Shown: one piece after another, positions 1-64,000 of the stretch | How positions within the stretch are numbered: the stretch's first letter is position 1 | Layout: each line of letters starts with the position of its first letter | Source: Planctomycetales bacterium 10988 | GTDB taxonomy: Bacteria > Planctomycetota > Planctomycetia > Pirellulales > Pb10988 | Length of the DNA: 64,000 nucleotides | Assembly: GCA_009664345.1 (NCBI GenBank) | Contig: CP043547.1 | Location: 5,732,709 to 5,796,708 of the forward strand | Reading direction: 5' to 3' | Position numbers and translations under genes: made by a program | Notes under the pieces: model-generated | Seen by the model: only the letters and a program-made list of their open reading frames with translations | Database searches by the model: none | What the model was told of the DNA's origin: nothing

Positions 1-614
1 GCAGGTGTCCCTGCAAGTTGTTTTTGTTGAGCGACAACCCAGTTCAACATGGCTTCATGTTGGTCTTGACCTTTTCCACGGAAAACATGATCAATCGCGT
101 GCATGCAGTAGCCACCTTTTGCCAAGCACAGATCAATCCCATCATAAACTTTTTGAAGGTCTTGTTCAGCAATATGTTCAACAACAGAAATCGAAAAAAT
201 ACAGTCAAACGTTTTGTTTAATTTGATTGCCATGTCAGCGTCAAACAATTCCTGAATCAATTCCACTTCAGGAAAACGTTTTACATATTCATCATAACCT
301 TGGGGCCCGAAAGCCGTTCCATCCAAAGGATCGCAGACCGTGACTTCGTAACCATGCGATGCAAGAAGCGAGGCAGCTAATGGTTCGCCACCACCGATTT
401 CAAGAAGTTTGGCACCGGGCTTCAAGGATTCTAAAATGCGTTTGACCATCCAAGGACGTTGTGCATCTTTCAAGTCATACTGATAGCGAGCCAAGGAAGG
501 AAATCGATCCGCACTATCACAGTAGTCTCGCACTGTCTGATACGAAAGCGTGGGGTACTCTACATCGTTGGCTTTGTCACTTGTTTTTAAAGTTGGTTGT
601 GGTGCGATGGACAT
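1..614 (-). CDS. class I SAM-dependent methyltransferase (partial, C-terminus outside window)
   Basis: The reading frame opens with ATG at 614 and runs off the left edge without a stop, so only about 204 N-terminal residues are visible. A nucleotide-binding glycine motif (LLEIGGGEPLAASLL) followed by an acidic CDPLDG strand end at roughly residues 68-95 matches motif I and II of Rossmann-fold methyltransferases (PF13489 type). A later FDCIFSISVVEHI segment is the usual motif IV region. It is the third gene of a minus-strand run with two glycosyltransferases, 102 bp behind the preceding gene, so a role in modifying a sugar or lipid carrier in polysaccharide synthesis is likely. The substrate cannot be told. 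Confidence 0.85.
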   Translation of the reverse strand, partial: MSIAPQPTLKTSDKANDVEYPTLSYQTVRDYCDSADRFPSLARYQYDLKDAQRPWMVKRILESLKPGAKLLEIGGGEPLAASLLASHGYEVTVCDPLDGTAFGPQGYDEYVKRFPEVELIQELFDADMAIKLNKTFDCIFSISVVEHIAEQDLQKVYDGIDLCLAKGGYCMHAIDHVFRGKGQDQHEAMLNWVVAQQKQLAGTP

Positions 615-716
615 TGATTTCTCGCTTTTGTGAAATTAAATGATGTTTAATTGGAAGTCGAACTGAATCTTCTACTTCAGTGTCAGAAAGAAGCTTTTCT
701 GAAAACTCATTTTCGA

Positions 717-1904
717 CTAACTTGCCATACGATTTTCTTGGTTGTTTTGATTAAGGATCGAAGTATATAAATTCTCTAGTGTCTCCGCTGATCGCTTCCA
801 ACAAAAATGTTGTTTCTGAAAGCTTTGTGAACCTTGTGAAAGATGAGATTTTAAATCTTTATCTTCCCAAATTTCAGCTACGGCACTTGCAATATTACTT
901 CCATTCGCCTCTGAAAGAATAAACGCATGCTCAAGATGCTTCGCCACCAGCCCTACGTTGGTTTCTGGAAGAATGACAGGGCGACCCAAAGAGAAAAATT
1001 CAGGTACTTTTGAAGGGAAGCGATAGTTGTTAAATAGATCGCTCTTGCCTGGCTGTACGAACATATCGGCCATTGCAAGGATGTTTGCCAATTCTTGTCT
1101 TGTTTCAATAAAGCCTAAGTGAAGACAGAATTGTTCTTCCCAACTTTTAAATTCAGCACTAACCGGAAAATAGTCACCACCGGTTCGCACAAGGCGGGCT
1201 TTAATTCCATTTTCATTTAACAAAGCAACCGCTAAGTAAAGACTACGGACTTCTTTAAAATTTACATGGTGAATATTTCCATGATAAACTAATACGAGTT
1301 CATCATCCCCGATCCCATATTTCTCACGCAAACTGTCATTGCGCGGACGTGGATACCAAACCGAACGATCCAGCCCTGGCCAAAAAGTTACTTTTGGTTG
1401 TGATGGCTTGGTGACGAACTCACCTAAAGTATCGATTAGGAGGCTGACCGCGTCTGCTGAATCTAAAAAGTCTTTCGATTTAATAGGGTGTGAGAGATGC
1501 TCAGGATACTCAAAAGGAAGTGTTCCCTCTTCAGCTTGAAGATATTGTTCTTCACTTAATTGACCACGAGTGATGACATCTTCGTTGTCTTCCAAATGGA
1601 TAACGAGTTTAAAGTCATATTGTTTCTTAAGTTGGTTTGTTAACTTTCGTAGTCGTTCGCGAGGGGTCCAACAATGAACAATATCGGGTCCTTTGCCATT
1701 TGGAAACGTTAACTCCCTGGAGAGAAGTTGTTGAAAGGTTGAAATGCCGTAAGGTCTGGGTACAAGTGGATCACGGCCTTGCCGACGCTCGGGGGCAGTC
1801 ACATGGCATTTATGCCCTGCTTTGACAAGCTCTCTTGCAAGCCCATCAATGTGGTAGGCACTATTACAAGCGATATCCCCATGTAATGCAAAAAGAATAT
1901 TCAT
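717..1904 (-). CDS. GT-B fold glycosyltransferase (family 4-like)
   Basis: The 395-residue protein has a two-domain GT-B layout. An N-terminal Rossmann half begins MNILFALHGD and carries a conserved CWTPRERLR stretch near residue 79. A C-terminal half starts about residue 200 (DELVLVYHGN). The segment around residues 296-313 (FPSKVPEFFSLGRPVILP) corresponds to the nucleotide-sugar binding region of GT4 enzymes, where a glutamate contacts the donor ribose. There is no signal peptide, so it is probably cytoplasmic and acts on a membrane-bound glycan intermediate. It sits between a double GT2 protein and a methyltransferase on the same strand. Donor and acceptor sugars are unknown. Confidence 0.85.
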   Translation of the reverse strand: MNILFALHGDIACNSAYHIDGLARELVKAGHKCHVTAPERRQGRDPLVPRPYGISTFQQLLSRELTFPNGKGPDIVHCWTPRERLRKLTNQLKKQYDFKLVIHLEDNEDVITRGQLSEEQYLQAEEGTLPFEYPEHLSHPIKSKDFLDSADAVSLLIDTLGEFVTKPSQPKVTFWPGLDRSVWYPRPRNDSLREKYGIGDDELVLVYHGNIHHVNFKEVRSLYLAVALLNENGIKARLVRTGGDYFPVSAEFKSWEEQFCLHLGFIETRQELANILAMADMFVQPGKSDLFNNYRFPSKVPEFFSLGRPVILPETNVGLVAKHLEHAFILSEANGSNIASAVAEIWEDKDLKSHLSQGSQSFQKQHFCWKRSAETLENLYTSILNQNNQENRMAS

Positions 1905-2033
1905 TACTGCCCGTTAGTTACTTTTGAAGAGAAGTTAATCAAGAACGATCTATTTATCGTGTGTATGTTTTTTAACGTTTTTTGGTTAAAGTAATGTATG
2001 ACACTTTAACCAAGTTTCGAGAGGAGAGTGAGA

Positions 2034-3935
2034 CTATCCAGCTTTTGAACGCATAGTGTAATCCACCGAATCCGGGGCAAAATTGCAATTGTAGTAAGGA
2101 TCGCCTTTTTCAATCATTTCTTCCCATTGATCAAGAATTAACACTCTAGCAGTGTAGTTATATTTCTTACCACGGGTTTTACTTTCATGATGGATAAGTT
2201 CGGTCGTCCCCACATAAAGATTACGATAGCCTTCACGTCGAAGTTTTAAACAGAAGTCTAAGTCTTCATAGTGACGTTTATAGAGTTCGTTTAACCCACC
2301 GACTTTTAAATATTTCTCTTTACTGATTAGTAAACAAGCGGCCGTTACTGCGGAAACCTCTTTGGTTGTATTTAAAGAACCGCAGTAGCCATCACAGTCG
2401 TGGGGGAAGTTTCGCATCAGATGATCGGCGGTTCCACGAGGGCCGAGAATCACGCCGGCATGTTGAACGGTTTTGTCAGGATAGATGAGCTTCGGACCGA
2501 CGGCGCCGACATCTTCTTGCTCTGCATACAACAGAAGATGATCTAACCAGTCTGAGTGTATAATTTCTGTATCGTTGTTTAACAGAAGAAGATACTCACC
2601 TTGGGCGACCTTTGCCATTTGGTTATTAAAACCAGCAAAGTGAAATTCACCAGACACGTCAAGAACTTTGGTTGGGTATCGCTTCATGATTTCTAAAGCG
2701 AATGCGTCTTCTGTTTGGTGATTGGCAAGGATCACTTCAAAATTTCGATATGCTGTTTTTTGATAGATACTTTTTAAACAACGACCAATGTAGTCGGGCT
2801 GATCTTTCGTGGGAATCATGATGGAAACAAGCGGCCCGGTTTCCCGTGGGAGGGGGCGGATTGTCACTCGGTGCCCTTGATAACCTCCGATGGCGAGTCC
2901 AGGAAAGTTCATTCTATTTAAATGATTTTGAACGGCCTTTTCTTGTAGAGCATCGACATCACATTTCGCGGCGGCATCTTCGGCGATGCTGCCTGGAATC
3001 GCTCGCCAGTGATAGAGAATTTTTGGAATGTGTGCGATCTTAGAGGTCTTTTCGCACATTCGTAGCATCAGTTCATAATCTTGAACATTGTCAAACTCCG
3101 AGTCACTTCCCCCGACTTCCTCGATTAAAGTCTTGCGAGCAACCAAGAGGTGTCCGACATACATGACACTACGAAAATATTCAAGCGACCAATCCGGCTT
3201 AAAGAAAGGAGTATGACGCTTGCCGGTTGTATCTTTTTTATCTTGATCCGTATAAATAATGTCAGTATCAGGATGTTCATTTAAATAGGTGATGATTTCG
3301 CTCAGTGCGTCTTCGGTAAGTTCATCGTCATGATCTAAAAGGGCAACAAATTCCCCTTGTGCTCGGGCAAAGCCGTCATTGGTTGCCGCAGAGATATTGC
3401 CATTTTGCGGACGTGAATAAACTTTAACACGAGCGTCTCGGTTCTGTGCGGCTTCCGCGATGGTGAGGACATGTCTTTTGGGAGAGGCATCATCAATGAG
3501 CCAAAGTTCCCAGTTCTCATAGATCTGTTTTTCAACCGATTTAATTGCTTTGTGTAGAAATTCACTCGGCGTGTTGTAAAGTGGAATCACGACAGAAATC
3601 AAAGGGCGATAAGTTAACTTCTCGCAGCGTTTCTGTAATGTTTCGCGGCTTGGCTTTTGTTCTTTTTCGTACTGAAGATAGCTTTCATAAGGGTCCACAA
3701 CGACCGGTGGTGGAGCAATGACCTGAGGGGGCGGCGGAGTTTGTAGCTCACTCTGAACAGGGGCAGGAGGTGCCGGAAGGGGAGCAATATTCACAACCGG
3801 TTGAGGGCGGCCATAACGAATTCTGCGATAGACCTTTCTCGTCGCTTTATATCCTAATGCGTAGAAGCCTTCGTGTTTTAAAATACGATAGGCCCGACGA
3901 AGTCGATCTTCGTTTCGTTCCCAGCTAGAGGGCAT
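2034..3935 (-). CDS. bifunctional glycosyltransferase with two GT2 (GT-A) domains
   Basis: This 633-residue protein has two consecutive GT-A domains. The first starts near residue 111 (PLISVVIPLYNTP) with a DHDD acidic motif at 201-204. The second starts near residue 368 (PLVSIMIPTKDQP) with NND at 453-455, the place of the metal-binding DXD. Residues 1-100 are a basic segment followed by a proline-rich linker (about 49-80). Tandem GT2 proteins of this type are typical of O-antigen or exopolysaccharide loci, where they add two residues or polymerise. No membrane segment is evident. It is first in a minus-strand run with the genes at 717-1904 and 1-614, so these are probably co-transcribed. 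Confidence 0.88.
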   Translation of the reverse strand: MPSSWERNEDRLRRAYRILKHEGFYALGYKATRKVYRRIRYGRPQPVVNIAPLPAPPAPVQSELQTPPPPQVIAPPPVVVDPYESYLQYEKEQKPSRETLQKRCEKLTYRPLISVVIPLYNTPSEFLHKAIKSVEKQIYENWELWLIDDASPKRHVLTIAEAAQNRDARVKVYSRPQNGNISAATNDGFARAQGEFVALLDHDDELTEDALSEIITYLNEHPDTDIIYTDQDKKDTTGKRHTPFFKPDWSLEYFRSVMYVGHLLVARKTLIEEVGGSDSEFDNVQDYELMLRMCEKTSKIAHIPKILYHWRAIPGSIAEDAAAKCDVDALQEKAVQNHLNRMNFPGLAIGGYQGHRVTIRPLPRETGPLVSIMIPTKDQPDYIGRCLKSIYQKTAYRNFEVILANHQTEDAFALEIMKRYPTKVLDVSGEFHFAGFNNQMAKVAQGEYLLLLNNDTEIIHSDWLDHLLLYAEQEDVGAVGPKLIYPDKTVQHAGVILGPRGTADHLMRNFPHDCDGYCGSLNTTKEVSAVTAACLLISKEKYLKVGGLNELYKRHYEDLDFCLKLRREGYRNLYVGTTELIHHESKTRGKKYNYTARVLILDQWEEMIEKGDPYYNCNFAPDSVDYTMRSKAG

Positions 3936-4288
3936 TCAGCCACCTCCCTGTTGCCATTCAGTACGTTCGTTCCCTGTCTGCCATGACCGGGTTTGAGGAC
4001 AAAAACTACCGCCGATAAAGTACTCGGAGTGAACTTTAGGGTCAACCTCAATAAATGGCGTTTGTTTGTAGAATGCAGGTTAATAGTCTTTTGGACAGGC
4101 CATTCTGTAAGTTCAATGATGGGTTAGACTTGCTTTAAAATTAACAAAAAAACACCTGGTGTTCTTGGGTGAACGACCAGGTGCTTCTCACAAGCAAGAT
4201 TAAAAATTGTTTTACAATTTTAGCCTTTCAATTTAAACGGTGCGACGTTTGATCTTTCTAGGCGTATTAGTCTCAGCGGCGAAATGTA
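3936..4288. other. intergenic region with upstream region of the glycosyltransferase run and a terminator
   Basis: No credible gene is seen in these 353 bp. The right half contains the intrinsic terminator listed separately. The left half must hold the promoter of the minus-strand glycosyltransferase run, but I cannot assign a specific box. Confidence 0.6.
4141..4183 (-). terminator. intrinsic terminator of the DUF1080 gene
   Basis: An 8-bp perfect stem (CACCTGGT at 4153-4160, ACCAGGTG at 4176-4183) is extended by a GTTC/GAAC inner helix with a one-base bulge. Read on the minus strand the hairpin is followed by a seven-T tract (complement of 4146-4152). It lies about 105 bp past the stop of the DUF1080 gene and points the right way. 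Confidence 0.85.
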
Positions 4289-5104
4289 TTAGTTCGAGCT
4301 AGGTTGCGGAATGGTGAAAGCGGTGGGCTTCTTCGTAAGTGGGGTAAGTTCCACGGATTCGAACTCGATCGTCATCGGGGTTCCGCGATGTAGCTGTAGG
4401 GCAATCACCCCTTGATGGGAACGATTTTTCTTGTCTAGGTCGAGGCATTCCATCACCGGTTGATCATTGATGAGATGCAACAAGCGGTTTTTCCAAGCGA
4501 TGATGCGATAGGTATTCCATTCTTTCGGTTGAAATTGGGAAACGAATTCTACCGCTTGGGGATAGGGTTCCAGATTGACGCGTTTATATTGCCGGGGTTT
4601 CGGTAAGGTCTTGGTCTCCGCGAGAGGGTTGGGTTCCAAGACCGCTTTGTCGCCAGGGAGTACCAAAATGCCTCGGCCTTTTTCTTCATACAGAATGCCA
4701 AGATATTTTTTGGTATAGTCGATATCTGCTTGATACCCTCCGACAACATATTCCCCTTTCTCGGGCATTCGTTGGCTACGATATTGAATCCCGGAATTGG
4801 CCCATTCCTCTTCGCCGTAGACGCGAAACTTCACCTTCAGTTCGAAATCGGTAGGTTCTCCCTCTTTCCAGATTAGGAACGTATTCTGGTCAAGAGGGTT
4901 GTCGGCGGTCGTTTGGCCGATGATGAGGCCATTTTCTACTCGCCAGTATTCTTGATCATAGTCCCAGTTACCAAGGTCTTTGCCATTGAATAAGGACTGT
5001 GTTTGCGGCTTCTCGGCCTGGAGGGCTTGCGGGAGTGCTAAGAGGGTAATCAAGAGAAGGAAAAGTGGTGATTTCAAAATCATCGGAAGCTTTCTGATTA
5101 TCAT
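4289..5104 (-). CDS. secreted DUF1080 (3-keto-disaccharide hydrolase-like) protein
   Basis: The 271-residue protein opens with a basic n-region, a long hydrophobic core (LKSPLFLLLITLLALP) and an AEA-like cleavage site near residue 30, so it is exported. The mature part starts SLFNGKDLGNWDYD, the hallmark opening of DUF1080 (PF06439), a concanavalin-like beta-sandwich very common in planctomycetes. It continues with the family's WANSGIQYRSQR and GYQADID motifs. Family members include enzymes acting on 3-keto-glycosides, but most are uncharacterised. An alternative start is Met8 (5083). It is monocistronic, with its own terminator at 4141-4183. Confidence 0.9.
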   Translation of the reverse strand: MIIRKLPMILKSPLFLLLITLLALPQALQAEKPQTQSLFNGKDLGNWDYDQEYWRVENGLIIGQTTADNPLDQNTFLIWKEGEPTDFELKVKFRVYGEEEWANSGIQYRSQRMPEKGEYVVGGYQADIDYTKKYLGILYEEKGRGILVLPGDKAVLEPNPLAETKTLPKPRQYKRVNLEPYPQAVEFVSQFQPKEWNTYRIIAWKNRLLHLINDQPVMECLDLDKKNRSHQGVIALQLHRGTPMTIEFESVELTPLTKKPTAFTIPQPSSN

Positions 5105-5238
5105 GGGGGGAAGTCAAGGAGTTAGATTTTTCCAATTGCCGGCCGAACTTTTTCCTCTGAGGAATTCCGTAAGTTTCGCGGGTGACAAGGGGATCTAATG
5201 AACCAGATTTATCAACAGAAATCAATCCTCTGCTTGAC

Positions 5239-6666
5239 TTAGCTCGATTCCGTGCTCTGGGGAGATCGGTCTCCTCGGAGGTTGTTCCACCACCTTTTCA
5301 CAAGGTAAATAGGGTCTACTTGCTCTGCTTCACGGAAGAGGATGTCCTCGCGGTCGAATTGTCGAATCGCCCAACGAATGGCGAGCCAGGTGGCGATACC
5401 TGTCACCAACAGGACTGGACCGAGATATTGAAGCGCAACTTCAATCTGGCCTTCGATGAGATAACGCAGCACGAGGACCAGCCCGGCGATCGGGACAAAA
5501 CTTTGTGTCCAATCAAGTTGATACGTTGGCAGAAGAGGAACGGCAACCAAAGGTAAAAGGAGGACAAAAAGCGGCATCATGTAGAAATGGCCTTCCGCGG
5601 TACTGCGTGCGAAGGTTGCAATTCCCAGGCATAAGGCACTAAACAAAGCACAAACTGGTCCGATGGAAAGTGCCAACCAAAGTGCAATCCAAGGCGAAGG
5701 AATATCCAATTGCGGTAGCAACGCTAAGATCAAGGCCCCGGTCAGTCCCATACTGATCAGATTGACGAGGACCGTAAAAATACTAAAGGCAAAGATCGTC
5801 AAAAGTTTTCCCCAAACGATTTCGCGACGGGAGGCCGGACTACAAAGGAGCGTTTCCAAGGTTCCTCGTTCTTTTTCTCCCGGAACCAAATCGACCGCAG
5901 GTTGGAAAGCCCCCGTCAGCCCCCAGACGATCATGAGGAAAGGAAAGATTTTTGCCCAAAGTCCTGACCGTTGGCTACCTGGTTCAACTTGATCAAAGAT
6001 GGCGAGTCTGAACGGAGGTGCGGCCGCTTTATAGGGAACACCTTCGTCTTGTAGTTTTCGTCGGGTGTAGACACTCGTCCAGCGTTCGAGAATATCGGTT
6101 AATCGCTGTCGAGCTGTCTGGGAAATATCCTCCGAAGAGCGATATTGGATCGTTGGTTGCGGATCGGGGATCAAGGATTCTTCGAAAATCGGGGTGCGAA
6201 CGGGTTTTTCGGCTTCGGGCTGGTTCCGATAATCCTCCCAGACTTGCTCGCGTGCTTCGTTCATATTCTCTGCCATTCGTGGCGGAAAGACCAAGCGAGC
6301 ATTGACCTCGGTAGGAATCGGAATGGCTTTCCAATGCTCCATGAAAGGTTTCGGCGCTTCAGGTTCCTCCTCGGTGGGCTCCACGATTTGGAGAGTCACC
6401 AAGTAGGCTTCCTCGGGGTCGCCAAGGAATTCTGGAATGAACTTTCCATCCTGAATCAACGGAGGGTCCTGGGGAAGATTTTCCGCTCCGACGACCTGAA
6501 CAGTAATGGCAGACCTGCGAATAAAATTTCCCATTTGAAAAACCATCAAACCCATGATCGGATAGAGAAAGACGGGGACGATGGTGTAAAGGAGAACCAT
6601 GCGGCGGTCACGCATTTGACTCAGGAACTCTCGATAAAAAATACTACGTGCCCGAGACCAATTCAT
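5239..6666 (-). CDS. ABC-2 type (NatB-like) transporter permease
   Basis: The first in-frame start is a TTG at 6681; I prefer ATG at 6666, preceded by GGAA, giving about 475 residues. The N-terminus ([22 protein letters not shown]) is typical of ABC-2/NatB permeases: a cytoplasmic helix and TM1. Then comes a charged extracytoplasmic loop of about 190 residues, rich in Pro and Glu. It is followed by [18 protein letters not shown], the conserved motif of ABC-2 exporters, and five or so C-terminal TM helices. The paired ATPase is not next to it: the neighbours are DUF1080 and, on the other strand, a SnoaL-like gene. The exported substrate is unknown; NatB-type systems have been linked to Na+ export. 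Confidence 0.88.
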
Positions 6667-6827
6667 GCCTATGATTTCCAATCAATAGAGACGGGGGTTG
6701 TACGCTGGGGATCAAAAAGTTGTCGAAAGAAGGGAACAGGGACTGGAAGTATTCTTCACGTTTCCCACAAAGTTTCAACTAGAGCCTGCTCAGGAAACCT
6801 CTACAGTCAGGAAGAAGGAAGCAACAA

Positions 6828-7215
6828 ATGTCTGAGAAATTGGAAAAAGAATAAAGAGACTGTGACAGCGTTCTATGATTTAATGTTCAATCAAGGTCGT
6901 CCTGCCGATGCTATTGAACGCTATGTGGGTGACGAATACATTCAACATAATCCCATGGTTGCCGACGGCACGGAGCCCTTCATCGAGTACTTCAACAAGA
7001 TGGCTCAACAGTACCCCGGCAAGCACGTACGCTTTGTGAGAGTAATCGCTGAAGACAATTATGTCGTTTTACATTGTCATCAGACTTGGCCTGGTGAACC
7101 TGATTGGGCCGGGATCGATATCTTTCGTTTGGATGACGATGGCAAAATTGTGGAGCATTGGGACGTGTTGCAAACGGTTCCCGATCGCTCGGAAAACGAC
7201 AATGGACTCTTCTGA
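6828..7215 (+). pseudogene. SnoaL-like (NTF2 fold) protein with a frame break near its start
   Basis: A good ribosome site (AAGGAAG) precedes ATG at 6828, but that frame reads MSEKLEKE and stops at 6852-6854. The SnoaL/NTF2-like body continues in another frame from about 6850: [16 protein letters not shown], then [40 protein letters not shown], ending at 7215. Removing one A from the A5 run at 6844-6848 would join the two parts into MSEKLEKNKETV, which looks like a normal start for this family. So this is a one-base insertion, an assembly error, slippage on the A tract, or a real start at GTG 6859. The family has varied isomerase, cyclase or binding roles and no specific function is assignable. 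The long open frame reaching back to 6145 is antisense to the ABC permease. Confidence 0.75.
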
Positions 7216-7232
7216 GAACAGTCCCCATCGGA

Positions 7233-7751
7233 TTAAGGATCGACCCAATGGAGAATCTCCGGGCGAGCTAGCGGAAGAAATTCTGCTTGCCCTAGTTGGA
7301 GAACGGAATCCGAAAGCGTAGGTGAAAGCAACGAACGATGCCCAGGAACCGCGTCCGGGGAGAACCTTTCGATCCGATGCTTGGCCTGACTCTGTTCCAC
7401 TTGCAAAGCGATGAAGTACAGCCAAAGAAGAGTCGGGGAACGATTTCGACCAGCGATGCAGTGGAGATAAATTCGACTTCCCGGCATCGAGGCTACGCGG
7501 TGCAAATCACACAACGCCTTATGAACCAAGGTTTCCGGCATGGGAAAAAGATCGTTGAAGGGATGCCACAGGACTTCTTGAAAATCTCCGGAATCTTCAG
7601 TCGGAAGCTGCGGACCTCGGAAGCTGCTTGGGGCTTCGCTGACATTGAAGATGTGGGTGATACCGAGTTGCTGAAATTCGGCTTTTCGCGAAGGACGTGG
7701 ATACGGCCCCAGGAAGAGGACCTTAGTAATCGGAAAAATCTCGGTGGTCAA
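7233..7751 (-). CDS. dual-specificity-type protein phosphatase
   Basis: The 172-residue protein carries the cysteine phosphatase signature HCIAGRNRS at residues 97-105, with Cys98 as nucleophile and Arg104 for phosphate binding. An upstream Asp (WHPFNDLFP, residue 67) is a candidate general acid. The N-terminal LFLGPYPRP and ITHIFNVSEAP motifs fit the DSP family (PF00782). The start is a TTG at 7751 with AGGA about eight bases upstream; I see no better start. It begins 14 bp after the stop of a large Ser/Thr kinase on the same strand, so the pair is almost certainly one transcript and may act on the same phosphoproteins. No export signal is seen. Confidence 0.87.
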   Translation of the reverse strand: MTTEIFPITKVLFLGPYPRPSRKAEFQQLGITHIFNVSEAPSSFRGPQLPTEDSGDFQEVLWHPFNDLFPMPETLVHKALCDLHRVASMPGSRIYLHCIAGRNRSPTLLWLYFIALQVEQSQAKHRIERFSPDAVPGHRSLLSPTLSDSVLQLGQAEFLPLARPEILHWVDP

Positions 7752-7765
7752 GTCTCAATCCTGAC

Positions 7766-10700
7766 TTATCGGAGCGTTCGGGCGCGAGTCAAGTCACTCT
7801 CCGCCTGCTCTCTTTCCCCTAAGGCAATATGGGCCTCGGCTCGCAACTCGAGGGTTTCCGCGTCTTTGGAATCCAGCAAGAAGGCCCGATTGAGGTCCGA
7901 AAGGGCTTGTTCGTACTCCTCACGGGAGGGAGAACGCATGGTCATCCGAGACATCGCACGGAGTTTATAGGCCGCGGCATGGTTTGGTTTCTTATCAATA
8001 ACTTCGGAAAAATCGCGAAGAGCGAGCTGATTTTTGCGGAGAGCCAAATTGGCACGCCCTCGAAGGAAAGCCGCTTCGATCAGTTGGTCGTCACTGCGAA
8101 GGGCCATTGTGAAATAGCTCGAAGCTTGAAAATATTCCTCTCGTTCAAAATAGCGTTTCCCGGTTTCATAGGCCGTTTGACTATCCATCAACGTCCAAGA
8201 GGCAATGGCCAGCGGGGCGATCATGAGAGGAACCAAGAGCCCAATACTGATCCAATAGAACCCAACTTCTCCCAACAGACTTGAAACAAGGCCAAACAAG
8301 ATTCCGATCAGCGTCAGGCTGACGACCGGATGGACGGATAGCCCGATCATCGTGGCGTAGCCCGAAAGAAAAAGCCCCATCTCTTCGGCATAGGGCATGT
8401 TTAAAATCCCATAAAGAAAGGCCCACAGCCCTCCAAAGAAAGCCCCGCCTAGAAAGATCGTCCCGGATTGAAAGTTCAGAAATCGAGCACGATTACTAAA
8501 GACCACACTCGAAAGGGCGGCGAGCGGAAGGGTTTTCCAAAGGACATCCCAGTAGGCACCATCGGGCTGAAGCAGGACCGTAACGGCTGTCAAAATCATC
8601 GACAAACCGAGAAAGAAAACCCCGGTATTCACCCATTCCGGTAGAGGTTCGTCTTTGGCTTTGGAACGCTTCGATTTGGAGGTCGTCTCACTTGATCGAG
8701 GTTTGCGGATTCCCGATTGGGAGCGGACCCCGGAATGACTTCCCGAAAGGGTGTCGGACATATTCAAGAGTGAGTCATTTTCGGCATTTAAAACGTGATC
8801 GGTATCGCTGAGGTTTCGATTCGCGCGACCTTCGGAATAAGCTTGCGCGAGTTCCCCCCGCATCGCTCCGGCATTTCCTTGAGCATCCCAACCCGCTACC
8901 TGCGAGGAATCTTCCCCGAAGACTTCATTGCTGAGTTGTTCCAAATCGAACATTAACGTATCTGCCGACTGATAGCGATCTTCAGGGCGTTTCGCGACGA
9001 GTTGTTCTAGAATCTCCTGCATGCCGGGCAGGACATGGTCTCGGAAATCATAGAGATAAGGAATCGGGTCCTGTTGGTGAGCCATCATGACCGCTTGAGG
9101 CGTAGGATACCGGTACAGGGTATATCCGGTCATCAAGTAGTAGAAAACGCATCCCAAGCTATAAAGGTCCGCACGATGATCCGCACTTTTGGGGGCGACT
9201 GCCAATTCTGGAGCAACGAAATCGGCTTCGGGCAAGATATCCGTTCGCGTGATCGAGGCACCACTCACGGTGACATCGGCCCCGGTTTGCAAACACTTTC
9301 GTTTTAGATCGGAAAGTCCGTGATCCGTAACCGTGATGTTTCCTTCTTCGTCGACCAGGACTTGGCGAGGGTGCAAGCCAAGGTGAATTTGATCGTTCCG
9401 ATGGAGTTCCGACAGAGCCGCGGCGATTTGCCAGAGATAATTGATGACAACATCATCCGGCAACGCCCCATGTTTCTTGATCAGCCAACCAAGATCACAG
9501 CCATCAAACCATTCGCTGACAAAATAAAACCGTCGGCCCCGCGAACCGGCATTGTACAGCGGGAGCAGATTCTCATGCTTGATCGATTGTGATTGCTGGG
9601 CTCGATAAACCAATTGATCGAGGGTCAGTTCATTCTTCAAGATCTCCGGCGAGAAGACCTTCAAGGCCATCTGCCGTTCCGATTGACGGTGACGAGCAAG
9701 AAAGAGGCTGGAGATCGGGCCGTTGGAAACTTTATCCAACACAATATAGTCCCCAAACAGGAGACTATTCGGTTGACCGCGTAGAAGAATCGCCGCTTGA
9801 TAACGGGTAATCCACTCTTGCAAAACCAACAGTTCCACAAAAGCATCCGGCGTTGTCGGCAAGGTATCCACCGAGGAACTCGACAAGACGTTGTTGACTT
9901 GTTCTTCCGTAATCAGTCCGGCGGCAATGGCACCATTTACCGTAGGGCGAATGGCATTGGGCAGAGTGATTTTCGGAGTAGGCGTTTCCGTGGTTTGTTC
10001 AAATGCCTTGGAAAGCGCCGCGACTACCTCGGCCATGGTTTGATAGCGATTTTCCGGACTTTTGGCCATCATCCGCAAGAAGGCAATATCCAACGCCTCT
10101 GGAAGATCGGGGTCGAAATCACGCAAGCTCGGAATCGGGCGTTCTCGGTGAGCGATCACGACTTCGATAAAAGATTCGCCACGAAAGGGTTCTTTTCCCG
10201 TGAGAAGAAAGTGAAGTGTGCAACCAAGGCTATAAATATCCGACCGGATGTCCGCCCCTTTGAGCTGCGTCGCTTGTTCGGGAGCCATATAGGTCGCGGT
10301 TCCCATCACCGTATGGGTTTGCGTCAGGCCCATCGAACCCCCGCTCGGATCGGAATCATCTTCGTATTCCGGGGTATTTTCCAACGGATCGAGCACACGT
10401 GCCAATCCCATATCGAGGACTTTAATCACTCCATTGGGATCAAGAATCAGATTGGCAGGCTTGATGTCACGATGAATGATTCCTTCGCTATGGGCAAAGC
10501 GAAGTCCTTCCGCGGATTGAATGATATAATCAACCGCTTTCTTGGGCGGAAGCGGCCCATCCTTGCGAACGAGCTGTTCGAGGTTCAAGCCGCCAACATA
10601 TTCCATGACCAGAAAGTGCTGACCTTTATCTTCACCGGCAGTGTCGGCATAGACGATGTTCCGGTGTTTGAGGCGTCCGGCAGCAATGGCTTCACGTTGA

Positions 10701-10891
10701 AAACGGCGAACGGCTTCGGGTGAGTCGACCGCTTCGCGAGCCAAGACTTTCAGGGCGACCGTGCGGCCCATTGCCAGATGGCGGGCTTTATAAACCGCTC
10801 CCATCCCGCCAGCTCCCAGCCTTTCGATAACCTCATACCCACCCAGCACTTGGCCGATCGTTGGATCTGAGGTTGGTTGCTGGTTACTCAC
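7766..10891 (-). CDS. Ser/Thr protein kinase with second pseudokinase domain, TM segments and TPRs
   Basis: The open frame reaches TTG at 10933, but GTG at 10891 with a GGAG ahead of it gives a better start (about 1041 residues). Domain 1 (about 19-280) is a canonical bacterial kinase: GAGGMG loop, ALK lysine (48), HRDIKPAN (140-147), DMG (160-162) and MAPE. A 60-residue linker containing ITRYQAAILLRG, a lead-in I recall from other planctomycete kinases, precedes domain 2 (about 380-670). Domain 2 keeps MALK and APE but has SNGPIS for the glycine loop, HLGLHPRQ for HRDLKPEN and DHG for DFG, so it is very probably a pseudokinase. A Ser-rich basic region, several TM helices (about 760-910) and two to three C-terminal TPRs follow. 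A phosphatase gene lies 14 bp downstream. Confidence 0.92.
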   Translation of the reverse strand: MSNQQPTSDPTIGQVLGGYEVIERLGAGGMGAVYKARHLAMGRTVALKVLAREAVDSPEAVRRFQREAIAAGRLKHRNIVYADTAGEDKGQHFLVMEYVGGLNLEQLVRKDGPLPPKKAVDYIIQSAEGLRFAHSEGIIHRDIKPANLILDPNGVIKVLDMGLARVLDPLENTPEYEDDSDPSGGSMGLTQTHTVMGTATYMAPEQATQLKGADIRSDIYSLGCTLHFLLTGKEPFRGESFIEVVIAHRERPIPSLRDFDPDLPEALDIAFLRMMAKSPENRYQTMAEVVAALSKAFEQTTETPTPKITLPNAIRPTVNGAIAAGLITEEQVNNVLSSSSVDTLPTTPDAFVELLVLQEWITRYQAAILLRGQPNSLLFGDYIVLDKVSNGPISSLFLARHRQSERQMALKVFSPEILKNELTLDQLVYRAQQSQSIKHENLLPLYNAGSRGRRFYFVSEWFDGCDLGWLIKKHGALPDDVVINYLWQIAAALSELHRNDQIHLGLHPRQVLVDEEGNITVTDHGLSDLKRKCLQTGADVTVSGASITRTDILPEADFVAPELAVAPKSADHRADLYSLGCVFYYLMTGYTLYRYPTPQAVMMAHQQDPIPYLYDFRDHVLPGMQEILEQLVAKRPEDRYQSADTLMFDLEQLSNEVFGEDSSQVAGWDAQGNAGAMRGELAQAYSEGRANRNLSDTDHVLNAENDSLLNMSDTLSGSHSGVRSQSGIRKPRSSETTSKSKRSKAKDEPLPEWVNTGVFFLGLSMILTAVTVLLQPDGAYWDVLWKTLPLAALSSVVFSNRARFLNFQSGTIFLGGAFFGGLWAFLYGILNMPYAEEMGLFLSGYATMIGLSVHPVVSLTLIGILFGLVSSLLGEVGFYWISIGLLVPLMIAPLAIASWTLMDSQTAYETGKRYFEREEYFQASSYFTMALRSDDQLIEAAFLRGRANLALRKNQLALRDFSEVIDKKPNHAAAYKLRAMSRMTMRSPSREEYEQALSDLNRAFLLDSKDAETLELRAEAHIALGEREQAESDLTRARTLR

Positions 10892-11187
10892 CCGAATACA
10901 CTCCAAGAACACCGACAAGCTCACCAGGATCAAAGGCCGGTGAACGCTGAAAAGAATCTTCTCTAAGAAAGAGATTCAGCGACCGTTTGATCAAGCTCGT
11001 ATCAATTGTAAGAAAGAAAGGGAGAAAGAGAAAAGTTCCTCATCGCTGAGCTTGGCAAGCCAAGAACAAACGTCATGCGCGAGCAGAAAAATTTCCCCGC
11101 AGTCATAGCATAATCACTTCACGGAAAGATGCTACAGTTTCCCACGGAGTTTTTTGGGAAGCAATACCGCTTTTCAGGGTTTGGCCC

Positions 11188-11433
11188 TCATGACTCGCGC
11201 GAAGCGTCTATTCTAACGGTACCGTCTTCATAAAACTCTACTTGCAATACGTTGGGACTACAACAAACGGGGCAATCTTCGATGTACTCCTGCGTGTGTC
11301 CCGCGGAAGCATCCACAGGCACGATGATTTCCTCGGAGCAGCAAGGACAGAAGTACGAAGCTTCCATCGGATAAATAATCGTAGCATCTGCCGGGTTCGC
11401 CTGAGATTGTTGTCGATTCGAGTCAAGAGACAT
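11188..11433 (-). CDS. CPXCG-type cysteine-rich small protein
   Basis: This 81-residue protein has two cysteine knuckles, FCPCCSE near residue 29 and CPVCC near 54, spaced as in the CPXCG zinc-ribbon-like family (PF14255). The second knuckle departs from the CPxCG consensus (CCS instead of CG). The acidic HTQEYIEDCPVC stretch is characteristic. A strong ribosome site (GGGAGGA) sits eight bases before the ATG at 11433. It is probably a metal-binding cytoplasmic protein. The function of the family is unknown and the neighbours give no clue. Confidence 0.85.
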   Translation of the reverse strand: MSLDSNRQQSQANPADATIIYPMEASYFCPCCSEEIIVPVDASAGHTQEYIEDCPVCCSPNVLQVEFYEDGTVRIDASRES

Positions 11434-11744
11434 GAGAGAATCCTCCCAAGAACGCTTGGTTCAAGGAACGTTACCACTCCTCCCATCTGGTCCAACCAGC
11501 CTGGGCACTCGATAAGTGGTCACGATCCAAGGGAAAGAGGAAGTATTGGGACCGTTCCCCTGCGTGGATTGAGTTTGATCCAAGACAGAATCCCAATAAC
11601 TTTCTATTCCCAGTTTTGCAGATTCCACCCCATTTGGCAATGAAATTTGTGTATTGCAATGTTTTTGCAGCGATTCAACCATTACGTTCGTGGAAGGCCA
11701 ATCCGTGCAGGATTCAGCTTGATTCTAGCCTTTGACAGGTTTGC
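11434..11744. other. intergenic region, no recognisable feature
   Basis: These 311 bp contain only short overlapping open frames on both strands with no ribosome site or recognisable composition. I see no hairpin terminator or RNA gene. Confidence 0.5.
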
Positions 11745-12239
11745 TTAAGCCTCTTCAAATCGCAAGTCCGCTTCTTCGATGACCGTAAATCGTTTAGCTC
11801 TCAAGGTATCTAACGCAAGCTCCAGATTATCCACTTGGAGGGCAACCGCTGGTGCCCCATGAGGTTGCATCAAGAGAGGATACGTTTGGTGAATGTTTAG
11901 CTCTGCCTGCAACAAAGCAGTACAGATTCGAAGCAGCGGCTGAGGGCCAGGGGGAAGCTCGACGCCAATCAAATCACTTTCGATAATCGCCAACCCTGCC
12001 CGTTCGAGGATTTCTCGGCCCTGATCGGGGTGGCTGAGCAGAAAACGAATGATCGTGCATTCCACCGATTCCGCAGTCGAAAGGGCGACGATCCGCACCG
12101 GGGTATTTTCAAATCGGCGTAAAACTTCCAAGAGTTGCCCGACGCGATTTTCCAAGAAAACCGTAAATTGCCGAATCGCGGGATAGCTGTGACCACGCAT
12201 CGTGGAGAGGCCAGAATTATTCCCTTCGCCAATGCTCAT
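11745..12239 (-). CDS. tandem ACT-domain protein
   Basis: The 164-residue protein consists of two ACT-like domains. The first (about 23-85) starts QFTVFLENRVGQLLEVLRRF, the amino-acid-binding opening seen in regulatory ACT domains. The second (about 100-160) contains LRICTALLQAELNIHQTYPL and the APAVALQVDNLELA strand pattern. Homologues in planctomycetes are often labelled acetolactate synthase, but no catalytic or TPP domain is present, so that name would be wrong here. It is more likely a small-molecule sensor, possibly for branched-chain amino acids. It appears monocistronic; the 357 bp upstream contain a perfect 10-bp hairpin. Confidence 0.8.
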   Translation of the reverse strand: MSIGEGNNSGLSTMRGHSYPAIRQFTVFLENRVGQLLEVLRRFENTPVRIVALSTAESVECTIIRFLLSHPDQGREILERAGLAIIESDLIGVELPPGPQPLLRICTALLQAELNIHQTYPLLMQPHGAPAVALQVDNLELALDTLRAKRFTVIEEADLRFEEA

Positions 12240-12596
12240 GATGTTTCTTTCTGAGAAATGCAGGCGAAAATGAATTCCAAGAGATTCCGTCTGACGAGGT
12301 GCCTAGGCCATGCGTCCAACCTTCGGCACGTTCTTTCATTCAGCTGGGATTGTCGTTGCGAGCAAATGCCGCATGGGGGCTGTTTGGCACTGCCCCGATT
12401 GCCAAACAGACGGTAGGTTTGCAAGCTTGTTTAGAAAAGCTGTTTATTTCTACTGTAACAGGTTGCTATTTTAGGTAAAGCATAAAAATATCTTGATTCC
12501 TGGGAAATCGACGGAGAGGCCTGCTTCCTGGCAATCGATCCCGAGATACTCCGATCAAATCTAACGAGAAAGCGTTGCCTGAGGTCCGAGACTGTC
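12240..12596. other. intergenic region with a 10-bp perfect hairpin
   Basis: No gene is evident. CTGTTTGGCA at 12380-12389 pairs perfectly with TGCCAAACAG at 12400-12409 around a 10-base loop. No T tract follows on either strand, so it is not a standard terminator. It would lie in the 5' leader of the ACT-domain gene on the minus strand. Confidence 0.5.
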
Positions 12597-13727
12597 TCAC
12601 TGGGAATCTGCTGAGTTGAACGCTTTGTCAAGCTCGAGCTCGATTTGTTCTTCCGTAGGAAGTTGCGTCTGGGCTGTCCTTTTCATTCGACCGTCGCGGC
12701 CGATCAGAAAATAGGTAGGCAGTTGGACCACTCCGAATCTCTTTGCGGTATCGCCATCATCAACGAGAATGGGAAATTCCAAATCATTGACAGTTAGAAA
12801 CTCTCGAAGATTCTCCGCATTCTGTGCTGAGTGAATGCCTACAACCACTAGACCTCGCTCTTTGTACTTCGCAGAAAGAGCATTCAGTTTCGGTAAACTT
12901 CTGACGCAGGGACCACACCACGTTGCCCAAAAGTCAACCAGGACCACCCTTCCCTTGAGGGCATCTTGGGTGGTGGGAATCCCTTTTTTATTTACTTGTT
13001 CACCTGAAATAGAGGGCATCTTGCTATTTGCCAAAGATTCTTTCGGCTTCAAGGAGGAGAGAAGCGCCTTCGCCCCATAAGTCGTAATCCGGGAAGCAAC
13101 CAGCAAATCGCCTTCATCATGACAGCGGGCCTCACCACAGAAAACCTCTCCGAACTTGCCATCCGCGAACAGCATGGAGCCATGGCCTGTTTTGAGGGAT
13201 TGATGTTGGAAACGAATCAATGTATCGATGTCCTGGCGATTATATTGAGGAGATGTACACAACCACAGCCAATCATCCTTTTGAACCACGAATAGTCTTC
13301 CCGCGGTACATGGTGTCTCCCCTTCAGGTGCTGTTCCAATCTGCTTCCAAGCTTCACTCTTTGGATCTTTTGGTTCACGATAGACCCTCAAACGGCCAAG
13401 GGACTCGCGAACGAACCAAGGTCCATATTGAACGGAAAAGAGAGGAAGTTGGGGATGGATGGTAATTTTAGGTTGATGGTCCGGGGTTATTTTTGCCAGG
13501 ACAATTTTGAATTCCAACTCCTTTGGCAAAGCTGTGAGGGTGACGACGAACCATCCATCCTCATTCGATAATTTCAGTTCTTGCTCGGGAATCTCCAGAC
13601 CATCTGCATCGATAGCAGGAATCGTTTTGACAATGGGAAACTCTGAGCCACTTGGCGGATTTGCGGCTGTAGAACGAAAGCAAATTGCGAGAAGCAGAAG
13701 TAAAATGGATAAAAATAGGTGTCTCAT
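12597..13727 (-). CDS. secreted TlpA-like thiol-disulfide oxidoreductase
   Basis: The 376-residue protein begins with a clear signal peptide (hydrophobic run at residues 3-17, AAN near 21-23). The middle part (about 40-235) is a planctomycete-specific region without a known domain. The C-terminal third is a thioredoxin fold with WCGPC at 270-274, preceded by VVLVDFWATW and followed by LVVVGIHSAQN and a cis-proline region (VQLPTYFLI). The protein is expected to reduce or exchange disulfides outside the cytoplasm. It stands alone on the minus strand; substrates are unknown. Confidence 0.88.
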   Translation of the reverse strand: MRHLFLSILLLLLAICFRSTAANPPSGSEFPIVKTIPAIDADGLEIPEQELKLSNEDGWFVVTLTALPKELEFKIVLAKITPDHQPKITIHPQLPLFSVQYGPWFVRESLGRLRVYREPKDPKSEAWKQIGTAPEGETPCTAGRLFVVQKDDWLWLCTSPQYNRQDIDTLIRFQHQSLKTGHGSMLFADGKFGEVFCGEARCHDEGDLLVASRITTYGAKALLSSLKPKESLANSKMPSISGEQVNKKGIPTTQDALKGRVVLVDFWATWCGPCVRSLPKLNALSAKYKERGLVVVGIHSAQNAENLREFLTVNDLEFPILVDDGDTAKRFGVVQLPTYFLIGRDGRMKRTAQTQLPTEEQIELELDKAFNSADSQ

Positions 13728-13794
13728 GGGTCAGCGGTGCTCCTCGAATCTTTAGGATCAAATTTTGCCCTGATGAAGACAAATCAATCGTTTT

Positions 13795-14460
13795 TCAATA
13801 GTACTCTGCCAGACGCTTGGGTGAAATGCCACATTGATGAGCGGTGAGAATGGTCCAATTTCTTAAGGTTTGCTTGAAAACTCCCTGCTTTTGCCATCTG
13901 CGGGCACTGACATGAAGCGGACCAGGAAGAAGCAACGGCCATTGGACTCGCCGGGCGTTTTGCGAAAAGATCAGGTCTTCCAGGAAAGGTTCCTCGGGAA
14001 AACCGCCGAATTTCTCGAAAAAGGCTCTTCGGACAAGCATCCCCTGGTCCCCATAAACCAAGCCCCAACGGGCGACGCGATAGGCATTTCCTCGTTCCAA
14101 TAAACGATAGACGAACCCTTCGGCCTCGATCTTTTGCCAAAAGGCACCGAGCTGGAAATCGGGAGAATTGAGAACTTCTTCGAGTTGAGGATGCACCGAT
14201 TCCGCGAGCCATGTATCGGCATGAAGAAAGAGGAGAAACTCTCCCGTTGCCCGGCTTGCTCCGAGATTCTGTTGCAAGGCTCGCCCGGCTGCGGAGGAAT
14301 AGACTTGAGCCGAAGAAGCCTTCGCGAAGGAAACCGTATCGTCTTGACTTCCGCCATCAACGACGATGACTTCACATGGAGACAAAGCGAAAGCCCGGTC
14401 AATTGCTTGTTGAATGCCAGCGGCTTCGTTGAAAGTAGGAATGATAATCGAGAGATTCAT
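13795..14460 (-). CDS. TIGR04283-family GT2 glycosyltransferase
   Basis: The 221-residue single-domain GT-A protein begins MNLSIIIPTFNEAAGI, continues EVIVVDGGSQDDT and has FLLFLHADTWL (HAD in place of the metal-binding DXD). It retains the family's YGDQGMLVRR motif. This pattern is that of TIGR04283, named for arsenosugar biosynthesis in some bacteria. The usual partner (TIGR04282) and arsenic genes are absent here, so the substrate is uncertain. Its start lies two bases after the stop of the membrane protein gene at 14463-15131, which implies translational coupling. Confidence 0.88.
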   Translation of the reverse strand: MNLSIIIPTFNEAAGIQQAIDRAFALSPCEVIVVDGGSQDDTVSFAKASSAQVYSSAAGRALQQNLGASRATGEFLLFLHADTWLAESVHPQLEEVLNSPDFQLGAFWQKIEAEGFVYRLLERGNAYRVARWGLVYGDQGMLVRRAFFEKFGGFPEEPFLEDLIFSQNARRVQWPLLLPGPLHVSARRWQKQGVFKQTLRNWTILTAHQCGISPKRLAEYY

Positions 14461-14462
14461 CT

Positions 14463-15131
14463 TTAGAGCTTCGGCAGTAGAATCTGCATCGATTCGGCCA
14501 AAGCCTGGTGGTCCCCGAGGAATCCAACCATTAACAGAAGCAAGGCGACAAACCCGATGGCCAGCGTTCCCATGGCCGGGAGATTTCGTTCCACTTCCGT
14601 TTCATTCAACCGTTTTTTTAAGGCGATCTCCAGCCGTCGCCAACCGAGAAAACTTTGATGATCGCCAACGGAGGTCAAGCGTACATTGCGGAGCCAGGGG
14701 ATTTGCTCCACGTGGAGTTCGATCCCAGCTTCAGGAAGGGAGACTGTCGAGCCGGCCCATCGAACTTCCGTTTCCAGTTCTTCGAGGGCACTTTCAAAGA
14801 TGGGAAGAAACGTATCAATCGAACAGTTATACAGAACAAGCGATGGCTTTTGTGCCAACAACAGCAAACTGGAACCGAGGCAATAAGTAAAGCAAATAAA
14901 GACCGTGTAATAACTTCCGGAGTACTCCGGCGAAATATCCGGGAAAAGAATCGGAATCAAGAGGGCCATCGGACCGATAATCACGAACCCACTGATGCCG
15001 ACCAGAAGTGCCGCGAGGTCGAGACTTCCCGAGAGTAAACTCGGTCGCTTGCGGGCATTGAAAAAGAAGATCAGCAGCCCATAAAAAAAGAGCGGAAGAA
15101 GGGCGACCAGCAAGGGAAACAGGGAAATCAT
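14463..15131 (-). CDS. membrane protein of unknown function
   Basis: The 222-residue protein has four probable TM helices: residues 3-24, about 40-62, about 72-95 and one at about 190-212. Between them lies a cytoplasmic or periplasmic domain of about 90 residues beginning KPSLVLYNCSIDTFLPIF. I do not recognise the family. It is translationally coupled (2-bp gap) to the TIGR04283 glycosyltransferase downstream, so it may anchor or assist it, although this is only inferred from position. Confidence 0.75.
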   Translation of the reverse strand: MISLFPLLVALLPLFFYGLLIFFFNARKRPSLLSGSLDLAALLVGISGFVIIGPMALLIPILFPDISPEYSGSYYTVFICFTYCLGSSLLLLAQKPSLVLYNCSIDTFLPIFESALEELETEVRWAGSTVSLPEAGIELHVEQIPWLRNVRLTSVGDHQSFLGWRRLEIALKKRLNETEVERNLPAMGTLAIGFVALLLLMVGFLGDHQALAESMQILLPKL

Positions 15132-15350
15132 TACGTACCTATTACAACTACCTCTTGAGCGAACGATCTACTCAAGAGAAACGGCCATTTCCGCTTGATA
15201 GGACATTTGGCGGAAAACTAGAGAGAAGTCAGGTTCGCCGACACTCAATGCGAAGGAACTCTATCATTAGTTTATCCCAGCCAAGGGAAGAGCGTCAAGC
15301 TCCGCTTAGCTGAGATACATTCTGGACCGTTTCGAAAAAGAAATCGCGGG

Positions 15351-16181
15351 TTACCGGCGTTCGGGCTGAGCTTCCTGAGCTTGTTTCGCGCCTTCTTCCC
15401 CCTTTTTCTTATGTTGATAATAATCGGAAAAGCTGACTTGACGGTACTGAATGAACTGTTGATCGGTCTGTTGAATGCGTTGCTTGTCTTCTGCCGAAAG
15501 CAGTTGAATGACTTTGTGTTCACTTCGGAAAGTCAGTTGTTTTTCCAGAAGTAGTTTCAATTCAACGGATTGGGGAATCTGCCCATATTTATTGAGTTGC
15601 TGATTCACGACCAAACGAGCAAACGGCGGCATCGATAGCGGATTGGCCATCGTATTTAACTTGGCATACCAGTTGGAAAAGTCATGGTATCGAACCCGCA
15701 TCTGTTCGTTGGGAACCGGAGAGGTTTGAATGCGGTATTGCATCCAATTACTGTTGAGCAACAACAGGTGGTTTTCGGGACTCCAATTGGTTTGAAATTC
15801 CGGTCGAGCGAGGAATTGCACAAACGGGTCTTGGCTCCGTTCTGCTCCTAAACGAACCTGTTCGACGAATTCGTGGATTTCTCGCAAGCCAAGAATGCAC
15901 TTAATTTGTCGAGCCGGGTCCAACACGATGAACCGTTCGCGGCCCGGTTGGGCATCCAAGATGGTCACTTCTTCCGGTTGAGCCAAGAAATCGTAGACCA
16001 AGCCATCTACAAAAAAGGTCAGGTTTTCACTGATCGGGACTTCATCGTTCCCATTTTTCATGAAGACCTTACTCTCAATTCGCATCTCTTGAGCAAAGAG
16101 CAGGCTTTCAGCGCTGAAAAAAAGAGTAAACGCTACGGCGATCTGGAAACCGAGCCAGAAAATGGAACGTTGGCAAAACAT
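15351..16181 (-). CDS. secreted protein of unknown function
   Basis: The 276-residue protein has a clear signal peptide (IAVAFTLFFSAESLLFA, cleavage near residue 30). An AAGGAGG ribosome site sits eight bases before the ATG at 16181. The mature part has a beta-rich N-half with EVTILDAQPGRERFIVLDPAR and a charged alpha-helical C-half ending in a Lys/Glu/Gln-rich tail. No domain is recognised. It resembles planctomycete-only exported proteins. It is monocistronic. Confidence 0.75.
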   Translation of the reverse strand: MFCQRSIFWLGFQIAVAFTLFFSAESLLFAQEMRIESKVFMKNGNDEVPISENLTFFVDGLVYDFLAQPEEVTILDAQPGRERFIVLDPARQIKCILGLREIHEFVEQVRLGAERSQDPFVQFLARPEFQTNWSPENHLLLLNSNWMQYRIQTSPVPNEQMRVRYHDFSNWYAKLNTMANPLSMPPFARLVVNQQLNKYGQIPQSVELKLLLEKQLTFRSEHKVIQLLSAEDKQRIQQTDQQFIQYRQVSFSDYYQHKKKGEEGAKQAQEAQPERR

Positions 16182-16388
16182 GGCAAGGACCTCCTTGTCC
16201 TAGGCAAAGTGCGATCTCGTGGTCACTCTCAAAGCGAAAGGAAAATCCGCCTGCTTGCGGAGAGCAACTGAGGGAAATGTTCGATTGGAACCTGCGTGCG
16301 AGGAGAAATCTACCAAAGAATGCCTCATTCAGGCAATGGAAATGTTGGCATTTCTCGATGGCATTCCCCGAATTCGCGAAGAATGCTC

Positions 16389-16721
16389 TTAATCTTCCGA
16401 AGGTGGGTCTTCCTCCCCACGTCGAAAGACCGCAATGATATCATCGACCGGGACGATATACATTTTGTTATCAGGTTCGAAGGAGACAGGAATCCCATGC
16501 GAGGGATCAATCAGGACTTTATCATATTGTCGCAAGGGAAAATCGGGGTTGTTTTCCACCTGAACTCCGATCGCGACCACCCGGCCGGTGATGGTGGGGA
16601 TTTCGGATTCATCCGGTAAATGAATGCCCCCTTTGGTTACTTGCTTGGGTTCATCTTTGCGAATCAACACCCGTAATCCAATCGGTTCGATCGTCTCCAA
16701 AGCTCGTCTCGTTTCCTTCAT
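16389..16721 (-). CDS. groES: GroES-like co-chaperonin
   Basis: The 110-residue protein follows the Cpn10 plan: IEPIGLRVLIRKDEP at the N-terminus, TKGGIHLPDESE where the mobile loop sits, then GRVVAIG and YDKVLIDPSHGIPV. The usual length is about 95; here an acidic tail (RRGEEDPPSED) adds residues. No groEL is adjacent, so this may be one of several GroES paralogues, or a specialised variant, as planctomycetes commonly carry multiple chaperonin genes. The leading MKETRRALETI replaces the more usual short N-terminus. Confidence 0.87.
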   Translation of the reverse strand: MKETRRALETIEPIGLRVLIRKDEPKQVTKGGIHLPDESEIPTITGRVVAIGVQVENNPDFPLRQYDKVLIDPSHGIPVSFEPDNKMYIVPVDDIIAVFRRGEEDPPSED

Positions 16722-16970
16722 GATGACAACCTCCAGTAAAACCTATTTTCAGCCCCAAGCGAATGGCTGGTTGATCGCTTTCTGGAAAGAAAAAGCGGCA
16801 CGCTTCGTGGCAACTTCCTGCGAAAGTATCTCCGGCCATTCGAATATTCGTTGGGCTGTTTTATATTTAACTAATTTCTATGATTCATTATAGGCAATTT
16901 TTTTCGAGAGGGGACCGGTGAACGGATTTCTTCCCACTCGATTTTTTTGAAGGAAAGAGAACAACGAGCT

Positions 16971-17387
16971 ATGGGGAATCCCACGGATGCAGAAAGCCGC
17001 CTGACTTTTCGAGTTCGCTATTACGAGACGGACCAGATGGGCTATGTCCATCATGCGAACTTTGTGCAGTATTTTGAGATGGGACGGACAGAATGGTTGC
17101 GGAGCCGCGGGGATACGTACCGCAACTGGGAAGAACATGGCGTGTTTTTAGTTGTAGCCAAGTTGGCGTGCCGCTATCGTCGTCCGGCATGTTATGATGA
17201 CGAACTCACGCTCATTACGCGACTGACTAAAGTCGGCGTTGCCAAAATGGATCATACCTATGAATTGCTCCGAGGAAGCGAATTAATCGCAACCGGAGAG
17301 ACAACCTTAGCTTGCGTTGATCGCGATGGACGCATGCAAGCCATTCCCCAGGAGTTCCTCGATCGTACCGATACCAAGATCGAATAG
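16971..17387 (+). CDS. YbgC/4-hydroxybenzoyl-CoA-type acyl-CoA thioesterase
   Basis: The first in-frame start is a TTG at 16947; ATG at 16971 (138 residues) is the better choice, with AAGGAAAG upstream. The hotdog fold signature FRVRYYETDQMGYVHHANF carries the catalytic Asp21 of the PF03061/YbgC group, followed by FEMGRTEWLR on the central helix. Such enzymes hydrolyse acyl-CoA thioesters; YbgC members associate with the Tol-Pal system in proteobacteria, but no tol genes are nearby here. It is a single gene on the plus strand, convergent with the hemP pair. Confidence 0.9.
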   Translation: MGNPTDAESRLTFRVRYYETDQMGYVHHANFVQYFEMGRTEWLRSRGDTYRNWEEHGVFLVVAKLACRYRRPACYDDELTLITRLTKVGVAKMDHTYELLRGSELIATGETTLACVDRDGRMQAIPQEFLDRTDTKIE

Positions 17388-17442
17388 GTCGAGAAACTAC
17401 GAGTGAACGAGTTTTGAAGCAACTTCGAGCGGAAGCCAAGAA

Positions 17443-17652
17443 CTATTTAAATAGCACGAGCTTGTTGTTTCGGGTACACCGTAAACGATAAATCTCGCCA
17501 TCGTGCTCGATCCAGACCTCCTTGTCCCCTTGGAGTAATTCATCTGCACGGAGAATCCGCGGCAGCTTCGGCCTTGGGGCAGAGGTTTTCTCCTCGGCGG
17601 GGTCAGACTCGGCTGGATCAGTCAAACAATTGTCCTTCGCTTCAGGAACCAT
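17443..17652 (-). CDS. hemP: HemP-family protein (second of tandem pair)
   Basis: The 69-residue protein ends with the HemP (PF10636) core: ILRADELLQGDKEVWIEHDG, then YRLRCTRNNKLVLFK. The first about 28 residues are a variable acidic and proline-containing extension. HemP is a small protein required for, or co-regulated with, heme uptake in several bacteria. It follows a paralogue by 24 bp on the same strand and lies near a divergent TonB receptor with a Fur-like site between, so iron-responsive expression is likely. Confidence 0.88.
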   Translation of the reverse strand: MVPEAKDNCLTDPAESDPAEEKTSAPRPKLPRILRADELLQGDKEVWIEHDGEIYRLRCTRNNKLVLFK

Positions 17653-17676
17653 CGATTATCACTTCGTGTTCGTTGT

Positions 17677-17877
17677 TTATTTATAAAGTAAAAGTTTGCC
17701 CGCTCGGGTTTTACGTAAGCGGTACATTTCCGGTCCGTGTTGAATGAAGACTTCTTGGTTTCCATTCAATAATTCTTCGGATTGAAAGAGAGGACGATCC
17801 GAGATTTCAGAAACCTCTTCCAAACGATTCGCCGTGAAGGTGCGGGGTTGGCTTGGCATGAGCGTGTTGTTTTTCAC
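17677..17877 (-). CDS. hemP: HemP-family protein (first of tandem pair)
   Basis: The 66-residue protein has the HemP core LFQSEELLNGNQEVFIQHG and YRLRKTRAGKLLLYK. The start is GTG at 17877, decided by an AAGGAG ribosome site eight bases upstream; an ATG six codons later lacks one. The two hemP copies share the core but differ in their N-terminal arms, so the duplication is not recent. The pair is read away from the TonB receptor gene across an 874-bp gap that contains a Fur-box-like palindrome. Confidence 0.88.
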   Translation of the reverse strand: MKNNTLMPSQPRTFTANRLEEVSEISDRPLFQSEELLNGNQEVFIQHGPEMYRLRKTRAGKLLLYK

Positions 17878-18751
17878 GGGTTAGCTCCTTGAAAGCAATT
17901 CTTGAGGACTGGGCAAAACATTCGGGCAAGCTCTTTTGCAAAAGGCAAGCTCAATCATTTTGGCCGTTCGCTCTGAGGGAAACCATCCTAGTTCAAGTGT
18001 TGAAGGGGGCATCCATGCTCTCCCGATTGTTGATGACGAGCCTTTCTCTAAGATCTCCAGGAAGAACATTAGAAAGGAAGACTCTTCGATCCGGTGACGA
18101 TTTGGCAGGACTGCTCATCGTAGTGGGGTCGAGCAGTGCCTGTCCGCCTCGTTGACATTAGCCAGAGGAACTTGTGGAGGTCTGCATTTCCCAAAATTTC
18201 CATCTGACGATCTGGTGCTGATGCGTTATTGATACTGAGTCTCAATATCACATCCATGACCCGATTTTAAAAAGCAATCGGCCTGTGTCAAGCAAACTCG
18301 CCTTCTTTTTCGCATCTATTCTTGTAAAAAATACGAAATCCCCCCAATTACGCGAAAAAGACCCTCAAAAACTGTTCAAAAAAACAGACAGTCCGAACCT
18401 TTGCAGCTCGCTCAAGACTCGCTTTTGAAGAAGTCAAGCCGCTGATACTGTCTAAACGCTGGAACTTTCTACATCGGAAAATGGTAATTTCTACAAACGG
18501 TATAATCGGTAAAATTCATTAAATTGGAATGACTAGTAAGATCTAGGAAAAAAGGGAATCCCTGGGTCAAAGCGACGATTCAGATTAGTAAGAATGTAGA
18601 GTTCCCGAGAGTACCTTTTGGGAACCAGCACACACCAATTTGCGAAGTACCCAGCATCCACCAGGTTGAGTCAGTACCTTCCCCACTCAATCTCGGTAGC
18701 CAGGGAAAGCAGTCTTCCCAATGAATTCCATCCCTCTCGGAGGATCCATAA
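17878..18751. other. long divergent intergenic region between hemP pair and TonB receptor
   Basis: These 874 bp hold the Fur-like site at 18230-18250. They also hold a 10-bp inverted repeat (TCTTTTTCGC at 18304-18313, GCGAAAAAGA at 18352-18361) with no T tract. Two short minus-strand open frames (17881-18069 and 18069-18257) have no family resemblance and no clear ribosome site, so I do not call them genes. The ribosome site of the TonB receptor (GGAGG) is at about 18739-18743. Confidence 0.6.
18230..18250. promoter_or_regulatory. Fur-box-like operator
   Basis: A 21-bp near-perfect palindrome (TGATACTGAG, T, CTCAATATCA) has 9 of 10 paired positions matching. Its central 19 bp agree with the classical Fur consensus at 14 of 19 positions, including GATA, TGA, TCA and ATC blocks. 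It lies between the hemP pair and the TonB receptor, 352 bp and 501 bp from their start codons. The distances imply long leaders, or another promoter that I cannot place. Confidence 0.7.
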
Positions 18752-21292
18752 GTGCCACTTACTGCCTTTCCCAAGTTAGGTAAAAGGATACAAATCAAGA
18801 GGCTGGCCTACTGTAGCTTGCTAATGATTCCTTTTGCTGGTCTCTCTGCAACAGGTTGGGGGCAACAGATTACTGCTCCTATCATCAAGACCTCGATGCA
18901 GCCAACGCCTTCTCCCGCGGATGATGCTCAACCGCCTACTCCTCCCGCTGCGGACGGAGAAGTGGAAACCCTCGATCCGGTTGAGGTCGAAGGAGAAATT
19001 CAACAGCCTGAAGAGGCCCCCGCTCCTCCGGAAGTCGATGACTTTGATCCGCCCAGCCCGCCGCCACCGACGCCAGTTCCTACTGATCCGGCAGAGACCG
19101 GGGCTCCGGCGAGTGAGATCTTTGGCCCAAGTGCGATCGGAATCGAAACCGGCGGACGTACGACAAACATTAACGCCGAACAACTTCAGCGAACGCTTAC
19201 CCAAGACATTCGAGACGCGATTCGCTATGAACCCGGCGTCTATGTGGAGTCGAGCGGCGAACGGTTTGGAAATCAGAACTTCAACATTCGTGGTCTCGAA
19301 GGAAATCGTGTTCTCATCACCGTTGACGGCATCCGCGTCCCGGAAGGCTTTAGCTTTCCGCCAGGTCGTGACTTAGGCCGAGACGTAGTGGACTTCGACG
19401 CGATTAAAGAAATCGACATCGCCCGCGGTGCCGGATCGCTGGTGTATGGAAGTGATTCGCTCGGCGGGGTGGTCGCTTATACGACCTTCGATCCCGCGGA
19501 CTTGCTGCTTGGGGATGATAGCTATTTAAGCTTGAAAAGTGGTTTCTTTACCGAAGATGAACAATTTGCCCACACGATGCGGGTTGCCGAACGCGTCGGC
19601 GATTGGGAAGCCCTGTTGATCTATACTCGCCGCGATGGCCATGAAGTTGAAACCAATGGGCCGCTTCCGATCAATCCGCAAGATTTCTTCAGTAATAGCT
19701 TTCTTGGAAAGTTAGTTTACAACATCGATAACCATCAATTCATTCGCTTCACTGGTGAATTTTCCGATCAAGAAGTGGGAACGAATTTGCTCACAGACCT
19801 GAGTAGCGGAGGATTTTCGCCAGATTCGATTATCTCCTCCGGAGCCGATGACGATAGTCGCCGCTATCGTCTGGGATTGGATCATGAGTTCTTCGATCCC
19901 ACCGGACCGTTCTGGCAGCGGGCGCGAACCCAAGTTTACTATCAGGATTATTACATCGATAGTGATCAACAAGATCGCCGGATTCGGACGTCCTTTGGTC
20001 CTCCGATGCCTCCGCAGATGGTTCGCCGTGAACGCTTGGAGCAATTCGATCAACGGAATCTCGGCGGTCGGCAGTATTTCGAAGTGGAGTTTGAAGGCTT
20101 TGCTCGTGAAGAACACCGAGTCATCTTCGGTTGGGATTTCGATGCTTCCTATATTTTGCGAGCACAAAATGGCGTGGAAGTGAACGAAACGCTTGGCACT
20201 TCGACCCAGAACTTCGCCTTGCAACAATTCCCGAACAAACTCTTTCCCGATAGTACCGTGCGTCGTGCAGGAGCCTTCATTCAAGATGAATTCGAGATCA
20301 TGAATGGCTTGATTACCTTGCGACCGGGGGTTCGTGGAGAGCTGTTTGACTTGCACGTTCGTCCGGATGAGATTTTCAACGCGAATTCGGTGGCTCCGGA
20401 AGATGAGCCGCATGACTTCAACGATCAGGCTCTTTTGCCGAAGTTGGATATCATTCTGGCAATGACCGACGAATGGGATTTGCAGGTGAATTACGCCCGC
20501 GGCTATCAAGCCCCGCCGTTTGATTCGAACATTTTGTTCAGCAATTTAAGCGGTTTCTTCCAATACGTGGTCAATCCGAATCCCGATCTCCAGTCGGAAT
20601 TCAGTGACAACTTCCAAATTGGGGTCACGCATGCTGGGCGACGCGGCAGCTTCTATGCGAATGCCTATTACAATGAGTACGATGGCTTCATCAATCAAAC
20701 GGTCACCGATGTGCAAATCTTGCCCGGTGGGATTCCCCGCTTGATTTTTGAACAAACCAACTTGGAACGAGCCGAGATTTACGGTTGGGAATTTGCTGCC
20801 GAACGCTTGATCATGCCTTATGGTGATCCGCGTCTGCAAAGCCAACGTCATCCGCTGCCTGGGCTTTATGCCTTCGCGAATGGGGCTTATGCGGTCGGGA
20901 ATGATGAACAGAACGATCAACCGATCAACTCGATTGTCCCTTACACCAGTGTTTTGGGGGTCCGTTGGCAAGCTCCTTGCGATGTCTGGGGAGTCAGCTT
21001 CCTCAGCACATTGCGAGCTGAAAAAAGCCAGAATCGCGTGGCGACCGATGATTCGTTCGCCGGACAATTTGATGGTGGCTTCTTTGCTCCTCCTGGCTAC
21101 GGCGTTTTCGATCTCGTCGGATATTACAAGCCTTACGACAATTTGACCGTGAACTGGGGTGTGTTCAACATCTTTGACAAGGTCTATTGGGACTGGCTCA
21201 ATGTCCGCGACGTGCCTGCTGACAATGACTTAGTTCTTCGCTTGGCCGAACCTGGGATCAATGGGCGAATTTCCGTCACCTTGAACTATTAA
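18752..21292 (+). CDS. TonB-dependent heme/hemoglobin-type outer-membrane receptor
   Basis: The 846-residue protein starts at GTG 18752 behind GGAGG and has a signal peptide ending near SATGWG. A proline/glutamate-rich linker (about 40-125) contains a TonB-box-like ETLDPVEVEGE. The plug domain follows (about 135-250: YEPGVYVE, FNIRGLEGNRVLITVDGIRVPE, RGAGSLVYGSDSLGG), then a 22-strand-type barrel ending in an aromatic residue (ISVTLNY). The plug motifs match the hemoglobin/transferrin/lactoferrin receptor group. The divergent tandem hemP genes and the Fur-like palindrome support heme-iron uptake. The gene is followed by a strong terminator at 21395-21441. Confidence 0.92.
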   Translation: MPLTAFPKLGKRIQIKRLAYCSLLMIPFAGLSATGWGQQITAPIIKTSMQPTPSPADDAQPPTPPAADGEVETLDPVEVEGEIQQPEEAPAPPEVDDFDPPSPPPPTPVPTDPAETGAPASEIFGPSAIGIETGGRTTNINAEQLQRTLTQDIRDAIRYEPGVYVESSGERFGNQNFNIRGLEGNRVLITVDGIRVPEGFSFPPGRDLGRDVVDFDAIKEIDIARGAGSLVYGSDSLGGVVAYTTFDPADLLLGDDSYLSLKSGFFTEDEQFAHTMRVAERVGDWEALLIYTRRDGHEVETNGPLPINPQDFFSNSFLGKLVYNIDNHQFIRFTGEFSDQEVGTNLLTDLSSGGFSPDSIISSGADDDSRRYRLGLDHEFFDPTGPFWQRARTQVYYQDYYIDSDQQDRRIRTSFGPPMPPQMVRRERLEQFDQRNLGGRQYFEVEFEGFAREEHRVIFGWDFDASYILRAQNGVEVNETLGTSTQNFALQQFPNKLFPDSTVRRAGAFIQDEFEIMNGLITLRPGVRGELFDLHVRPDEIFNANSVAPEDEPHDFNDQALLPKLDIILAMTDEWDLQVNYARGYQAPPFDSNILFSNLSGFFQYVVNPNPDLQSEFSDNFQIGVTHAGRRGSFYANAYYNEYDGFINQTVTDVQILPGGIPRLIFEQTNLERAEIYGWEFAAERLIMPYGDPRLQSQRHPLPGLYAFANGAYAVGNDEQNDQPINSIVPYTSVLGVRWQAPCDVWGVSFLSTLRAEKSQNRVATDDSFAGQFDGGFFAPPGYGVFDLVGYYKPYDNLTVNWGVFNIFDKVYWDWLNVRDVPADNDLVLRLAEPGINGRISVTLNY

Positions 21293-21628
21293 TCCTCAGG
21301 AAGAACAAGCAAATCTGCCGATACTACCTGTAGAAAACAATTGCATTTTTCAGCCCTAGCAGGAAGGATTCTTGCAACGGTTGGAAACGAATCGAACGTA
21401 TGTTCTCCGAACGGAACTTCAGGAGAACATACGTTTTTTCTTTTTAGCAGCATCTTTTCTTTCTCCCTTCTTTTCTTGCCTTCCCATTGTTGAAAACCAC
21501 GGCAGTTTCTCTAGCCGCAGGTTTCCAAGCCCGTCTCTCTGCGATACGCTTCAGTATGCGCAATCCATGAAATTCCCCACGGTTCTTTTCCTGTTGAGAA
21601 GATCATTTCAGAGAAGGAAGCTTCCCAG
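21293..21628. other. intergenic region with terminator and aldehyde dehydrogenase leader
   Basis: Besides the terminator at 21395-21441, the right side holds the leader of the aldehyde dehydrogenase gene with a GAGAAGGAAG ribosome-site region near 21608-21620. No extra gene is seen. Confidence 0.55.
21395..21441 (+). terminator. intrinsic terminator after TonB receptor
   Basis: A perfect 14-bp stem (AACGTATGTTCTCC at 21395-21408 with GGAGAACATACGTT at 21422-21435) and a 13-base loop are followed directly by a T-rich tract. It lies about 100 bp past the receptor stop. Confidence 0.92.
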
Positions 21629-23047
21629 ATGAAGATGTTTTTAAATAGTGAATGGGTCGATCGAAGCGAAACCATTGATGTCCTCAATCCGTATGATGGG
21701 TCTGTTGTTGATACCGTTCCGAAAGGAACTGGAGATGATGTTGACAAAGCCGTCGAAGGCTTGAAAGCCGGGGCGGAAACGATGCGGAAGATGACCGCTT
21801 ACCGCCGCTTCGAGATTTTGCAAACCGCCACGCAGATCATGCGGGAACGGAAGGAAGACCTTGCCCAAACGCTTAGTAAAGAAGAAGGCAAGACCATCAA
21901 AGAGGCCCGCGGCGAAATTGACCGATCTAGCCAAACGATGGAGCTTTCCGCCGAAGAGGCCAAACGAATTTATGGCGAAGTTCTGCCTTTGGATGCCGCT
22001 TCGCACGGCGCGGGGAAATTTGGCTTTACTCTGCGGATTCCATGCGGCATCGTCGGGGCGATTTCTCCGTTCAATTTTCCGTTGAATCTCGTCACCCACA
22101 AAGTCGGTCCTGCCATCGCTGCTGGAAATGCGGTGCTGCTCAAACCTGCCAGCGATACTCCATTGATTGCGATGAAGCTCGTGGAGATTCTATTGGAAGC
22201 GGGTCTTCCCACTGAAGCAATTGCGATTATCACTGGCTCGGGAAAAGAAATCGGCAAGGCCATCTGTACCAATCCGCATATTCGCAAGATTACCTTCACC
22301 GGCTCGCGCGAAGTCGGCGAAGCGATTTGCAAAATGGCCGGCCTCAAAAAAGTCACCATGGAGCTTGGTTCGAATTGTCCTTTGGTCGTCATGCCGGATG
22401 CGGATTTGGACAAAGTGGCGAAGTTGACGGTAGCGACTGGCTTTGCAAATGCGGGGCAAGTTTGCATCTCCGCCCAACGGATCTTGGTCGATAAGAGCGT
22501 TTACGACGAGTATTTGGAGCGGTTAGAGAAAGAAACCCAACAAGTGAAGGCGGGCAATCAGCTCTTGGAAGAATCCGGGATGGGGCCGATGGTTCGTGAA
22601 TCGGATGCCGTGAGAGTGGCCGAATGGATTGACGAAGCGGTCTCCGGTGGGGCACGTAAACTCTGCGGCGGCGAACGTCAGGGAGCCTTGCTCACGCCGA
22701 CCGTTTTGGCCGATGTCAAACCGGAGATGAAGGTTTCTTACGATGAAGTCTTTGGTCCCACGGTTGCGGTCAGTCATACGAGTGATATTGAAGAAGCCAT
22801 CCGCAGTGCCAGCAATACCAACTATGGCTTGAGTGCGGCGATCTTCACCCAAGATATCGACCGGGCTTTGAAATTCGCCAGAGAGGTTCCTTCCGGAAAT
22901 ATTCATATCAACTGGGGAACCGCTTGGCGAGCGGACCTCATGCCCTACGGAGGTCTCAAAGATAGCGGCCTCGGCAAAGAAGGCCCGAAGTACGCCATCG
23001 AGGAAATGACCGAATCCAAAACGGTTGTCATTCATGGAAAGGATTGA
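21629..23047 (+). CDS. aldehyde dehydrogenase family protein
   Basis: The 472-residue protein is a full-length NAD(P)-dependent aldehyde dehydrogenase. Asn149 in SPFNFPLN, the Rossmann-type FTGSREVG, the general base Glu245 (ELGSNCPLV) and nucleophile Cys279 (GQVCISAQR) are all present. The C-terminal GLKDSGLGKEG is canonical. The NCPLVVMPDADLD stretch resembles the lactaldehyde/non-phosphorylating glyceraldehyde-3-phosphate dehydrogenase subgroup, but the substrate cannot be fixed. It stands alone, with the four-helix-bundle element starting 25 bp after its stop. Confidence 0.93.
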   Translation: MKMFLNSEWVDRSETIDVLNPYDGSVVDTVPKGTGDDVDKAVEGLKAGAETMRKMTAYRRFEILQTATQIMRERKEDLAQTLSKEEGKTIKEARGEIDRSSQTMELSAEEAKRIYGEVLPLDAASHGAGKFGFTLRIPCGIVGAISPFNFPLNLVTHKVGPAIAAGNAVLLKPASDTPLIAMKLVEILLEAGLPTEAIAIITGSGKEIGKAICTNPHIRKITFTGSREVGEAICKMAGLKKVTMELGSNCPLVVMPDADLDKVAKLTVATGFANAGQVCISAQRILVDKSVYDEYLERLEKETQQVKAGNQLLEESGMGPMVRESDAVRVAEWIDEAVSGGARKLCGGERQGALLTPTVLADVKPEMKVSYDEVFGPTVAVSHTSDIEEAIRSASNTNYGLSAAIFTQDIDRALKFAREVPSGNIHINWGTAWRADLMPYGGLKDSGLGKEGPKYAIEEMTESKTVVIHGKD

Positions 23048-23071
23048 GGGCGGGGAAGCCCGTCTTGGCGA

Positions 23072-23164
23072 GGTTCCACGAATGCCAGGGTGACGAATCG
23101 TGTTCGGTGTTCGGTATTCAGTGTTCGGTACTTGGGAGGAATGCTTTTCGGCAAGCGTGAATTG
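23072..23164 (+). repeat. left inverted repeat arm of the IVS-like element
   Basis: Heptamers are TTCGGTG (23103), TTCGGTA (23110), TTCAGTG (23117) and TTCGGTA (23124), followed by CTTGGG at 23131. The R position reads G-G-A-G. Two further degenerate heptamers (TTCAGAG, TTCGGAA) occur at 23186-23199, inside the element. Confidence 0.85.
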
Positions 23165-23218
23165 GAAGCAGGGTGACGGCTAGGTTTCAGAGTTCGGAAG
23201 AGAATGTCTGAGAGGAAT

Positions 23219-23581
23219 TTAGCTTTTTGAAGAATTAGAGTTAATGGATTGTGTGAGGCGGGTCAACATCCGGGCGATCCCTTTCGTTTCTTCGACAAGG
23301 TATTTCATGTTTTGTTGATTGATCATTTCGACCTTCGCTGCGATGTAACCCTGGGTGCGAAGTTCGGCAGCCGAACCTTTTGCGATTCTCAAGAACCGTT
23401 CAAAGTCCTTCCCTTCGCGTTCACATCCCTCGGCGATGTTGGAAGCGATAGAGACAGCCGCTCGTTGCATTTGATCTTTCATGCCAAAATCGCGGCTCTC
23501 TCTTGTTACTTGATAAACAAAGACTGCCAGATTGCAAGATCGTTTCCAAACATCAAGGTCTTCAAACGATTGAAATGCCAT
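23219..23581 (-). CDS. four-helix-bundle protein, S23/IVP family (TIGR02436)
   Basis: The 120-residue protein begins MAFQSFEDLDVWKRSCNLAV and contains DFGMKDQMQRAAVSIASNIAEG, the signature of the S23 ribosomal/intervening-sequence protein family (PF05635/TIGR02436), to which DGR accessory protein Avd is related. The family forms a pentameric four-helix bundle with a basic surface and is thought to bind nucleic acid. It was first found in insertions within 23S rRNA. Here the gene lies between two about 94-bp inverted repeats that carry heptamer arrays, suggesting the protein recognises them. Its strand is opposite to both flanking genes, and no reverse transcriptase or variable repeat is nearby. 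Confidence 0.93.
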   Translation of the reverse strand: MAFQSFEDLDVWKRSCNLAVFVYQVTRESRDFGMKDQMQRAAVSIASNIAEGCEREGKDFERFLRIAKGSAAELRTQGYIAAKVEMINQQNMKYLVEETKGIARMLTRLTQSINSNSSKS

Positions 23582-24106
23582 ATTAGATTATTCCTCCAAC
23601 AAATTTGCCTCCTCCTTTTTATTTTGAAGGACTTTCGACTTCCAGCAAATTTTGGGTTTTTCTCTATCTCACGATTTCTTTCCTCCCTTCTTTCAATTCA
23701 CCGTTGCCAAAAAAGTATTCCTCCCAAGTACCGAACACCGAACACTGAAAACCGAACACAAATCCCAACCCTGGCATTCGTGGAACCCCGCGATTCCCTT
23801 TTCGCTCGTGCCTAAAAACTCCCCTTGCCAAAAACCCTTTGTTTCTGGCATAGTATCCCTTCCCAAAGGCACCCGCTCGGCCCAACTTTTCGGTGGCCAA
23901 AGCTTGTATCCCTTCTCAGGTGCGGCGGGAATCATCTCAGCGAAATACTTCTCTATCTCTCCTATTCTAATGCGATTTGCCGATAAATTCGGAATAAGCG
24001 AGATAATCCAAAAAGTTTATCAAAAAGACTAAATCTTACCGATCCTAGTCGTCGATACCGGAAGCGACGTTGCGAATCAGAGAACTAGACGGGAGAGAAC
24101 TATATC
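23582..24106. other. intergenic region: right arm of element and leader of the DUF11 gene
   Basis: The first 205 bp belong to the IVS-like element. From 23788 to 24106 there is no gene; GGGAGAGAA at 24091-24099 is the likely ribosome site of the following gene. Confidence 0.55.
23694..23787 (-). repeat. right inverted repeat arm of the IVS-like element
   Basis: Read on the minus strand, the heptamers are TTCGGTT, TTCAGTG, TTCGGTG and TTCGGTA (23756 down to 23729), then CTTGGG. The R position reads G-A-G-G, so the two arms of this element are distinguishable. Confidence 0.85.
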
Positions 24107-26242
24107 ATGTATCAACGCATGCTCGGCTTGACGACGATCGTCGCGCTAGCCTTAGGAACTTTGGTGACCCTGTATGGGCAAGATGGAGTCCCTGCGCCGG
24201 ATTCCTCCAAGGCAGAGAAGCAGAAAGTCCCTGCCAGTGTGATGTCGGACGGATCGGCCTTGGCTCAAGTGCAGTCCAATCCGACCTATCGCACCCAGCA
24301 ACCTTATTACACCCCCCCGCAACCCCAAGCGGAATCGTCCGAGGGAACAAGCCGGCGGCTTCCTAGCTACCGCTCTGCGTACCCTTCGACTACCCCTCAA
24401 TCGGGACAAGCTCCCACGGGGCAACCTTCCGCTTATCGTTCGCAGATTGGGGAAACGCCATCGACTCCGACAGGCGGGCCCACGGTCGATGAACGCTATC
24501 GTCCTCCGGCAGGTACGATGCCGACGACCGAGCGATTGCCGGCTCAAGGATCACGTTATCCTGCAACGGAAGCGACTTCGCCTTATACACGTCGTGCTCC
24601 CGAACGCATCGGGGCTCGTTATGCGGATACTTCCGAAGGCCCAGCCGGAGAGCTGCCGAACCCGCAAGAAGAAACCACTGCGGAGCCACCCCAAGAGACG
24701 GAAGTGACTCCGACCATTGAAGTCGAAGAATCTCAGCCTGTGAACAGTGTCCCGCCAGCCGATTCCAAAACAGTGTTGCGGGAAATTGAAATGCCAGTCC
24801 TGGTAGTGACTTCCACCGGGCCTGAAGAGATTGTGATGAAAAAAGAGGCGAACTTCGAAATCGCCATCAGCAATCGCGGTCAAGTGGATGCGGAAAATGT
24901 TCATGCGACGATTACCCTGCCGGATTGGGCGGAGTTGATTTTTGCTCGACCTTCCTTACCTAGTCAAGTTTCACAATTCCCCGAGAGCAACGAACCGATC
25001 TCCTGGAAGATCGACCGTTTGCCGGCTGGAAAGTCACAAAACCTGACCCTGCGATTGATTCCCAAGTCGGGCGAACCGATGCTGATGAACATCGAAGTGA
25101 CTTCCGCTCCGACCGTTGCCAGCACCGAGATCAATGTCTTGGAACCGAAATTGGCGATGGAAATCGAAGGTTCCGACGAAGCCCTGTATGGACGCTTACA
25201 AGTTTACCGCTTGAATCTGTCCAACCCTGGAACTGCCGATGCGGAAGAAGTCTTGCTGAAACTCTACCCCACCACGCCTGGGGAAAATGCTCCGGCCACG
25301 CATCGTTTGGGAACTTTGCGAGCGGGTGAAAAGAAGGTCATCGAACTTGAATTGACCCCACGCCAAGGGGGAACGCTGAAGATTAAATCGGAAGCTTTCG
25401 CCAACGGCGGATTGAGTGCCCAAGCGGAACAAAGCGTCCTTGTGCGAAAGCCAGCGTTGAAGATCGCCGTCGATGGTCCGAAGTTCCGATACGCCGGTTC
25501 CTCGGGAACTTATCGTGCGACGGTTGCCAATCCGGGAAATGCCTCGGCCCGCAACATTCAGGTCATCGCCTTGGTTCCCCCGGGAGCGAGCTTTGTCAGT
25601 TGCTCTGAAGGCGGTCGTTATGAAGAAGAGTTGGGCAAAGTTACCTGGCGATTCACCGATCTTCCGCCTGAAGGAGAGCAAGAAGTCTCTTGGCGATGTG
25701 AGTTAAATGAACCCGGTGTCACCCGAGCCCAAGCCGCTTGTGCTGCCGATGGGGACCTGCGAGATTCCGCCGCTGGGATTACCGAAGTCGAAGCGATTGC
25801 CGACTTGCTCTTTACCGTCAGCGATCCCCGTGGTCCGATCCCCGTTGGCGAACAAGTGGATTATGAAATCCGCCTCGCCAACCGTGGAACGAAGGCCGCT
25901 GAGAACATTCAAATCAACGCTTTCCTTTCCGCCGGACTCAATCCGATTGCTGCTGCTGGCGGACCGAAGTTCAGTCTTCACCGTGGCCAAGTCACCTTCG
26001 AACCGATCGCCAGTTTAGGACCGGGACAAGAAGTGACCTTGCAAATTTCTGCCGTTGCCACCGGAAGTGGAAACTTGGTCTTCCGTGCGGAGCTCCGTTG
26101 CGAAGCCTTGGACCTGAGCATCGCCGAAGAGGAGAGTACCCGGTTCTATTCGGATGAATTGAAATCCGAAACGTCGGAAGATAAGGAGAAGACGCCTGCT
26201 ACCACCCGTAGCCGCTACGGTCGCATCGGTCTGCAAGGCTAG
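24107..26242 (+). CDS. secreted DUF11-repeat protein
   Basis: The 711-residue protein has an N-terminal signal peptide (LTTIVALALGTLVTLYG). A low-complexity Pro/Ser/Thr/Gln-rich region runs to about residue 215. Four or more DUF11/CARDB-like immunoglobulin-type modules follow; recurrent features are VTSTGPEEIVMKKEANFEI, ISNRGQVDAENV, LSNPGTADAEEV, VANPGNASARNI and LANRGTKAAENI. Such proteins are abundant on planctomycete surfaces and are thought to be structural or adhesive. It is followed by its own terminator, then by a heptad hairpin element. Confidence 0.87.
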   Translation: MYQRMLGLTTIVALALGTLVTLYGQDGVPAPDSSKAEKQKVPASVMSDGSALAQVQSNPTYRTQQPYYTPPQPQAESSEGTSRRLPSYRSAYPSTTPQSGQAPTGQPSAYRSQIGETPSTPTGGPTVDERYRPPAGTMPTTERLPAQGSRYPATEATSPYTRRAPERIGARYADTSEGPAGELPNPQEETTAEPPQETEVTPTIEVEESQPVNSVPPADSKTVLREIEMPVLVVTSTGPEEIVMKKEANFEIAISNRGQVDAENVHATITLPDWAELIFARPSLPSQVSQFPESNEPISWKIDRLPAGKSQNLTLRLIPKSGEPMLMNIEVTSAPTVASTEINVLEPKLAMEIEGSDEALYGRLQVYRLNLSNPGTADAEEVLLKLYPTTPGENAPATHRLGTLRAGEKKVIELELTPRQGGTLKIKSEAFANGGLSAQAEQSVLVRKPALKIAVDGPKFRYAGSSGTYRATVANPGNASARNIQVIALVPPGASFVSCSEGGRYEEELGKVTWRFTDLPPEGEQEVSWRCELNEPGVTRAQAACAADGDLRDSAAGITEVEAIADLLFTVSDPRGPIPVGEQVDYEIRLANRGTKAAENIQINAFLSAGLNPIAAAGGPKFSLHRGQVTFEPIASLGPGQEVTLQISAVATGSGNLVFRAELRCEALDLSIAEEESTRFYSDELKSETSEDKEKTPATTRSRYGRIGLQG

Positions 26243-26282
26243 TTCCCCTCTCGATAAAACGTCGAAAAACTCTGTTCGCAAG

Positions 26283-26327
26283 CCAACGCCTTGGGCCAAC
26301 TTTGGTCCAAGGCGTTGGTTGTTTTTA
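26283..26327 (+). terminator. intrinsic terminator after the DUF11 gene
   Basis: A perfect 12-bp stem (CCAACGCCTTGG at 26283-26294 with CCAAGGCGTTGG at 26307-26318) is followed by TTGTTTTTA. Confidence 0.92.
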
Positions 26328-26376
26328 TGCGCGAGAAAAACGGGCCTTGGCGAAGGCTCGTGGGAGAAGAGCTCTA

Positions 26377-26540
26377 AATAGGTTTCGGGTTTCAGGATTC
26401 AGGTTTCAGGATTGGCGATGAAAATTGATCGGCTACCCACGCTCATTGGCAAAGATAGTTAGGACAAAATATTCACTTTCGCACCCAGTCGATTTTCACC
26501 CCAAGTCCCGAAACCTGAACCCTGAAACCCGAAACCTATT
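26377..26540. repeat. gene-less heptad inverted-repeat element (copy 2)
   Basis: The arms 26377-26414 and 26503-26540 are about 38-bp inverted repeats with two or three differences around an about 88-bp spacer. Each arm is AATAGGT, then four tandem heptamers (left TTCGGGT, TTCAGGA, TTCAGGT, TTCAGGA at 26384-26411; right, on the minus strand, TTCGGGT, TTCAGGG, TTCAGGT, TTCGGGA at 26533-26506), then TTGG or CTTGG. The plan equals that of the S23-bearing element, with G replacing T at the sixth base of the heptamer. Confidence 0.8.
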
Positions 26541-26657
26541 AAAAAACTGAACTTTGTTTAAAGTCTGAATTCGAGTACACTCCAGGCCCCCAATCAATCA
26601 TCCCATCTAGATCTATTGATCTGTTGATAAGTGAAACTCGAACGTAGGAGGTCGTGC

Positions 26658-28076
26658 GTGGTCCGATGGATGGTCTGCCTGAGCCTCATTGGTCTCAGCT
26701 CTATTCCCGTCACTGCGCAGGAACTTCCCCCATCGTGGGCTGAGCCCGGTCGCGCTGTTTCCCAACAAAATGGATCGGCACCTGTTGAGTTCTTGCCAAG
26801 TCCCAACGCTCAGCCACTTCCCCCACAACCGGGCCAAGAAGGAGGGATTCTTTCTGCTGCGAAATCCGTCGGAAGGTCTCAAGGTGTCCCGCCAACGACG
26901 ACTTCAACATTGCAAGCTCCTCAATTCATTCAACAGGTCGAATACGAAACCTCCAGCCCAGCGGTCAATCCGGGCTCTCAGATTTCAGCATCGACTTTAA
27001 AAGACCCTCGCTTACAGCGGCTTCCGCCGATCGAACAAGAGCCGACTGCGATTGACGCGGGACAGTTTCAAAGCTCAAAATCTTTTCAAGCCGTCCGATT
27101 AGCCATCGAGCCGGTTTCCCCTTTCGAAGAGATCGAAGCATCTCCTTGGGAGGAAGCACTGGAAGAACCGACCGAACCCGTTCATGTAGAGGATCTTCCT
27201 GCCCCTGCGGCGGAAATTGACCTGAAACCGGAGAAGCCCAAAGAGGAGAAAAAGAAAACATCTCAACTGGCGGTTGTCACCCGAGTTTGCGAGGTAATCG
27301 ATCCGGCATCGTTGACGTTCAAGGAATATTTCTTTGGCGATCGCGAAATGCCGTGGATCATCTCGGCATTTCCCTATTTCTGGGAACGCGAGGATGTCGT
27401 CGAGTTCCTCACGCCATCGCGACTTGAAATGGGAGGCGATTTGCGGCAAGGTCGACGAAGTTCATGGACCATGACCACCCGAGCCGACTGGCGGCAAGAT
27501 AACAAATATCGCACGCACCTGATTAAACTTTCCGGTCGGTATTCCGAAGTGGAAGAAAAGCTAAGTGCCAATGAATGGACGATTCAGGACAATTATGATT
27601 GGAAGAGCCTCGATTCGCCTTGGCTGGTCTTTGGAAAAATCTCCGGCGAATACGACGAAATCGAGTCGTTGAGTTTGCGATCGAGTATGACGGTCGGGAT
27701 GGGCTATCGTTTTCTTGATGACAAGAAAAAGTACTTAGTCTTCCGCTTTGGTCCGACGTTTACCCATGAAAGATACTTTGGAGAAGTGGGGTCTTTTTCG
27801 AAGCCGGAGTTCTTGGCGGAACTGGAAGCAAAAATCACTTTTTGGAGGATCGATGTCGAACATCTCTCCAGTTTTTATCCATCGCTTGAATCGTTGAGCG
27901 AGGAGAATGCTTCTGGGGGCCGTCTGCGAAACGAATCGAGTCTTTTGATTCCGCTGGGAAAGAACGATCACTGGAAGTGGAAACTTTCCTTTCGGCATGA
28001 CTTTCAAGATCGCCCGCCGGAAAAGATTCCCCCGCACGAATACCAGGCTTCGCTTTCCATTATCTATAAGCGATAG
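26658..28076 (+). CDS. exported DUF481-type outer-membrane protein
   Basis: The open frame reaches GTG at 26631, but AGGAGG at 26646-26651 places the start at GTG 26658 (472 residues), directly at the signal peptide (RWMVCLSLIGLSSIPVTAQ). A Pro/Glu-rich segment runs to about residue 215. A C-terminal beta-rich domain follows, with alternating aromatic strands (LEMGGDLRQGRRSSWTMTT, VGMGYRFLDDKKKYLVFRFGP, YQASLSIIYKR) of the DUF481/YdiY outer-membrane barrel type. Its role is unknown. The preceding gene is also a large exported protein but has its own terminator. Confidence 0.8.
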   Translation: MVRWMVCLSLIGLSSIPVTAQELPPSWAEPGRAVSQQNGSAPVEFLPSPNAQPLPPQPGQEGGILSAAKSVGRSQGVPPTTTSTLQAPQFIQQVEYETSSPAVNPGSQISASTLKDPRLQRLPPIEQEPTAIDAGQFQSSKSFQAVRLAIEPVSPFEEIEASPWEEALEEPTEPVHVEDLPAPAAEIDLKPEKPKEEKKKTSQLAVVTRVCEVIDPASLTFKEYFFGDREMPWIISAFPYFWEREDVVEFLTPSRLEMGGDLRQGRRSSWTMTTRADWRQDNKYRTHLIKLSGRYSEVEEKLSANEWTIQDNYDWKSLDSPWLVFGKISGEYDEIESLSLRSSMTVGMGYRFLDDKKKYLVFRFGPTFTHERYFGEVGSFSKPEFLAELEAKITFWRIDVEHLSSFYPSLESLSEENASGGRLRNESSLLIPLGKNDHWKWKLSFRHDFQDRPPEKIPPHEYQASLSIIYKR

Positions 28077-28085
28077 CGATCAAGC

Positions 28086-28532
28086 TTAAGAATAAAACGA
28101 GGAGTGGTCGGAAGCATCAAACGCATTCCGAATATGGGTGATTTTTGGTTGTTCTTCCGAGGGCCATTCAATGCCAATTACATCGAACCGGCACGGGTTT
28201 CCTAACAACTTTTGTCGCTTGAGAAAACGCATTGCCTGCTTAACAATTTTCGCTTGCTTTTGAGGAGTGACGGCTTCCAGCGGTCCGCCGCGTTTCTGAT
28301 CTCGCCGGGTTTTCACTTCGACAAAGACGATTGTCTTTCCTTCTTGAGCAACTAAGTCGATCTCGCCGAATTGCGACCGGTCATTATAGCCGAGGATGTG
28401 ATGGCCATGCTTTCGCAAATACCGGGCGGCGATGTCTTCCCCTCGATTGCCAAGTCGCATACTCCGTTCATGCCGACGTAAGCGAAAACGTCTCCACTTG
28501 CGATAAAGTGCGGTTAGCCATTCGAATGCCAT
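28086..28532 (-). CDS. yraN: YraN/UPF0102 family nuclease-like protein
   Basis: The start is ATG 28532 (148 residues), chosen because GGAGGTGA lies just upstream and overlaps an earlier in-frame ATG at 28547. The core has GNRGEDIAARYLRKHG, then FGEIDLVAQEGKTIVFVEVKTR, i.e. the E-x-D and E-x-K residues of the restriction-endonuclease-like fold (PF02021). The usual length is about 120; an N-terminal basic helix adds the rest. It is last in the ffh-rpsP-trmD-rplS series, a common genomic position for yraN, but a strong hairpin separates it from rplS. Confidence 0.92.
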   Translation of the reverse strand: MAFEWLTALYRKWRRFRLRRHERSMRLGNRGEDIAARYLRKHGHHILGYNDRSQFGEIDLVAQEGKTIVFVEVKTRRDQKRGGPLEAVTPQKQAKIVKQAMRFLKRQKLLGNPCRFDVIGIEWPSEEQPKITHIRNAFDASDHSSFYS

Positions 28533-28547
28533 CGATATCACCTCCAT

Positions 28548-28586
28548 AAAAAAAGCCCTTGTTTGCTGACAAACAAGGGCTTTTTT
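28548..28586. terminator. bidirectional intrinsic terminator between rplS and yraN
   Basis: A perfect 12-bp stem (AGCCCTTGTTTG at 28554-28565, CAAACAAGGGCT at 28570-28581) with a 4-base loop is flanked by an A tract on the left and a T tract on the right. On the minus strand it should end most rplS transcripts, leaving yraN on read-through. Confidence 0.9.
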
Positions 28587-28610
28587 GTATTCGTCGAGAA
28601 AGCAAACGCT

Positions 28611-29105
28611 CTAGGATTGTTCGGCGGCTTTCTTGCGGGCACGGGTGCGTGCCTTTCCGCGAAGACGTGTTTTCTTCTTTTCGCCCTCGACCTTGGCGAC
28701 TTCGACCCGACGTTCCTTGAGGCGGGTCGCTTTTCCAACACGATCTCGTAAAAAGTACAATTTGGCTCGTCGGACAACAGAAGATCGTTTCACAACGACT
28801 TTGGCAATCCGCGGCGAAAGTACAGGGAAGGTTCGTTCGACCCCTTCATTGGCCACAATCCGGCGAACGGTGAACATTTCGCGGGTGCCTTCGCCACGAC
28901 GGGCGATGACCACGCCGATGAATTTTTGAATCCGCTCTTTTTCACCTTCTAAAATCCGAGTGTGGACTTCGACGGTATCCCCAATGTCGAACTTGGGCAT
29001 ATTCTGTTCTTTTTTGTTCGGCTCTTCGACAAGTTTAAGGATCGCGCCTTTATTGAGGCGGCCTACCGCTTTGGGTTTGTTTTCGGTTTCGGCTTCGGTA
29101 GCCAT
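28611..29105 (-). CDS. rplS: 50S ribosomal protein L19
   Basis: The start is ATG 29105 behind an AGGAGA ribosome site (164 residues). An open frame 13 codons longer has no support. The L19 core runs from FDIGDTVEVHTRILEGEKERIQ through FIGVVIARRGEG, FTVRRI and VERTFPVLSPRIAKVVVKR to RRAKLYFLRDRVGKATRLKE. It has an N-terminal extension of about 35 residues and a Lys/Arg-rich C-terminal tail of about 30 residues, both longer than in E. coli (115 residues). It sits directly after trmD in the classical order. Confidence 0.96.
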   Translation of the reverse strand: MATEAETENKPKAVGRLNKGAILKLVEEPNKKEQNMPKFDIGDTVEVHTRILEGEKERIQKFIGVVIARRGEGTREMFTVRRIVANEGVERTFPVLSPRIAKVVVKRSSVVRRAKLYFLRDRVGKATRLKERRVEVAKVEGEKKKTRLRGKARTRARKKAAEQS

Positions 29106-29315
29106 GGTTGCATCTCCTGGCCTTGCACGTAAGCAGGCCGTCAATAAAGAAGGAGGAAACAGGTTTTACGGGTAAGCAAGGATTCCGGGGCTGAGCCGAA
29201 AGAGCTTGCTGTGAGTAGTTTCGGTATGAGCGATCAATGTCTTTGCCGCTCCTAGCCAGCTATTCCAATACAATCAAAAATTACTTTTTAGGTTCAGGAA
29301 GTCAGTCTTGTTCCT

Positions 29316-30005
29316 TCACTGCGGGTCCAAAAGGTCCGGCCGAAGTTCTGACGTTCGCTGATGACTTTGTTCTTCTCGCCATTTCGCAATCGCTGGGTGA
29401 TCACCACTGAGCAAAATCGGTGGCACTTCCCGGCCTTCAAAATCGCGAGGCCGCGTATATTGCGGATACTCCAGCCAGCGGGACTCGGTAGAAAACGAAT
29501 CTTGTTGACTACTTTCCTTATGTCCCAAGACGCCCGGCACCAGTCGAATCACAGTATCGATCGTTGCCATCGCGGCGACTTCCCCGCCGTTGAGGATAAA
29601 ATCCCCGAGGGAAATCTCGATCGGTTGCAAAATCTCCCGGACACGATCGTCAAAGCCTTCGTAACGTCCACAGAGCAACAACAGCCGCTCCGTTTGAACA
29701 AGGTCCTCGACGACAGGTTGCCGCAACGTTCGCCCTTGCGGGGTCATCATCGCGACTTGGCCGGTTTTTTTCCCTTGAGCTTGCACCGCTTCGACGCAGC
29801 GAATCACCGGTTCGACCATGATCACCATGCCGGGTCCGCCCCCGAAAGGACGGTCATCGACTTGGCGATGTTTGCCGAGGCCCCACTCTCGAAGGTCGTG
29901 CAGATGCACTTCAACGAGGCCACGATCGATCGCCAATTTCAGCAGACTTTGCGTCAGGTAGCCTGAAAAAATCTGAGGAAACAGGGTGATAACATCAAAA
30001 CGCAT
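29316..30005 (-). CDS. trmD: tRNA (guanine-N1-)-methyltransferase TrmD
   Basis: The 229-residue SPOUT enzyme methylates G37 of tRNAs with G36. Signature stretches are MRFDVITLFPQIF, DDRPFGGGPGM, LLLCGRYEGFDDRV, the trefoil knot region ISLGDFILNGGEVAAM and LSGDHPAIAKWR. The length fits the family. It lies between rpsP (39 bp upstream) and rplS on the minus strand. No rimM lies between rpsP and trmD, where it is commonly found. Confidence 0.97.
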   Translation of the reverse strand: MRFDVITLFPQIFSGYLTQSLLKLAIDRGLVEVHLHDLREWGLGKHRQVDDRPFGGGPGMVIMVEPVIRCVEAVQAQGKKTGQVAMMTPQGRTLRQPVVEDLVQTERLLLLCGRYEGFDDRVREILQPIEISLGDFILNGGEVAAMATIDTVIRLVPGVLGHKESSQQDSFSTESRWLEYPQYTRPRDFEGREVPPILLSGDHPAIAKWREEQSHQRTSELRPDLLDPQ

Positions 30006-30044
30006 CTTCGCAACAAGCTATCTTGGGCAAGCGAAGTAAAAAAA

Positions 30045-30503
30045 CTATTCCGCGGGTTTCTCTTCCACGGGAGCTTCGGGTTTGGGACTTTCACCTTCCG
30101 CGGGTTCTTCCGCGGCGGGTTCCTCTGCCTTGGGCTCTTCCTTCTTCACAGCTGGTTTTGCAGCAGGTGCAGGAGCAGCGCCGGCAGCGACCATGGCCGG
30201 GGTTTTCGGTTGGCCGAACTTGCTACGAGCTTCGTCATTTTCTTTGACACGGGTGCCTTCAGGACCATATTTATTGATCAAGATGGCGACCTTTTCACTC
30301 GGTTGAGCACCAACACTAAGCCAGTAAGCGACGCGTTCACGATCGAGGCTTACTTGAGCATCATTGTCGGCAACCATGGGATCGTACGTTCCCAACTCTT
30401 CAATCACGCGGCCATCTCGTGGCGATCGTGAGTCCGCAGCACAAATACGAAAGAAGGGGCGGTGCGTACGACCCATCTTTTTCATTCGAATCCGAACAGC
30501 CAC
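30045..30503 (-). CDS. rpsP: 30S ribosomal protein S16
   Basis: Starts at GTG 30503 behind GAGGAG. Residues 1-80 are S16 (VRIRMKKMGRTHRPFFRICAADSR, then VSLDRERVAYWLSVGAQPSEKV). The total of 152 residues is much longer than the usual 80-90. The extra C-terminal 60-70 residues are Ala/Pro/Glu/Lys-rich and probably disordered. It is the second gene of the ffh series. Confidence 0.96.
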   Translation of the reverse strand: MAVRIRMKKMGRTHRPFFRICAADSRSPRDGRVIEELGTYDPMVADNDAQVSLDRERVAYWLSVGAQPSEKVAILINKYGPEGTRVKENDEARSKFGQPKTPAMVAAGAAPAPAAKPAVKKEEPKAEEPAAEEPAEGESPKPEAPVEEKPAE

Positions 30504-30695
30504 TCTGGTACTCCTCGTTACGTAGAAAAGGGAGGCTGAACTCCCTCTGTCTTGAATACGGATTGGGTGAATTAACGATTTTCTATTTCTTCGATTATCA
30601 ATAACTTAACAGAAAACCAAAAACTGGTTTTTGTGTCTCAGGGATTTCTTTTCGGAACGACGAGCAACCATGATGAGGCATGTTTCGTTGAGCGT
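30504..30695. other. ffh-rpsP gap with a weak hairpin
   Basis: AAAACCA (30613-30619) pairs with TGGTTTT (30625-30631) around five bases. It could act as a weak attenuating hairpin between ffh and rpsP; the evidence is slight. Confidence 0.35.
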
Positions 30696-32183
30696 TTACT
30701 TTCTCCGTCGATCCCGTTTTCGTTTGCGGCGATCTTTGGCACGCTCTTTTTCGTGTTGTTGCCGTTCTTTGCCGGTGAGTCGTTTGCCGGTACTTTGCTT
30801 CTGACCGGGAAGCATTCCTCGTGGATTCATCATCCCTTCGCCCGTCAACTCTCGCATCATTTTCATGCGATCCATCATCCCTTTGCCGGAGAGGGTTTTC
30901 ATCATTTTCCCCATCGTTTCGGCTTGTTGGACGATTTGATTGACTTCGTGCGGTTGCACCCCGGACCCGGCAGCGATCCGGCGGCGGCGACTATGATCCA
31001 GGAACTTGCTCGGATTCGGATGACGGCGTTCTTCCACGGTCATCGAGTCGATAATCCCTCGGATTTGCCGCATGTTCTTTTCAGCATCTGATCCAGAGAC
31101 CATCTTCATCATGTCCGCATTCATACCCGGCATCATGCCGAGCAATTTGGTGACCGGACCGAGTTTCGATACCTGACTGAGTTGATCGCGGAAGATTTCG
31201 AGATTGAACTGTCCTTCTTCGATTTGTTTTCGGACGCGTTCTTTCTCATCCTCGTCGATCACGCGATCGGCCCGTTGGATGAGCGACATGATGTCGCCTT
31301 GGCCTAAAATCCGTCCGGCGATTTGCTCAGGGACGAAAGGCTCCAGGTCGATCAGATGTTCCCCGGTCCCGATGAATTTAATCGGAACGCCGGTCACATG
31401 TTTGACGGAGATCGCGGCTCCCCCGCGGGCATCCCCATCGAGCTTGGTCAAAATCACGCCATTGAGTTCAAGTGCTTCGTTAAAGGACTTGGCACTATTG
31501 ACGGCATCTTGACCAGTATTCGAGTCCACAACGAGAAATACATGATGCGGCTGTACGCGATTGTCAATTCGCGTTAGCTCCTGCATTAACTCATCGTCGA
31601 CATGCAAACGGCCGGCGGTGTCCAAAATCAGGACATCGACCTCTTGTTTCTTCGCTTCCTTGACGGCTTGTTGGCAAACCGTGACAGGATTTTGCTGACC
31701 CGCTTCGCTATAGACCGGCACTTGAATCTGCGAGCCGACGACCTTGAGCTGCTCAATGGCGGCAGGACGTTGCAAGTCCGCGGCAGCCATCATCGGCTGT
31801 TTGCCTTGCTCTTTGAGCATTTTGGCAAGCTTGCCGCAGGTGGTCGTTTTCCCGGAACCTTGCAAGCCACACATCATGATGATCGTCAGGCCGGATTCCA
31901 ATCGCACCGAATTGTCGACTGGCCCCATCAAATTGACGAGTTCATCATAGACGATTTTACTCAACTGCTCGGTGGGATTGAGCTTAGTGAGTACTTTTTC
32001 GCCTTGGGCTTGTTCCGAGACGTTTTTCAGGAACTCTTTGACGACCGGGGCACTGACATCTGCTTCGTACAAGGCGTCGCGAACCATCTCCAGGCCGTCG
32101 CGCATGTTCGCTTCGGTCAACTTTCCTTTGCCGGAAAGCGTCTTAAAGGCAGAGACAAGGCCAGTTTGGAGGGATTCAAACAT
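30696..32183 (-). CDS. ffh: signal recognition particle protein Ffh
   Basis: The 495-residue protein has the N domain, the GTPase G domain (P-loop GLQGSGKTTTCGKLA near 110-124, DTAGRLHVD, TKLDGDARGG) and the methionine-rich M domain with GPVTKLLGMMPGMN. A long Lys/Arg-rich tail (ERAKDRRKRKRDRRRK) ends it. It binds signal peptides and 4.5S RNA and delivers ribosomes to the membrane. It is the first gene of the ffh-rpsP-trmD-rplS-yraN series. Confidence 0.97.
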   Translation of the reverse strand: MFESLQTGLVSAFKTLSGKGKLTEANMRDGLEMVRDALYEADVSAPVVKEFLKNVSEQAQGEKVLTKLNPTEQLSKIVYDELVNLMGPVDNSVRLESGLTIIMMCGLQGSGKTTTCGKLAKMLKEQGKQPMMAAADLQRPAAIEQLKVVGSQIQVPVYSEAGQQNPVTVCQQAVKEAKKQEVDVLILDTAGRLHVDDELMQELTRIDNRVQPHHVFLVVDSNTGQDAVNSAKSFNEALELNGVILTKLDGDARGGAAISVKHVTGVPIKFIGTGEHLIDLEPFVPEQIAGRILGQGDIMSLIQRADRVIDEDEKERVRKQIEEGQFNLEIFRDQLSQVSKLGPVTKLLGMMPGMNADMMKMVSGSDAEKNMRQIRGIIDSMTVEERRHPNPSKFLDHSRRRRIAAGSGVQPHEVNQIVQQAETMGKMMKTLSGKGMMDRMKMMRELTGEGMMNPRGMLPGQKQSTGKRLTGKERQQHEKERAKDRRKRKRDRRRK

Positions 32184-32546
32184 TGTAGCTTACAAATACG
32201 TACGGGTCGTCCAAGTTGCGAAAACGGGGAAACTCGCAACATACCAGATCAAAGGGAGATTGGCAATGGACTAGAAAGAGAAAGAAGAAAAATGTAGGCG
32301 GGGTGACGCGAAAACCAGGGGGATAAATCGTGTTCGGTTTTCAGTGTTCGGTGTTCGGTGTTCGGTTCAGGAAGGTTACATCGGTTCTCAAGTTATATCT
32401 GAATCGCACTGTATATATAAGGAGAAAAAGTTCCATACCTGCTCTCGATTTTCGGCCCAAGTACCGAACACTGAAGACCGAGCACCGGACACGAATCTTT
32501 AGGTATCAACCCGTGAAACTTCGCCAAGGAATGTGAACTCCAATTC
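32184..32546. other. intergenic region upstream of ffh with heptad element
   Basis: Holds the inverted-repeat element at 32325-32500 and, to its left, about 140 bp that must include the ffh promoter. No gene is seen. Confidence 0.55.
32325..32500. repeat. gene-less heptad inverted-repeat element (copy 3, reversed polarity)
   Basis: The left arm has five tandem heptamers (TTCGGTT, TTCAGTG, TTCGGTG, TTCGGTG, TTCGGTT; 32333-32367). The right arm, read on the minus strand, has TCCGGTG, CTCGGTC, TTCAGTG, TTCGGTA (32489-32462) then CTTGGG. The left arm shows the G-A-G-G order of the S23 element's right arm, and the right arm shows the G-G-A-G order of its left arm, so this copy is inverted. The outer flank CCAGGG...ATCGTG also resembles the S23 element. 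About 95 bp separate the heptamer arrays. Confidence 0.8.
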
Positions 32547-33212
32547 CTATCCCGCTCTTCGATGTTGGTCTTCGAGCTTTCCTTCAATGGAACGGAGGGT
32601 GAAGAGGATTTTTTGGAGAAGGTTCAGCATTTGAAGATGTTCGCGGGAAGGTTCGCCAGCGGACATGGGGATCGTTTCGCTTCGACCTAGTTTCTGCCGA
32701 GCGGCGAGGGCGAATTCAAGGAGTTCTTCCTTAACCCGGTAAGGATCGCGAATGGCGAAGAGAAGTTCCTCGGAAGAATCTGGCGAAGAATGAACTCCGT
32801 GCAAATAGAGTCGGCCTAAGCCCAGGATTCGCTCGACCGGGCCACGGCGGATTTCGATTCGAGAAAGCTGATCGAGGGCCAGTGAACGCCGAACACACCA
32901 CAGAAAACCGGCATAGGTCTGAATGGAAGTGCTTTCTATTTCATACTTTACGGAGAAGAAACGAAAGACTGCCATGATATTGGCCAGTACTCCAACAACC
33001 AGACCGGAGGCCATGCCGCACCACAGCGGGTGCATTTCTTTAACTTCCTCGGGCAAAAAGGAAATCATCTCTTGCCAATCCGCCGGAATAAGCGGCAGCA
33101 TCGAGATTCCGCCTGCCATGATTCCGCTGGCGATCAGGCCAGGGAACCAAGCTGAGAGGAGCCAAACGGCGAGCCAAACTTTTGCCGGACGAATTGTGCG
33201 ACGAGCTTCCAT
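32547..33212 (-). CDS. PH-domain (bPH2-type) membrane protein
   Basis: The 221-residue protein has two hydrophobic segments (about 13-40 and 65-85). A bacterial PH domain (PF03703 type) follows: YEIESTSIQTYAGFLWCVRRSLALDQLSRIEIRRGPVERILG with the typical GLGRLYLHG turn. A C-terminal coiled-coil-prone helix (LQMLNLLQKILFTLRSIEGKL) ends it. Such proteins are membrane-associated and of unclear function. It is a single gene; the heptad hairpin lies in its 3' region. Confidence 0.78.
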   Translation of the reverse strand: MEARRTIRPAKVWLAVWLLSAWFPGLIASGIMAGGISMLPLIPADWQEMISFLPEEVKEMHPLWCGMASGLVVGVLANIMAVFRFFSVKYEIESTSIQTYAGFLWCVRRSLALDQLSRIEIRRGPVERILGLGRLYLHGVHSSPDSSEELLFAIRDPYRVKEELLEFALAARQKLGRSETIPMSAGEPSREHLQMLNLLQKILFTLRSIEGKLEDQHRRAG

Positions 33213-33303
33213 GGCCTCGCATCCTTGCTGGGGCTGGATTCCAAAATCAACGGTCTTTCATGCGTCCTGCTGAATGTAAGGTACATTCGCTCAAGAGGAA
33301 AGA

Positions 33304-35592
33304 TCATTCCTGAACTTGCTGGGTTAATTGCAAAGAGCCTTCGGCGGAACCGTCGGTCAATTCCACCGGAATCGTCCAGGTCGCGGAACCCACCTTGCAA
33401 ATCCCTTCTTTCCCTTTGCTGCAATAGAAATAGTCCCAGGTCAGCTCAATTTCCGTCTTGCCGGTCTTCTTCTCAAAAGGAACGGAAACGGTGATCTGAT
33501 CCAAAGGAATTTGAATCCGTTGCACGGGTTGGAAGCGTTTCGTATCGACCAGGCCTGCCGTGCCCGCTTCTTCCATGCGGACTTGCATGGGGGCTAAGTC
33601 ATTGATTTTGAATCCTTTAGGAAGATTTAGTTTGAGATCGATTAGTAATTCTGGCTTCTCATTGTTGACGGAAACCGCTACTGATTGGGCCTGCTCGGCG
33701 TTTTCAGATTCCACCGCGGCCACCGTGGCGGGAGTCTTGGCGGGCAACTTGGGTGGTTTCAATCCTTCAACCGCAAGCGTTGAAACCTTCTTCGTTTCCA
33801 AATCGATGACGCGAATGAGGTGATTATTCGTATCAGCGATATAAAGTTTTCCTTCGGCATAATCGAGACCGGCTGGTTCGAAGAAGCGGGGAGGTTCATC
33901 GGAGTCGCCGGATTCTTTGGAGCCAAAGAGGGTCTTCACGGTTTGTGTTTTGACATCGAGGGCTTTAATTTTATTGTTGTAAGTATCTGCTATATAGATG
34001 GCTCCGTCATGATAGGCGACTCCCAAAGGATGTTGCAAACGGGCATCCGGGTACTTGCCATCGATATCCCCAAAGGCAAACAGCCGCCCCCCGGGAAGCT
34101 GGTCCGTTCCCAAAATCGTATCGGCTTCTCCTTCTGGATCGAAGGGAACCGCCCGAATCGAGCTTCCTTCGCTATCCGCAATGTAGAGCCATTTGCCATC
34201 GGTCGCGAAGCCGCTCGGTTGAGCAAACGAAGAATACCCGGTGGTATAAGGGCGTTCGGGAACCAGCGGGCCATCGGTAATATCTTCGCGGCCGTTTCCG
34301 GCATAGACACCCATTTCGGTTTCTTCGAGGTCCATCCGCCAAATCTGATGCGGTCCGGCCATGGCGATATACATATAGTCGCCGTGGATCAATAAATCCC
34401 AAGGAGAATTCAACTCCATCCCTTTCGGCTCAGCATAGAAGCCATCTTTCGCGGTCGATCCAAACAGACTTTGTGTCACTCCCGGCCAAGGTCCACGGCG
34501 TTGTTCGCCAGTTCCAGAAATCGTTTTAACTTCTTGCTTCTTCAGATCGATTTTGCGAATCGCGTGGTTGGCGGTATCGGCGACATAGAGTGTTTCTCCG
34601 AGCAGGGCCATCCCTTGCGGGTCATGGAACTGAGCGGTTTCAAAATTTCCATCCGTCAGCCCTGGCTGTCCGGTGCCGATGATCGCTTGAAGTTGACCAT
34701 CGAGCGAACTAATCACAAGCCGATCGTGATTGCTATCGGCAATGAAAAGTCGGTCATTCTTGGCATCTGCGAGGACTTTGCCAGGATAATAGAGAGGACT
34801 CGTCTCTCGACGTCGCATCTTTTCCACATCGAAGTGAAGCGGCTTTTCGTTGAGCTTGCCCGCTTGACGGTAATAGGGAATGGCTCTTTTCAAGAAGTTA
34901 TTGAGAACTTCGAATTCAATTTCGCCACTATGACCAGCGACAAGATTCCCCTCGGGGTCGATGACTCGCAGAGAAGGCCAGCTATTGCAACCAAAAGACC
35001 GCCAGACTTTCATTTCTGCATCGTTGATGACTGGGTGTTCGATATCATAACGGAGAATGGCGTTGCGGATGCTTTCGGTATCTTTTTCTTGTTCGAATTT
35101 GGCTGAATGGACCCCGATGACGACGACCGATTCCGGATAGGCATGTTCGAGCTTTTTCAACTCCGGCAAGATATGCATGCAGTTAATACAGCAATAGGTC
35201 CAAAAGTCGAGGATAACGAATTTCCCCTTCAAGTCTCGCAGTTCCAGTGGTCCGGCAGTGTTCAGCCAAGTGACTTCCGAACCAAAATTCGGAGCAGGGG
35301 AAGCGTTGGGAAAAGGATGTTCCAGCATGGGGGCATTCTCAGCTTTCCCGGCTTGTGCTTTCGGGGTGTCTTGATCCGCTTGGGCCAAAAGTAGAGGGCT
35401 GTCAGTAGTGGATACCGGACGCTCAGAGACTTCTTTCACCTCTGGGAGTGAATCAGAGTGTCCACAACCAAGGAAAAAAATACAGCAGCCCAGGAAAAGA
35501 ATAAGGCTGAAGAAGGCCCATTTTGTTCTAGTGCGATAAGGAAAAACTTGCCGAAACAGGTCTCCTGAATGAGAGCAGATGCGTGAAGCCAT
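33304..35592 (-). CDS. NHLRC2-like lipoprotein: thioredoxin-like domain plus NHL beta-propeller
   Basis: The 762-residue protein has a hydrophobic leader ending in a lipobox (FFLGC, Cys43). The thioredoxin-like domain (about 95-245) carries CCINC at 134-138 within FVILDFWTYCCINC. A six-bladed NHL propeller (about 260-610) has repeated units such as LFIADSNHDRLVIS, LYVADTANHAIRKID, IYIADTYNNKIKALD and LYIADTNNHLIRVID. A C-terminal beta domain (about 640-750) completes it. The domain order equals that of NHLRC2 proteins. The likely location is membrane-anchored, facing the periplasm, with a redox role. Confidence 0.9.
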   Translation of the reverse strand: MASRICSHSGDLFRQVFPYRTRTKWAFFSLILFLGCCIFFLGCGHSDSLPEVKEVSERPVSTTDSPLLLAQADQDTPKAQAGKAENAPMLEHPFPNASPAPNFGSEVTWLNTAGPLELRDLKGKFVILDFWTYCCINCMHILPELKKLEHAYPESVVVIGVHSAKFEQEKDTESIRNAILRYDIEHPVINDAEMKVWRSFGCNSWPSLRVIDPEGNLVAGHSGEIEFEVLNNFLKRAIPYYRQAGKLNEKPLHFDVEKMRRRETSPLYYPGKVLADAKNDRLFIADSNHDRLVISSLDGQLQAIIGTGQPGLTDGNFETAQFHDPQGMALLGETLYVADTANHAIRKIDLKKQEVKTISGTGEQRRGPWPGVTQSLFGSTAKDGFYAEPKGMELNSPWDLLIHGDYMYIAMAGPHQIWRMDLEETEMGVYAGNGREDITDGPLVPERPYTTGYSSFAQPSGFATDGKWLYIADSEGSSIRAVPFDPEGEADTILGTDQLPGGRLFAFGDIDGKYPDARLQHPLGVAYHDGAIYIADTYNNKIKALDVKTQTVKTLFGSKESGDSDEPPRFFEPAGLDYAEGKLYIADTNNHLIRVIDLETKKVSTLAVEGLKPPKLPAKTPATVAAVESENAEQAQSVAVSVNNEKPELLIDLKLNLPKGFKINDLAPMQVRMEEAGTAGLVDTKRFQPVQRIQIPLDQITVSVPFEKKTGKTEIELTWDYFYCSKGKEGICKVGSATWTIPVELTDGSAEGSLQLTQQVQE

Positions 35593-36237
35593 CTTATTTC
35601 AATCCTTCAAGGTGAGGGAATCTAGGTAACGTCTAGGGCTGGGTGATTGCGTTATCTTACCGCAGTCGGAGGAGGCAAAACAAGCAAACCTTGGAAAGCC
35701 ATCCGCTTTTTCCTCTGTATTCTAGGAAGAGGCGAGAAGTCCATTCTGTAGGCTAGTTCACCAAAAAGAAAAGTTCTTGTGCCTAGCCAAAAAAGAGAGG
35801 AAGGCCCTGAATTCGAGGGTTTTTGTTGACGTTGATTTGGACCTGCGGGTCTTCTACTTTTCAGAGAAAAAAGATCTTGATCAATTTCAAAGGCGGATTA
35901 ACCGAAGTAAACGGTATCTTCTGCCTTGCAGGAAGGACCCACCACCAGAGAAGCCAGCGACTTTTCACCATTTAGCCAAGCTTGGTAAGCCGCTTCCTAC
36001 CTCAATCAAGACCGAAGTTGACAGGATTTCGTAACCAACTTACATTTCCAGAACACCAACTTCGGCTACAATATTCATGGCGGGTAAACTGCCGCGATTA
36101 AGGAACTTAGGCGAAGGACGCATGCGAAGGGACTTTAGGTTCCGTGCGTGGCGTTCTTTTGCCCTAGCCTTAGTGTCCGGCAAAGAATCGCTTTAATTCG
36201 CACTTTGATACTACCGGAAATAGGGGAGACCCCGGGG
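35593..36237. other. divergent intergenic region, no recognisable gene
   Basis: These 645 bp lie between divergent genes and must hold two promoters, which I cannot place. A plus-strand open frame at 35777-36034 has no family resemblance. The 30-codon upstream extension of the DUF1573 frame (from 36148) also lacks support. Confidence 0.5.
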
Positions 36238-37350
36238 ATGATCGCTCGCAATGGACTCATGGCGTTAATCTTACTGTTTCTACTTTCCGCACCTAGCTTC
36301 GGACAAGATTGGGCGCGGAAGATGTTCGATCACACCACGCATGACTTCGGCGTCGTGCCCCGCTCCGGACCGATCAAGCATTTTTTCGAGCTAGAGAACG
36401 TTTACAAAGAAGATATTCATATTGCCGCTGTCCGATCGAGTTGTGGCTGTTCTACCCCGAAAATCACGAAAAGCACCTTAAAGACGTATGAAAAAGGATC
36501 GATTGTTGTCCTCTTTAATACGGAACGCTTTTCCGGTCAAAAGAATGCCACGATTACGGTGACGATCGATCGTCCTTATTATGCCGAAGTGCAATTGAAT
36601 GTTTCCGGTTTCATTCGTACTGATTTAATCGTCGAGCCGGGCGCGGTTGATTTTGGTTCCATCGATCAGGGAACCGAGCCGACTCAAAAGGTTCATATTC
36701 GCCATTATGGCTCCAGTAGTTGGCAAATTACCGGCATTGAGACAACCTCTGCTTATGTGAAAGCGGAAGCCCTCGAAACCTTTCGTAGCGGTGGACAAGT
36801 CGAATATGACATGATGATCCGAATGCTGGCATCCGCCCCGGAAGGATACATTCAGGAATCTTTCACGGTTTTAACCAGTGAAGGTTCCAGTTCCAGCTTC
36901 CCCGTGGAAGTCAGCGCTCGAGTGATTTCTGAATTGACGGTGAATCCTTCGCCGCTCTTTTTGGGAATTGTTCAATCGGATCAAGCCACGAGCAAGTCCT
37001 TGATTGTTAAAGGCAAACGCCCCTTCCTTGTGACGAAAGTGGAATGCTCTGATCCCCGTTTCACCTGCAAAGCGTTGCCTAAAGAACCGAAAAACGTGCA
37101 TGTTCTCCCGATTGAATTTACGGCGACCGGCGAACCCGGCAAAATCACACAGCCGATTACCATTCATACCAATATTGGATCGGGTGTCTCCGTTGTCGTT
37201 GAAACGCATGTTCAAGTGACCGTTCCAGAAATCACTTCCGAGACGACCGCCGCGGAACCGATGGAAGAAACCCCGGTAAGTCCGGAAGTCTCCGAACCAG
37301 CCGAATCCACGGAGGTTCCAGGGGAAGCAACGACGATGGCAACGGAATAA
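36238..37350 (+). CDS. secreted DUF1573 protein
   Basis: The ATG at 36238 is chosen because it starts exactly at a signal peptide (NGLMALILLFLLSAPSFGQ); the frame is open 30 codons further up. The mature protein (total 370 residues) begins with DUF1573 (HTTHDFGVVPRSGPIKHFFELEN, then SSCGCSTPKI), followed by a second Ig-like region with VEPGAVDFGSIDQGTEPTQKV. The tail is Glu/Thr/Pro-rich. DUF1573 modules are common in exported proteins of Bacteroidetes and Planctomycetes, with no known enzymatic function. Confidence 0.87.
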   Translation: MIARNGLMALILLFLLSAPSFGQDWARKMFDHTTHDFGVVPRSGPIKHFFELENVYKEDIHIAAVRSSCGCSTPKITKSTLKTYEKGSIVVLFNTERFSGQKNATITVTIDRPYYAEVQLNVSGFIRTDLIVEPGAVDFGSIDQGTEPTQKVHIRHYGSSSWQITGIETTSAYVKAEALETFRSGGQVEYDMMIRMLASAPEGYIQESFTVLTSEGSSSSFPVEVSARVISELTVNPSPLFLGIVQSDQATSKSLIVKGKRPFLVTKVECSDPRFTCKALPKEPKNVHVLPIEFTATGEPGKITQPITIHTNIGSGVSVVVETHVQVTVPEITSETTAAEPMEETPVSPEVSEPAESTEVPGEATTMATE

Positions 37351-37742
37351 AATATCTCAGATGCTTCTTTTGAGTTGCGAAAGGAAGTCTCTTCAATCAT
37401 GATTAAAAAGAGTTTGTCTGGTCCATACGCTGGCTGAAGACTGGATTTCACGGTTAGGCAACAGTGGGAAATCTCGGTTTTTACAGAATCTACAAACGTT
37501 GCGGTTTGACCTTGGACAGGTTTCCAGTAAAATAGGACTGGTTGACTTTCTCTCCCTTTCTCCTTTTCCTAGAGGGATTTTCTCTGGAGAGGATCACGGT
37601 GCAGAGAAAGCAAATGCTTATGTTGAAGATCGCTTGCATGGCTTTTCGCTCTGGTTAAGGTCGCGAGCATTTTCTAGGCTTCATTCCGTTCTCTGCCTTC
37701 CGGATGCAGGTCGATTGGTGTAAGGCAACTCTATCCTAAGGG
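37351..37742. other. intergenic region upstream of the ArsR-type regulator
   Basis: In 392 bp I see no gene, terminator hairpin or clear operator. An autoregulatory site would be expected here for an ArsR-type gene, but none stands out by eye. Confidence 0.45.
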
Positions 37743-38264
37743 ATGGCTTCAACTGTGTCGGATGATATCTGGAATCAAGAGAAAGAGAGTCCTGACGTGT
37801 CGATTCCGATTGCTACTGGTCCCCGAAAAGGCCGTCATCGCGTCAAGGAGGAAGAGATTTCTGTCCCTTACGATTCGGAGAAGCAGGTCGAAGGTGCAAT
37901 TCCGGAGATCCCCGCTCGCGTTGTGAAAGATTTAGTGCAAGTCTTTAAATTGCTTTCCGATGAAACTCGCCTCCGGATCTTGCTCTTTTTGGCGAATCAA
38001 AAAGAGTTGCATGTGCGTGCTCTTTGTGAACAACTTGGTCAAAGCCAACCTGCGGTCAGCCATCACTTGGCTTTGTTACGTGTCGCTGGATTGATTGAAC
38101 CACGTCGTGAAGGGAAGCATAACTATTACAGTATTATGCCGGAACGATTCCAAAGCTTGTTGGATATGGTCTTTAAGGTCATGCCTCAAGCGGCAGGAAA
38201 GATTCGCTTCGAAGACTTCACCATGGAATACGAGGCGGATCGCGAAGAAGAGCCCTCCTCCTAA
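37743..38264 (+). CDS. ArsR-family winged-helix transcriptional regulator
   Basis: The 173-residue protein has an N-terminal variable segment of about 55 residues, then an ArsR winged helix: VFKLLSDETRLRILLFLAN, the recognition helix in LGQSQPAVSHHLALLRVAGLI, and the wing EPRREGKHNYYSI. The metal-binding CxC motif in the recognition region (ELCVCDL of SmtB/ArsR) is replaced by HVRALCEQLG with a single Cys, so sensing of a metal through that site is unlikely. The nearest genes (DUF1573, TlpA lipoprotein) do not point to a specific regulon. Confidence 0.9.
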   Translation: MASTVSDDIWNQEKESPDVSIPIATGPRKGRHRVKEEEISVPYDSEKQVEGAIPEIPARVVKDLVQVFKLLSDETRLRILLFLANQKELHVRALCEQLGQSQPAVSHHLALLRVAGLIEPRREGKHNYYSIMPERFQSLLDMVFKVMPQAAGKIRFEDFTMEYEADREEEPSS

Positions 38265-38315
38265 ATCCGCCTCTTCAATGAACTTGCCTTGGTAGACGAC
38301 TTCGAGATCGCTCTA

Positions 38316-38900
38316 CTATTTCTCCAGTAGCTCTTCCACGAACGGGGTGACTTGCTCGTAGGTAGCTTCTTGTGCCTCGAAGAGTTTCGCCAATTCCCCT
38401 TCTTGGTTATAGACGACCATGGTCGGGGGTGCGGTAAAATCATCGAGTTGATCCCGCAATTCTCGCTGGCCGGTTTTAAGAAGTATATTGGGGAAGTTCG
38501 CTTGTTTTTCTCGGAGAAATTCCAGTACAAGCGGCTTGACTTCCTCGACGTCCCCACCGTCTGCATCGAGGCTGACGGAAACGCAGACGACTTCATCCGG
38601 CCCGTGACTTTGATGTAATTCCACCAAGCCGGGGAATTCGGCCACGCATTCGGGACACCATGTCGCCCAGTAATCAAGGACGACGACTTTTCCCTTGTAT
38701 TCTTTGATTTTCTCCGTCAGTTCGTCATAGCTCATCGCTTCGACGGAGATCGTCGGGAGATCGACCTTGGCCGGTGCGGTTGGCTCTTTGAGTTGGGCTT
38801 CAACTTCCGGCTCTGGAGGAGGCGGAGGCGTGCAGCCTTGGAGACCCATCCAAGAAAGTCCAGCAAGTACGAAAAGCAACAATGGAATACGGTTGAACAT
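38316..38900 (-). CDS. TlpA-like thioredoxin lipoprotein
   Basis: The frame is open to 38960, but ATG 38900 follows an AGGAG and starts a lipoprotein signal (LLLFVLAGLSWMGLQGC, Cys23), giving 194 residues. After a proline-rich linker a thioredoxin-like domain carries WCPEC at 81-85, preceded by VVVLDYWAT. A PPTMVVYNQEG segment holds the cis-proline. It is expected to be membrane-anchored, with a thiol-disulfide exchange role. It is convergent with the ArsR-type gene (51 bp between stops). Confidence 0.88.
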   Translation of the reverse strand: MFNRIPLLLFVLAGLSWMGLQGCTPPPPPEPEVEAQLKEPTAPAKVDLPTISVEAMSYDELTEKIKEYKGKVVVLDYWATWCPECVAEFPGLVELHQSHGPDEVVCVSVSLDADGGDVEEVKPLVLEFLREKQANFPNILLKTGQRELRDQLDDFTAPPTMVVYNQEGELAKLFEAQEATYEQVTPFVEELLEK

Positions 38901-39608
38901 AACGAGACTCCTAGGTGTCTTCTTTAAGGAAGGCAACTTGTCTTGATTTTTTATAAGCATTTAACGATGGGACTCCGAAGGAACCACTGGGAGGGTATCT
39001 TTCATCGTGACATGATCTGGAGCCGTCCGCAAGCTGGTGGACGAGAATCTTTCCAAATGGAATGGTGCACAACATCACGTTGAAGGGAAGGTTCCACCCT
39101 ATCCATCAGAGATGGTTGATCACTTACGGAATTGTCCGCGAAATCCGGAAGTTTTTGCGATTTTCGGAATGAAAGGTGCTGGGCGAAACGCCTGTTTTGA
39201 GGTACGATGAAATCGTTTGCGCAGGGAGCCGAAGAGCTTGAGAGAGGCTTCCCTTGATCGGTTCGTCCGAGTCCCTGAACGCAATTGAAACGTAGCGTCC
39301 AGAAGAGAGATATGTATAGAAGAATATCAAGAACTGTAAAATAAGAGAAAGGGAGTTTCTCGAAATTAAGAAACTCCCTTCTCTTACGCTAAATCCGCTC
39401 AGAGGCGATCAAATCGGACTTAGCATCCACAGCCATGATCCTTATTCGGTCATCGCTCCTATGAAAATGAAGAAGGCTTCATCAACTTCCGATATTTTCC
39501 TCAGAAAACCTCCCTCGCGTTGGAATGTAATCGTTAGAAACAACCACCCTTACGCGAAACCCATTACTTCTCATTCACATTCACTCCACTTGAAGGAACG
39601 TTAGCAAC
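38901..39608. other. intergenic region upstream of carA with an isolated long hairpin
   Basis: No convincing gene in about 700 bp. A long imperfect hairpin lies at 39342-39386 (listed separately). A minus-strand open frame at 39124-39330 shows no recognisable protein. Confidence 0.5.
39342..39386. terminator. long hairpin, possibly terminator of an unannotated transcript
   Basis: TAAGAGAAAGGGAGTTTCT (39342-39360) pairs with AGAAACTCCCTTCTCTTA (39369-39386), an 18-bp stem with one bulged A and an 8-base loop. On the minus strand it is followed by TTTTACAG; on the plus strand there is no T run. No minus-strand gene lies upstream to be terminated before carA, so it may belong to a small RNA or structure the carA leader. 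Confidence 0.5.
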
Positions 39609-40763
39609 ATGTCTCGTAAGAAAGCCAAACTTGCCCTGGAGGATGGAACTGTTTTCGAAGGTTGGTCCTTTGGGGCCGAAGGCGAAGTGTTGGGGGAAGT
39701 CTGTTTCAATACTTCGATGACAGGCTATCAAGAGATCCTCACCGATCCGAGCTACAACGGCCAAATCGTGACGATGACCTATCCTCAGATTGGGAACTAT
39801 GGCATCAATCCGGAAGATATGGAAAGCGAAAAGCCTCGCCTCAGTGGCTTTGTTGTGCGGGAATGCAGCAATATTGTCAGTAACTTCCGAGCGAATGTCT
39901 CTCTTCCTGACTACTTGGAAGAATCCGGCGTGGTCGGAATCGAAGGGATCGATACGCGGGCATTGGTGCGAAAACTCCGTAACGAAGGCAGCATGCGAGG
40001 CGTGCTTTCCACGGATGAGCTGAGCAACGAAGCGCTGGTGGAAAAGGCCCAAGCCGTTCCTTCGATCGTTGGTCAGGATTTGGTTCGCGCCGTGATGCCG
40101 GAGGGAAATCGAGATTGGGACCAAGGGCTTAGTCATTGGAATGATCTGGAACAAAAGGCTGTTCAATTTTCCGAAGGGGAGGACGACTCCGCCCCGCATG
40201 TGGTAGCGATTGATTATGGAATGAAGTGGAATATCCCTCGCCATTTGAAACAATCAGGTTGCAAAGTGACCGTGGTGCCCGGAACGATCACCGCCGATGA
40301 AATTCGGGCATTGCAACCGGATGGGATTTTTCTTTCCAATGGCCCTGGCGATCCCGAACCGCTCGAATATGCCATTCAAACGATTCGAGAAGTAATGGAA
40401 GAGCAGCCGATCTTTGGAATTTGCCTGGGCCATCAACTTCTGTCGCTGGCCTGTGGGGCAAAGACTTTTAAGTTGAAATTCGGCCATCGAGGGGCAAATC
40501 AGCCGGTTTTGGATCAACGCCGGAATTTGGTTGAGATCACTTCGCAAAATCACGGCTTTGCGGTGGATCGCCGCACGATGCCGGAGAACTTGGAAGTTAC
40601 CCATATTAACTTGAACGATGGAACCATCGAAGGGGTCCGTCACCGCAACTTGCCGGTTTTCAGCGTGCAATACCACCCGGAAGCCTCGGCTGGCCCGCAC
40701 GATAGCAACTATCTGTTCCAAGAATTCCGAGAATTGATGAATAAGAAAGTCGCTTCATCCTAA
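39609..40763 (+). CDS. carA: carbamoyl-phosphate synthase small subunit
   Basis: The 384-residue protein has the CPSase N-terminal domain (MSRKKAKLALEDG, FNTSMTGYQEILTDPSY) and a class I glutamine amidotransferase domain with LSNGPGDP, nucleophile Cys272 in GICLGHQ, and a C-terminal SVQYHPEAS (His/Glu of the triad). It supplies ammonia to CarB for arginine and pyrimidine synthesis. carB is not adjacent: the next gene is an unrelated secreted protein. The other pyrimidine gene in the window, pyrF, lies 20 kb away. Confidence 0.96.
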   Translation: MSRKKAKLALEDGTVFEGWSFGAEGEVLGEVCFNTSMTGYQEILTDPSYNGQIVTMTYPQIGNYGINPEDMESEKPRLSGFVVRECSNIVSNFRANVSLPDYLEESGVVGIEGIDTRALVRKLRNEGSMRGVLSTDELSNEALVEKAQAVPSIVGQDLVRAVMPEGNRDWDQGLSHWNDLEQKAVQFSEGEDDSAPHVVAIDYGMKWNIPRHLKQSGCKVTVVPGTITADEIRALQPDGIFLSNGPGDPEPLEYAIQTIREVMEEQPIFGICLGHQLLSLACGAKTFKLKFGHRGANQPVLDQRRNLVEITSQNHGFAVDRRTMPENLEVTHINLNDGTIEGVRHRNLPVFSVQYHPEASAGPHDSNYLFQEFRELMNKKVASS

Positions 40764-40996
40764 TTTTTGGAAAATTATCTATTTTGACTAAATATTCTAA
40801 AATTCCCACTCCATTTATTTTGACTGTCTGCAAAACTAGGTTACTCTTTATTAGCGACCGATGTTAAACTGAAAGGATTAGGCAGCTTAACTCTTCTACT
40901 TGGATTCTGTTTCTTGTGACAATCCTTGTAAGTCCCTGTGTTATTCAGCCGATCCTCTTTATGTAGCTTTCTTTTTTATTATGGAGGAGAAGATCA

Positions 40997-41548
40997 ATGA
41001 TCTTTCGTAAATGGATGGGCGGGATTGTCTGCGTCGTGGCTCTCGCCGGAATGTTTGGACTATGTCAAGATGCTCAAGCGGGCAAACGGCTTTTGCCGTT
41101 CATTCCGTCGGGCTATTCGGAGCCGATGGCTGTCGAAGCCCATGCTCAATATCCTACACACGGATTTGCTCCCGAAGCGAAAATCGAACCGGTTTCGCAT
41201 TCGCACGGCTTGTACCGAGCCCACTCGCCCGCTCCTTATCACGTTGGATACGGCCCCGTTTATGGTGGTCCGGTCCATGGATGTGATTCTTGCGGACATG
41301 GTTGTGACACCTGCGGATGTGATCCCTGTGGCGAACCGACGATCAACACCATCGTGACCTTTACCAATCCTTACACTTGCTGCGAAGAATCGCTGCCGGT
41401 TTGCATCCCCGCATGCTGCTGCGGATGTCCCGAAGTGAAGGACCGTCACGCTTTGATCGGTAAGAAAGTTTACACCTTCAAATGGGATTGCGGATACAAA
41501 GTCAAGGTCCGCTTCACCCTGCATGGTTGTGCTTTCGTTGTCGAATAA
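40997..41548 (+). CDS. secreted Cys/His-rich protein of unknown function
   Basis: The 183-residue protein has a GGAGGAGA ribosome site and a signal peptide (IVCVVALAGMFGLCQDAQA). The mature part is His/Pro/Tyr-rich (about 45-90). A dense cysteine cluster follows (CDSCGHGCDTCGCDPCG) and then CCEESLPVCIPACCCGCPE. A final beta-type segment (KKVYTFKWDCGYKVKVRFTLHG) ends it. Cys/His density suggests metal binding or disulfide cross-linking in an outer layer; no known domain is recognised. It is followed by a strong terminator. Confidence 0.78.
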   Translation: MIFRKWMGGIVCVVALAGMFGLCQDAQAGKRLLPFIPSGYSEPMAVEAHAQYPTHGFAPEAKIEPVSHSHGLYRAHSPAPYHVGYGPVYGGPVHGCDSCGHGCDTCGCDPCGEPTINTIVTFTNPYTCCEESLPVCIPACCCGCPEVKDRHALIGKKVYTFKWDCGYKVKVRFTLHGCAFVVE

Positions 41549-41600
41549 GAACAGGCCTTCGAGGTCTGTTCCGGGGACCTTGAGACAATGACCTGTATTG

Positions 41601-41645
41601 AACAGACCTGCCAGGCATTTTACACTGGCAGGTCTGTTTATTTTT
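41601..41645 (+). terminator. intrinsic terminator after the Cys-rich gene
   Basis: A perfect 14-bp stem (AACAGACCTGCCAG at 41601-41614, CTGGCAGGTCTGTT at 41625-41638) with a 10-base loop is followed by TATTTTT. Confidence 0.92.
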
Positions 41646-41706
41646 GCGCTGTACAACCTTGAGGCATTCGCCCACTTCCCCACTTCTTCAGCGGTGTCTC
41701 TCTATC

Positions 41707-42099
41707 ATGAAATCCAAGAAACAACGCCGCCGTCGCAAGTCTTCCTCGCAGCAAGCAACTCTCAAACAGAAGCGGGAAGAGATTGATTATGAGAATGTGC
41801 AGCAGCGGAATCTGACCGTCTTCTGGGCGATGTCTATTTTTTCGGCCATGCTGTTAGAGCTTGGTCTGATGATTTGCTGGCTGATTCGCTGGAGCTACGA
41901 GAAGGTCAGCGATGAATTCCTGATGGCGAGCGATGTGCTGTGGCTGGCGACGTGCGGAGCCTGCTTGACGGGATGGCTGGCGAGTGGGATTTATTGGTTT
42001 CGGGGGAAAGTTCGACCGCCGGAATTGTTGCTCGGAATGGCAACGGTGATCTTGATCTTTCCTCTGATTATCTTGGGAATCAGATTGGCGGGAGTTTAG
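41707..42099 (+). CDS. small membrane protein of unknown function
   Basis: ATG 41707 gives 130 residues, starting with a strongly basic stretch (MKSKKQRRRRKSSSQQ). Three hydrophobic segments follow at about 40-62, 73-95 and 103-128. The basic N-terminus is predicted to be cytoplasmic. I do not recognise the family. It sits 60 bp behind the terminator of the preceding gene and converges on the DUF1501 gene. Confidence 0.7.
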   Translation: MKSKKQRRRRKSSSQQATLKQKREEIDYENVQQRNLTVFWAMSIFSAMLLELGLMICWLIRWSYEKVSDEFLMASDVLWLATCGACLTGWLASGIYWFRGKVRPPELLLGMATVILIFPLIILGIRLAGV

Positions 42100-42113
42100 C
42101 AGAAAACGTCCGT

Positions 42114-42145
42114 GACCCCTGCATGGCCGAAACCATGCAAGGGTC
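42114..42145. other. hairpin between convergent genes
   Basis: GACCCCTGCATGG (42114-42126) pairs with CCATGCAAGGGTC (42133-42145) with one C-A mismatch and a 6-base loop. There is no T tract; it may serve as a transcription barrier or 3' stabiliser between the convergent membrane-protein and DUF1501 genes. Confidence 0.45.
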
Positions 42146-42178
42146 CAGAACGATGGAGAGAATTGCGGTCTTCAGGGG

Positions 42179-43474
42179 TTAACCAAACAATTCCTCCACC
42201 GTCGTGCCTCCCTCCACAAGAGGCAAGGGTCGTCCGATGGCTGACATATTTTCTTTGTCGGCATCAAGTTTTAAGGCATGGAAGAAACTACGGAAAAGGT
42301 CCGGCACTTCGATCGGGCGATCGGAGACGGCTTGGCCGCTCGATTCGGTCTCGCCAATCACTTGACCGCCACGCACACCAGCTCCAGCAATGGCCGCATT
42401 GAAAGCAGCCGGGAAGTGATCGCGACCGCCACGGGCATTGATCTTGGGAGTCCGGCCAAATTCACCCATCCAGATAACCAGCGTTTTGTCCAGCATGCCC
42501 CGTTGCTCCAGGTCTTCGAGCAGATAGGCAAAGGGCTGATCCAGCTGATCGGTCAAGTCCTTGGTGCGGTCATTGTTATCTTGATGCGTATCCCAATTCC
42601 CGAGACTCACTTCGACGAACGTCACTCCGGTTTCAATCAAGCGGCGGGCCAAGAGACAGCCTTTGGCAAATTGCCCCCGGCCATATCCTTGCTGAATGTA
42701 GTCCGGTTCTTGATCCACTTCGAAAGCTTCCATCTGTGGACTAAGAATCATTTTCGAGGCCTTGTGATAAACCTTGCGGTGATCGTGGATGGCGGCTTGA
42801 ATATCGACAGGGCCTTCCGCTTCCAGGCGATCCATCAAACCCAGACGACGACGATGGCGAAAAGCCGAAGTATAAAGTTCAGTGTTTTCCGGGGGCCGCT
42901 CCGGAGAATTGAGGACAAACGGATTGTATTCGACTCCCAAAATCCCAGCATCTCCCCCAGCGACTCCTCGACCTCCGATACGGACGAAGGAGGGAATTTC
43001 ACATTCGGGATCGCCAAGTTCGTTTGAAACCAGCGAACCAAGCGTCGGGTGTTTTATGGAAGCATTCAGCACATAACCCGTATGCAGCTGATAGGTTGCC
43101 CGAAGATGGTTACCTTCTTTATTGGTCAACGATCGCATGACTGCGAGTTTATCCATTTGTCGTGCGACATTTGGCAGGTTCTCAGCGATATGAATGCCAG
43201 GAATGTTCGTCCGAATGGCGTTGATCCCGGCTCCATTGGTATGGTCGGGCTTCGGAGTAAAGGTATCAAATTGGCTCGGGCCGCCTTGCATCCAAAGCAG
43301 GATACAGGCCATTCCTTCCTTGCGAAGTTCTTCCGCTTTTAACGTCACCAGATCGCGAAAGCCCAAACTCCCCGCGGCGAGAGTCCCGGCTGCCGAAACG
43401 CTTTTGAGAAAATCCCGGCGACAGACCACCCGGCCGCGTCGCATTTCCAAATCAAGATGTCGTTGCATACGCAT
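42179..43474 (-). CDS. DUF1501 protein with Tat-type signal
   Basis: ATG 43474 follows GAAGGTAG and is preferred over the GTG at 43492, giving 431 residues. The N-terminus has CRRDFLKSVSAAGTLAAGS, a twin-arginine signal. The mature protein shows DUF1501 (PF07394) motifs: LWMQGGPSQFDTFTPKP, the GIHIAENLPNVARQMDKLAV region, WDTHQDNN, VIWMGEFGRTPKIN and GRDHFPAAF, resembling the alkaline-phosphatase/sulfatase superfamily. These proteins are nearly always encoded after a DUF1549/DUF1553 gene, as here (74 bp gap), suggesting one exported complex of unknown substrate. Confidence 0.92.
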   Translation of the reverse strand: MRMQRHLDLEMRRGRVVCRRDFLKSVSAAGTLAAGSLGFRDLVTLKAEELRKEGMACILLWMQGGPSQFDTFTPKPDHTNGAGINAIRTNIPGIHIAENLPNVARQMDKLAVMRSLTNKEGNHLRATYQLHTGYVLNASIKHPTLGSLVSNELGDPECEIPSFVRIGGRGVAGGDAGILGVEYNPFVLNSPERPPENTELYTSAFRHRRRLGLMDRLEAEGPVDIQAAIHDHRKVYHKASKMILSPQMEAFEVDQEPDYIQQGYGRGQFAKGCLLARRLIETGVTFVEVSLGNWDTHQDNNDRTKDLTDQLDQPFAYLLEDLEQRGMLDKTLVIWMGEFGRTPKINARGGRDHFPAAFNAAIAGAGVRGGQVIGETESSGQAVSDRPIEVPDLFRSFFHALKLDADKENMSAIGRPLPLVEGGTTVEELFG

Positions 43475-43548
43475 AGCTACTACCTTCACCACATGAGGAC
43501 GGAGGATGTTTTCAAAACTGATATTTTATAATTCGCCGGCGGTTTGCC

Positions 43549-45210
43549 TTAGCGACGATGGAGAAACTCGGTGGAATTCAACAGGGTCCATTGAATATCT
43601 TCAAAGGCTTCCACTCGATTGTTGACTTCTTGCACATATTCACGGCAAACCTGTAATTCTCCAGCGGTTGGTTCGCGGGCTAACGTGCGGAGATACAGCT
43701 CGTAGACAACCTCGTCGTTCTCGCTCTTTTCTCGCAAGAGTTGTCCCAGTGGAGTGCTGAAATTGTAGCCATTGAGTGAACGCATTAGATAAGGTGAATT
43801 CATCAATGCCAAGGCTTGCGGAATCGCGAGTGTCCATTCTTGGGCGGACATGCTAGGGTCAAAGCCGAAAGTCTGCATGAATTGGAAACCAGGATTGAAC
43901 TGATTCCGACGGGAACTAGGGGCACCCGATGGTGGGGGAGGTGGCAACACCGGTGGCTCAGGCATTCCCAAGACTTGCAACAGTGAACTGAAAAGTTGAT
44001 CACTTCGCAGCGGTTGGCAAGCATTTCCTTGATAGGCAATGGTTTGGGTCCGATCAGGATTGATCCCAGCGGATTGATAGATTTCCGTCTGCATAATGGT
44101 TTCGAAAAGCCATTTGATATCGTAGTCGTTTTCCGCGAATTGGTCAGAAAGGAACTTCAAAGTGTTTTCCGCATGGGCACCGCGATCGGGTCCGATGTCA
44201 TCGACGGAATCGTAGAAACTTTCTCCGACCAAAACGGTCCAGATCCGATTCACATACGCTTTGGAGAACCAAGGATTATTCTTCGAAGTAATCCATTTTG
44301 ATAAGGTCAACCGGCGATCGATGTCTCTTTCGCCCGTTCCATATTGCTGGTCCGTGATGAACAAAGCCGGTTGCATGACTTGACCACGTTCCTCGGGACG
44401 TTCCAAGTCACTCATCCGATGTTCGATGCGGAGGCGAGGATTGTCGGCGGCTTCCGGTCGAAACTGAGCATAGCGTGGCAAATAGTCATGCGATACGACT
44501 TCGAAGGTCGGCGGGAATTGATCGCGAACTTGGCGAACTTTCACTCGAGGAAAGAAGGCGGCGAGTTCATGAAATTGCTCCCGTTGCCAGCGATCGTACG
44601 GATGATCGTGGCACTGAGCACAACTGATTTGAATGCCAAGGAAAATCCGAGAGACTTCGGAGGCAAGATTCTCGGTGTCATCCATATGGGCCATGATCAG
44701 GGCGGTTTCCCCATGAGAACGGACTTCGCCAGTCGCGGTGATCAGGTCCGTCGCGATCTCATCCCAAGGACGGTTTTCTTGAAATTGATCCGTTAAATAG
44801 AATTCCGAAGATGGCAGACTAATTTGAGCACGTTCGCTGGTACGTCGATAAAAGATCACATCTCGCCAGTAGCGTGCCCAGTTTCGAGCATAGGTATCGC
44901 GGGACATCAGGCTCCGGACAACCGCCGAGCGTTTCACTTCCGAAGGGTTCGGATCAAGGGTAAAAATCGAGATTTCGCTCGGTGTTGGAAGCTGGCCATT
45001 CAGGTCAAGCATCGCTCGCCGTAGGAAGGCAACATCATCAATCGGACCACTCGTGGCGACTTCACTCCCCATTTCTTCGAGCAGAATTCGATTGACCTCT
45101 TGGGCGGCTACCGAAGATGGCAAGGCTTCCGCGGAGACTTTTTGAATAGGAAGGGCAAGCAGACAAAAACCACATCCAAGGAACAACACGTGACGCAGAG
45201 GGTTACGCAT
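43549..45210 (-). CDS. DUF1549/DUF1553 secreted protein with CxxCH motif
   Basis: ATG 45210 is chosen at the start of the signal peptide (RHVLFLGCGFCLLALP), about 553 residues. DUF1549 spans about 35-230 (DDVAFLRRAMLDLNGQLPTPSEI), ending in a CAQCHDHPYDRW motif with a heme-type CxxCH. DUF1553 follows (about 290-540: ISKWITSKNNPWFSKAYVNRIWTVLVG...). A Pro-rich loop (PPVLPPPPPSGAP) interrupts the latter. The N-terminal planctomycete cytochrome domain (PSC1) often fused in this family is absent. It is upstream of the DUF1501 gene in one transcript. Confidence 0.92.
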   Translation of the reverse strand: MRNPLRHVLFLGCGFCLLALPIQKVSAEALPSSVAAQEVNRILLEEMGSEVATSGPIDDVAFLRRAMLDLNGQLPTPSEISIFTLDPNPSEVKRSAVVRSLMSRDTYARNWARYWRDVIFYRRTSERAQISLPSSEFYLTDQFQENRPWDEIATDLITATGEVRSHGETALIMAHMDDTENLASEVSRIFLGIQISCAQCHDHPYDRWQREQFHELAAFFPRVKVRQVRDQFPPTFEVVSHDYLPRYAQFRPEAADNPRLRIEHRMSDLERPEERGQVMQPALFITDQQYGTGERDIDRRLTLSKWITSKNNPWFSKAYVNRIWTVLVGESFYDSVDDIGPDRGAHAENTLKFLSDQFAENDYDIKWLFETIMQTEIYQSAGINPDRTQTIAYQGNACQPLRSDQLFSSLLQVLGMPEPPVLPPPPPSGAPSSRRNQFNPGFQFMQTFGFDPSMSAQEWTLAIPQALALMNSPYLMRSLNGYNFSTPLGQLLREKSENDEVVYELYLRTLAREPTAGELQVCREYVQEVNNRVEAFEDIQWTLLNSTEFLHRR

Positions 45211-45355
45211 GACTGGATTCCAATGACAGCTATAGAGAATGATCAACAGGGGCTACCATGATTAACCCGCACAACTCGGGAAAGTTTCGCGAATTTTTTC
45301 TAATGCCTGAATTAGTAGTAAACGGCTAGCACTTTCGCCTCTCCACCGATTTCAT

Positions 45356-45388
45356 AAAAAAAGCCCCAAAGATTTCTCTTCAGGGCTT
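45356..45388 (-). terminator. intrinsic terminator of the SGNH-heme lipoprotein gene
   Basis: AAGCCC (45361-45366) pairs with GGGCTT (45383-45388). On the minus strand a seven-T tract follows. It lies about 45 bp after the stop of the 45432-48707 gene. Confidence 0.8.
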
Positions 45389-45431
45389 AGATTAAAACAG
45401 GTTTTAATCGACGAAGGGGGTTGAAATTCGC

Positions 45432-48400
45432 TTACTTGAGAGTTGAAAGAAACTCGAGCAAATCAATGAATTCCTCACCGGACATCGTCTCATGAAGTCG
45501 TTCCGGCATGCTGGATACCGCGACTTTTTCCATGATTTCGATTTCATCGCGGGGGACTTTCACGACGTCTTTTCCGCCGACGAGGATTTCGATTTCGTCG
45601 TCACTTTCCGAAACCAAGAGCCCTGTCAAAGCCAGCCCATCCGCAGTGAAGAGGCTCAAGGTTTGATACTTGGGATTCAGTTCGGCACTCGGTTCGAGAA
45701 TCGATTCGATGATCTTTCCGCGAGTCAGACGTTTGCCGACCTCGGTCAGATCGGGACCAAACTTCGCCCCTTCCGTTCCAATCATATGGCAAGCGATACA
45801 GGCTCGCGTGAAGACTTTCTTGCCAGCTTCCGGATTTCCGCTCAGCGTGATCATGTCATTCATGGCAATGACTTTCCCCCCGGAGCTAATCTTCGGATTG
45901 GTAATCTTTCGCAGCAACGACCGGGCTTTATCCCCATAGTCCCCGCCTTGGGTCAATTCGATCAGATATTCTTCGGCTTCCGGGAAGTTTTCGACGAGCG
46001 ATTCTCCCTGCTTCACGCGGTCGTACCAAACCGGTTTCAACGCTCCTAAGGTACTTTGCAAGGTGTAATCGATCTCGTCGTCCATCTCATACTTCAACAC
46101 TTCCATCGCCGTCGCTACCGATTCGGTCGTTGGGAAGTAACTCAAAGCGACGAGCGTTTGCAAACGAACCAGCGGATGCGAATCCGAAATCAGCGGCTTG
46201 ATGGATTCGAAGGCTTCCGGCAGGTATTCCCGCTCGTTGGCGAGAACGATCAATGCCGCCGCTCGGGCCTGCGGTTCTTCTGCTTGAAGAACTTGCTTTG
46301 CCAAATCAAGATCGACCATGCGATGGCCTTCCTGCACCCACAGGGCTTCCAAGAGTTTTTGATCTCGAAGCTTGTCCTCTTCTCCGATGGCACTTAACCA
46401 AGCAGTTAAGGCTGTTTTCACTTCCTGTTTGGGTCGATCACGCAACTCACGCCGCACACGAACCCGCGTACGTGGCTCTTTCATGGCCAGCTGGTCAAGC
46501 AACTCCGGCACGGATTTTTCCGCTTGGGTAACGACATCGAGAAGATCCTTGTCTTTCACCTTCAATTGATACACCCGGCCATGGCGATGATCGCGATTCG
46601 GGTCTCGTTGCGAATACTGCATATGGCCGATCAACGGATTGTGCCAATCAATGAAGTACAAAGCCCCATCCGGTCCGATCTTCGGATCACCAGGGCGGAA
46701 GTTCCGATCCGTGGAGACAACCAGATCCTCCACCCGAACCCCTAGAAACCCCGATTTTTGCTGCTTCACATTGAATTGCAAAATGCCATTCATGTTGATC
46801 ACGCAGGCAAAAAGAAAATTCCCCTGAGCTTCTTCGGGGAAATGACTGCTATTGATGAACTCATTCCCAAGCGCCGGTCGCATACGAGGCCCGGAATAAA
46901 GAATGAACTCGTCGGTTCCCTTTCTTTCTCGGAAAGGCTTCCCAACCAACGGTGTTGCCCAATACTGAGCCGCCGAAGTCCCATCGCCCACGAACGGTTG
47001 CCCCCATTCATTGTGGGTAAAACACCAGGCATTCGCATAGCAAGGAGCGACATAACGGCGAATTTGCCAAGTTTCCAGGTCAAGCAGATACGCCGAAGAT
47101 TGATTGTGATTCCGGAACGGACCCCAGGGTGTTTCTATCGTGGTCGAGAGGGAAATCCCTTCAAGCATGATCAAATCCCCACCGGGTGTCCATTCAAAGG
47201 CCCCGATGGCGTGATGGGTATCTTCGGTTGCGAACCCATCGAACATCACTTCGCGATAATCGGCCTTGTCATCGCCGTCGGTATCCTTGAGGAAGATCAA
47301 TTGTGGCTGATTCACCACCAAAACCCCGCCATTCCACAAAGCAAATCCTGTCGGTAAATGCAGATCATCGGCAAAGACCTTCAGCTCATCGGCAACCCCG
47401 TCGTTGTCGGTATCCTCAAGAATCAGCAAACGATCGGCAGGTTTCGGATTGCCGGGCTTCCATTGCGGATAAGTCGGCATGCAAGCCACCCACAAACGCC
47501 CTTGATTGTCGAAACTCATCTGCACCGGGTTCGCCAATTCCGGGAACATTTCCTCGGAAGCGAATGTTTTTACCTCGTAACCTTCGGCTACGGTCATCGC
47601 ATCGAGGGCTTCCTCCGGCGTAAGATATCGCAAGTCCTGCGGTTCGGAATAGGTCTTGGAACCAAAAGTCGTTCGAACTTCGACCAAGTCGCCTGTATCG
47701 GAATCATCGACCGCATCCGCGACTTCCTTCCCCTGAGCGATGTCCCAGATGTACTGATCCCGCTTGGCGACCATCTTGCGGAGTTTGGCATATTCCGCCG
47801 GGAAGTTAACCACCCCAAAAGGAGAGTTTCGGCCCCCATAAATATACCAACCGTTGACCATGCGATAGTCTTGTTGATGATGCCAACCTTTGTCGATCAC
47901 CGCTTGGCGGAGTTGCTCGAACCGTTCGGAATTCGCTTCAGCAGGAGAATTGCCAAACAGTTCTTCATCCAGGAGCTTGCCGACGAGTTTGTCCCCGGCT
48001 TCATTTAAATGAGCCCTATTGATGGTGTACTGAGCGCCGGATTCCTCGGCGAAAGCACCTTTGGTAGGGGTAAACAGGTCGACGAAAGGAAGTTTTTCTG
48101 CCTCGGCAACGGCCTGGGTCGCCTCCATATAAAGCTGGAGATTTTCGTTTTCTTGTGTTCCACTTGGCAAACCGGGCTTGTCGGTCGCTTCAAAGGCAAT
48201 CGGCGAAATCAGCACGAAGCGAGGCGTTTGTCCATTTCCTTCGAGTTCCACTCGCATCCCTTCCAGGAAGGAGTGGTAATCCGACTTGAAGGACTCAACG
48301 CCATCTGGCCCAGCGAAGGATTCATTAAAGCCAAAGAAACACAGCACCAAATCGGGACCATACACCAAATAAGGGTTATCTAATTCGATGTAGTTATCCG

Positions 48401-48707
48401 GCCGCTGACGCAAGCCAACTTCATCTGTCGGCCAGCCAAAGTTTCTCAGCAAAATTTCCTTTTCAGGAAACCGCGATTGGAGATGGGTTTCAAAATGGCC
48501 AAAGAGGTGCATCCGCACAGCCAAGCTACCGCCGACCAGCGCGACCTTCTGCCCTGGCTCGACTTCCAGAAGCGGGGCTTTTGCTTCCGGCTTCGCTTCC
48601 GCAGGAGTATCGGCCTGGACCGCCGACTCAGGTGCCGGGGAACAACCCACTAGCCCAAAGGCCGGCAACAGAGCCAGAGTGAAAAACATCAAACGAAAAC
48701 AAGTCAT
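45432..48707 (-). CDS. PVC-type heme-binding CxxCH lipoprotein with N-terminal SGNH hydrolase-like domain
   Basis: The 1091-residue protein has a lipoprotein signal (LLPAFGLVGC). An SGNH-like domain (about 45-260) follows, with VALVGGSLAVRM for block I (Gly-Gly-Ser rather than Gly-Asp-Ser), FFGFNES and a late DxxH-like region. A membrane-bound dehydrogenase-type propeller (about 365-720: MTVAEGYEVKTFASEE, EDTDNDGVADE, GDGTSAAQYW) is next. Then HEAT-like repeats (about 740-930), a cytochrome c motif CIACH (Cys970, Cys973, His974) and the conserved tail DGLALTGLLVSESDDEIEI. TIGR02604 plus TIGR02603 describe the middle and end. It likely transfers electrons while acting on a periplasmic substrate. 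It is monocistronic with a terminator. Confidence 0.92.
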   Translation of the reverse strand: MTCFRLMFFTLALLPAFGLVGCSPAPESAVQADTPAEAKPEAKAPLLEVEPGQKVALVGGSLAVRMHLFGHFETHLQSRFPEKEILLRNFGWPTDEVGLRQRPDNYIELDNPYLVYGPDLVLCFFGFNESFAGPDGVESFKSDYHSFLEGMRVELEGNGQTPRFVLISPIAFEATDKPGLPSGTQENENLQLYMEATQAVAEAEKLPFVDLFTPTKGAFAEESGAQYTINRAHLNEAGDKLVGKLLDEELFGNSPAEANSERFEQLRQAVIDKGWHHQQDYRMVNGWYIYGGRNSPFGVVNFPAEYAKLRKMVAKRDQYIWDIAQGKEVADAVDDSDTGDLVEVRTTFGSKTYSEPQDLRYLTPEEALDAMTVAEGYEVKTFASEEMFPELANPVQMSFDNQGRLWVACMPTYPQWKPGNPKPADRLLILEDTDNDGVADELKVFADDLHLPTGFALWNGGVLVVNQPQLIFLKDTDGDDKADYREVMFDGFATEDTHHAIGAFEWTPGGDLIMLEGISLSTTIETPWGPFRNHNQSSAYLLDLETWQIRRYVAPCYANAWCFTHNEWGQPFVGDGTSAAQYWATPLVGKPFRERKGTDEFILYSGPRMRPALGNEFINSSHFPEEAQGNFLFACVINMNGILQFNVKQQKSGFLGVRVEDLVVSTDRNFRPGDPKIGPDGALYFIDWHNPLIGHMQYSQRDPNRDHRHGRVYQLKVKDKDLLDVVTQAEKSVPELLDQLAMKEPRTRVRVRRELRDRPKQEVKTALTAWLSAIGEEDKLRDQKLLEALWVQEGHRMVDLDLAKQVLQAEEPQARAAALIVLANEREYLPEAFESIKPLISDSHPLVRLQTLVALSYFPTTESVATAMEVLKYEMDDEIDYTLQSTLGALKPVWYDRVKQGESLVENFPEAEEYLIELTQGGDYGDKARSLLRKITNPKISSGGKVIAMNDMITLSGNPEAGKKVFTRACIACHMIGTEGAKFGPDLTEVGKRLTRGKIIESILEPSAELNPKYQTLSLFTADGLALTGLLVSESDDEIEILVGGKDVVKVPRDEIEIMEKVAVSSMPERLHETMSGEEFIDLLEFLSTLK

Positions 48708-49034
48708 ACTATTTCCTCAAGTGATAATACAGCAACGGGTTAGAGATCAGGGGACATAGAGAATTGATCATGGGGGCAATCGCTCTAGTTTACTTTATTT
48801 TGTAGAGATGTGCCAGTTGGAAAACGTCTTGCTTTAAAGGAAATAGCCTTCGGAAATCCGAAAATCCCATGAAGAATCTCTCTTTGCCTCAACTGCCCTC
48901 TTTGCTACGATCTGCACACCTACGACGAGACGCACAACATCTCGCCAGCCAAAACAAGGCAGACAAACGCTCGCAGGAACCGAGCGATCCAATCGACCCA
49001 CCCACGGACAAACTCACTCAAGGAAGAGATCGAA
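48708..49034. other. divergent intergenic region before the flippase gene
   Basis: These 327 bp separate divergent genes and must contain two promoters, which I cannot place. Only the AGGAAGAG ribosome site of the flippase (49021-49028) is clear. Confidence 0.5.
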
Positions 49035-50567
49035 ATGAGCATGAAGCGATCGGCGATTCGCGCGGTCCTCTTTAATGGAATTGGGCGTATTTGCTCCTTT
49101 GCCATTACGTTTATTTCGACCCCGCTGCTGATCGGGTTCTTGGGAGATGTGGATTATGGTTTATGGACCCTCTTGATGACGTTTACCGGGTATTACGCCT
49201 TGGCAGACTTGGGATTACGAGGAGCAACGGTCAAATATTTAGCCGCCTCGGACGCTGCGAAAGATCACAAATCATTCAATGAAATTCTGACAACTTCCTT
49301 GGTTGCCTATTCACTCCTCGCTTGTGTGGTTCTCTTGGCGGGTATCGTGATCGCTTGCGTTTTTCCAAGCCTATTTGAAATTAAAGCGGGACGATCTCTA
49401 CAACTTCAACTTGCCATTCTTTGTATCACGCTCGCATTTGCAATTCGTTTAGTAGGACAAATTTCGCCAGCCGTAATGCAAGCCCGCCTTCGTTTTGATT
49501 TTCATAATACCTTTTCGATCGGCACCCAACTGATTCAAGCCATCTGTTTACTAACAGCTGTAGGGTTGGGCTATGGGTTGTTTACCATGGCCTTGTTGTA
49601 TTTAATCACAACGCTACTTTCTCAGCTTTATTATTTATTTGAAATCCATCGCCAAGTTCCCAATCTAAAAATTGAATGGAAAAGCTTTCACAGAAGTCGA
49701 TTGCGAACTTTATTACAATTTGGCTCGCTCAATGTGTTAGTGAATGCCGCACGCCGATTAACCCGGTCTTCTGGGGCTTTGATCATTGGTTTAATTCTAG
49801 GAAAAGAACTGATTGTCTTTTATGCGATTGCCGATGCGATCTTTCAAAAATTTGACACGATCTCCAAAGCGATGAATAGTGTGTTGATGCCGCTTGTCAG
49901 TCAACTTCAAGAACAGAAAAGCACAGCCGCACTTCAACAATTACTTTATCAAATCCCGCGATTTCAACTAAGTTGGGCAACATGTTTAACAACGATTTTA
50001 TTTTGTTGGGGACATGATCTGTTAAGTCTTTGGATTGGTGTTGAATATGCGGACCTCAGTCATCGTGTCCTTTGTTTGTTAAGCCTGACATTCCTATGTA
50101 CGATGATCAGCGGTGGACTAGCTGCTATGCTAACGGGAATGGAAAAACTAACCTTTTTAGCAACCGTCGAAACGATCTACGGAGGGCTTGTTCTTGTCTT
50201 AGGATCGGTACTCACTTGGAAATTTGGCGTGACGGGGATGGCCTGGGCGTTATTAATTCCTCGACTCTTTACACATGGAATTCTGCTCCCCATCTATTGT
50301 TGCAAACTATTAAATCAATCGGCCAAAACCTATTTCAAGGAGATCCACGGGACCGCCGTTCTCGGGATGTTTCCTGTTCTGTTAATCTGTTTACTGCTCA
50401 AATCTTACGTGCATCCTCAGAACCTTCTTGAATTGGCTTTTGTGATGATACCCATTGGCTTGATATCCGGTCTATCGGTCTTTCTCTTTGGGCTTCATTC
50501 CGATTTAAAAACTCTGGTCTATCAATACATCCCTCGACGTGCATTTAAAGTAAATAAAACGATCTAA
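49035..50567 (+). CDS. polysaccharide flippase (Wzx/MATE-like oligosaccharide transporter)
   Basis: The 510-residue integral membrane protein has about 12-14 TM helices and the opening AVLFNGIGRICSFAITFISTPLLIGFLG, typical of the polysaccharide synthase/flippase family (PF01943/PF13440). A GLWTLLMTFTGYYALADLGLRGATVKYLA stretch is the conserved TM2-TM3 loop. It would flip lipid-linked glycans across the inner membrane. It is followed 64 bp later by a glycosyltransferase on the same strand. From about 49400 onward the DNA is visibly richer in A/T than at its start. Confidence 0.9.
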   Translation: MSMKRSAIRAVLFNGIGRICSFAITFISTPLLIGFLGDVDYGLWTLLMTFTGYYALADLGLRGATVKYLAASDAAKDHKSFNEILTTSLVAYSLLACVVLLAGIVIACVFPSLFEIKAGRSLQLQLAILCITLAFAIRLVGQISPAVMQARLRFDFHNTFSIGTQLIQAICLLTAVGLGYGLFTMALLYLITTLLSQLYYLFEIHRQVPNLKIEWKSFHRSRLRTLLQFGSLNVLVNAARRLTRSSGALIIGLILGKELIVFYAIADAIFQKFDTISKAMNSVLMPLVSQLQEQKSTAALQQLLYQIPRFQLSWATCLTTILFCWGHDLLSLWIGVEYADLSHRVLCLLSLTFLCTMISGGLAAMLTGMEKLTFLATVETIYGGLVLVLGSVLTWKFGVTGMAWALLIPRLFTHGILLPIYCCKLLNQSAKTYFKEIHGTAVLGMFPVLLICLLLKSYVHPQNLLELAFVMIPIGLISGLSVFLFGLHSDLKTLVYQYIPRRAFKVNKTI

Positions 50568-50631
50568 AGTACTCAATCGAATCCCAAAAAATTAAATACA
50601 TCTAAAGACAAACATACCTTGGAGTGGCAAC

Positions 50632-52056
50632 ATGGCAATGATCGAACAACCGGTAAACATTGAAAATAATCTGACAAACCAAAACACTCCAAAAAAGAGA
50701 GTGCTTGTTGTCAGCTATCTCTTTCCGCCGGCAGGAGATGTGGGCGTACATCGAACCTTACGGTTCATTAAATGGCTGCCGCAATGGAAATGGGAACCGG
50801 TTGTTCTAACGGCTGCGAATGCCAAGGTGAATTATTTAGACAGTACCTTGGAACAGAAAATATCGAAGGATGTTGAAGTTCACTACACCGCTTCGTTTGA
50901 AAGGTTGAATTATGGGACTTCGCTCGATGGTCAGAAAACAAACAAATCGCAATCCATTGTGGGAAAAATCTTTCAAGAACTTCCCAGGGATTTATGGAAA
51001 GCGTTTACCTATCCCGATGATAAAGTCGGTTGGATTCGCCCGGCGATTGAACAAGCCCGCGAGCTTCATCAACAACGACCTTTTGATTTAATTTATGTTA
51101 CTGGAAAGCCTTTTTCTTCATTCCGAATTGGAGAAGTTCTTGCTAAAGAATTCAATATTCCTTGGATGATGGACTATCGTGATTTGTGGACCATCAATCG
51201 AAGAAGAAAAGCCTCTGGAATTCGGCATCAATTAGAATCAAGACTCGAAGCAAGATTTCTAAAAAATGCAACTGCGGTGATTGTGAATACCCCTGACAAT
51301 CGCAATGACTTCATTCGGAATTTTAATCAGATCCCTGCCAAGAAATTTCATGCGATTACCAATGGTTTTGATCGGAATGATTTTGAAGAGCTTTCAACGA
51401 ATAAATACGAAAAATTCACCATTGCTTACGGCGGAACATTTTATTTTCAATCCGCGAAGCGAACCAGTCTCTATAGAAAACTATTAGGCTTTGATCAACG
51501 AAAAGCAAAGGTCATGGAGACCTATTCACCGCTATATTTCTTCAATGCACTACAACAACTTTTTCATGAACACCCAGAGATAAAAGCAAACTTTAAAATG
51601 ATCTTCAGTGGGGCTGGCTGTAAAAAGATCGAGCAGTTAATCAAAGAACATCAGCTTGAAGACAATATCGAGTTGAAGGGTTGGCTTGACTATCACGATA
51701 GTTTGCAAATTTTAAAGAGTTCCCATGCACAGCTTTTAGTTCTTTCACGAGGGGAAGAAAGTAAAGGTTGGATTCCTTCTAAACTCTATCAATATCTTGG
51801 AACAGGAAATCCGATCCTTGCATTGATTCCGCCAGGTGATGTGGAACAGATTATCAAGAAAACGCAAACCGGGATTGTTTGTCCGCCTGATCAAGTTCAG
51901 CAAATCAAATCCGCCATCGAAAAGCTTTATCGAAGCTATGAGCATAACCAAGCAATCACTTCTCGTTGTCAGGAATCTGTCCAAGAGTATGAAGGGGAAA
52001 TATTAACAAAAAAACTTGCCAAGTGCTTTGATATAGCTCTCGGAACTCATCACTAA
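50632..52056 (+). CDS. GT-B glycosyltransferase (family 4-like)
   Basis: The 474-residue protein has VLVVSYLFPPAGDVGVHRTLRFIKWLP near the N-terminus, a common opening of exopolysaccharide GT4 enzymes. FDLIYVTGKPFSSFRIGEVLAKEF and WMMDYRDLWTINRR lie mid-N-domain. The C-domain has VIVNTPDNRNDF, IAYGGTFYFQS and a donor-binding region ESKGWIPSKLYQYLGTGNPILAL. No signal peptide is present. A GGAGTG ribosome site precedes ATG 50632. It is likely co-transcribed with the flippase; the sugar is unknown. Confidence 0.88.
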   Translation: MAMIEQPVNIENNLTNQNTPKKRVLVVSYLFPPAGDVGVHRTLRFIKWLPQWKWEPVVLTAANAKVNYLDSTLEQKISKDVEVHYTASFERLNYGTSLDGQKTNKSQSIVGKIFQELPRDLWKAFTYPDDKVGWIRPAIEQARELHQQRPFDLIYVTGKPFSSFRIGEVLAKEFNIPWMMDYRDLWTINRRRKASGIRHQLESRLEARFLKNATAVIVNTPDNRNDFIRNFNQIPAKKFHAITNGFDRNDFEELSTNKYEKFTIAYGGTFYFQSAKRTSLYRKLLGFDQRKAKVMETYSPLYFFNALQQLFHEHPEIKANFKMIFSGAGCKKIEQLIKEHQLEDNIELKGWLDYHDSLQILKSSHAQLLVLSRGEESKGWIPSKLYQYLGTGNPILALIPPGDVEQIIKKTQTGIVCPPDQVQQIKSAIEKLYRSYEHNQAITSRCQESVQEYEGEILTKKLAKCFDIALGTHH

Positions 52057-52337
52057 ATCTCACCCATTTAGAGTATGCGGTCAAAAGTATCTTTCATTTT
52101 ATTTTAACAAGGGTTCACCTTTAGATTTCGATTTTAGACCGCTGACTATTCGTCTGTCCTTGAACTTCCTCGTAATGATTGATTTCCGTGGATGCCTCTG
52201 GTAGAACGGTGTTCGTTGCTTTATGCCGAATGGTATGAAACAAGCACCATGCAAACAAGAGTTAATGAGCCCTGTTTAATATCATTAGCTTTTTCTATCC
52301 AACCGTTCCACACGCCAATCAGACCGAGGTTGCAACC

Positions 52338-53447
52338 ATGTTTACCCAGGCGCATTCTGTTAATCGATGGAGTTTCCTTCCTTCCTTTCTTCTCCTTTGT
52401 GTCAGTTCTTTTATAATCCCGAATTCGGGGTTCGGTGCGGAGAAAACCGTTTGTTATGTATCGATTGGGAATGAACAACAAATTGCTTGGTATGATGTCA
52501 ATTTAAAAAATGGTGAGCTCACGAACCGTCAGACCGTTGACCTCCCTGGGGACCCTGGTTCGTTTTGGATTGATTCCAAAAAGCAATATTTATATGTCGC
52601 GTTGAGAAGCACCAATGAAATTGCGACACTTAAAATAGATCCAAAAAGTGGAAAACTGACATTCTTACAAAAGATTAAAACGATTGGTAATCCAACCTAT
52701 ATTGCCTTGGATCAAACAGAAAAATATTTAGTAGCGGCTTACTATCGCGATGCAAAAGCTACGGTTCATGCGGTTAAGCCGAATCACACCTTACGTAAGA
52801 AACCCGTTCAAGTGATTGGAACGGATACCAATCCACACTCGATTCTTACTTCTCCTTGCAATCAATTTCTCTATATTCCCAACACCGGAGCGGATTGTAT
52901 TTTGCAATTTGCTTTTGATGAAACAACCGGCAAAGCGACTCCGCTTTCGCAAGACCGTGTCACGACTGCCGAAGGAGATGGTCCGCGACATTTTCGTTTT
53001 CATCCGACCGAACCTTTTGTTTATGTTGTGAATGAAAAAGGGAGTAGTGTTACGGCCTATCGAATCGATCCAGAGTCGGGTGTGTTGACAGGATTTCAAA
53101 CTTTAGGAACCATTCCGGAAACTTTTATCGAGCGGAATACCAATGCGGATATTGAAATCACTCCGAATGGAAAATTTGTTTATACCTCTAGTCGTGGACA
53201 TGACAGTTTGGCCGCCTTTGAAATTAACAAAGAAAACGGTGAGCTAACCACGATTGGAATTTATGACACGGAGAAAACTCCGCGTGAATTTTCTTTAGAC
53301 CCGACTGGCCAATATCTTTATTCCGCAGGCCAACGATCGGACCGCATGATCTCCTATAAGATTGAAGAAAATGGCGTCTTAACCCCTTTAAAAACCTATG
53401 AGGTTGGGAAGCTCCCCTCTTGGGTTGATGTCATTCAACTCCCGTAA
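52338..53447 (+). CDS. secreted lactonase-family beta-propeller protein
   Basis: The 369-residue protein has a signal peptide (FLPSFLLLCVSSFIIPNSGFGA). It then has the seven-bladed propeller of the lactonase/6-phosphogluconolactonase family (PF10282): repeated units such as TVCYVSIGNEQQIAWYDVN, YLYVALRSTNEIATLKID, FLYIPNTGADCILQFAFD, FVYVVNEKGSSVTAYRID and FVYTSSRGHDSLAAFEI. DPTGQYLYSAGQRSD is near the end. Cytosolic family members hydrolyse 6-phosphogluconolactone; exported versions such as this act on unknown lactones or none. The gene is AT-rich. Confidence 0.88.
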   Translation: MFTQAHSVNRWSFLPSFLLLCVSSFIIPNSGFGAEKTVCYVSIGNEQQIAWYDVNLKNGELTNRQTVDLPGDPGSFWIDSKKQYLYVALRSTNEIATLKIDPKSGKLTFLQKIKTIGNPTYIALDQTEKYLVAAYYRDAKATVHAVKPNHTLRKKPVQVIGTDTNPHSILTSPCNQFLYIPNTGADCILQFAFDETTGKATPLSQDRVTTAEGDGPRHFRFHPTEPFVYVVNEKGSSVTAYRIDPESGVLTGFQTLGTIPETFIERNTNADIEITPNGKFVYTSSRGHDSLAAFEINKENGELTTIGIYDTEKTPREFSLDPTGQYLYSAGQRSDRMISYKIEENGVLTPLKTYEVGKLPSWVDVIQLP

Positions 53448-53512
53448 ACTTATATCAACTCTGTATTTCAAATTTAACACTTACTTTCATTTTATTGTTA
53501 TAGGAAACGGTC

Positions 53513-55204
53513 ATGGCGCAGCCACTGAACTGGAATAGCCGGTCATTAACTCAAGGGTGGCAAAAGGGAGTTACGGCCTTTTACTGGGGATTGGGATTTT
53601 CGGAAGAAGATTTTAATAAACCTCAAATTGGAATTGGCGTTCCTTTGCTGGAAGGGAACTTGTGTAATGTTCACGCTTATCAACTTTCACAAGAAATTAA
53701 ACAAGGTTGTGAAGAAGCGGGGATGATCGGCCTTCCGTTTGGAGTGCCGGCGGTAAGTGATAATATTACACAAGGGCATGAAGGGGGAAATGCAAGTCTT
53801 CCTTCCCGAAATCTTATTGCAAATAGTGCGGAATGTGTGGCTACTTCCCACTGTTATGATGCTTTGATTGGAGTGCATCATTGTGATAAAAATGGCCCTG
53901 GATTTGCGATGGCATTAGCGCGTACGAATCTTCCTGGGCTTGTAGAAAATGGAGGAAGTATTCTACCGGGTTGTCATCAAAATCAAGACATTTCTATTTT
54001 AGATGTTTATGACTCGCAAGCAGCCCATGCCATGGGTGAGCTTGATGCGGAAAGTGCGGAGTCGATTTTAAGAACGGCTTGTCCTGGTCCCGGCGGTTGT
54101 GGGATTGCGGCTTCTTTTAACACTTGGGGAATTTGTTTAGAAACAATTGGACTTTCTCCACCAGCAAGCAGCTCTATTCCCGCGGTTGATCCAGAGAAAG
54201 CAAAAAGTTGTCATTCCTCGGCACACTATTTAAAAGTGTTATTGCAAGAGGGGATTCGGCCTCGTGATATTTTAACGTATCAAGCCTTTCATAATGCCGC
54301 GGTGACAATGGCGGCCATGGGTGGTTCTACTAATGGGGTTCTTCATCTAATCGCGTTGGCTCGCGAGGCACAAGTTGATTTTACTTTAAAGGATTTACAA
54401 AAAGTTTTTCAAGAAACTCCAGTGCTTTGTAATTTTGCTCCTCGCGGCAAAAAGACAATGTATGACTTGCACAAGCTGGGTGGAACGCCGGTCTTTTTAA
54501 AGTATTTGCTTCAAGCAGGTTTAATCCAAGGCGATTGTATTTCGGTTACAGGAAAGACTTTGTCAGAGAATTTATCTGACACTCCTGATGTGCCCGACGA
54601 TCAAGCTTTAATCGCACCTTTGAAAGAGCCATTTAAAGCTTGGGCGGATATGCAAATTTGTTTTGGAAACTTAGCCCCGGAAGGGATGGTTTTTAAAGTT
54701 TCTAGCATGCAATCGACGCATTTCGAAGGGCCAGCGGTTTGTTTTGATGACGCCAGAAAAATTGTAGAAGCGGTGGAAGCCCGACGTATCCGACCTGGAA
54801 ATGTCATTGTCTTGCGTTATTTAGGACCGGTGGCCAGTGGAATGCCGGAGGTTTTGGTGGCCTCCGCGGCGTTGGCGGTTCCTGAATTATATGGAAAGGT
54901 CGCTCTGGTTTCCGACACGCGAGTTTCCGGGGTTTCTCATGGAGCGATCGGAGTGCATTGTTCTCCCGAAGCCATGCTCGGTGGGCCGATCGCCTTGGTC
55001 GAAGATGGAGATCTCATCGCCTTCGATCTACAGTCCGGCACGATCGACCTTCGAGTGAGTGATGAAGAACTTGCTGCCCGTCATTCGAATTGGAAACCGC
55101 CAGCGAATCTTCAACGTCGAGGATATTTAGCAGATTTTACCGCGACGGTCTCGCAGGCACATCATGGCTGTGTGAGCCGAGCACTTTACCCCGATTGTGT
55201 GTAA
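53513..55204 (+). CDS. ilvD: IlvD/Edd family dehydratase (divergent dihydroxy-acid dehydratase)
   Basis: The 563-residue protein aligns along its whole length with IlvD. It has EDFNKPQIGIGVP, LCNVHAYQL, VSDNITQGHEG with SLPSRNLIANSAE, HHCDKNGPG (cluster Cys), RTACPGPGGCG (cluster Cys), GGSTNGVLHLIALA, and the C-terminal domain RVSGVSHGAIGVHCSPEA. IlvD converts dihydroxy acids to keto acids in valine/isoleucine synthesis. Several motifs deviate from canonical IlvD (LCNVHAYQL for PCNxHL, GGCG for GSCxG), so a sugar-acid dehydratase role is possible. The first about 430 codons are AT-rich, the last about 130 are not. Confidence 0.85.
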   Translation: MAQPLNWNSRSLTQGWQKGVTAFYWGLGFSEEDFNKPQIGIGVPLLEGNLCNVHAYQLSQEIKQGCEEAGMIGLPFGVPAVSDNITQGHEGGNASLPSRNLIANSAECVATSHCYDALIGVHHCDKNGPGFAMALARTNLPGLVENGGSILPGCHQNQDISILDVYDSQAAHAMGELDAESAESILRTACPGPGGCGIAASFNTWGICLETIGLSPPASSSIPAVDPEKAKSCHSSAHYLKVLLQEGIRPRDILTYQAFHNAAVTMAAMGGSTNGVLHLIALAREAQVDFTLKDLQKVFQETPVLCNFAPRGKKTMYDLHKLGGTPVFLKYLLQAGLIQGDCISVTGKTLSENLSDTPDVPDDQALIAPLKEPFKAWADMQICFGNLAPEGMVFKVSSMQSTHFEGPAVCFDDARKIVEAVEARRIRPGNVIVLRYLGPVASGMPEVLVASAALAVPELYGKVALVSDTRVSGVSHGAIGVHCSPEAMLGGPIALVEDGDLIAFDLQSGTIDLRVSDEELAARHSNWKPPANLQRRGYLADFTATVSQAHHGCVSRALYPDCV

Positions 55205-55442
55205 CCGGGAAGTTCCGGTATTGTCCATCCTATGATTTACACCTGATCCCAGGGGAGAATAATTTCTTCCTGGTGACAGAAGTGGGTTTTCTTGAGCATT
55301 TTGGTTGACTAAGCTGGCCTTATCTATGTCAACACATTGCTATTTGTTGATTGATCACCTTCCTCCCTCCGCTGGCTCTCCTTTTCCACAGAGCATCATG
55401 CGGAGTTCTCTTACTATCGAAAATTTGGCGTAAAGGGAAAAT

Positions 55443-58082
55443 ATGATTTTGAGTACCAAATACCGATTATTAATCCCCTTGTTGGGATGTTGCCTCCTAA
55501 TTGGATGTGCAGAACCGCAAGTGGACGATCTTGAAATGATCCCGAATGTCGTTCCGACAGCACAACCTGAAAAGCAAGCCAAGAAAAAACGCCGTGGCCG
55601 TCAGGATGTCGTGAATCAGGGCGATGAACCCTTCGCTGCCACTGCGGAAGAGCGAATCAAAGTGCCTAAGGGTTTTCGTGTTGAATTGCTTCATTCCGTG
55701 CCAGCGGATGAGCAAGGTTCTTGGGTAAGCCTCGCGACGGACCCCCAAGGACGGCTTTTGACTTCCGATCAATATGGAAAGATTTATCGCGTCACGCCGC
55801 CGGAGATTGGTTCGTCGGATGCCATTGAGATCGAAGCGATTCCTCTCGATATCGGGATGGCTCATGGTTTGTGCTATGCCTTTGATAGCCTCTATGCCAT
55901 GGTGAATGATGGTAAAACAAGTAGCGGGCTGTATCGGATCCAAGACACCGATGGGGACGATCAATATGACAAAGTGGAACGCATCCTCGAATTAGTAGGT
56001 CGCGGGGAGCATGGCCCTCACGCAATCATCAAATCGCACGATGGGAAATCGTTGATGATTTGTGGGGGAAATATGACCCAATTGCCGGAGGTCGTCAAAT
56101 CGCATGTGCCGCAAAATTGGGATGAAGATCAACTTCTGCCGCGTATGTGGGATGCCCGCGGTCATGCCGCCGGGTTGATGGCTCCTGGGGGATGGATCGC
56201 GAAGGTGACTCCCGAGGGAAAAGAATTCGAGCTGATCGCAAGCGGATTCCGGAACGAATATGACATTGCCCTCAGTCCGGAAGGCGAGCTTTTCACTTAC
56301 GATGCAGATATGGAATGGGATGTCGGTGCCCCTTGGTATCGTCCCACGCGTGTCTGTCATGTCATTAGTGGAGCGGAATTTGGCTGGCGTTCGGGAACGG
56401 GAAAGTGGCCGACCTATTATCCTGAGTCTTTGCCGCCGATTGTGGAAATCGGTCCCGGTTCGCCGACCGGGGTGGTCTTTGGTACGAACACGAACTTTCC
56501 CGAGAAATACCAAAAATCGCTTTTTATTGCCGACTGGAGTTATGGCATTATCTATGCCGTGCATATGACGCCCAAGGGTTCGTCTTATGTGGGAACCTTG
56601 GAGAACTTTGTCAACGCGGTGCCTTTGCCTGTCACGGATATGGTCGTGCGTGAACAAGACGGCTCGCTCTACTTCACCATCGGGGGACGCCGAACGCAAT
56701 CGGGTCTGTACCGTATTGTTTATGAAGGAAACGAGTCGGACGCCGCGGCAGCCGAGGATTCCTTGGTAGAGGTCGAAGGGGCAACCGATCCAGAAGTCGC
56801 GAAAGAATTGCGAGCGACTCGTCGCGAACTTGAATCGCTGCACCTCGGGGACCATCCGGATGCCGTCGAGAAGGCTTGGCCTTATCTGTCGCATGAAGAT
56901 CGTTTCATTCGCTTTGCCGCTCGGATTGCCATCGAACATCGTCCGGTGTCTGAATGGCAAGAGAAGGCCTTCGCTGAAACGGATACCAATGCCAAACTCT
57001 TGGCAATGATCGCCCTCGCGCGAAATGGGGAGGCGGACCTTCTGCCGAAGATCGTAAAGTCGCTAAGTGAATTCCAAGTCGATACGCTTTCCTTATCGCA
57101 AAAATTGGCACTTTGCCGAGCCTACGGAGTCACGTTCGCTCGCCTGGGTGAACCGGATGACGCCTCTCGCGAAATGGTATTGAGTCAGCTTGATTCACTT
57201 TATCCGAGTAAAAACTTCAAAATGAACCGCGAGCTTTCGATCTTGTTGGGGTATCTGGAAGCCCCGACGGTTGCCGCCCGCACGCTGCAACTGCTGGAAA
57301 AAGCACCTTCGCAAGAGGAACAAATTCATTACGCCTTGGTATTGCGAACCGTTGATGGTGGCTGGACCGTTGAGCAGCGTGAGCGTTTTTTCCAATGGTT
57401 CATCGACGCCGCTTCGCATCGAGGGGGAATGTCGTTGGAAGGATTTCTTCGCAACATTCGTCAAGAGGCCATCGATAACTTGACGCCGGAAGACAAAATC
57501 GCCTTGCAGGAGATTCTTGAAGTTGAGCCGAAGAAGGTCACGCAAGAAATCACCATCAACCGGCCTTTTGTCAAAAAATGGACCGTCGATGAGGCCCTGG
57601 AATTAGTGGAAGGGGGCTTGCATGGACGAAATTATGAGCAGGGACGCGATCTCTTCGCAGAGACGACTTGTTTCAAATGTCACCGCTTTGCAGGCATCGG
57701 AGGGACCATTGGCCCTGATCTGACTGTGGTTGGCCGTCGCTTCAGTGTGAAAAACCTCCTTGAATCGATCATCGAACCGAGCAAGGAAGTTTCTGATCAA
57801 TATCAAGCCACGATGTTCCTTCTCGATGACGGTCGGGCCTTGAATGGTCGGATTATCAATCTGAGCGGTTCGAGCTATCGGGTCAGCACCAACATGCTGG
57901 ACCCGAGCAACCTGACAAGCATTGATCGGAATTCGGTGGAAGAGATGATGCCTTCGCCGCTCAGCATGATGCCAACCGGGTTGGTCGATAGCTGCAATGA
58001 GGAAGAGTTGCTTGACTTACTCGCTTATCTTGTTTCCGGTGGAGATGAAAATCATCCGGTTTTCCAAGCTTCCCCGGAATAG
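55443..58082 (+). CDS. PVC-type heme-binding CxxCH lipoprotein
   Basis: The 879-residue protein has a lipoprotein signal (LLIPLLGCCLLIGC, then AEP). After a Lys/Arg-rich linker, a TIGR02604-like propeller (about 75-430) begins IKVPKGFRVELLHSVPADEQGSWVSLATD and shows DTDGDDQYDKVERI. HEAT-like helices (about 450-700) and a cytochrome c motif FKCH (Cys743, Cys746, His747) follow, with IGGTIGPDLTVVGRRF. The TIGR02603 tail is LDDGRALNGRIINLSGSSY. It lacks the SGNH domain of its paralogue at 45432-48707. It is expected to be anchored to a membrane and act in periplasmic oxidation; the substrate is unknown. Confidence 0.92.
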   Translation: MILSTKYRLLIPLLGCCLLIGCAEPQVDDLEMIPNVVPTAQPEKQAKKKRRGRQDVVNQGDEPFAATAEERIKVPKGFRVELLHSVPADEQGSWVSLATDPQGRLLTSDQYGKIYRVTPPEIGSSDAIEIEAIPLDIGMAHGLCYAFDSLYAMVNDGKTSSGLYRIQDTDGDDQYDKVERILELVGRGEHGPHAIIKSHDGKSLMICGGNMTQLPEVVKSHVPQNWDEDQLLPRMWDARGHAAGLMAPGGWIAKVTPEGKEFELIASGFRNEYDIALSPEGELFTYDADMEWDVGAPWYRPTRVCHVISGAEFGWRSGTGKWPTYYPESLPPIVEIGPGSPTGVVFGTNTNFPEKYQKSLFIADWSYGIIYAVHMTPKGSSYVGTLENFVNAVPLPVTDMVVREQDGSLYFTIGGRRTQSGLYRIVYEGNESDAAAAEDSLVEVEGATDPEVAKELRATRRELESLHLGDHPDAVEKAWPYLSHEDRFIRFAARIAIEHRPVSEWQEKAFAETDTNAKLLAMIALARNGEADLLPKIVKSLSEFQVDTLSLSQKLALCRAYGVTFARLGEPDDASREMVLSQLDSLYPSKNFKMNRELSILLGYLEAPTVAARTLQLLEKAPSQEEQIHYALVLRTVDGGWTVEQRERFFQWFIDAASHRGGMSLEGFLRNIRQEAIDNLTPEDKIALQEILEVEPKKVTQEITINRPFVKKWTVDEALELVEGGLHGRNYEQGRDLFAETTCFKCHRFAGIGGTIGPDLTVVGRRFSVKNLLESIIEPSKEVSDQYQATMFLLDDGRALNGRIINLSGSSYRVSTNMLDPSNLTSIDRNSVEEMMPSPLSMMPTGLVDSCNEEELLDLLAYLVSGGDENHPVFQASPE

Positions 58083-58113
58083 AATCTAAAAAGTAGTTTT
58101 TGCTTTTAGTGTG

Positions 58114-58151
58114 AAAACCTCGCTGTTGATGAAAATCTTCAGCGAGGTTTT
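58114..58151. terminator. bidirectional intrinsic terminator between convergent genes
   Basis: AAAACCTCGCTG (58114-58125) pairs perfectly with CAGCGAGGTTTT (58140-58151) around 14 bases; T-rich sequence follows on the plus strand, and an A/T flank serves the minus strand. It lies between the heme-protein gene and the convergent cyclo-ligase gene. Confidence 0.88.
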
Positions 58152-58179
58152 TATTTCAAAAAGTACTTTTTGTGATCGA

Positions 58180-58761
58180 TTATTCGTAGCTCGACTTCTC
58201 CGTCAGGATGAGATCAAGCGGAATGTCATGGGACTCCGGCTCTAAATGCGGGACGATTTGATCTTCAAAGGCGAGACCGATCTTGAAGACATCCGGCCGA
58301 GCTTGTTCGAGTAAGCGGTCGAAGTGGCCTTTGCCGTAGCCAATGCGATTTCCTTGTGGATCGAAGACCAAACCCGGCATGATCATGACATCCAATGCCT
58401 CAGGGTTGACCTGACGTTCCGGCAACGAAGCCAAGGAAGGAGCGGGTTCCGGGATGCCAAACGATCCTCGGGAGAGTTCTTCCATCGAATTCAAGGCGAA
58501 AAGTGTGAGAATCGGCCCTCGGCAGATGGGAACGACAAGTTGCATGCCCTCATCGGCAAGCCAAGTATCGCGTAAGAGATCGGTTGTCACTTCTGACCGG
58601 ATGCTGAGATAGAGCAAGATCGTCTTGGCGGAAGTGACTTCAGGACGAGCAAGGACCTTTTGTTGAATGGTATGGCTTTTTAAAGATCGATCTTGGACAG
58701 TATCGCGGCGGACTTTGCCTTCGGCTCGGAGTCGCTCTTTTCGCGATCGCCCTGTTGTCAT
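58180..58761 (-). CDS. 5-formyltetrahydrofolate cyclo-ligase
   Basis: The 193-residue protein converts 5-formyl-THF to 5,10-methenyl-THF with ATP. Visible family motifs are the basic N-terminal helix, KTILLYLSIRSEVTT, MQLVVPICRG, GSFGIPEPAP and the C-terminal VMIMPGLVFDPQGNRIGYGKGHFDRLL with the ATP-binding Gly/Lys region. The length is normal for the family. It starts two bases before the stop side of a glycosyltransferase gene on the same strand (58764), so the two are probably coupled. Confidence 0.93.
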   Translation of the reverse strand: MTTGRSRKERLRAEGKVRRDTVQDRSLKSHTIQQKVLARPEVTSAKTILLYLSIRSEVTTDLLRDTWLADEGMQLVVPICRGPILTLFALNSMEELSRGSFGIPEPAPSLASLPERQVNPEALDVMIMPGLVFDPQGNRIGYGKGHFDRLLEQARPDVFKIGLAFEDQIVPHLEPESHDIPLDLILTEKSSYE

Positions 58762-58763
58762 AA

Positions 58764-60182
58764 TTACACAAACCAGCTAAAGAAGGATTTGATGCCGCGT
58801 TGAGATTTCCCTGCTTTTCGATAGGCAGGTGCTTTCACCCCAGAAGATGGCGGATCGGTTCGTGTGGACTTGTCCGTTCCGGGAAAGGGAAGAACCGAGA
58901 CAAGACCGTTTTCCTCTGTGGAACTGTTGCTGCCCGCGACAAGGTTCAGCGGGAGGCCTTCTCGTTCGATCGATTCGACTTTCCCATATTTTCCCAGTCG
59001 ATAGCGAATGCCTCGCCAGCAAATTCCTTTGCCGAACATCGAGGCTGCGACTCCTAAAAAACCGCAAACGCTCGCCACCGGGAAGAGCCACATATCAAAC
59101 GACTGTGCTAATTTTAACGTTGGTTGCTTTTCGGGGAAGTAGATCTTCACGGTCGCTTGTCGGAACCAGGCACGCCCCCAACCCATGGTCCACAGAAGAC
59201 AGGTAAAGGCAGCGGGAATCCAAGTCCAACTGGCCGCGGTAATCCCACCGTACAGGGTGAGAAAGACGCCTGACCAAAAACCGGCCAATTGCAAAGTCGA
59301 ATTAAATAGAGCAAAGCACCACCAAAAGGGAAGGATAAACCGCACGGCCATATATTGACGGCGGATAAACTCCAACACTTCCGGCATCGTCATATTTAAA
59401 GGAGAAGCGACCACGCAACGGGGTTCAAAGTCAATCAAGAATCCCAAGTTAGAAAGGACACGCGTCGCGGAAAGGTCATCATTGACTTGCTGTTTCCACA
59501 TCGGAGCAACAACGCGTTCGAAGAGTTCTCGCCGCATCGCCCAAGACCCGCCCCAGATAATTCTTCGATTTCGCTTCGAATTTGGGAGCGTTGCCACATT
59601 GGAATTTACACTATAAAGGATATAGTTAGCCCAAGAGGGAACGGTCGGGACAAACCAGCGATAGCCAGTAACAGCCCCGATTTTGGGTTCCTTGAGCATG
59701 CGAACTAACTGATCGAGCCAATCTTGACGCGGTTGTGCATCGGAATCGGCAAAGGCCAAATACCGGGTCTCAGGTGAAATCCGCTGCGTGGCCACCAGGA
59801 GATTGTGAATCTTCTGACTGGATTCGATTGCTTGTCCGGCAACAACGACCTGACTGGCTCGCTTGGGATATTGGGCTCGGACCCTCTCGATGATCTCGCA
59901 GGCCGGGTCTTGTTGATTTTCGACGATGAAGAGAACTTCGTAATTATCGTAGGCTTGTTGCATCAACGGTTGGAGATTCTTTTCCAGATCAACGTCCATT
60001 CCTTTACAGGGAATGAACAGAGCCACCCGGACGGAGCGATCTCGTTCAAATTGATGCTGAAAACGAACTTTCACAAACCGCAGGTGTTCAAAATTGATCA
60101 ACAGGGCCAGACTGGTTTGGACGACCACCGCCAATCCAAGCCAAATGTATCCATCAAGCCACGTGAGGGCATCGTGATTCAT
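58764..60182 (-). CDS. membrane glycosyltransferase, GT2 (ceramide glucosyltransferase-like, GT21)
   Basis: The frame is open to 60404, but that would overlap pyrF; ATG 60182 starts right before the first TM helix (about residues 7-30), giving 472 residues. The catalytic part has VALFIPCKGMDVDLEKNL, NYEVLFIVENQQDPAC, YLAFADSDAQPRQDWL (D1-D2 motif), GAVTGYRWFVP and RRQYMAVRF, equivalent to the QxxRW region. C-terminal TM helices lie at about 305-400. The HpnI/ceramide glucosyltransferase group transfers sugars to lipid acceptors. A proline-rich tail is present. It is upstream of the cyclo-ligase gene. Confidence 0.87.
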   Translation of the reverse strand: MNHDALTWLDGYIWLGLAVVVQTSLALLINFEHLRFVKVRFQHQFERDRSVRVALFIPCKGMDVDLEKNLQPLMQQAYDNYEVLFIVENQQDPACEIIERVRAQYPKRASQVVVAGQAIESSQKIHNLLVATQRISPETRYLAFADSDAQPRQDWLDQLVRMLKEPKIGAVTGYRWFVPTVPSWANYILYSVNSNVATLPNSKRNRRIIWGGSWAMRRELFERVVAPMWKQQVNDDLSATRVLSNLGFLIDFEPRCVVASPLNMTMPEVLEFIRRQYMAVRFILPFWWCFALFNSTLQLAGFWSGVFLTLYGGITAASWTWIPAAFTCLLWTMGWGRAWFRQATVKIYFPEKQPTLKLAQSFDMWLFPVASVCGFLGVAASMFGKGICWRGIRYRLGKYGKVESIEREGLPLNLVAGSNSSTEENGLVSVLPFPGTDKSTRTDPPSSGVKAPAYRKAGKSQRGIKSFFSWFV

Positions 60183-60380
60183 CGGTTCTAACAGTTGTAA
60201 GGAGATTCGATGTGCTAGAGATGAGCTGTGGAAACGATAACCTAGGTCCACACTCTCGAAGAGCAGAGAGGATAGTCTGAAGCGACTCTTGACGTCAATT
60301 CCGATCTGCTGATCTTTTTTTGAATCTTCATAGTCAAACCGTTCTTTCCCTAAAACTTTCTCGCTTAAAAAAGTGATTTC

Positions 60381-61334
60381 ATGTCGCAAACCTCTGCCAA
60401 TCAATCATTTATCGCCAGATTAATCGCCAAGATTCGTGAGACCAAATCCGCCGTCTGTGTAGGGCTCGATCCTCGGATGGAGCAATTACCGGAAGAGATT
60501 TTGGCGAAAAACCGGCCGGCCTCGACTGCCGAAATCGCTGCGGCGTATGAACATTTTTGCCGATTGGTGATCGATGTGGTCGCTCCTTTGGTGCCCATCG
60601 TGAAGCCTCAGGCGGCCTTTTTCGAGGCACAAGGGCCAGCGGGAATGCTGGCTCTAGGCCGTGTTTGTCACTATGCAGCGGATGCCGGATTGCTGGTGAT
60701 TTTGGACGGGAAAAGGAATGATATTGGTTCGACGGCATCTGCGTATGCCCAAGCATATCTTGGGCCAGGGACAGCGAGCGCTTGGGGGACGGATGCTCTC
60801 ACGGTCAGCCCTTATCTGGGGGAAGATAGCCTCAGCCCCTTTCTGGGAGTTGCCGAAGCAAAGCAGGCGGGAATTTTCATTTTGGTGAAAACTTCCAATC
60901 CCGGTGGAGGACAATATCAAGACCTGCTCACGCCAGAAGTTCCTCTCTATCAACAAGTTGCGAAACAAGTCGAAGGCTATGCCGCTGCCTCCAAAGGGGA
61001 TCAACCGTATGGATGTGCTGGTGCGGTCGTCGGGGCAACCTATCCTGAACAACTGGCGGAATTGCGAAAGCTGATGCCTTCGACTTGGTTCTTGATTCCA
61101 GGTTATGGCAGCCAAGGGGGAACCTCAGCCGACGTGGCCCATGCCTTTGACAGCCAAGGGCTTGGGGCAATTGTGAATAGCTCGCGAGGCATCCACTTTG
61201 CTTATCAAAAGGAGCCGTATGCTAGTGAATTTGGGGAAGCAAAGTGGCAAGAAGCCGTGGAAGCGGCAGTCAAGGCGATGACGAAGGACCTTCAAGAAAA
61301 TACCCCGCTGGGAAAACTCCTCACAGCGGGGTAA
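60381..61334 (+). CDS. pyrF: orotidine 5'-phosphate decarboxylase (type 2)
   Basis: The 317-residue protein is of the longer PyrF type. It has AVCVGLDPRMEQLP, VPIVKPQAAFFEAQGPAGM, the catalytic LVILDGKRNDIGSTA (Lys/Asp/Lys/Asp network), ALTVSPYLGEDSL and WFLIPGYGSQGG. It makes UMP, the last step of de novo pyrimidine synthesis. Its start lies 198 bp from the divergent glycosyltransferase start. The final codons fold into an 8-bp hairpin (61303-61331). Confidence 0.95.
   Translation: MSQTSANQSFIARLIAKIRETKSAVCVGLDPRMEQLPEEILAKNRPASTAEIAAAYEHFCRLVIDVVAPLVPIVKPQAAFFEAQGPAGMLALGRVCHYAADAGLLVILDGKRNDIGSTASAYAQAYLGPGTASAWGTDALTVSPYLGEDSLSPFLGVAEAKQAGIFILVKTSNPGGGQYQDLLTPEVPLYQQVAKQVEGYAAASKGDQPYGCAGAVVGATYPEQLAELRKLMPSTWFLIPGYGSQGGTSADVAHAFDSQGLGAIVNSSRGIHFAYQKEPYASEFGEAKWQEAVEAAVKAMTKDLQENTPLGKLLTAG
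61303..61331. terminator. hairpin at the pyrF 3' end, possible ndk terminator
   Basis: CCCCGCTG (61303-61310) pairs with CAGCGGGG (61324-61331). It lies inside the last pyrF codons. On the minus strand it is followed by TATTTTC, so it may end ndk transcripts coming from the convergent gene; on the plus strand the following TAATAATT is a poor tract. Confidence 0.45.
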
Positions 61335-61364
61335 TAATTGACTTAAGTTGTTTTCTAACAAAGA

Positions 61365-61826
61365 TTAAAGTTCATCGGAAGCATACAGAGATGGCATGAT
61401 AGCCGGCTCGTAAGCTTGAATTTCGCTCTCTCCGAAGAATATATCGATTTCACGAGCGGCATCTTCAGCGGAAGCGGAGGCGTGAACCAAATTCATTTGT
61501 TGGCTGGAGCTGAAATCTCCGCGGATGGTGCCCGGTTCGGCATTTCGACCGTTCGTAGCTCCGAGCATTTTGCGAACCAAAGCGATCGCATCGACGCCTT
61601 CGATCAAGCCAACGACCACCGGGGAGCTAGTGATGAAGCCTTCCAAGCCGGGATACCATTTTTTCTCGGCATGTTCGGCGTAGTGCTTTTTGGCCAATTC
61701 CGGAGTGATGGTTATCATTTTCAGGCCGATCATATTCAGGCCTTTGTCTTCAAAGCGGCTCAAAATTCGCCCGACTAAACGACGTTGGACAGCGTCCGGC
61801 TTGCAGATAATCAGTGTACGTTCCAT
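61365..61826 (-). CDS. ndk: nucleoside diphosphate kinase
   Basis: The 153-residue enzyme has MERTLIICKPDAVQRRLVGRI, the HYAEHAEKKWYPGLEGFI region, VRKMLGATNGRNAEPGTIRGDF and the active-site His in NLVHASAS. Length and motifs are canonical. It equilibrates NTP pools and is convergent with pyrF (30 bp between stops). The long upstream region shows no other gene. Confidence 0.96.
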   Translation of the reverse strand: MERTLIICKPDAVQRRLVGRILSRFEDKGLNMIGLKMITITPELAKKHYAEHAEKKWYPGLEGFITSSPVVVGLIEGVDAIALVRKMLGATNGRNAEPGTIRGDFSSSQQMNLVHASASAEDAAREIDIFFGESEIQAYEPAIMPSLYASDEL

Positions 61827-62518
61827 GATCTTTTCTCAATGAAGTTAGAAACCAAAAGAAGGAAAAACTGGAAGAATCGTCCTCAGGGTAGGAAACTCCT
61901 CCCGAGAGAGCGTGTTTTCAGCGGTTGGAAAGAGCGCGGATTGTAGAGGATCGTGCGAAGAGACTCAACCACCCAAGCCGGAAAAGCTTCCCAAGCAAGG
62001 GCTTGCCGGAAACGAGCTTGCCTCTTTTCCAAGAGAAAATGGTTGAAGGAATGGCCTATTTTAGTGTAAGATAATAATAGTAGGCTCTTAAAATTGAATA
62101 GTCTTGAAAGATTAGGTAAATTGTCGGGGATAAGGGCCTTTTGAGAGCCATTTCTTTTGCTTCGCTACAAAAGTAAGAAGCTCTCCTTCGAAGCAAGTCT
62201 TGATCCACGTGAATGAAAATTGATCCTGCTACTAGCAAATAAATCAACTTTTTTGGCTTGATTTCAATAAATTTGCTAGAAAGGGATATTTTTATTTCTT
62301 TGGAAATCGTATTCTCTTTACTATTTCCATTTTTTCCACAACAATTCACAATTCCTAGAAATATTGCAATCTTAGCGGGGGAAGTGACAAAGCAAACCAT
62401 TCATGGTAAGAATTTGGCAAAGGAGTTCTCCCAAGAGGTTTGGTCCCTACCTGAGCAATTGCAGGATGGTGTTGCAAAGCACCGAAAGCCCTATTGAGAC
62501 ATGAGGAAGGTCGAACGC
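61827..62518. other. divergent intergenic region, nothing recognised
   Basis: In 692 bp between ndk and the receiver-protein gene only short AT-rich open frames occur. The A/T content rises sharply from about 62050 to 62360. An AGGAAGG ribosome site at 62504-62510 belongs to the next gene. Confidence 0.5.
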
Positions 62519-62896
62519 ATGGCCGAAAAAGAAGAAAAGAAACGTATCTTATTAGTTGATGATGATAACGAAATCGTTGAGTCAATGCGGGTGGTCTTGG
62601 AATCCCAAGGGTATCGCATCCTGATCGCCCGAGATGGAAATCAAGGTCTTGCTTTAGCCGAGCGAGAAGAACCGGATTTAGTCATCCTTGATATGATGAT
62701 GCCCAAACGAAGTGGCTTCCTGGTTCTCGAAAAGCTGCGGAAGACACGTGCCGTCCCGATGCGAGTCATCATGATTACTGCCAATGAAGGTAGCCGACAT
62801 AAAGCCTATGCTGAAATGCTCGGAGTCGATGACTATATCCGCAAGCCCTTTGCCATGGACAAGTTGGTCGAAAGCGTGCAACGTTTGCTGAAATGA
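62519..62896 (+). CDS. single-domain response regulator (receiver only)
   Basis: ATG 62519 is chosen over an earlier one at 62501 that overlaps the AGGAAGG site. The 125-residue protein is a stand-alone REC domain: acidic pocket VDDD (residues 13-16), phosphoacceptor Asp58 in LVILDMMMPKRSG, Thr in IMITANEG and Lys in YIRKPF. There is no output domain, so it would act through a partner or as a phosphorelay step. No histidine kinase is adjacent. Confidence 0.93.
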   Translation: MAEKEEKKRILLVDDDNEIVESMRVVLESQGYRILIARDGNQGLALAEREEPDLVILDMMMPKRSGFLVLEKLRKTRAVPMRVIMITANEGSRHKAYAEMLGVDDYIRKPFAMDKLVESVQRLLK

Positions 62897-63654
62897 GAAA
62901 GGGAAACGCTGCCAAAAAACTTCTCCCTTCTCTGAGGGAAAGCGAGAGAAAGGCGAATGTTCTCCTTCACTCGATCCTCGTAGGCAATCCTTTCGGGCAG
63001 AAAGAACCTCTCCTCCTTTACTTCTGTTCTCTCCAGATTCCCTCGTGATCGTCGCAGCGGATGCTGATAAAACTTCCCGCAAGCTGGGAACTTTCGAGAA
63101 GCCCTTACCAAGATTTTCGAGAGCTGACCAACCGAGTGTTTGAGCGTTCTCTCTTTCTCTGAATGGGTTGCCTGGTGGCAGCATCTATGAATGGAATTCG
63201 TTTAGGTAGGACGCTCTGACAAACTACTCTCCCTCCCAAAGTCAGACTTCTTTGGCTGTTCCTACCGAGGTTCGCTCTCAGGGCGTCATCGAAAGGCATT
63301 TCTCTTCGGAATTGCGAATTCGTTCATGGTCGTCAAAGGGAACTGCCCACCGACTCAAAAAGGTCGAGAGGAAAGGCCCCTTCGGAAAGGCAAGTTCTTC
63401 GCTTCTGCTTCTTCAGGAGTTCTCTTGCCTTCGTTAGGATGAACGATTTCCAATGAAGAAAGTGGTTACTTTTGTATTTATTTGATAAATAGAAGCAGAA
63501 TAACGAGTTAAGCCCGTTTTATGAAAGGCATTTCTTCTAAGATTTGCAATGCCTTCATTGATTTTTCACATAACCTTGTTCCACTTATCGCTACACTAAA
63601 TGTGATGTTGATCGGTGAGAATGGCACGTTCTTCAGGGAAATGCAAAGGAAGAC
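62897..63654. other. intergenic region, nothing recognised
   Basis: These 758 bp have no credible gene: the open frames on both strands lack ribosome sites and family resemblance. They must carry the promoter of the phosphate-binding protein gene; no Pho-box repeat is clear by eye. Confidence 0.5.
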
Positions 63655-64000
63655 ATGGAAGGTCAGCGACCTGGATGGTTTTCAGTGAGATTTGCAACAT
63701 GGGTGGTTGGCTTTCTCTTGCTGGGAGGGGCATCTGCGTGGGGGCAGACCTCAGAACTCCTTCCCTATCAGGCACTTGTAACTCCTGATGGAATGCTGAA
63801 GAGCGTTGGTTCCGACACGATGAGCCAATTGATGTCTCTTTGGGGAGAAGGATTTGAGCGGTTTCATCCTGCCTTGCGCTTTGAAATTGCCAGCAAAGGG
63901 TCTTCCACCGCTCCGCCTGCCATTACCAGACGATTGGCCAATGTCGGCCCGATGAGCCGACCCATGCGAGAGGCCGAAGTGGAAGCGTTTCGCAATGCCT
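63655..64000 (+). CDS. PstS-like phosphate-binding protein (partial, N-terminus)
   Basis: Starting at ATG 63655 behind AAAGGAAGA, the frame is open to the window end (about 115 residues). A signal peptide (FATWVVGFLLLGGASAWG) is followed by LKSVGSDTMSQLMSLWGEGF and the stretch EIASKGSSTAPPAITRR. LANVGPMSRPMREAEVEAF follows. This matches the phosphate/tungstate-type periplasmic binding domain (PF12849), with the SDT and GSS phosphate-contacting loops. It is probably the binding component of a Pst transporter; the remaining genes lie outside. Confidence 0.87.
   Translation, partial: MEGQRPGWFSVRFATWVVGFLLLGGASAWGQTSELLPYQALVTPDGMLKSVGSDTMSQLMSLWGEGFERFHPALRFEIASKGSSTAPPAITRRLANVGPMSRPMREAEVEAFRNA

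Follow-up and report, generated by a model that had tools for sequence, protein, structure and literature searches.

A putative transposase-less mobile element formed by an S23 gene and inverted heptamer arms, with gene-free satellites

Introduction

Intervening sequences (IVSs) in 23S rRNA of the Coxiella and Leptospira type, which carry an S23 ORF, share an arm–S23–arm plan of about 420–430 nt with the unit described here, and the Coxiella IVS contains three tandem heptamers (GACAGAT), variable in number, which adjoin S23p (PMC4990558). Structures of S23/IVP proteins have been solved, but no function has been assigned to them. The Xanthomonas protein XCC0516 is composed of five four-helix bundles, and its homology to Avd has been noted (PMC10053308).

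Heptanucleotide repeats, on the other side, are over-represented and unexplained in bacterial genomes. Heptameric SSRs have been described in Xanthomonas (GGGAATC) and Nostoc (GGGGAYT). For campestris, the source species of XCC0516 (2gsc), 186 GGGAATC repeats at dispersed positions, 70 pairs in convergent orientation and a preference for four units were reported, together with G-quadruplex (G4) formation by these repeats (PMC4692102). Rehm et al. (2015) left their function and origin open, detected no general link to mobile elements and did not mention S23 (PMC4692102). We found no paper that links S23 to heptamer arrays in general, in a search outside which subscription literature and preprints fell, so that priority is not certain.

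Here, we analyzed a 64-kb stretch of DNA (the window; G000:C1:5732709-5796708) from a 6.65-Mb genome assembled as a single contig, in which a first-pass annotation had noticed an S23/IVP gene between long inverted repeats and had proposed an IVS-like or transposable element.

Results

Structure of the S23 unit in the window

The S23/IVP gene claimed at 23219–23581 was confirmed by profile searches, in which its product matched PF05635 with 109.9 bits (curated cut-off 33.8; E 9e-32) and TIGR02436 with 107.2 bits (curated cut-off 24; E 5e-31). The complementary arms were also present. They contain the exact 20-base outer block (GGTTCCACGAATGCCAGGGT), four heptamers each, the CTTGGGAGGAAT box and, on the inner side, the TGAATTG block. 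The main arms (23068–23148 and 23711–23791), of 81 nt each, are 86% complementary, and the inner block (23145–23173 and 23685–23713) is 83% complementary; the alignment score of the arms was 62, compared with values of at most 11.5 for swapped loci. With up to two mismatches, the motif GTGTTCGGTGTTCGG had 12 matches in the window against 0.17 expected, and folding of the unit as single-stranded DNA yielded a long stem (z around −10; 20 shuffles). The unit comprises the following features:

23068..23099, plus strand: left arm, outer box (GCGAGGTTCCACGAATGCCAGGGTGACGAATC), from sequence and arm alignment
23100..23127, plus strand: left arm, four heptamers, GTGTTCG GTGTTCG GTATTCA GTGTTCG
23128..23173, plus strand: left arm, inner box GTACTTGGGAGGAAT and inner block containing GTGAATTGGAAG
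23219..23581, minus strand: S23/IVP gene, 120 aa, intact, four-helix bundle, PF05635 and TIGR02436
23685..23731, minus strand: right arm, inner block and inner box (ATTCCTCCCAAGTAC)
23732..23759, minus strand: right arm, four heptamers (minus strand, 5' to 3'), GTGTTCG GTTTTCA GTGTTCG GTGTTCG
23760..23791, minus strand: right arm, outer box

As had been proposed, the unit is intergenic and starts 20–25 bp past the stop of an aldehyde dehydrogenase gene (21629–23047). It is also located outside rRNA, since no rRNA, other Rfam family or tRNA was detected anywhere in the 64-kb window, and no rRNA location was found at 20 related loci either. The label "IVS-like" held for the plan but not for the location, which is not within a 23S rRNA gene; compared with rRNA IVSs, the present units are intergenic, are accompanied by dispersed gene-free satellites and use a heptamer of their own in each lineage. 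A TonB-dependent-receptor-like gene, judged by its translation only, lies upstream of the aldehyde dehydrogenase gene (18752–21292).

A dispersed heptamer family in the same genome

A genome-wide search with the arm motif GTGTTCGGTNTTCRGT returned 51 + 61 = 112 matches, compared with 0 for the reversed control, and the arms are thus not unique to this locus. With the exact pattern, the 101 listed matches were grouped into 58 arms, forming 19 convergent pairs and no divergent ones, with 20 arms unpaired. Exactly four heptamers were present in 28 of 47 arms of this genome, from which an outer consensus GGGGTT.CAC..A..CCAGGGTAACGAATC was derived, and an inner consensus GTACTTGGGGTGAA was recovered in other units. 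Interiors of the 19 paired units in the surveyed sequence measured 86–158 bp, with the sole exception of the S23 unit (604 bp), and S23 was the only gene seen between arms of this family in the surveyed parts of the genome. Furthermore, the interiors of several units were 71–90% identical between sites, in either orientation, while their flanks were without similarity, which is a mark of transposed copies. Within 0.86 Mb, the gene-free units lay almost wholly outside long ORFs, and all 11 units adjoined at least one gene stop, mostly at short distance.

A second member of the family is found in the window itself:

32303..32515, no strand assigned: gene-free unit of the same family; outer ends approximate, no gene in the interior of about 100 bp

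This unit, placed between ffh (30696–32183, minus strand) and a 221-aa ORF, has convergent heptamer arms at 32330–32364 (plus) and 32465–32492 (minus), with five heptamers on one side and degenerate ones on the other, and is a putative non-autonomous member of the family. A candidate 5.3-kb element (4204807–4210159) was discarded, as it came apart into one solitary arm and, distinct from it, a short pair.

One gene-bearing copy together with many gene-free, intergenic pairs of inverted short repeats is also the composition of REPIN/RAYT systems. That a Y1 (RAYT/IS200) transposase moves the repeats, with S23 as an incidental neighbor, is nevertheless a reading of negligible probability, given that this genome has dozens of dispersed units but no PF01797 match, and that four further genomes with S23 (G009, G025, G026, G027) have none. 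The units described here also differ from REPIN/RAYT in that the gene is S23 and the arms are tandem heptamers rather than one REP hairpin. With MITEs they share short, multi-copy, gene-free inverted-repeat units with homologous interiors, but neither a transposase partner nor a target-site duplication was recognized. S23 units are, like DNA transposons and MITEs, multi-copy and mobile as judged by filled and empty sites (see below), whereas a transposase in the autonomous copy was not found, S23 standing alone between the arms.

Inverted heptamer arms around S23 genes across bacteria

When other S23 genes were checked for related arms, inverted heptamer arrays were found at all four S23 genes of this genome, with quite different heptamers, of the types AGTGGGG, AATAGGG and GAGGGGC, at the other three. 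Strict patterns revealed no dispersed copies of these three types in 0.8 Mb of the genome. Beside another S23 gene (L003:1956–2156; G000, around 2.3137 Mb), about 30 uninterrupted TATTCCC heptamers were observed, the usual number being four. In the same order, S23 was present in 21 of 30 genomes, with up to nine copies, and most of the examined loci were heptamer-framed, the word varying from locus to locus.

A broader survey with one genome per species yielded 80 loci with S23, and their record titles placed them in at least 15 phyla. The median inverted-flank score of these loci was 17.5, compared to 8.2 for swapped loci, and 75% of them exceeded the 99th percentile of 1294 random windows from the same contigs. 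Similarly, a lag-7 periodicity on both flanks was observed at 55% of the loci versus 0.5% of random windows. A strict two-sided test on 117 loci gave 69 with lag 7 and eight with lag 8, while each of the lags 4–6 and 9–11 was represented by none or one. Most surveyed arms comprised four heptamer units, and the inward strand was the G-richer one at 65 of the 69 lag-7 loci. After phase alignment, the heptamers showed the consensus R-T-Y-A-G-K-R, with an invariant G and an information content of 4.36 bits, compared to 3.64–3.87 bits in shuffled words. In an independent set of virus-catalogue contigs, 28 of 31 S23 loci had inverted arms; GenBank phage records contained no S23 match. Approximately 14–25% of S23 loci were without clear arms. 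Judged from these sequences, inverted heptamer arms are the general architecture around S23 in at least 15 phyla, each lineage having its own heptamer. In some S23 lineages (L174, L175, L182, L201, L318), the repeat unit is not a 7-mer but an 8-mer or a word of another length.

Filled, empty and decayed sites

Empty sites were sought and found, both in Nostoc plasmids and in one genus of the window's order. In the plasmids, the unit of about 419 bp consists of the arms and S23 and nothing else. It is inserted between two genes of a shared operon in C052 pC052_D, N6 pNPM1 and ATCC 53789 pNsp_a, and the same site is empty in five other plasmids, two of them from strain C052. In pNsp_c, the first unit is absent and a different S23 unit is found one gene further on, at a site that is empty in C052. 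Homology between the Nostoc unit and plasmid units from Aulosira, Trichormus and Scytonema covers the arms and what lies between them but stops there. Two homologous plasmid units at one orthologous site differ in length by exactly two heptamers. The best-resolved junction was provided by pNPM1 (L112), where a gene-free unit built on the same heptamers interrupts the S23 gene (intact GAGAGCAGATAAAGC) and any duplication is of at most 1 bp. No target-site duplication was recognized, nor was an excision product seen; TTCTA, a candidate duplication in Nostoc, was rejected as part of the arm. On the plasmid pNe_5 of Nostoc edaphicum (L108), an S23 unit on the opposite strand stands between the two ribonucleotide reductase subunit genes.

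In a genus of nine species belonging to the window's order, a single intergenic site has the unit present, inverted, decayed or absent. The unit is intact in G451, and nothing is found there in G463 and G464. In G398, it is inverted, with a stop codon at the invariant W12 of S23; this genome (L298) and G462 (L302) have different nonsense codons (TAG and TGA) at the same invariant Trp12 codon of the orthologous site. Only a right-arm remnant is left at this site in G276, in which dispersed arms persist elsewhere. G404 has a short GTTTGAAG...CTTCAAAC at the position that the unit takes up in G462, bordered there by the same octamers, and this short sequence may be a target hairpin or a scar.

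These comparisons show that the unit is gained, lost, inverted and decayed as a whole. The other outcome that we looked for, namely S23 conserved in position without arms and with no empty sites, did not hold, and the proposal of a transposable element is well supported by the filled and empty sites together with the non-unique arms.

The S23 protein and its association with the heptamer

The AlphaFold2 model of the window S23 protein (pLDDT 94.9) best matched the PDB entries 2gsc (TM 0.85) and 2rld (TM 0.77), each deposited with five chains, followed by Avd (4dwl); TM values were around 0.75 against 4dwl and against Avd in the DGR RT complexes 8ub7/8ube. The model thus predicts a four-helix bundle similar to Avd, and the family to which the protein belongs forms pentamers; both features are shared with the Avd of diversity-generating retroelements. 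In contrast to those retroelements, no template or variable repeats were seen at S23 loci, and there is no reverse transcriptase (RT) gene next to the S23 gene of the window. The fold, the stem-loop as which the unit would be transcribed and seven RT matches in the window genome would suit a non-autonomous retroelement in which S23 acts like Avd, recruiting an RT in trans. This reading is extremely doubtful, as many genomes of that order that are rich in S23 (with nine, eight, seven and five S23 genes) have no PF00078 match, and an RT in trans was discarded as a requirement on the basis of co-occurrence.

The link between the protein and the arms had previously been drawn from position only. 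We now observed a Mantel correlation between S23 protein identity and the similarity of the heptamers (r 0.149, 0 of 1000 permutations), also after correction for GC difference (r 0.117, 1 of 1000), although this correlation is weak and the sequences, being related, are not independent data. In particular, the closest homologues of the window protein that were retrieved from the phylum search and the same-order set (G451, G398, G328 and G020; 62–66% identity) all have GTKTTMR heptamers, while none are found at the three S23 paralogues that the genome of the window also encodes, which indicates that the word follows the protein and not the host. The link thus no longer depends on position alone, as the heptamer tracks the protein across genomes.

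Proposed mechanism and its significance

Taken as a whole, the feature is probably a mobile element without a transposase, in which S23 would recognize its own heptamers and mobilize both its unit and non-autonomous satellites. The protein would bind the heptamers that belong to its lineage; a single-stranded or hairpin form is the most plausible target, given that the arms are inverted tandem arrays with strand asymmetry. It would bring the two arms into contact, in the form of looped-out hairpin DNA or of RNA. This would allow host enzymes to copy or transpose the unit, as well as its satellites in trans, into intergenic sites shortly past stop codons. On this view, rRNA IVSs that carry an S23 gene would be members of the class inserted into 23S rRNA. 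Purifying selection on S23 also speaks for this reading. The unit encodes no transposase, RT or Y1 nuclease, only S23 being present between the arms, and neither RT nor Y1 nuclease is consistently present in S23 host genomes, a co-occurrence pattern that argues against a requirement for either in movement.

A rather unlikely alternative is that the units do move but that S23 travels along as a passenger or has a regulatory role, for instance by binding the transcribed stem or limiting transposition, the moving enzyme being encoded elsewhere in the host. This would agree with the protein, in which no recognizable catalytic site or known nuclease motif was found, with the predominance of gene-free units and with G276, which keeps dispersed arms even though its compared S23 site is an arm scar only. 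However, no gene but S23 was seen between the arms in the surveyed parts of this genome, and S23 recurs in this arrangement in at least 15 phyla. Moreover, the heptamer follows the S23 phylogeny, RT and Y1 transposase are missing from several S23-bearing genomes, and the number of repeats in Xanthomonas tracks S23, all of which speak against this alternative.

No known class combines the features of the S23–heptamer unit; a more cautious label could be that of a wide generalization of the IVS. Such units may plausibly form a pan-bacterial class of elements of about 0.4–0.7 kb, with an Avd-like S23 as sole gene. Each lineage would read a heptamer of its own, and host enzymes would move the units along with the satellites in the absence of a transposase; these elements would be the source of both the widespread heptanucleotide repeats and S23-bearing rRNA IVSs. 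S23 units probably explain the scattered 7-letter repeats of many bacterial genomes, which would thereby gain a probable origin, and the association provides S23/IVP proteins with a candidate partner sequence. It also suggests that, in S23-bearing rRNA IVSs, a widespread element has landed at a special site. If S23 does drive movement, this would represent transposition without a recognized transposase, and the protein family with its matching 7-nt words could serve as a recognition code.

S23 and GGGAATC repeats in Xanthomonas

The S23 arm heptamers of Xanthomonas are GGGAATC/GGGATTC, i.e., those of the published heptameric SSRs, with which the S23 arms also share convergent pairs and a four-unit preference; the window unit differs from this type by its GTGTTCR heptamer. 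The Xanthomonas S23 protein closely matches XCC0516/2gsc (E 6e-51). One orthologous S23 with such arms has been retained in most of 35 Xanthomonas species. Vertical retention of this one locus in about 30 species resembles the behavior of a resident gene rather than that of an active selfish element. The number of GGGAWTC arrays was 58–258 in the 30 genomes with a strong S23 match (E < 1e-30), 4 and 20 in the two genomes with a fragmentary or partial match, and 0, 17 and 47 in the three genomes without S23. The latter occupy ranks 1, 3 and 5 of 35 in array number, with a chance of 7/6545 if genomes are taken as independent; they are related, no correction for phylogeny was applied, and G057 and G058 seem to belong to a divergent lineage.

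This long vertical retention under purifying selection (dN/dS for S23 was mostly 0.02–0.26), array lengths that differ by whole heptamers and the published G4 formation are what would be expected of a host gene whose arrays are regulatory or G-quadruplex/terminator sites spread by replication slippage. Such an origin is highly improbable, given that inverted arms, dispersed copies with homologous interiors and clean empty sites are beyond slippage, and it is contradicted by the filled and empty sites. A need for G-quadruplexes as the cause of four-unit arrays was also rejected, as heptamers without G runs, e.g., GTGTTCR, show the same preference.

A clean empty site between carA and carB was sought but rejected, as other species have an unrelated gene of about 145 aa at this position, which indicates gene replacement. 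The unit found between these two genes in Xanthomonas is an S23 unit with CGGGACC heptamers (L208, L233, L234, L246).

Follow-up and report, generated by a model that had tools for sequence, protein, structure and literature searches.

We identified at 26377-26540 of the window (the whole stretch of DNA analysed, 64,000 nucleotides from the 6.65-Mb, single-contig genome of Planctomycetales bacterium 10988) a gene-less palindromic element that, with a probability of roughly two in three, is an S23-type heptad element in non-autonomous form, short and bounded by a pair of inverted arrays, each of about four degenerate seven-base repeats. The class to which we assign it has either a single gene, S23, or none at all, and elements of both kinds insert at or beside gene ends in other bacteria. 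The copy in the window presumably arose by insertion as well. We propose the S23-heptad element here as a class, one that was little recognised before.

Structure of the element

The element is 164 bp long, holds no ORF of 60 aa and sits between a DUF11 gene and a DUF481 gene, 141 nt behind the upstream gene. With arms of 52 nt that match at 45 of 52 positions (87%), it is the second-longest inverted repeat of the window. Its parts and the two related copies in the window are:

23045-23814, minus strand: S23-bearing T-type element, with outer blocks at 23045-23102 and 23757-23814 and heptad arms at 23103-23130 and 23729-23756
23219-23581, minus strand: S23 (23S_rRNA_IVP) gene of element 23045-23814, 120 aa (PF05635, E 9e-32)
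26326-26383, plus strand: possible degenerate outer block (family consensus TGAGGGCAGGGAAACCCGCCTTGGCGGGGTTTCACGAACACCAGGG), uncertain, aligned with 23 other outer blocks
26377-26540, no strand assigned: gene-less palindromic heptad element; inverted repeat, fold z of about -11, dozens of relatives in the genome
26384-26411, plus strand: left arm, four TTCRGGN heptads (TTCGGGT TTCAGGA TTCAGGT TTCAGGA)
26412-26428, plus strand: left inner box TTGGCGATGAAAATTGA, a degenerate version of the family box CTTGGGGTGAAAATCGA, from direct reading and comparison with family members
26489-26505, minus strand: right inner box CTTGGGGTGAAAATCGA, from direct reading; common to T-type family members
26506-26533, minus strand: right arm, four TTCRGGN heptads (TTCGGGT TTCAGGG TTCAGGT TTCGGGA)
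32275-32494, no strand assigned: third copy in the window, gene-less, with T-type heptads and an outer block on its left side

Direct reading of the arms bore out the claim of an earlier, sequence-only reading that each arm holds exactly four TTCRGGN heptads and an inner (C)TTGG box (the heptads are followed by ATTGGCG and ACTTGGGG boxes). The layout is, as that reading also had it, shared with the S23-bearing element, and the third copy has the same plan too. The arms indeed match over about 38 bp, but not with the two or three differences reported earlier: they differ at 2 positions over the first 35 bp, at 4 over 38 bp and at 7 over 52 bp, so the earlier count was slightly low. At 26326-26383 the sequence model of the outer block (R1) gave no match at E 0.001, and this block is therefore uncertain and at best degenerate.

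The hairpin is confirmed as real and not a product of chance. Its inverted-repeat score was 31, against 11 or less in 638 tiled 164-bp windows, and none of 200 shuffles folded as well as the RNA predicted from either strand (minus strand, -90.9 kcal/mol, z -11.3; plus strand, -73.4 kcal/mol, z -10.7). An Rfam scan of the whole window gave no match. Between the DUF11 gene and the element lies an intrinsic-terminator-like hairpin (26285-26316), followed by a T-rich stretch.

A dispersed family at gene ends

A two-arm TTCRG heptad pattern matched the genome 29 times at 17 distinct places, and a reversed control pattern not once. The genome stretches fetched around matches held 107 arms and 43 two-arm elements of the TTCRGKN family, nearly all gene-less and with loops mostly of 80-143 bp. 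The search for further copies thus places 26377-26540, as had been anticipated, among many dispersed gene-less copies that share their arms with S23-bearing elements. Four units was the commonest arm length whether the heptads were T-type (21 of 41 arms), G-type (23 of 39) or mixed (12 of 27), and a few arms had slipped to 7-23 units. G-type and T-type heptads co-occur in single arrays or in opposite arms of one element; the sixth base therefore represents variation inside one family. For G-rich heptads of other types no usable copy numbers resulted, since their search pattern matched the genome no more often than its reversed control did.

Many copies are extended, at one end or at both, by a further block (TGAGGGCAGGGAAACCCGCCTTGGCGGGGTTTCACGAACACCAGGGTAACGAATCGTG) of some 55 nt, the outer block. 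Its sequence model had 58 matches, and those inspected lay directly outside the heptads. The block contains a REP-like hairpin (CCCGCC-TT-GGCGGG) just behind stop codons; it starts no more than 6 nt from a stop codon in 28 of the 58 cases and exactly on one in 15. None of the 40 elements that could be placed lies inside a predicted gene, 13 sit between convergent genes, and the first heptad follows a gene 3' end at a median of 55 nt, genes having been predicted by a simple codon-usage script, which may put individual distances in error. A search by orthologues for an empty site matching 26377-26540 gave none, as the genomes searched included no close relative and no member of the genome's family.

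Three further features of the family were observed. Between 0 and 1.92 Mb of the genome there was no TTCRGG array (0 mismatches) or outer block among the matches listed, and both were frequent from 1.92 to 6.25 Mb. A palindrome, AAAAAGTRCTTTTTG, recurs in the loops of many elements of the genome (e.g., L217, L223 and L224), sometimes twice. At genome positions 3997225-3998204 (L054, 1526-2505), G-type arms 980 bp apart enclose two similar minus-strand ORFs of about 130 aa, a possible cargo; neither ORF had a Pfam match and no S23 remnant was found in this element.

S23 genes, insertions and scars

The genome has four S23 (PF05635) genes, each between inverted heptad arrays, of the types TTCRGTG (the window copy), GAGTGGG/GGGTGGA, GGGAATA/TAGGGAN and GAGGGGC. 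The idea of a separate G-type S23 did not hold in this genome, since none of the four genes has G-type arms and the two types mix inside single arrays. One of the S23 genes (L062, genome 2311300-2315600) is flanked unevenly, by a run of about 30 perfect GGGAATA heptads at one end and by no more than a short array of degenerate TAGGGAN units at the opposite end, and in another genome (G326, locus L168) about 27 CTCCAGG heptads run in a row directly upstream of the S23 reading frame.

The association extends over many phyla. A period of 7 or 8 was present in 129 of 159 flanks of 80 S23 genes, compared with 6 of 153 control stretches, and 75 of the 80 loci had such an array on at least one side. 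For pairs of S23 genes from different phyla, the mean arm score rose from 2.9 to 15.4 across bins of protein similarity (Mantel, 0 of 500), whereas distal flanks went from 1.4 to 2.1 over the first four bins and reached 5.3 in the last, which holds at most five pairs. Since arm similarity rises with S23 similarity and that of distal flanks hardly does, the heptads travel or evolve with the protein; this co-divergence could reflect inheritance of whole elements rather than recognition. Within the phylum (392 genomes), S23 was present in 23 of 25 genomes with TTCRG hairpins versus 176 of 367 without them (P 1e-5). One genome (G031) has about 30 arm matches and no S23 gene, so gene-less copies can outlast the gene.

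Filled and empty sites were found on Nostocales plasmids that share one operon: pNsp_a, pNsp_c, pNsp_b (Nostoc ATCC 53789), pC052_A, B, D, p057_H and pNPM1 (N6). In the gap between genes B and C, three plasmids carry an S23 element of at least 420 bp with GTCAGGA heptads, where five have only GGTTCTAGGTTATG or a close variant. The gap between genes C and D holds a 505-bp S23 element with GGGAAAA heptads in pNsp_c that is absent from four others, and the gap between genes A and B has a gene-less GTCAGGA hairpin in five plasmids and an uninterrupted CAGACTTATACCAATTTTAAGTAG in three. The simplest A-B hairpin spans about 120 bp, has some four heptads in each arm and shares the layout of the window element. 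Gene A, otherwise 321 bp long, reaches about 357 bp through the insertion, and two plasmids have another gene-less hairpin nested inside the A-B loop, loop contents differing. On Calothrix NIES-22 plasmids, an S23 element of 468 bp with heptads of the AGGGTGT type occupies a site at which three relatives have just a 3-bp spacer.

These cases amount to four filled/empty sites, three with S23-plus-heptad elements and one with a gene-less hairpin, and S23 is the sole gene of the minimal inserted S23 copies (420-505 bp). One Nostoc plasmid with a gene-less heptad hairpin also holds an S23 element of the same heptads. All four sites lie at a stop codon or within about 12 bp of one, in tightly packed operons; the data fit both targeting and survival. 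A direct repeat, TTCTA (or CTA), borders one S23 element, and no clear duplication was seen at the other sites, the gene-less one included. The class therefore does move. The demonstrated insertions are of cyanobacterial elements with other heptads than those of 26377-26540; hence the earlier description of this element as a MITE-like relative of an S23 element stands for the class, through the gene-less hairpin with filled and empty sites, and carries over to this copy as a probable origin.

Movement is rare in the related genus g30, where most elements are found at one shared intergenic position in two to four species, between flanks of 80-90% identity; six further g30 sites yielded no clean empty site, and most carry elements, at one of them with heptad types that differ between species. 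At one orthologous site, G414 has the full S23 element (116 aa), G362 has it in the opposite orientation between the arms, and in G031 and G368 only scars of the arms are left. Flipping and gene loss at this site mean that derivation by deletion does happen, in keeping with the suggestion that gene-less forms derive from an S23 element. In the comparison of L258 (918-1318) with L281 (1015-1417), the flanks of two species are collinear, and the S23 element differs in its orientation between the arms. At two sites, rho-ribH (L237-L240) and L268/L332/L335, one species has a TTCAGTG hairpin and another a different G-rich heptad palindrome (GAGAGGG/TTAGGGT type). Conservation was estimated at 0.87 for arms, 0.88 for flanks and 0.77 for loops, values that are rough because arm borders were found automatically.

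Alternatives, mechanism and known systems

The element could instead be a static gene-end structure kept for its RNA, as a bidirectional terminator, an RNase III site or an mRNA-stabilising hairpin, with S23 as an RNA-binding partner. The placement about 55 nt behind stop codons and, in 13 of 40 cases, between convergent genes is consistent with such a role, as are the very stable fold and the stability of positions across the genus. The S23 intervening sequences of rRNA are, moreover, cut by RNase III (PMC4990558), and the similar heptads of Xanthomonas are transcribed (PMC4692102). We nevertheless consider this explanation unlikely, because filled and empty sites show insertion as a block and the signs expected of RNA pairing were missing. 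The earlier claim of selection on pairing found no backing: the A/G patterns of the arms matched at 0.57 within elements versus 0.53 between them (214 of 1000 shuffles), and there was no bias for G:U over A.C on the S23 sense strand (34 versus 46) or per element. Elements with two arms of different heptad types persist even though they pair poorly, and 26377-26540 lies beyond a separate terminator-like hairpin. The stronger fold of its minus strand was considered as a family trait and rejected, being absent across the family. These negative tests lead us to lean toward a DNA intermediate, without settling between DNA and RNA.

A MITE or REP-like element of the usual kind, mobilised by a standard transposase (e.g., Y1/RAYT or DDE) and sharing its arms with S23 elements by chance, would likewise be small, intergenic, present in many copies and bounded by terminal inverted repeats, and the REP-like hairpin of the outer block, just behind stop codons, also points that way. 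We regard this as improbable, however, for no transposase was found between such arms; the gene-bearing copies inspected hold S23, save the 980-bp copy with two unrelated ORFs, and the minimal inserted copies hold S23 alone. Least probable is a G-rich simple-sequence repeat grown by polymerase slippage and kept for G-quadruplexes, as proposed for the Xanthomonas GGGAATC heptads, with which the family shares its four-unit preference, inverted pairs, stop-codon proximity and length variation of up to 23 units (PMC4692102): T-type heptads (TTCRGTG) lack four G-tracts and have the same four-unit mode, which disfavours quadruplexes as a general reason, and slippage makes neither conserved outer and inner boxes nor insertions at new sites.

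For a mobile S23-heptad element, we envision that the heptads could be recognition sites, on DNA or RNA, of an S23 pentamer. A ring of S23 subunits reading tandem repeats is plausible because the solved relatives 2gsc and 2rld have five chains per entry. S23 (23S_rRNA_IVP) is, to our knowledge, an abundant family with solved structures whose function is not known, and we know of no catalytic or recombinase domain in it. Cutting and joining might therefore fall to a host or other enzyme, and gene-less copies with matching heptads may use, in trans, the protein made by copies with S23. Loops could change freely. After insertion behind a gene, the element would be mostly inert and stable, later changes probably being heptad slippage, inversion between the arms, nested insertion and deletion.

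Tentatively, and with a confidence that falls a little short of even odds, we extend this model to S23 four-helix-bundle proteins in general as the trans-acting factors of a widespread, unrecognised mobile class without a transposase gene. Each lineage would read its own seven-base arm code, moving itself (420-500 bp, one gene of about 120 aa) as well as many gene-less hairpins, and would insert at gene ends. If true, rRNA intervening sequences, the heptad repeats of Xanthomonas and cyanobacteria, and the hairpins described here would be one system. Many genomes have intergenic heptameric repeats, which were noted long ago and still lack an explanation, and in the literature searched we found no paper joining S23, heptads and mobility. 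Their link to S23, with filled and empty sites, leads to one concrete hypothesis that covers the repeats and S23 alike: a mobile element reduced to the minimum, with a sole protein that has no known catalytic part. The Nostoc plasmids with paired empty sites offer natural test systems, and the possible recognition code could be read from sequence.

Several known systems resemble parts of this class. The rRNA intervening sequences of Leptospira and Coxiella place an S23/IVP frame of the same family, PF05635, between inverted repeats, as do the S23 elements here; the Coxiella sequence has tandem heptamers before the gene, was called selfish and had mobility proposed for it (PMC4990558). In contrast, 26377-26540 is intergenic rather than inside a 23S rRNA gene and has no S23 ORF, which its sister element at 23045-23814 does carry between inverted repeats. 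In Xanthomonas and Nostoc, Rehm et al. (2015; PMC4692102) described intergenic GGGAATC and GGGGA(C/T)T heptads with a preference for four units and convergent inverted pairs, of which Xanthomonas has 70-75 per genome, close to stop codons and mostly syntenic between two Xanthomonas. In their reading these are simple repeats that form quadruplexes; neither S23 nor a mechanism of insertion enters into it. The family described here shares the four-unit preference, the inverted pairs and the proximity to stop codons, yet it differs in having S23 genes between such arrays and T-type arms free of G-tracts, whereas every heptad of its G-type arms contains GG or GGG. X. campestris does have an S23 protein (2gsc, XCC0516).

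Hairpins behind stop codons, extragenic location and inverted pairing are also shared with REP/BIME elements and their RAYT transposases (REP families in PMC3733652). REP palindromes measure 20-40 bp and have a GTAG or CGTC tag; our elements are much longer and contain tandem heptads, and no GTAG/CGTC tag was noted in them. The Avd protein of diversity-generating retroelements is a four-helix-bundle relative of S23, and two Nostocales S23 proteins match bAvd below its cut-off. Avd forms a pentamer and acts together with RNA and a reverse transcriptase; no reverse transcriptase was linked to the elements here. As in a MITE, 26377-26540 is short, gene-less, bounded by inverted repeats and present in many dispersed copies with gene-bearing relatives that share its ends, although these relatives code for S23, which has no transposase domain, and the ends are tandem heptads rather than a fixed terminal inverted repeat. 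Its features are those of the S23-heptad class as proposed here, in which inverted arrays of 7- (or 8-) base repeats bound either S23 or a gene-less loop.
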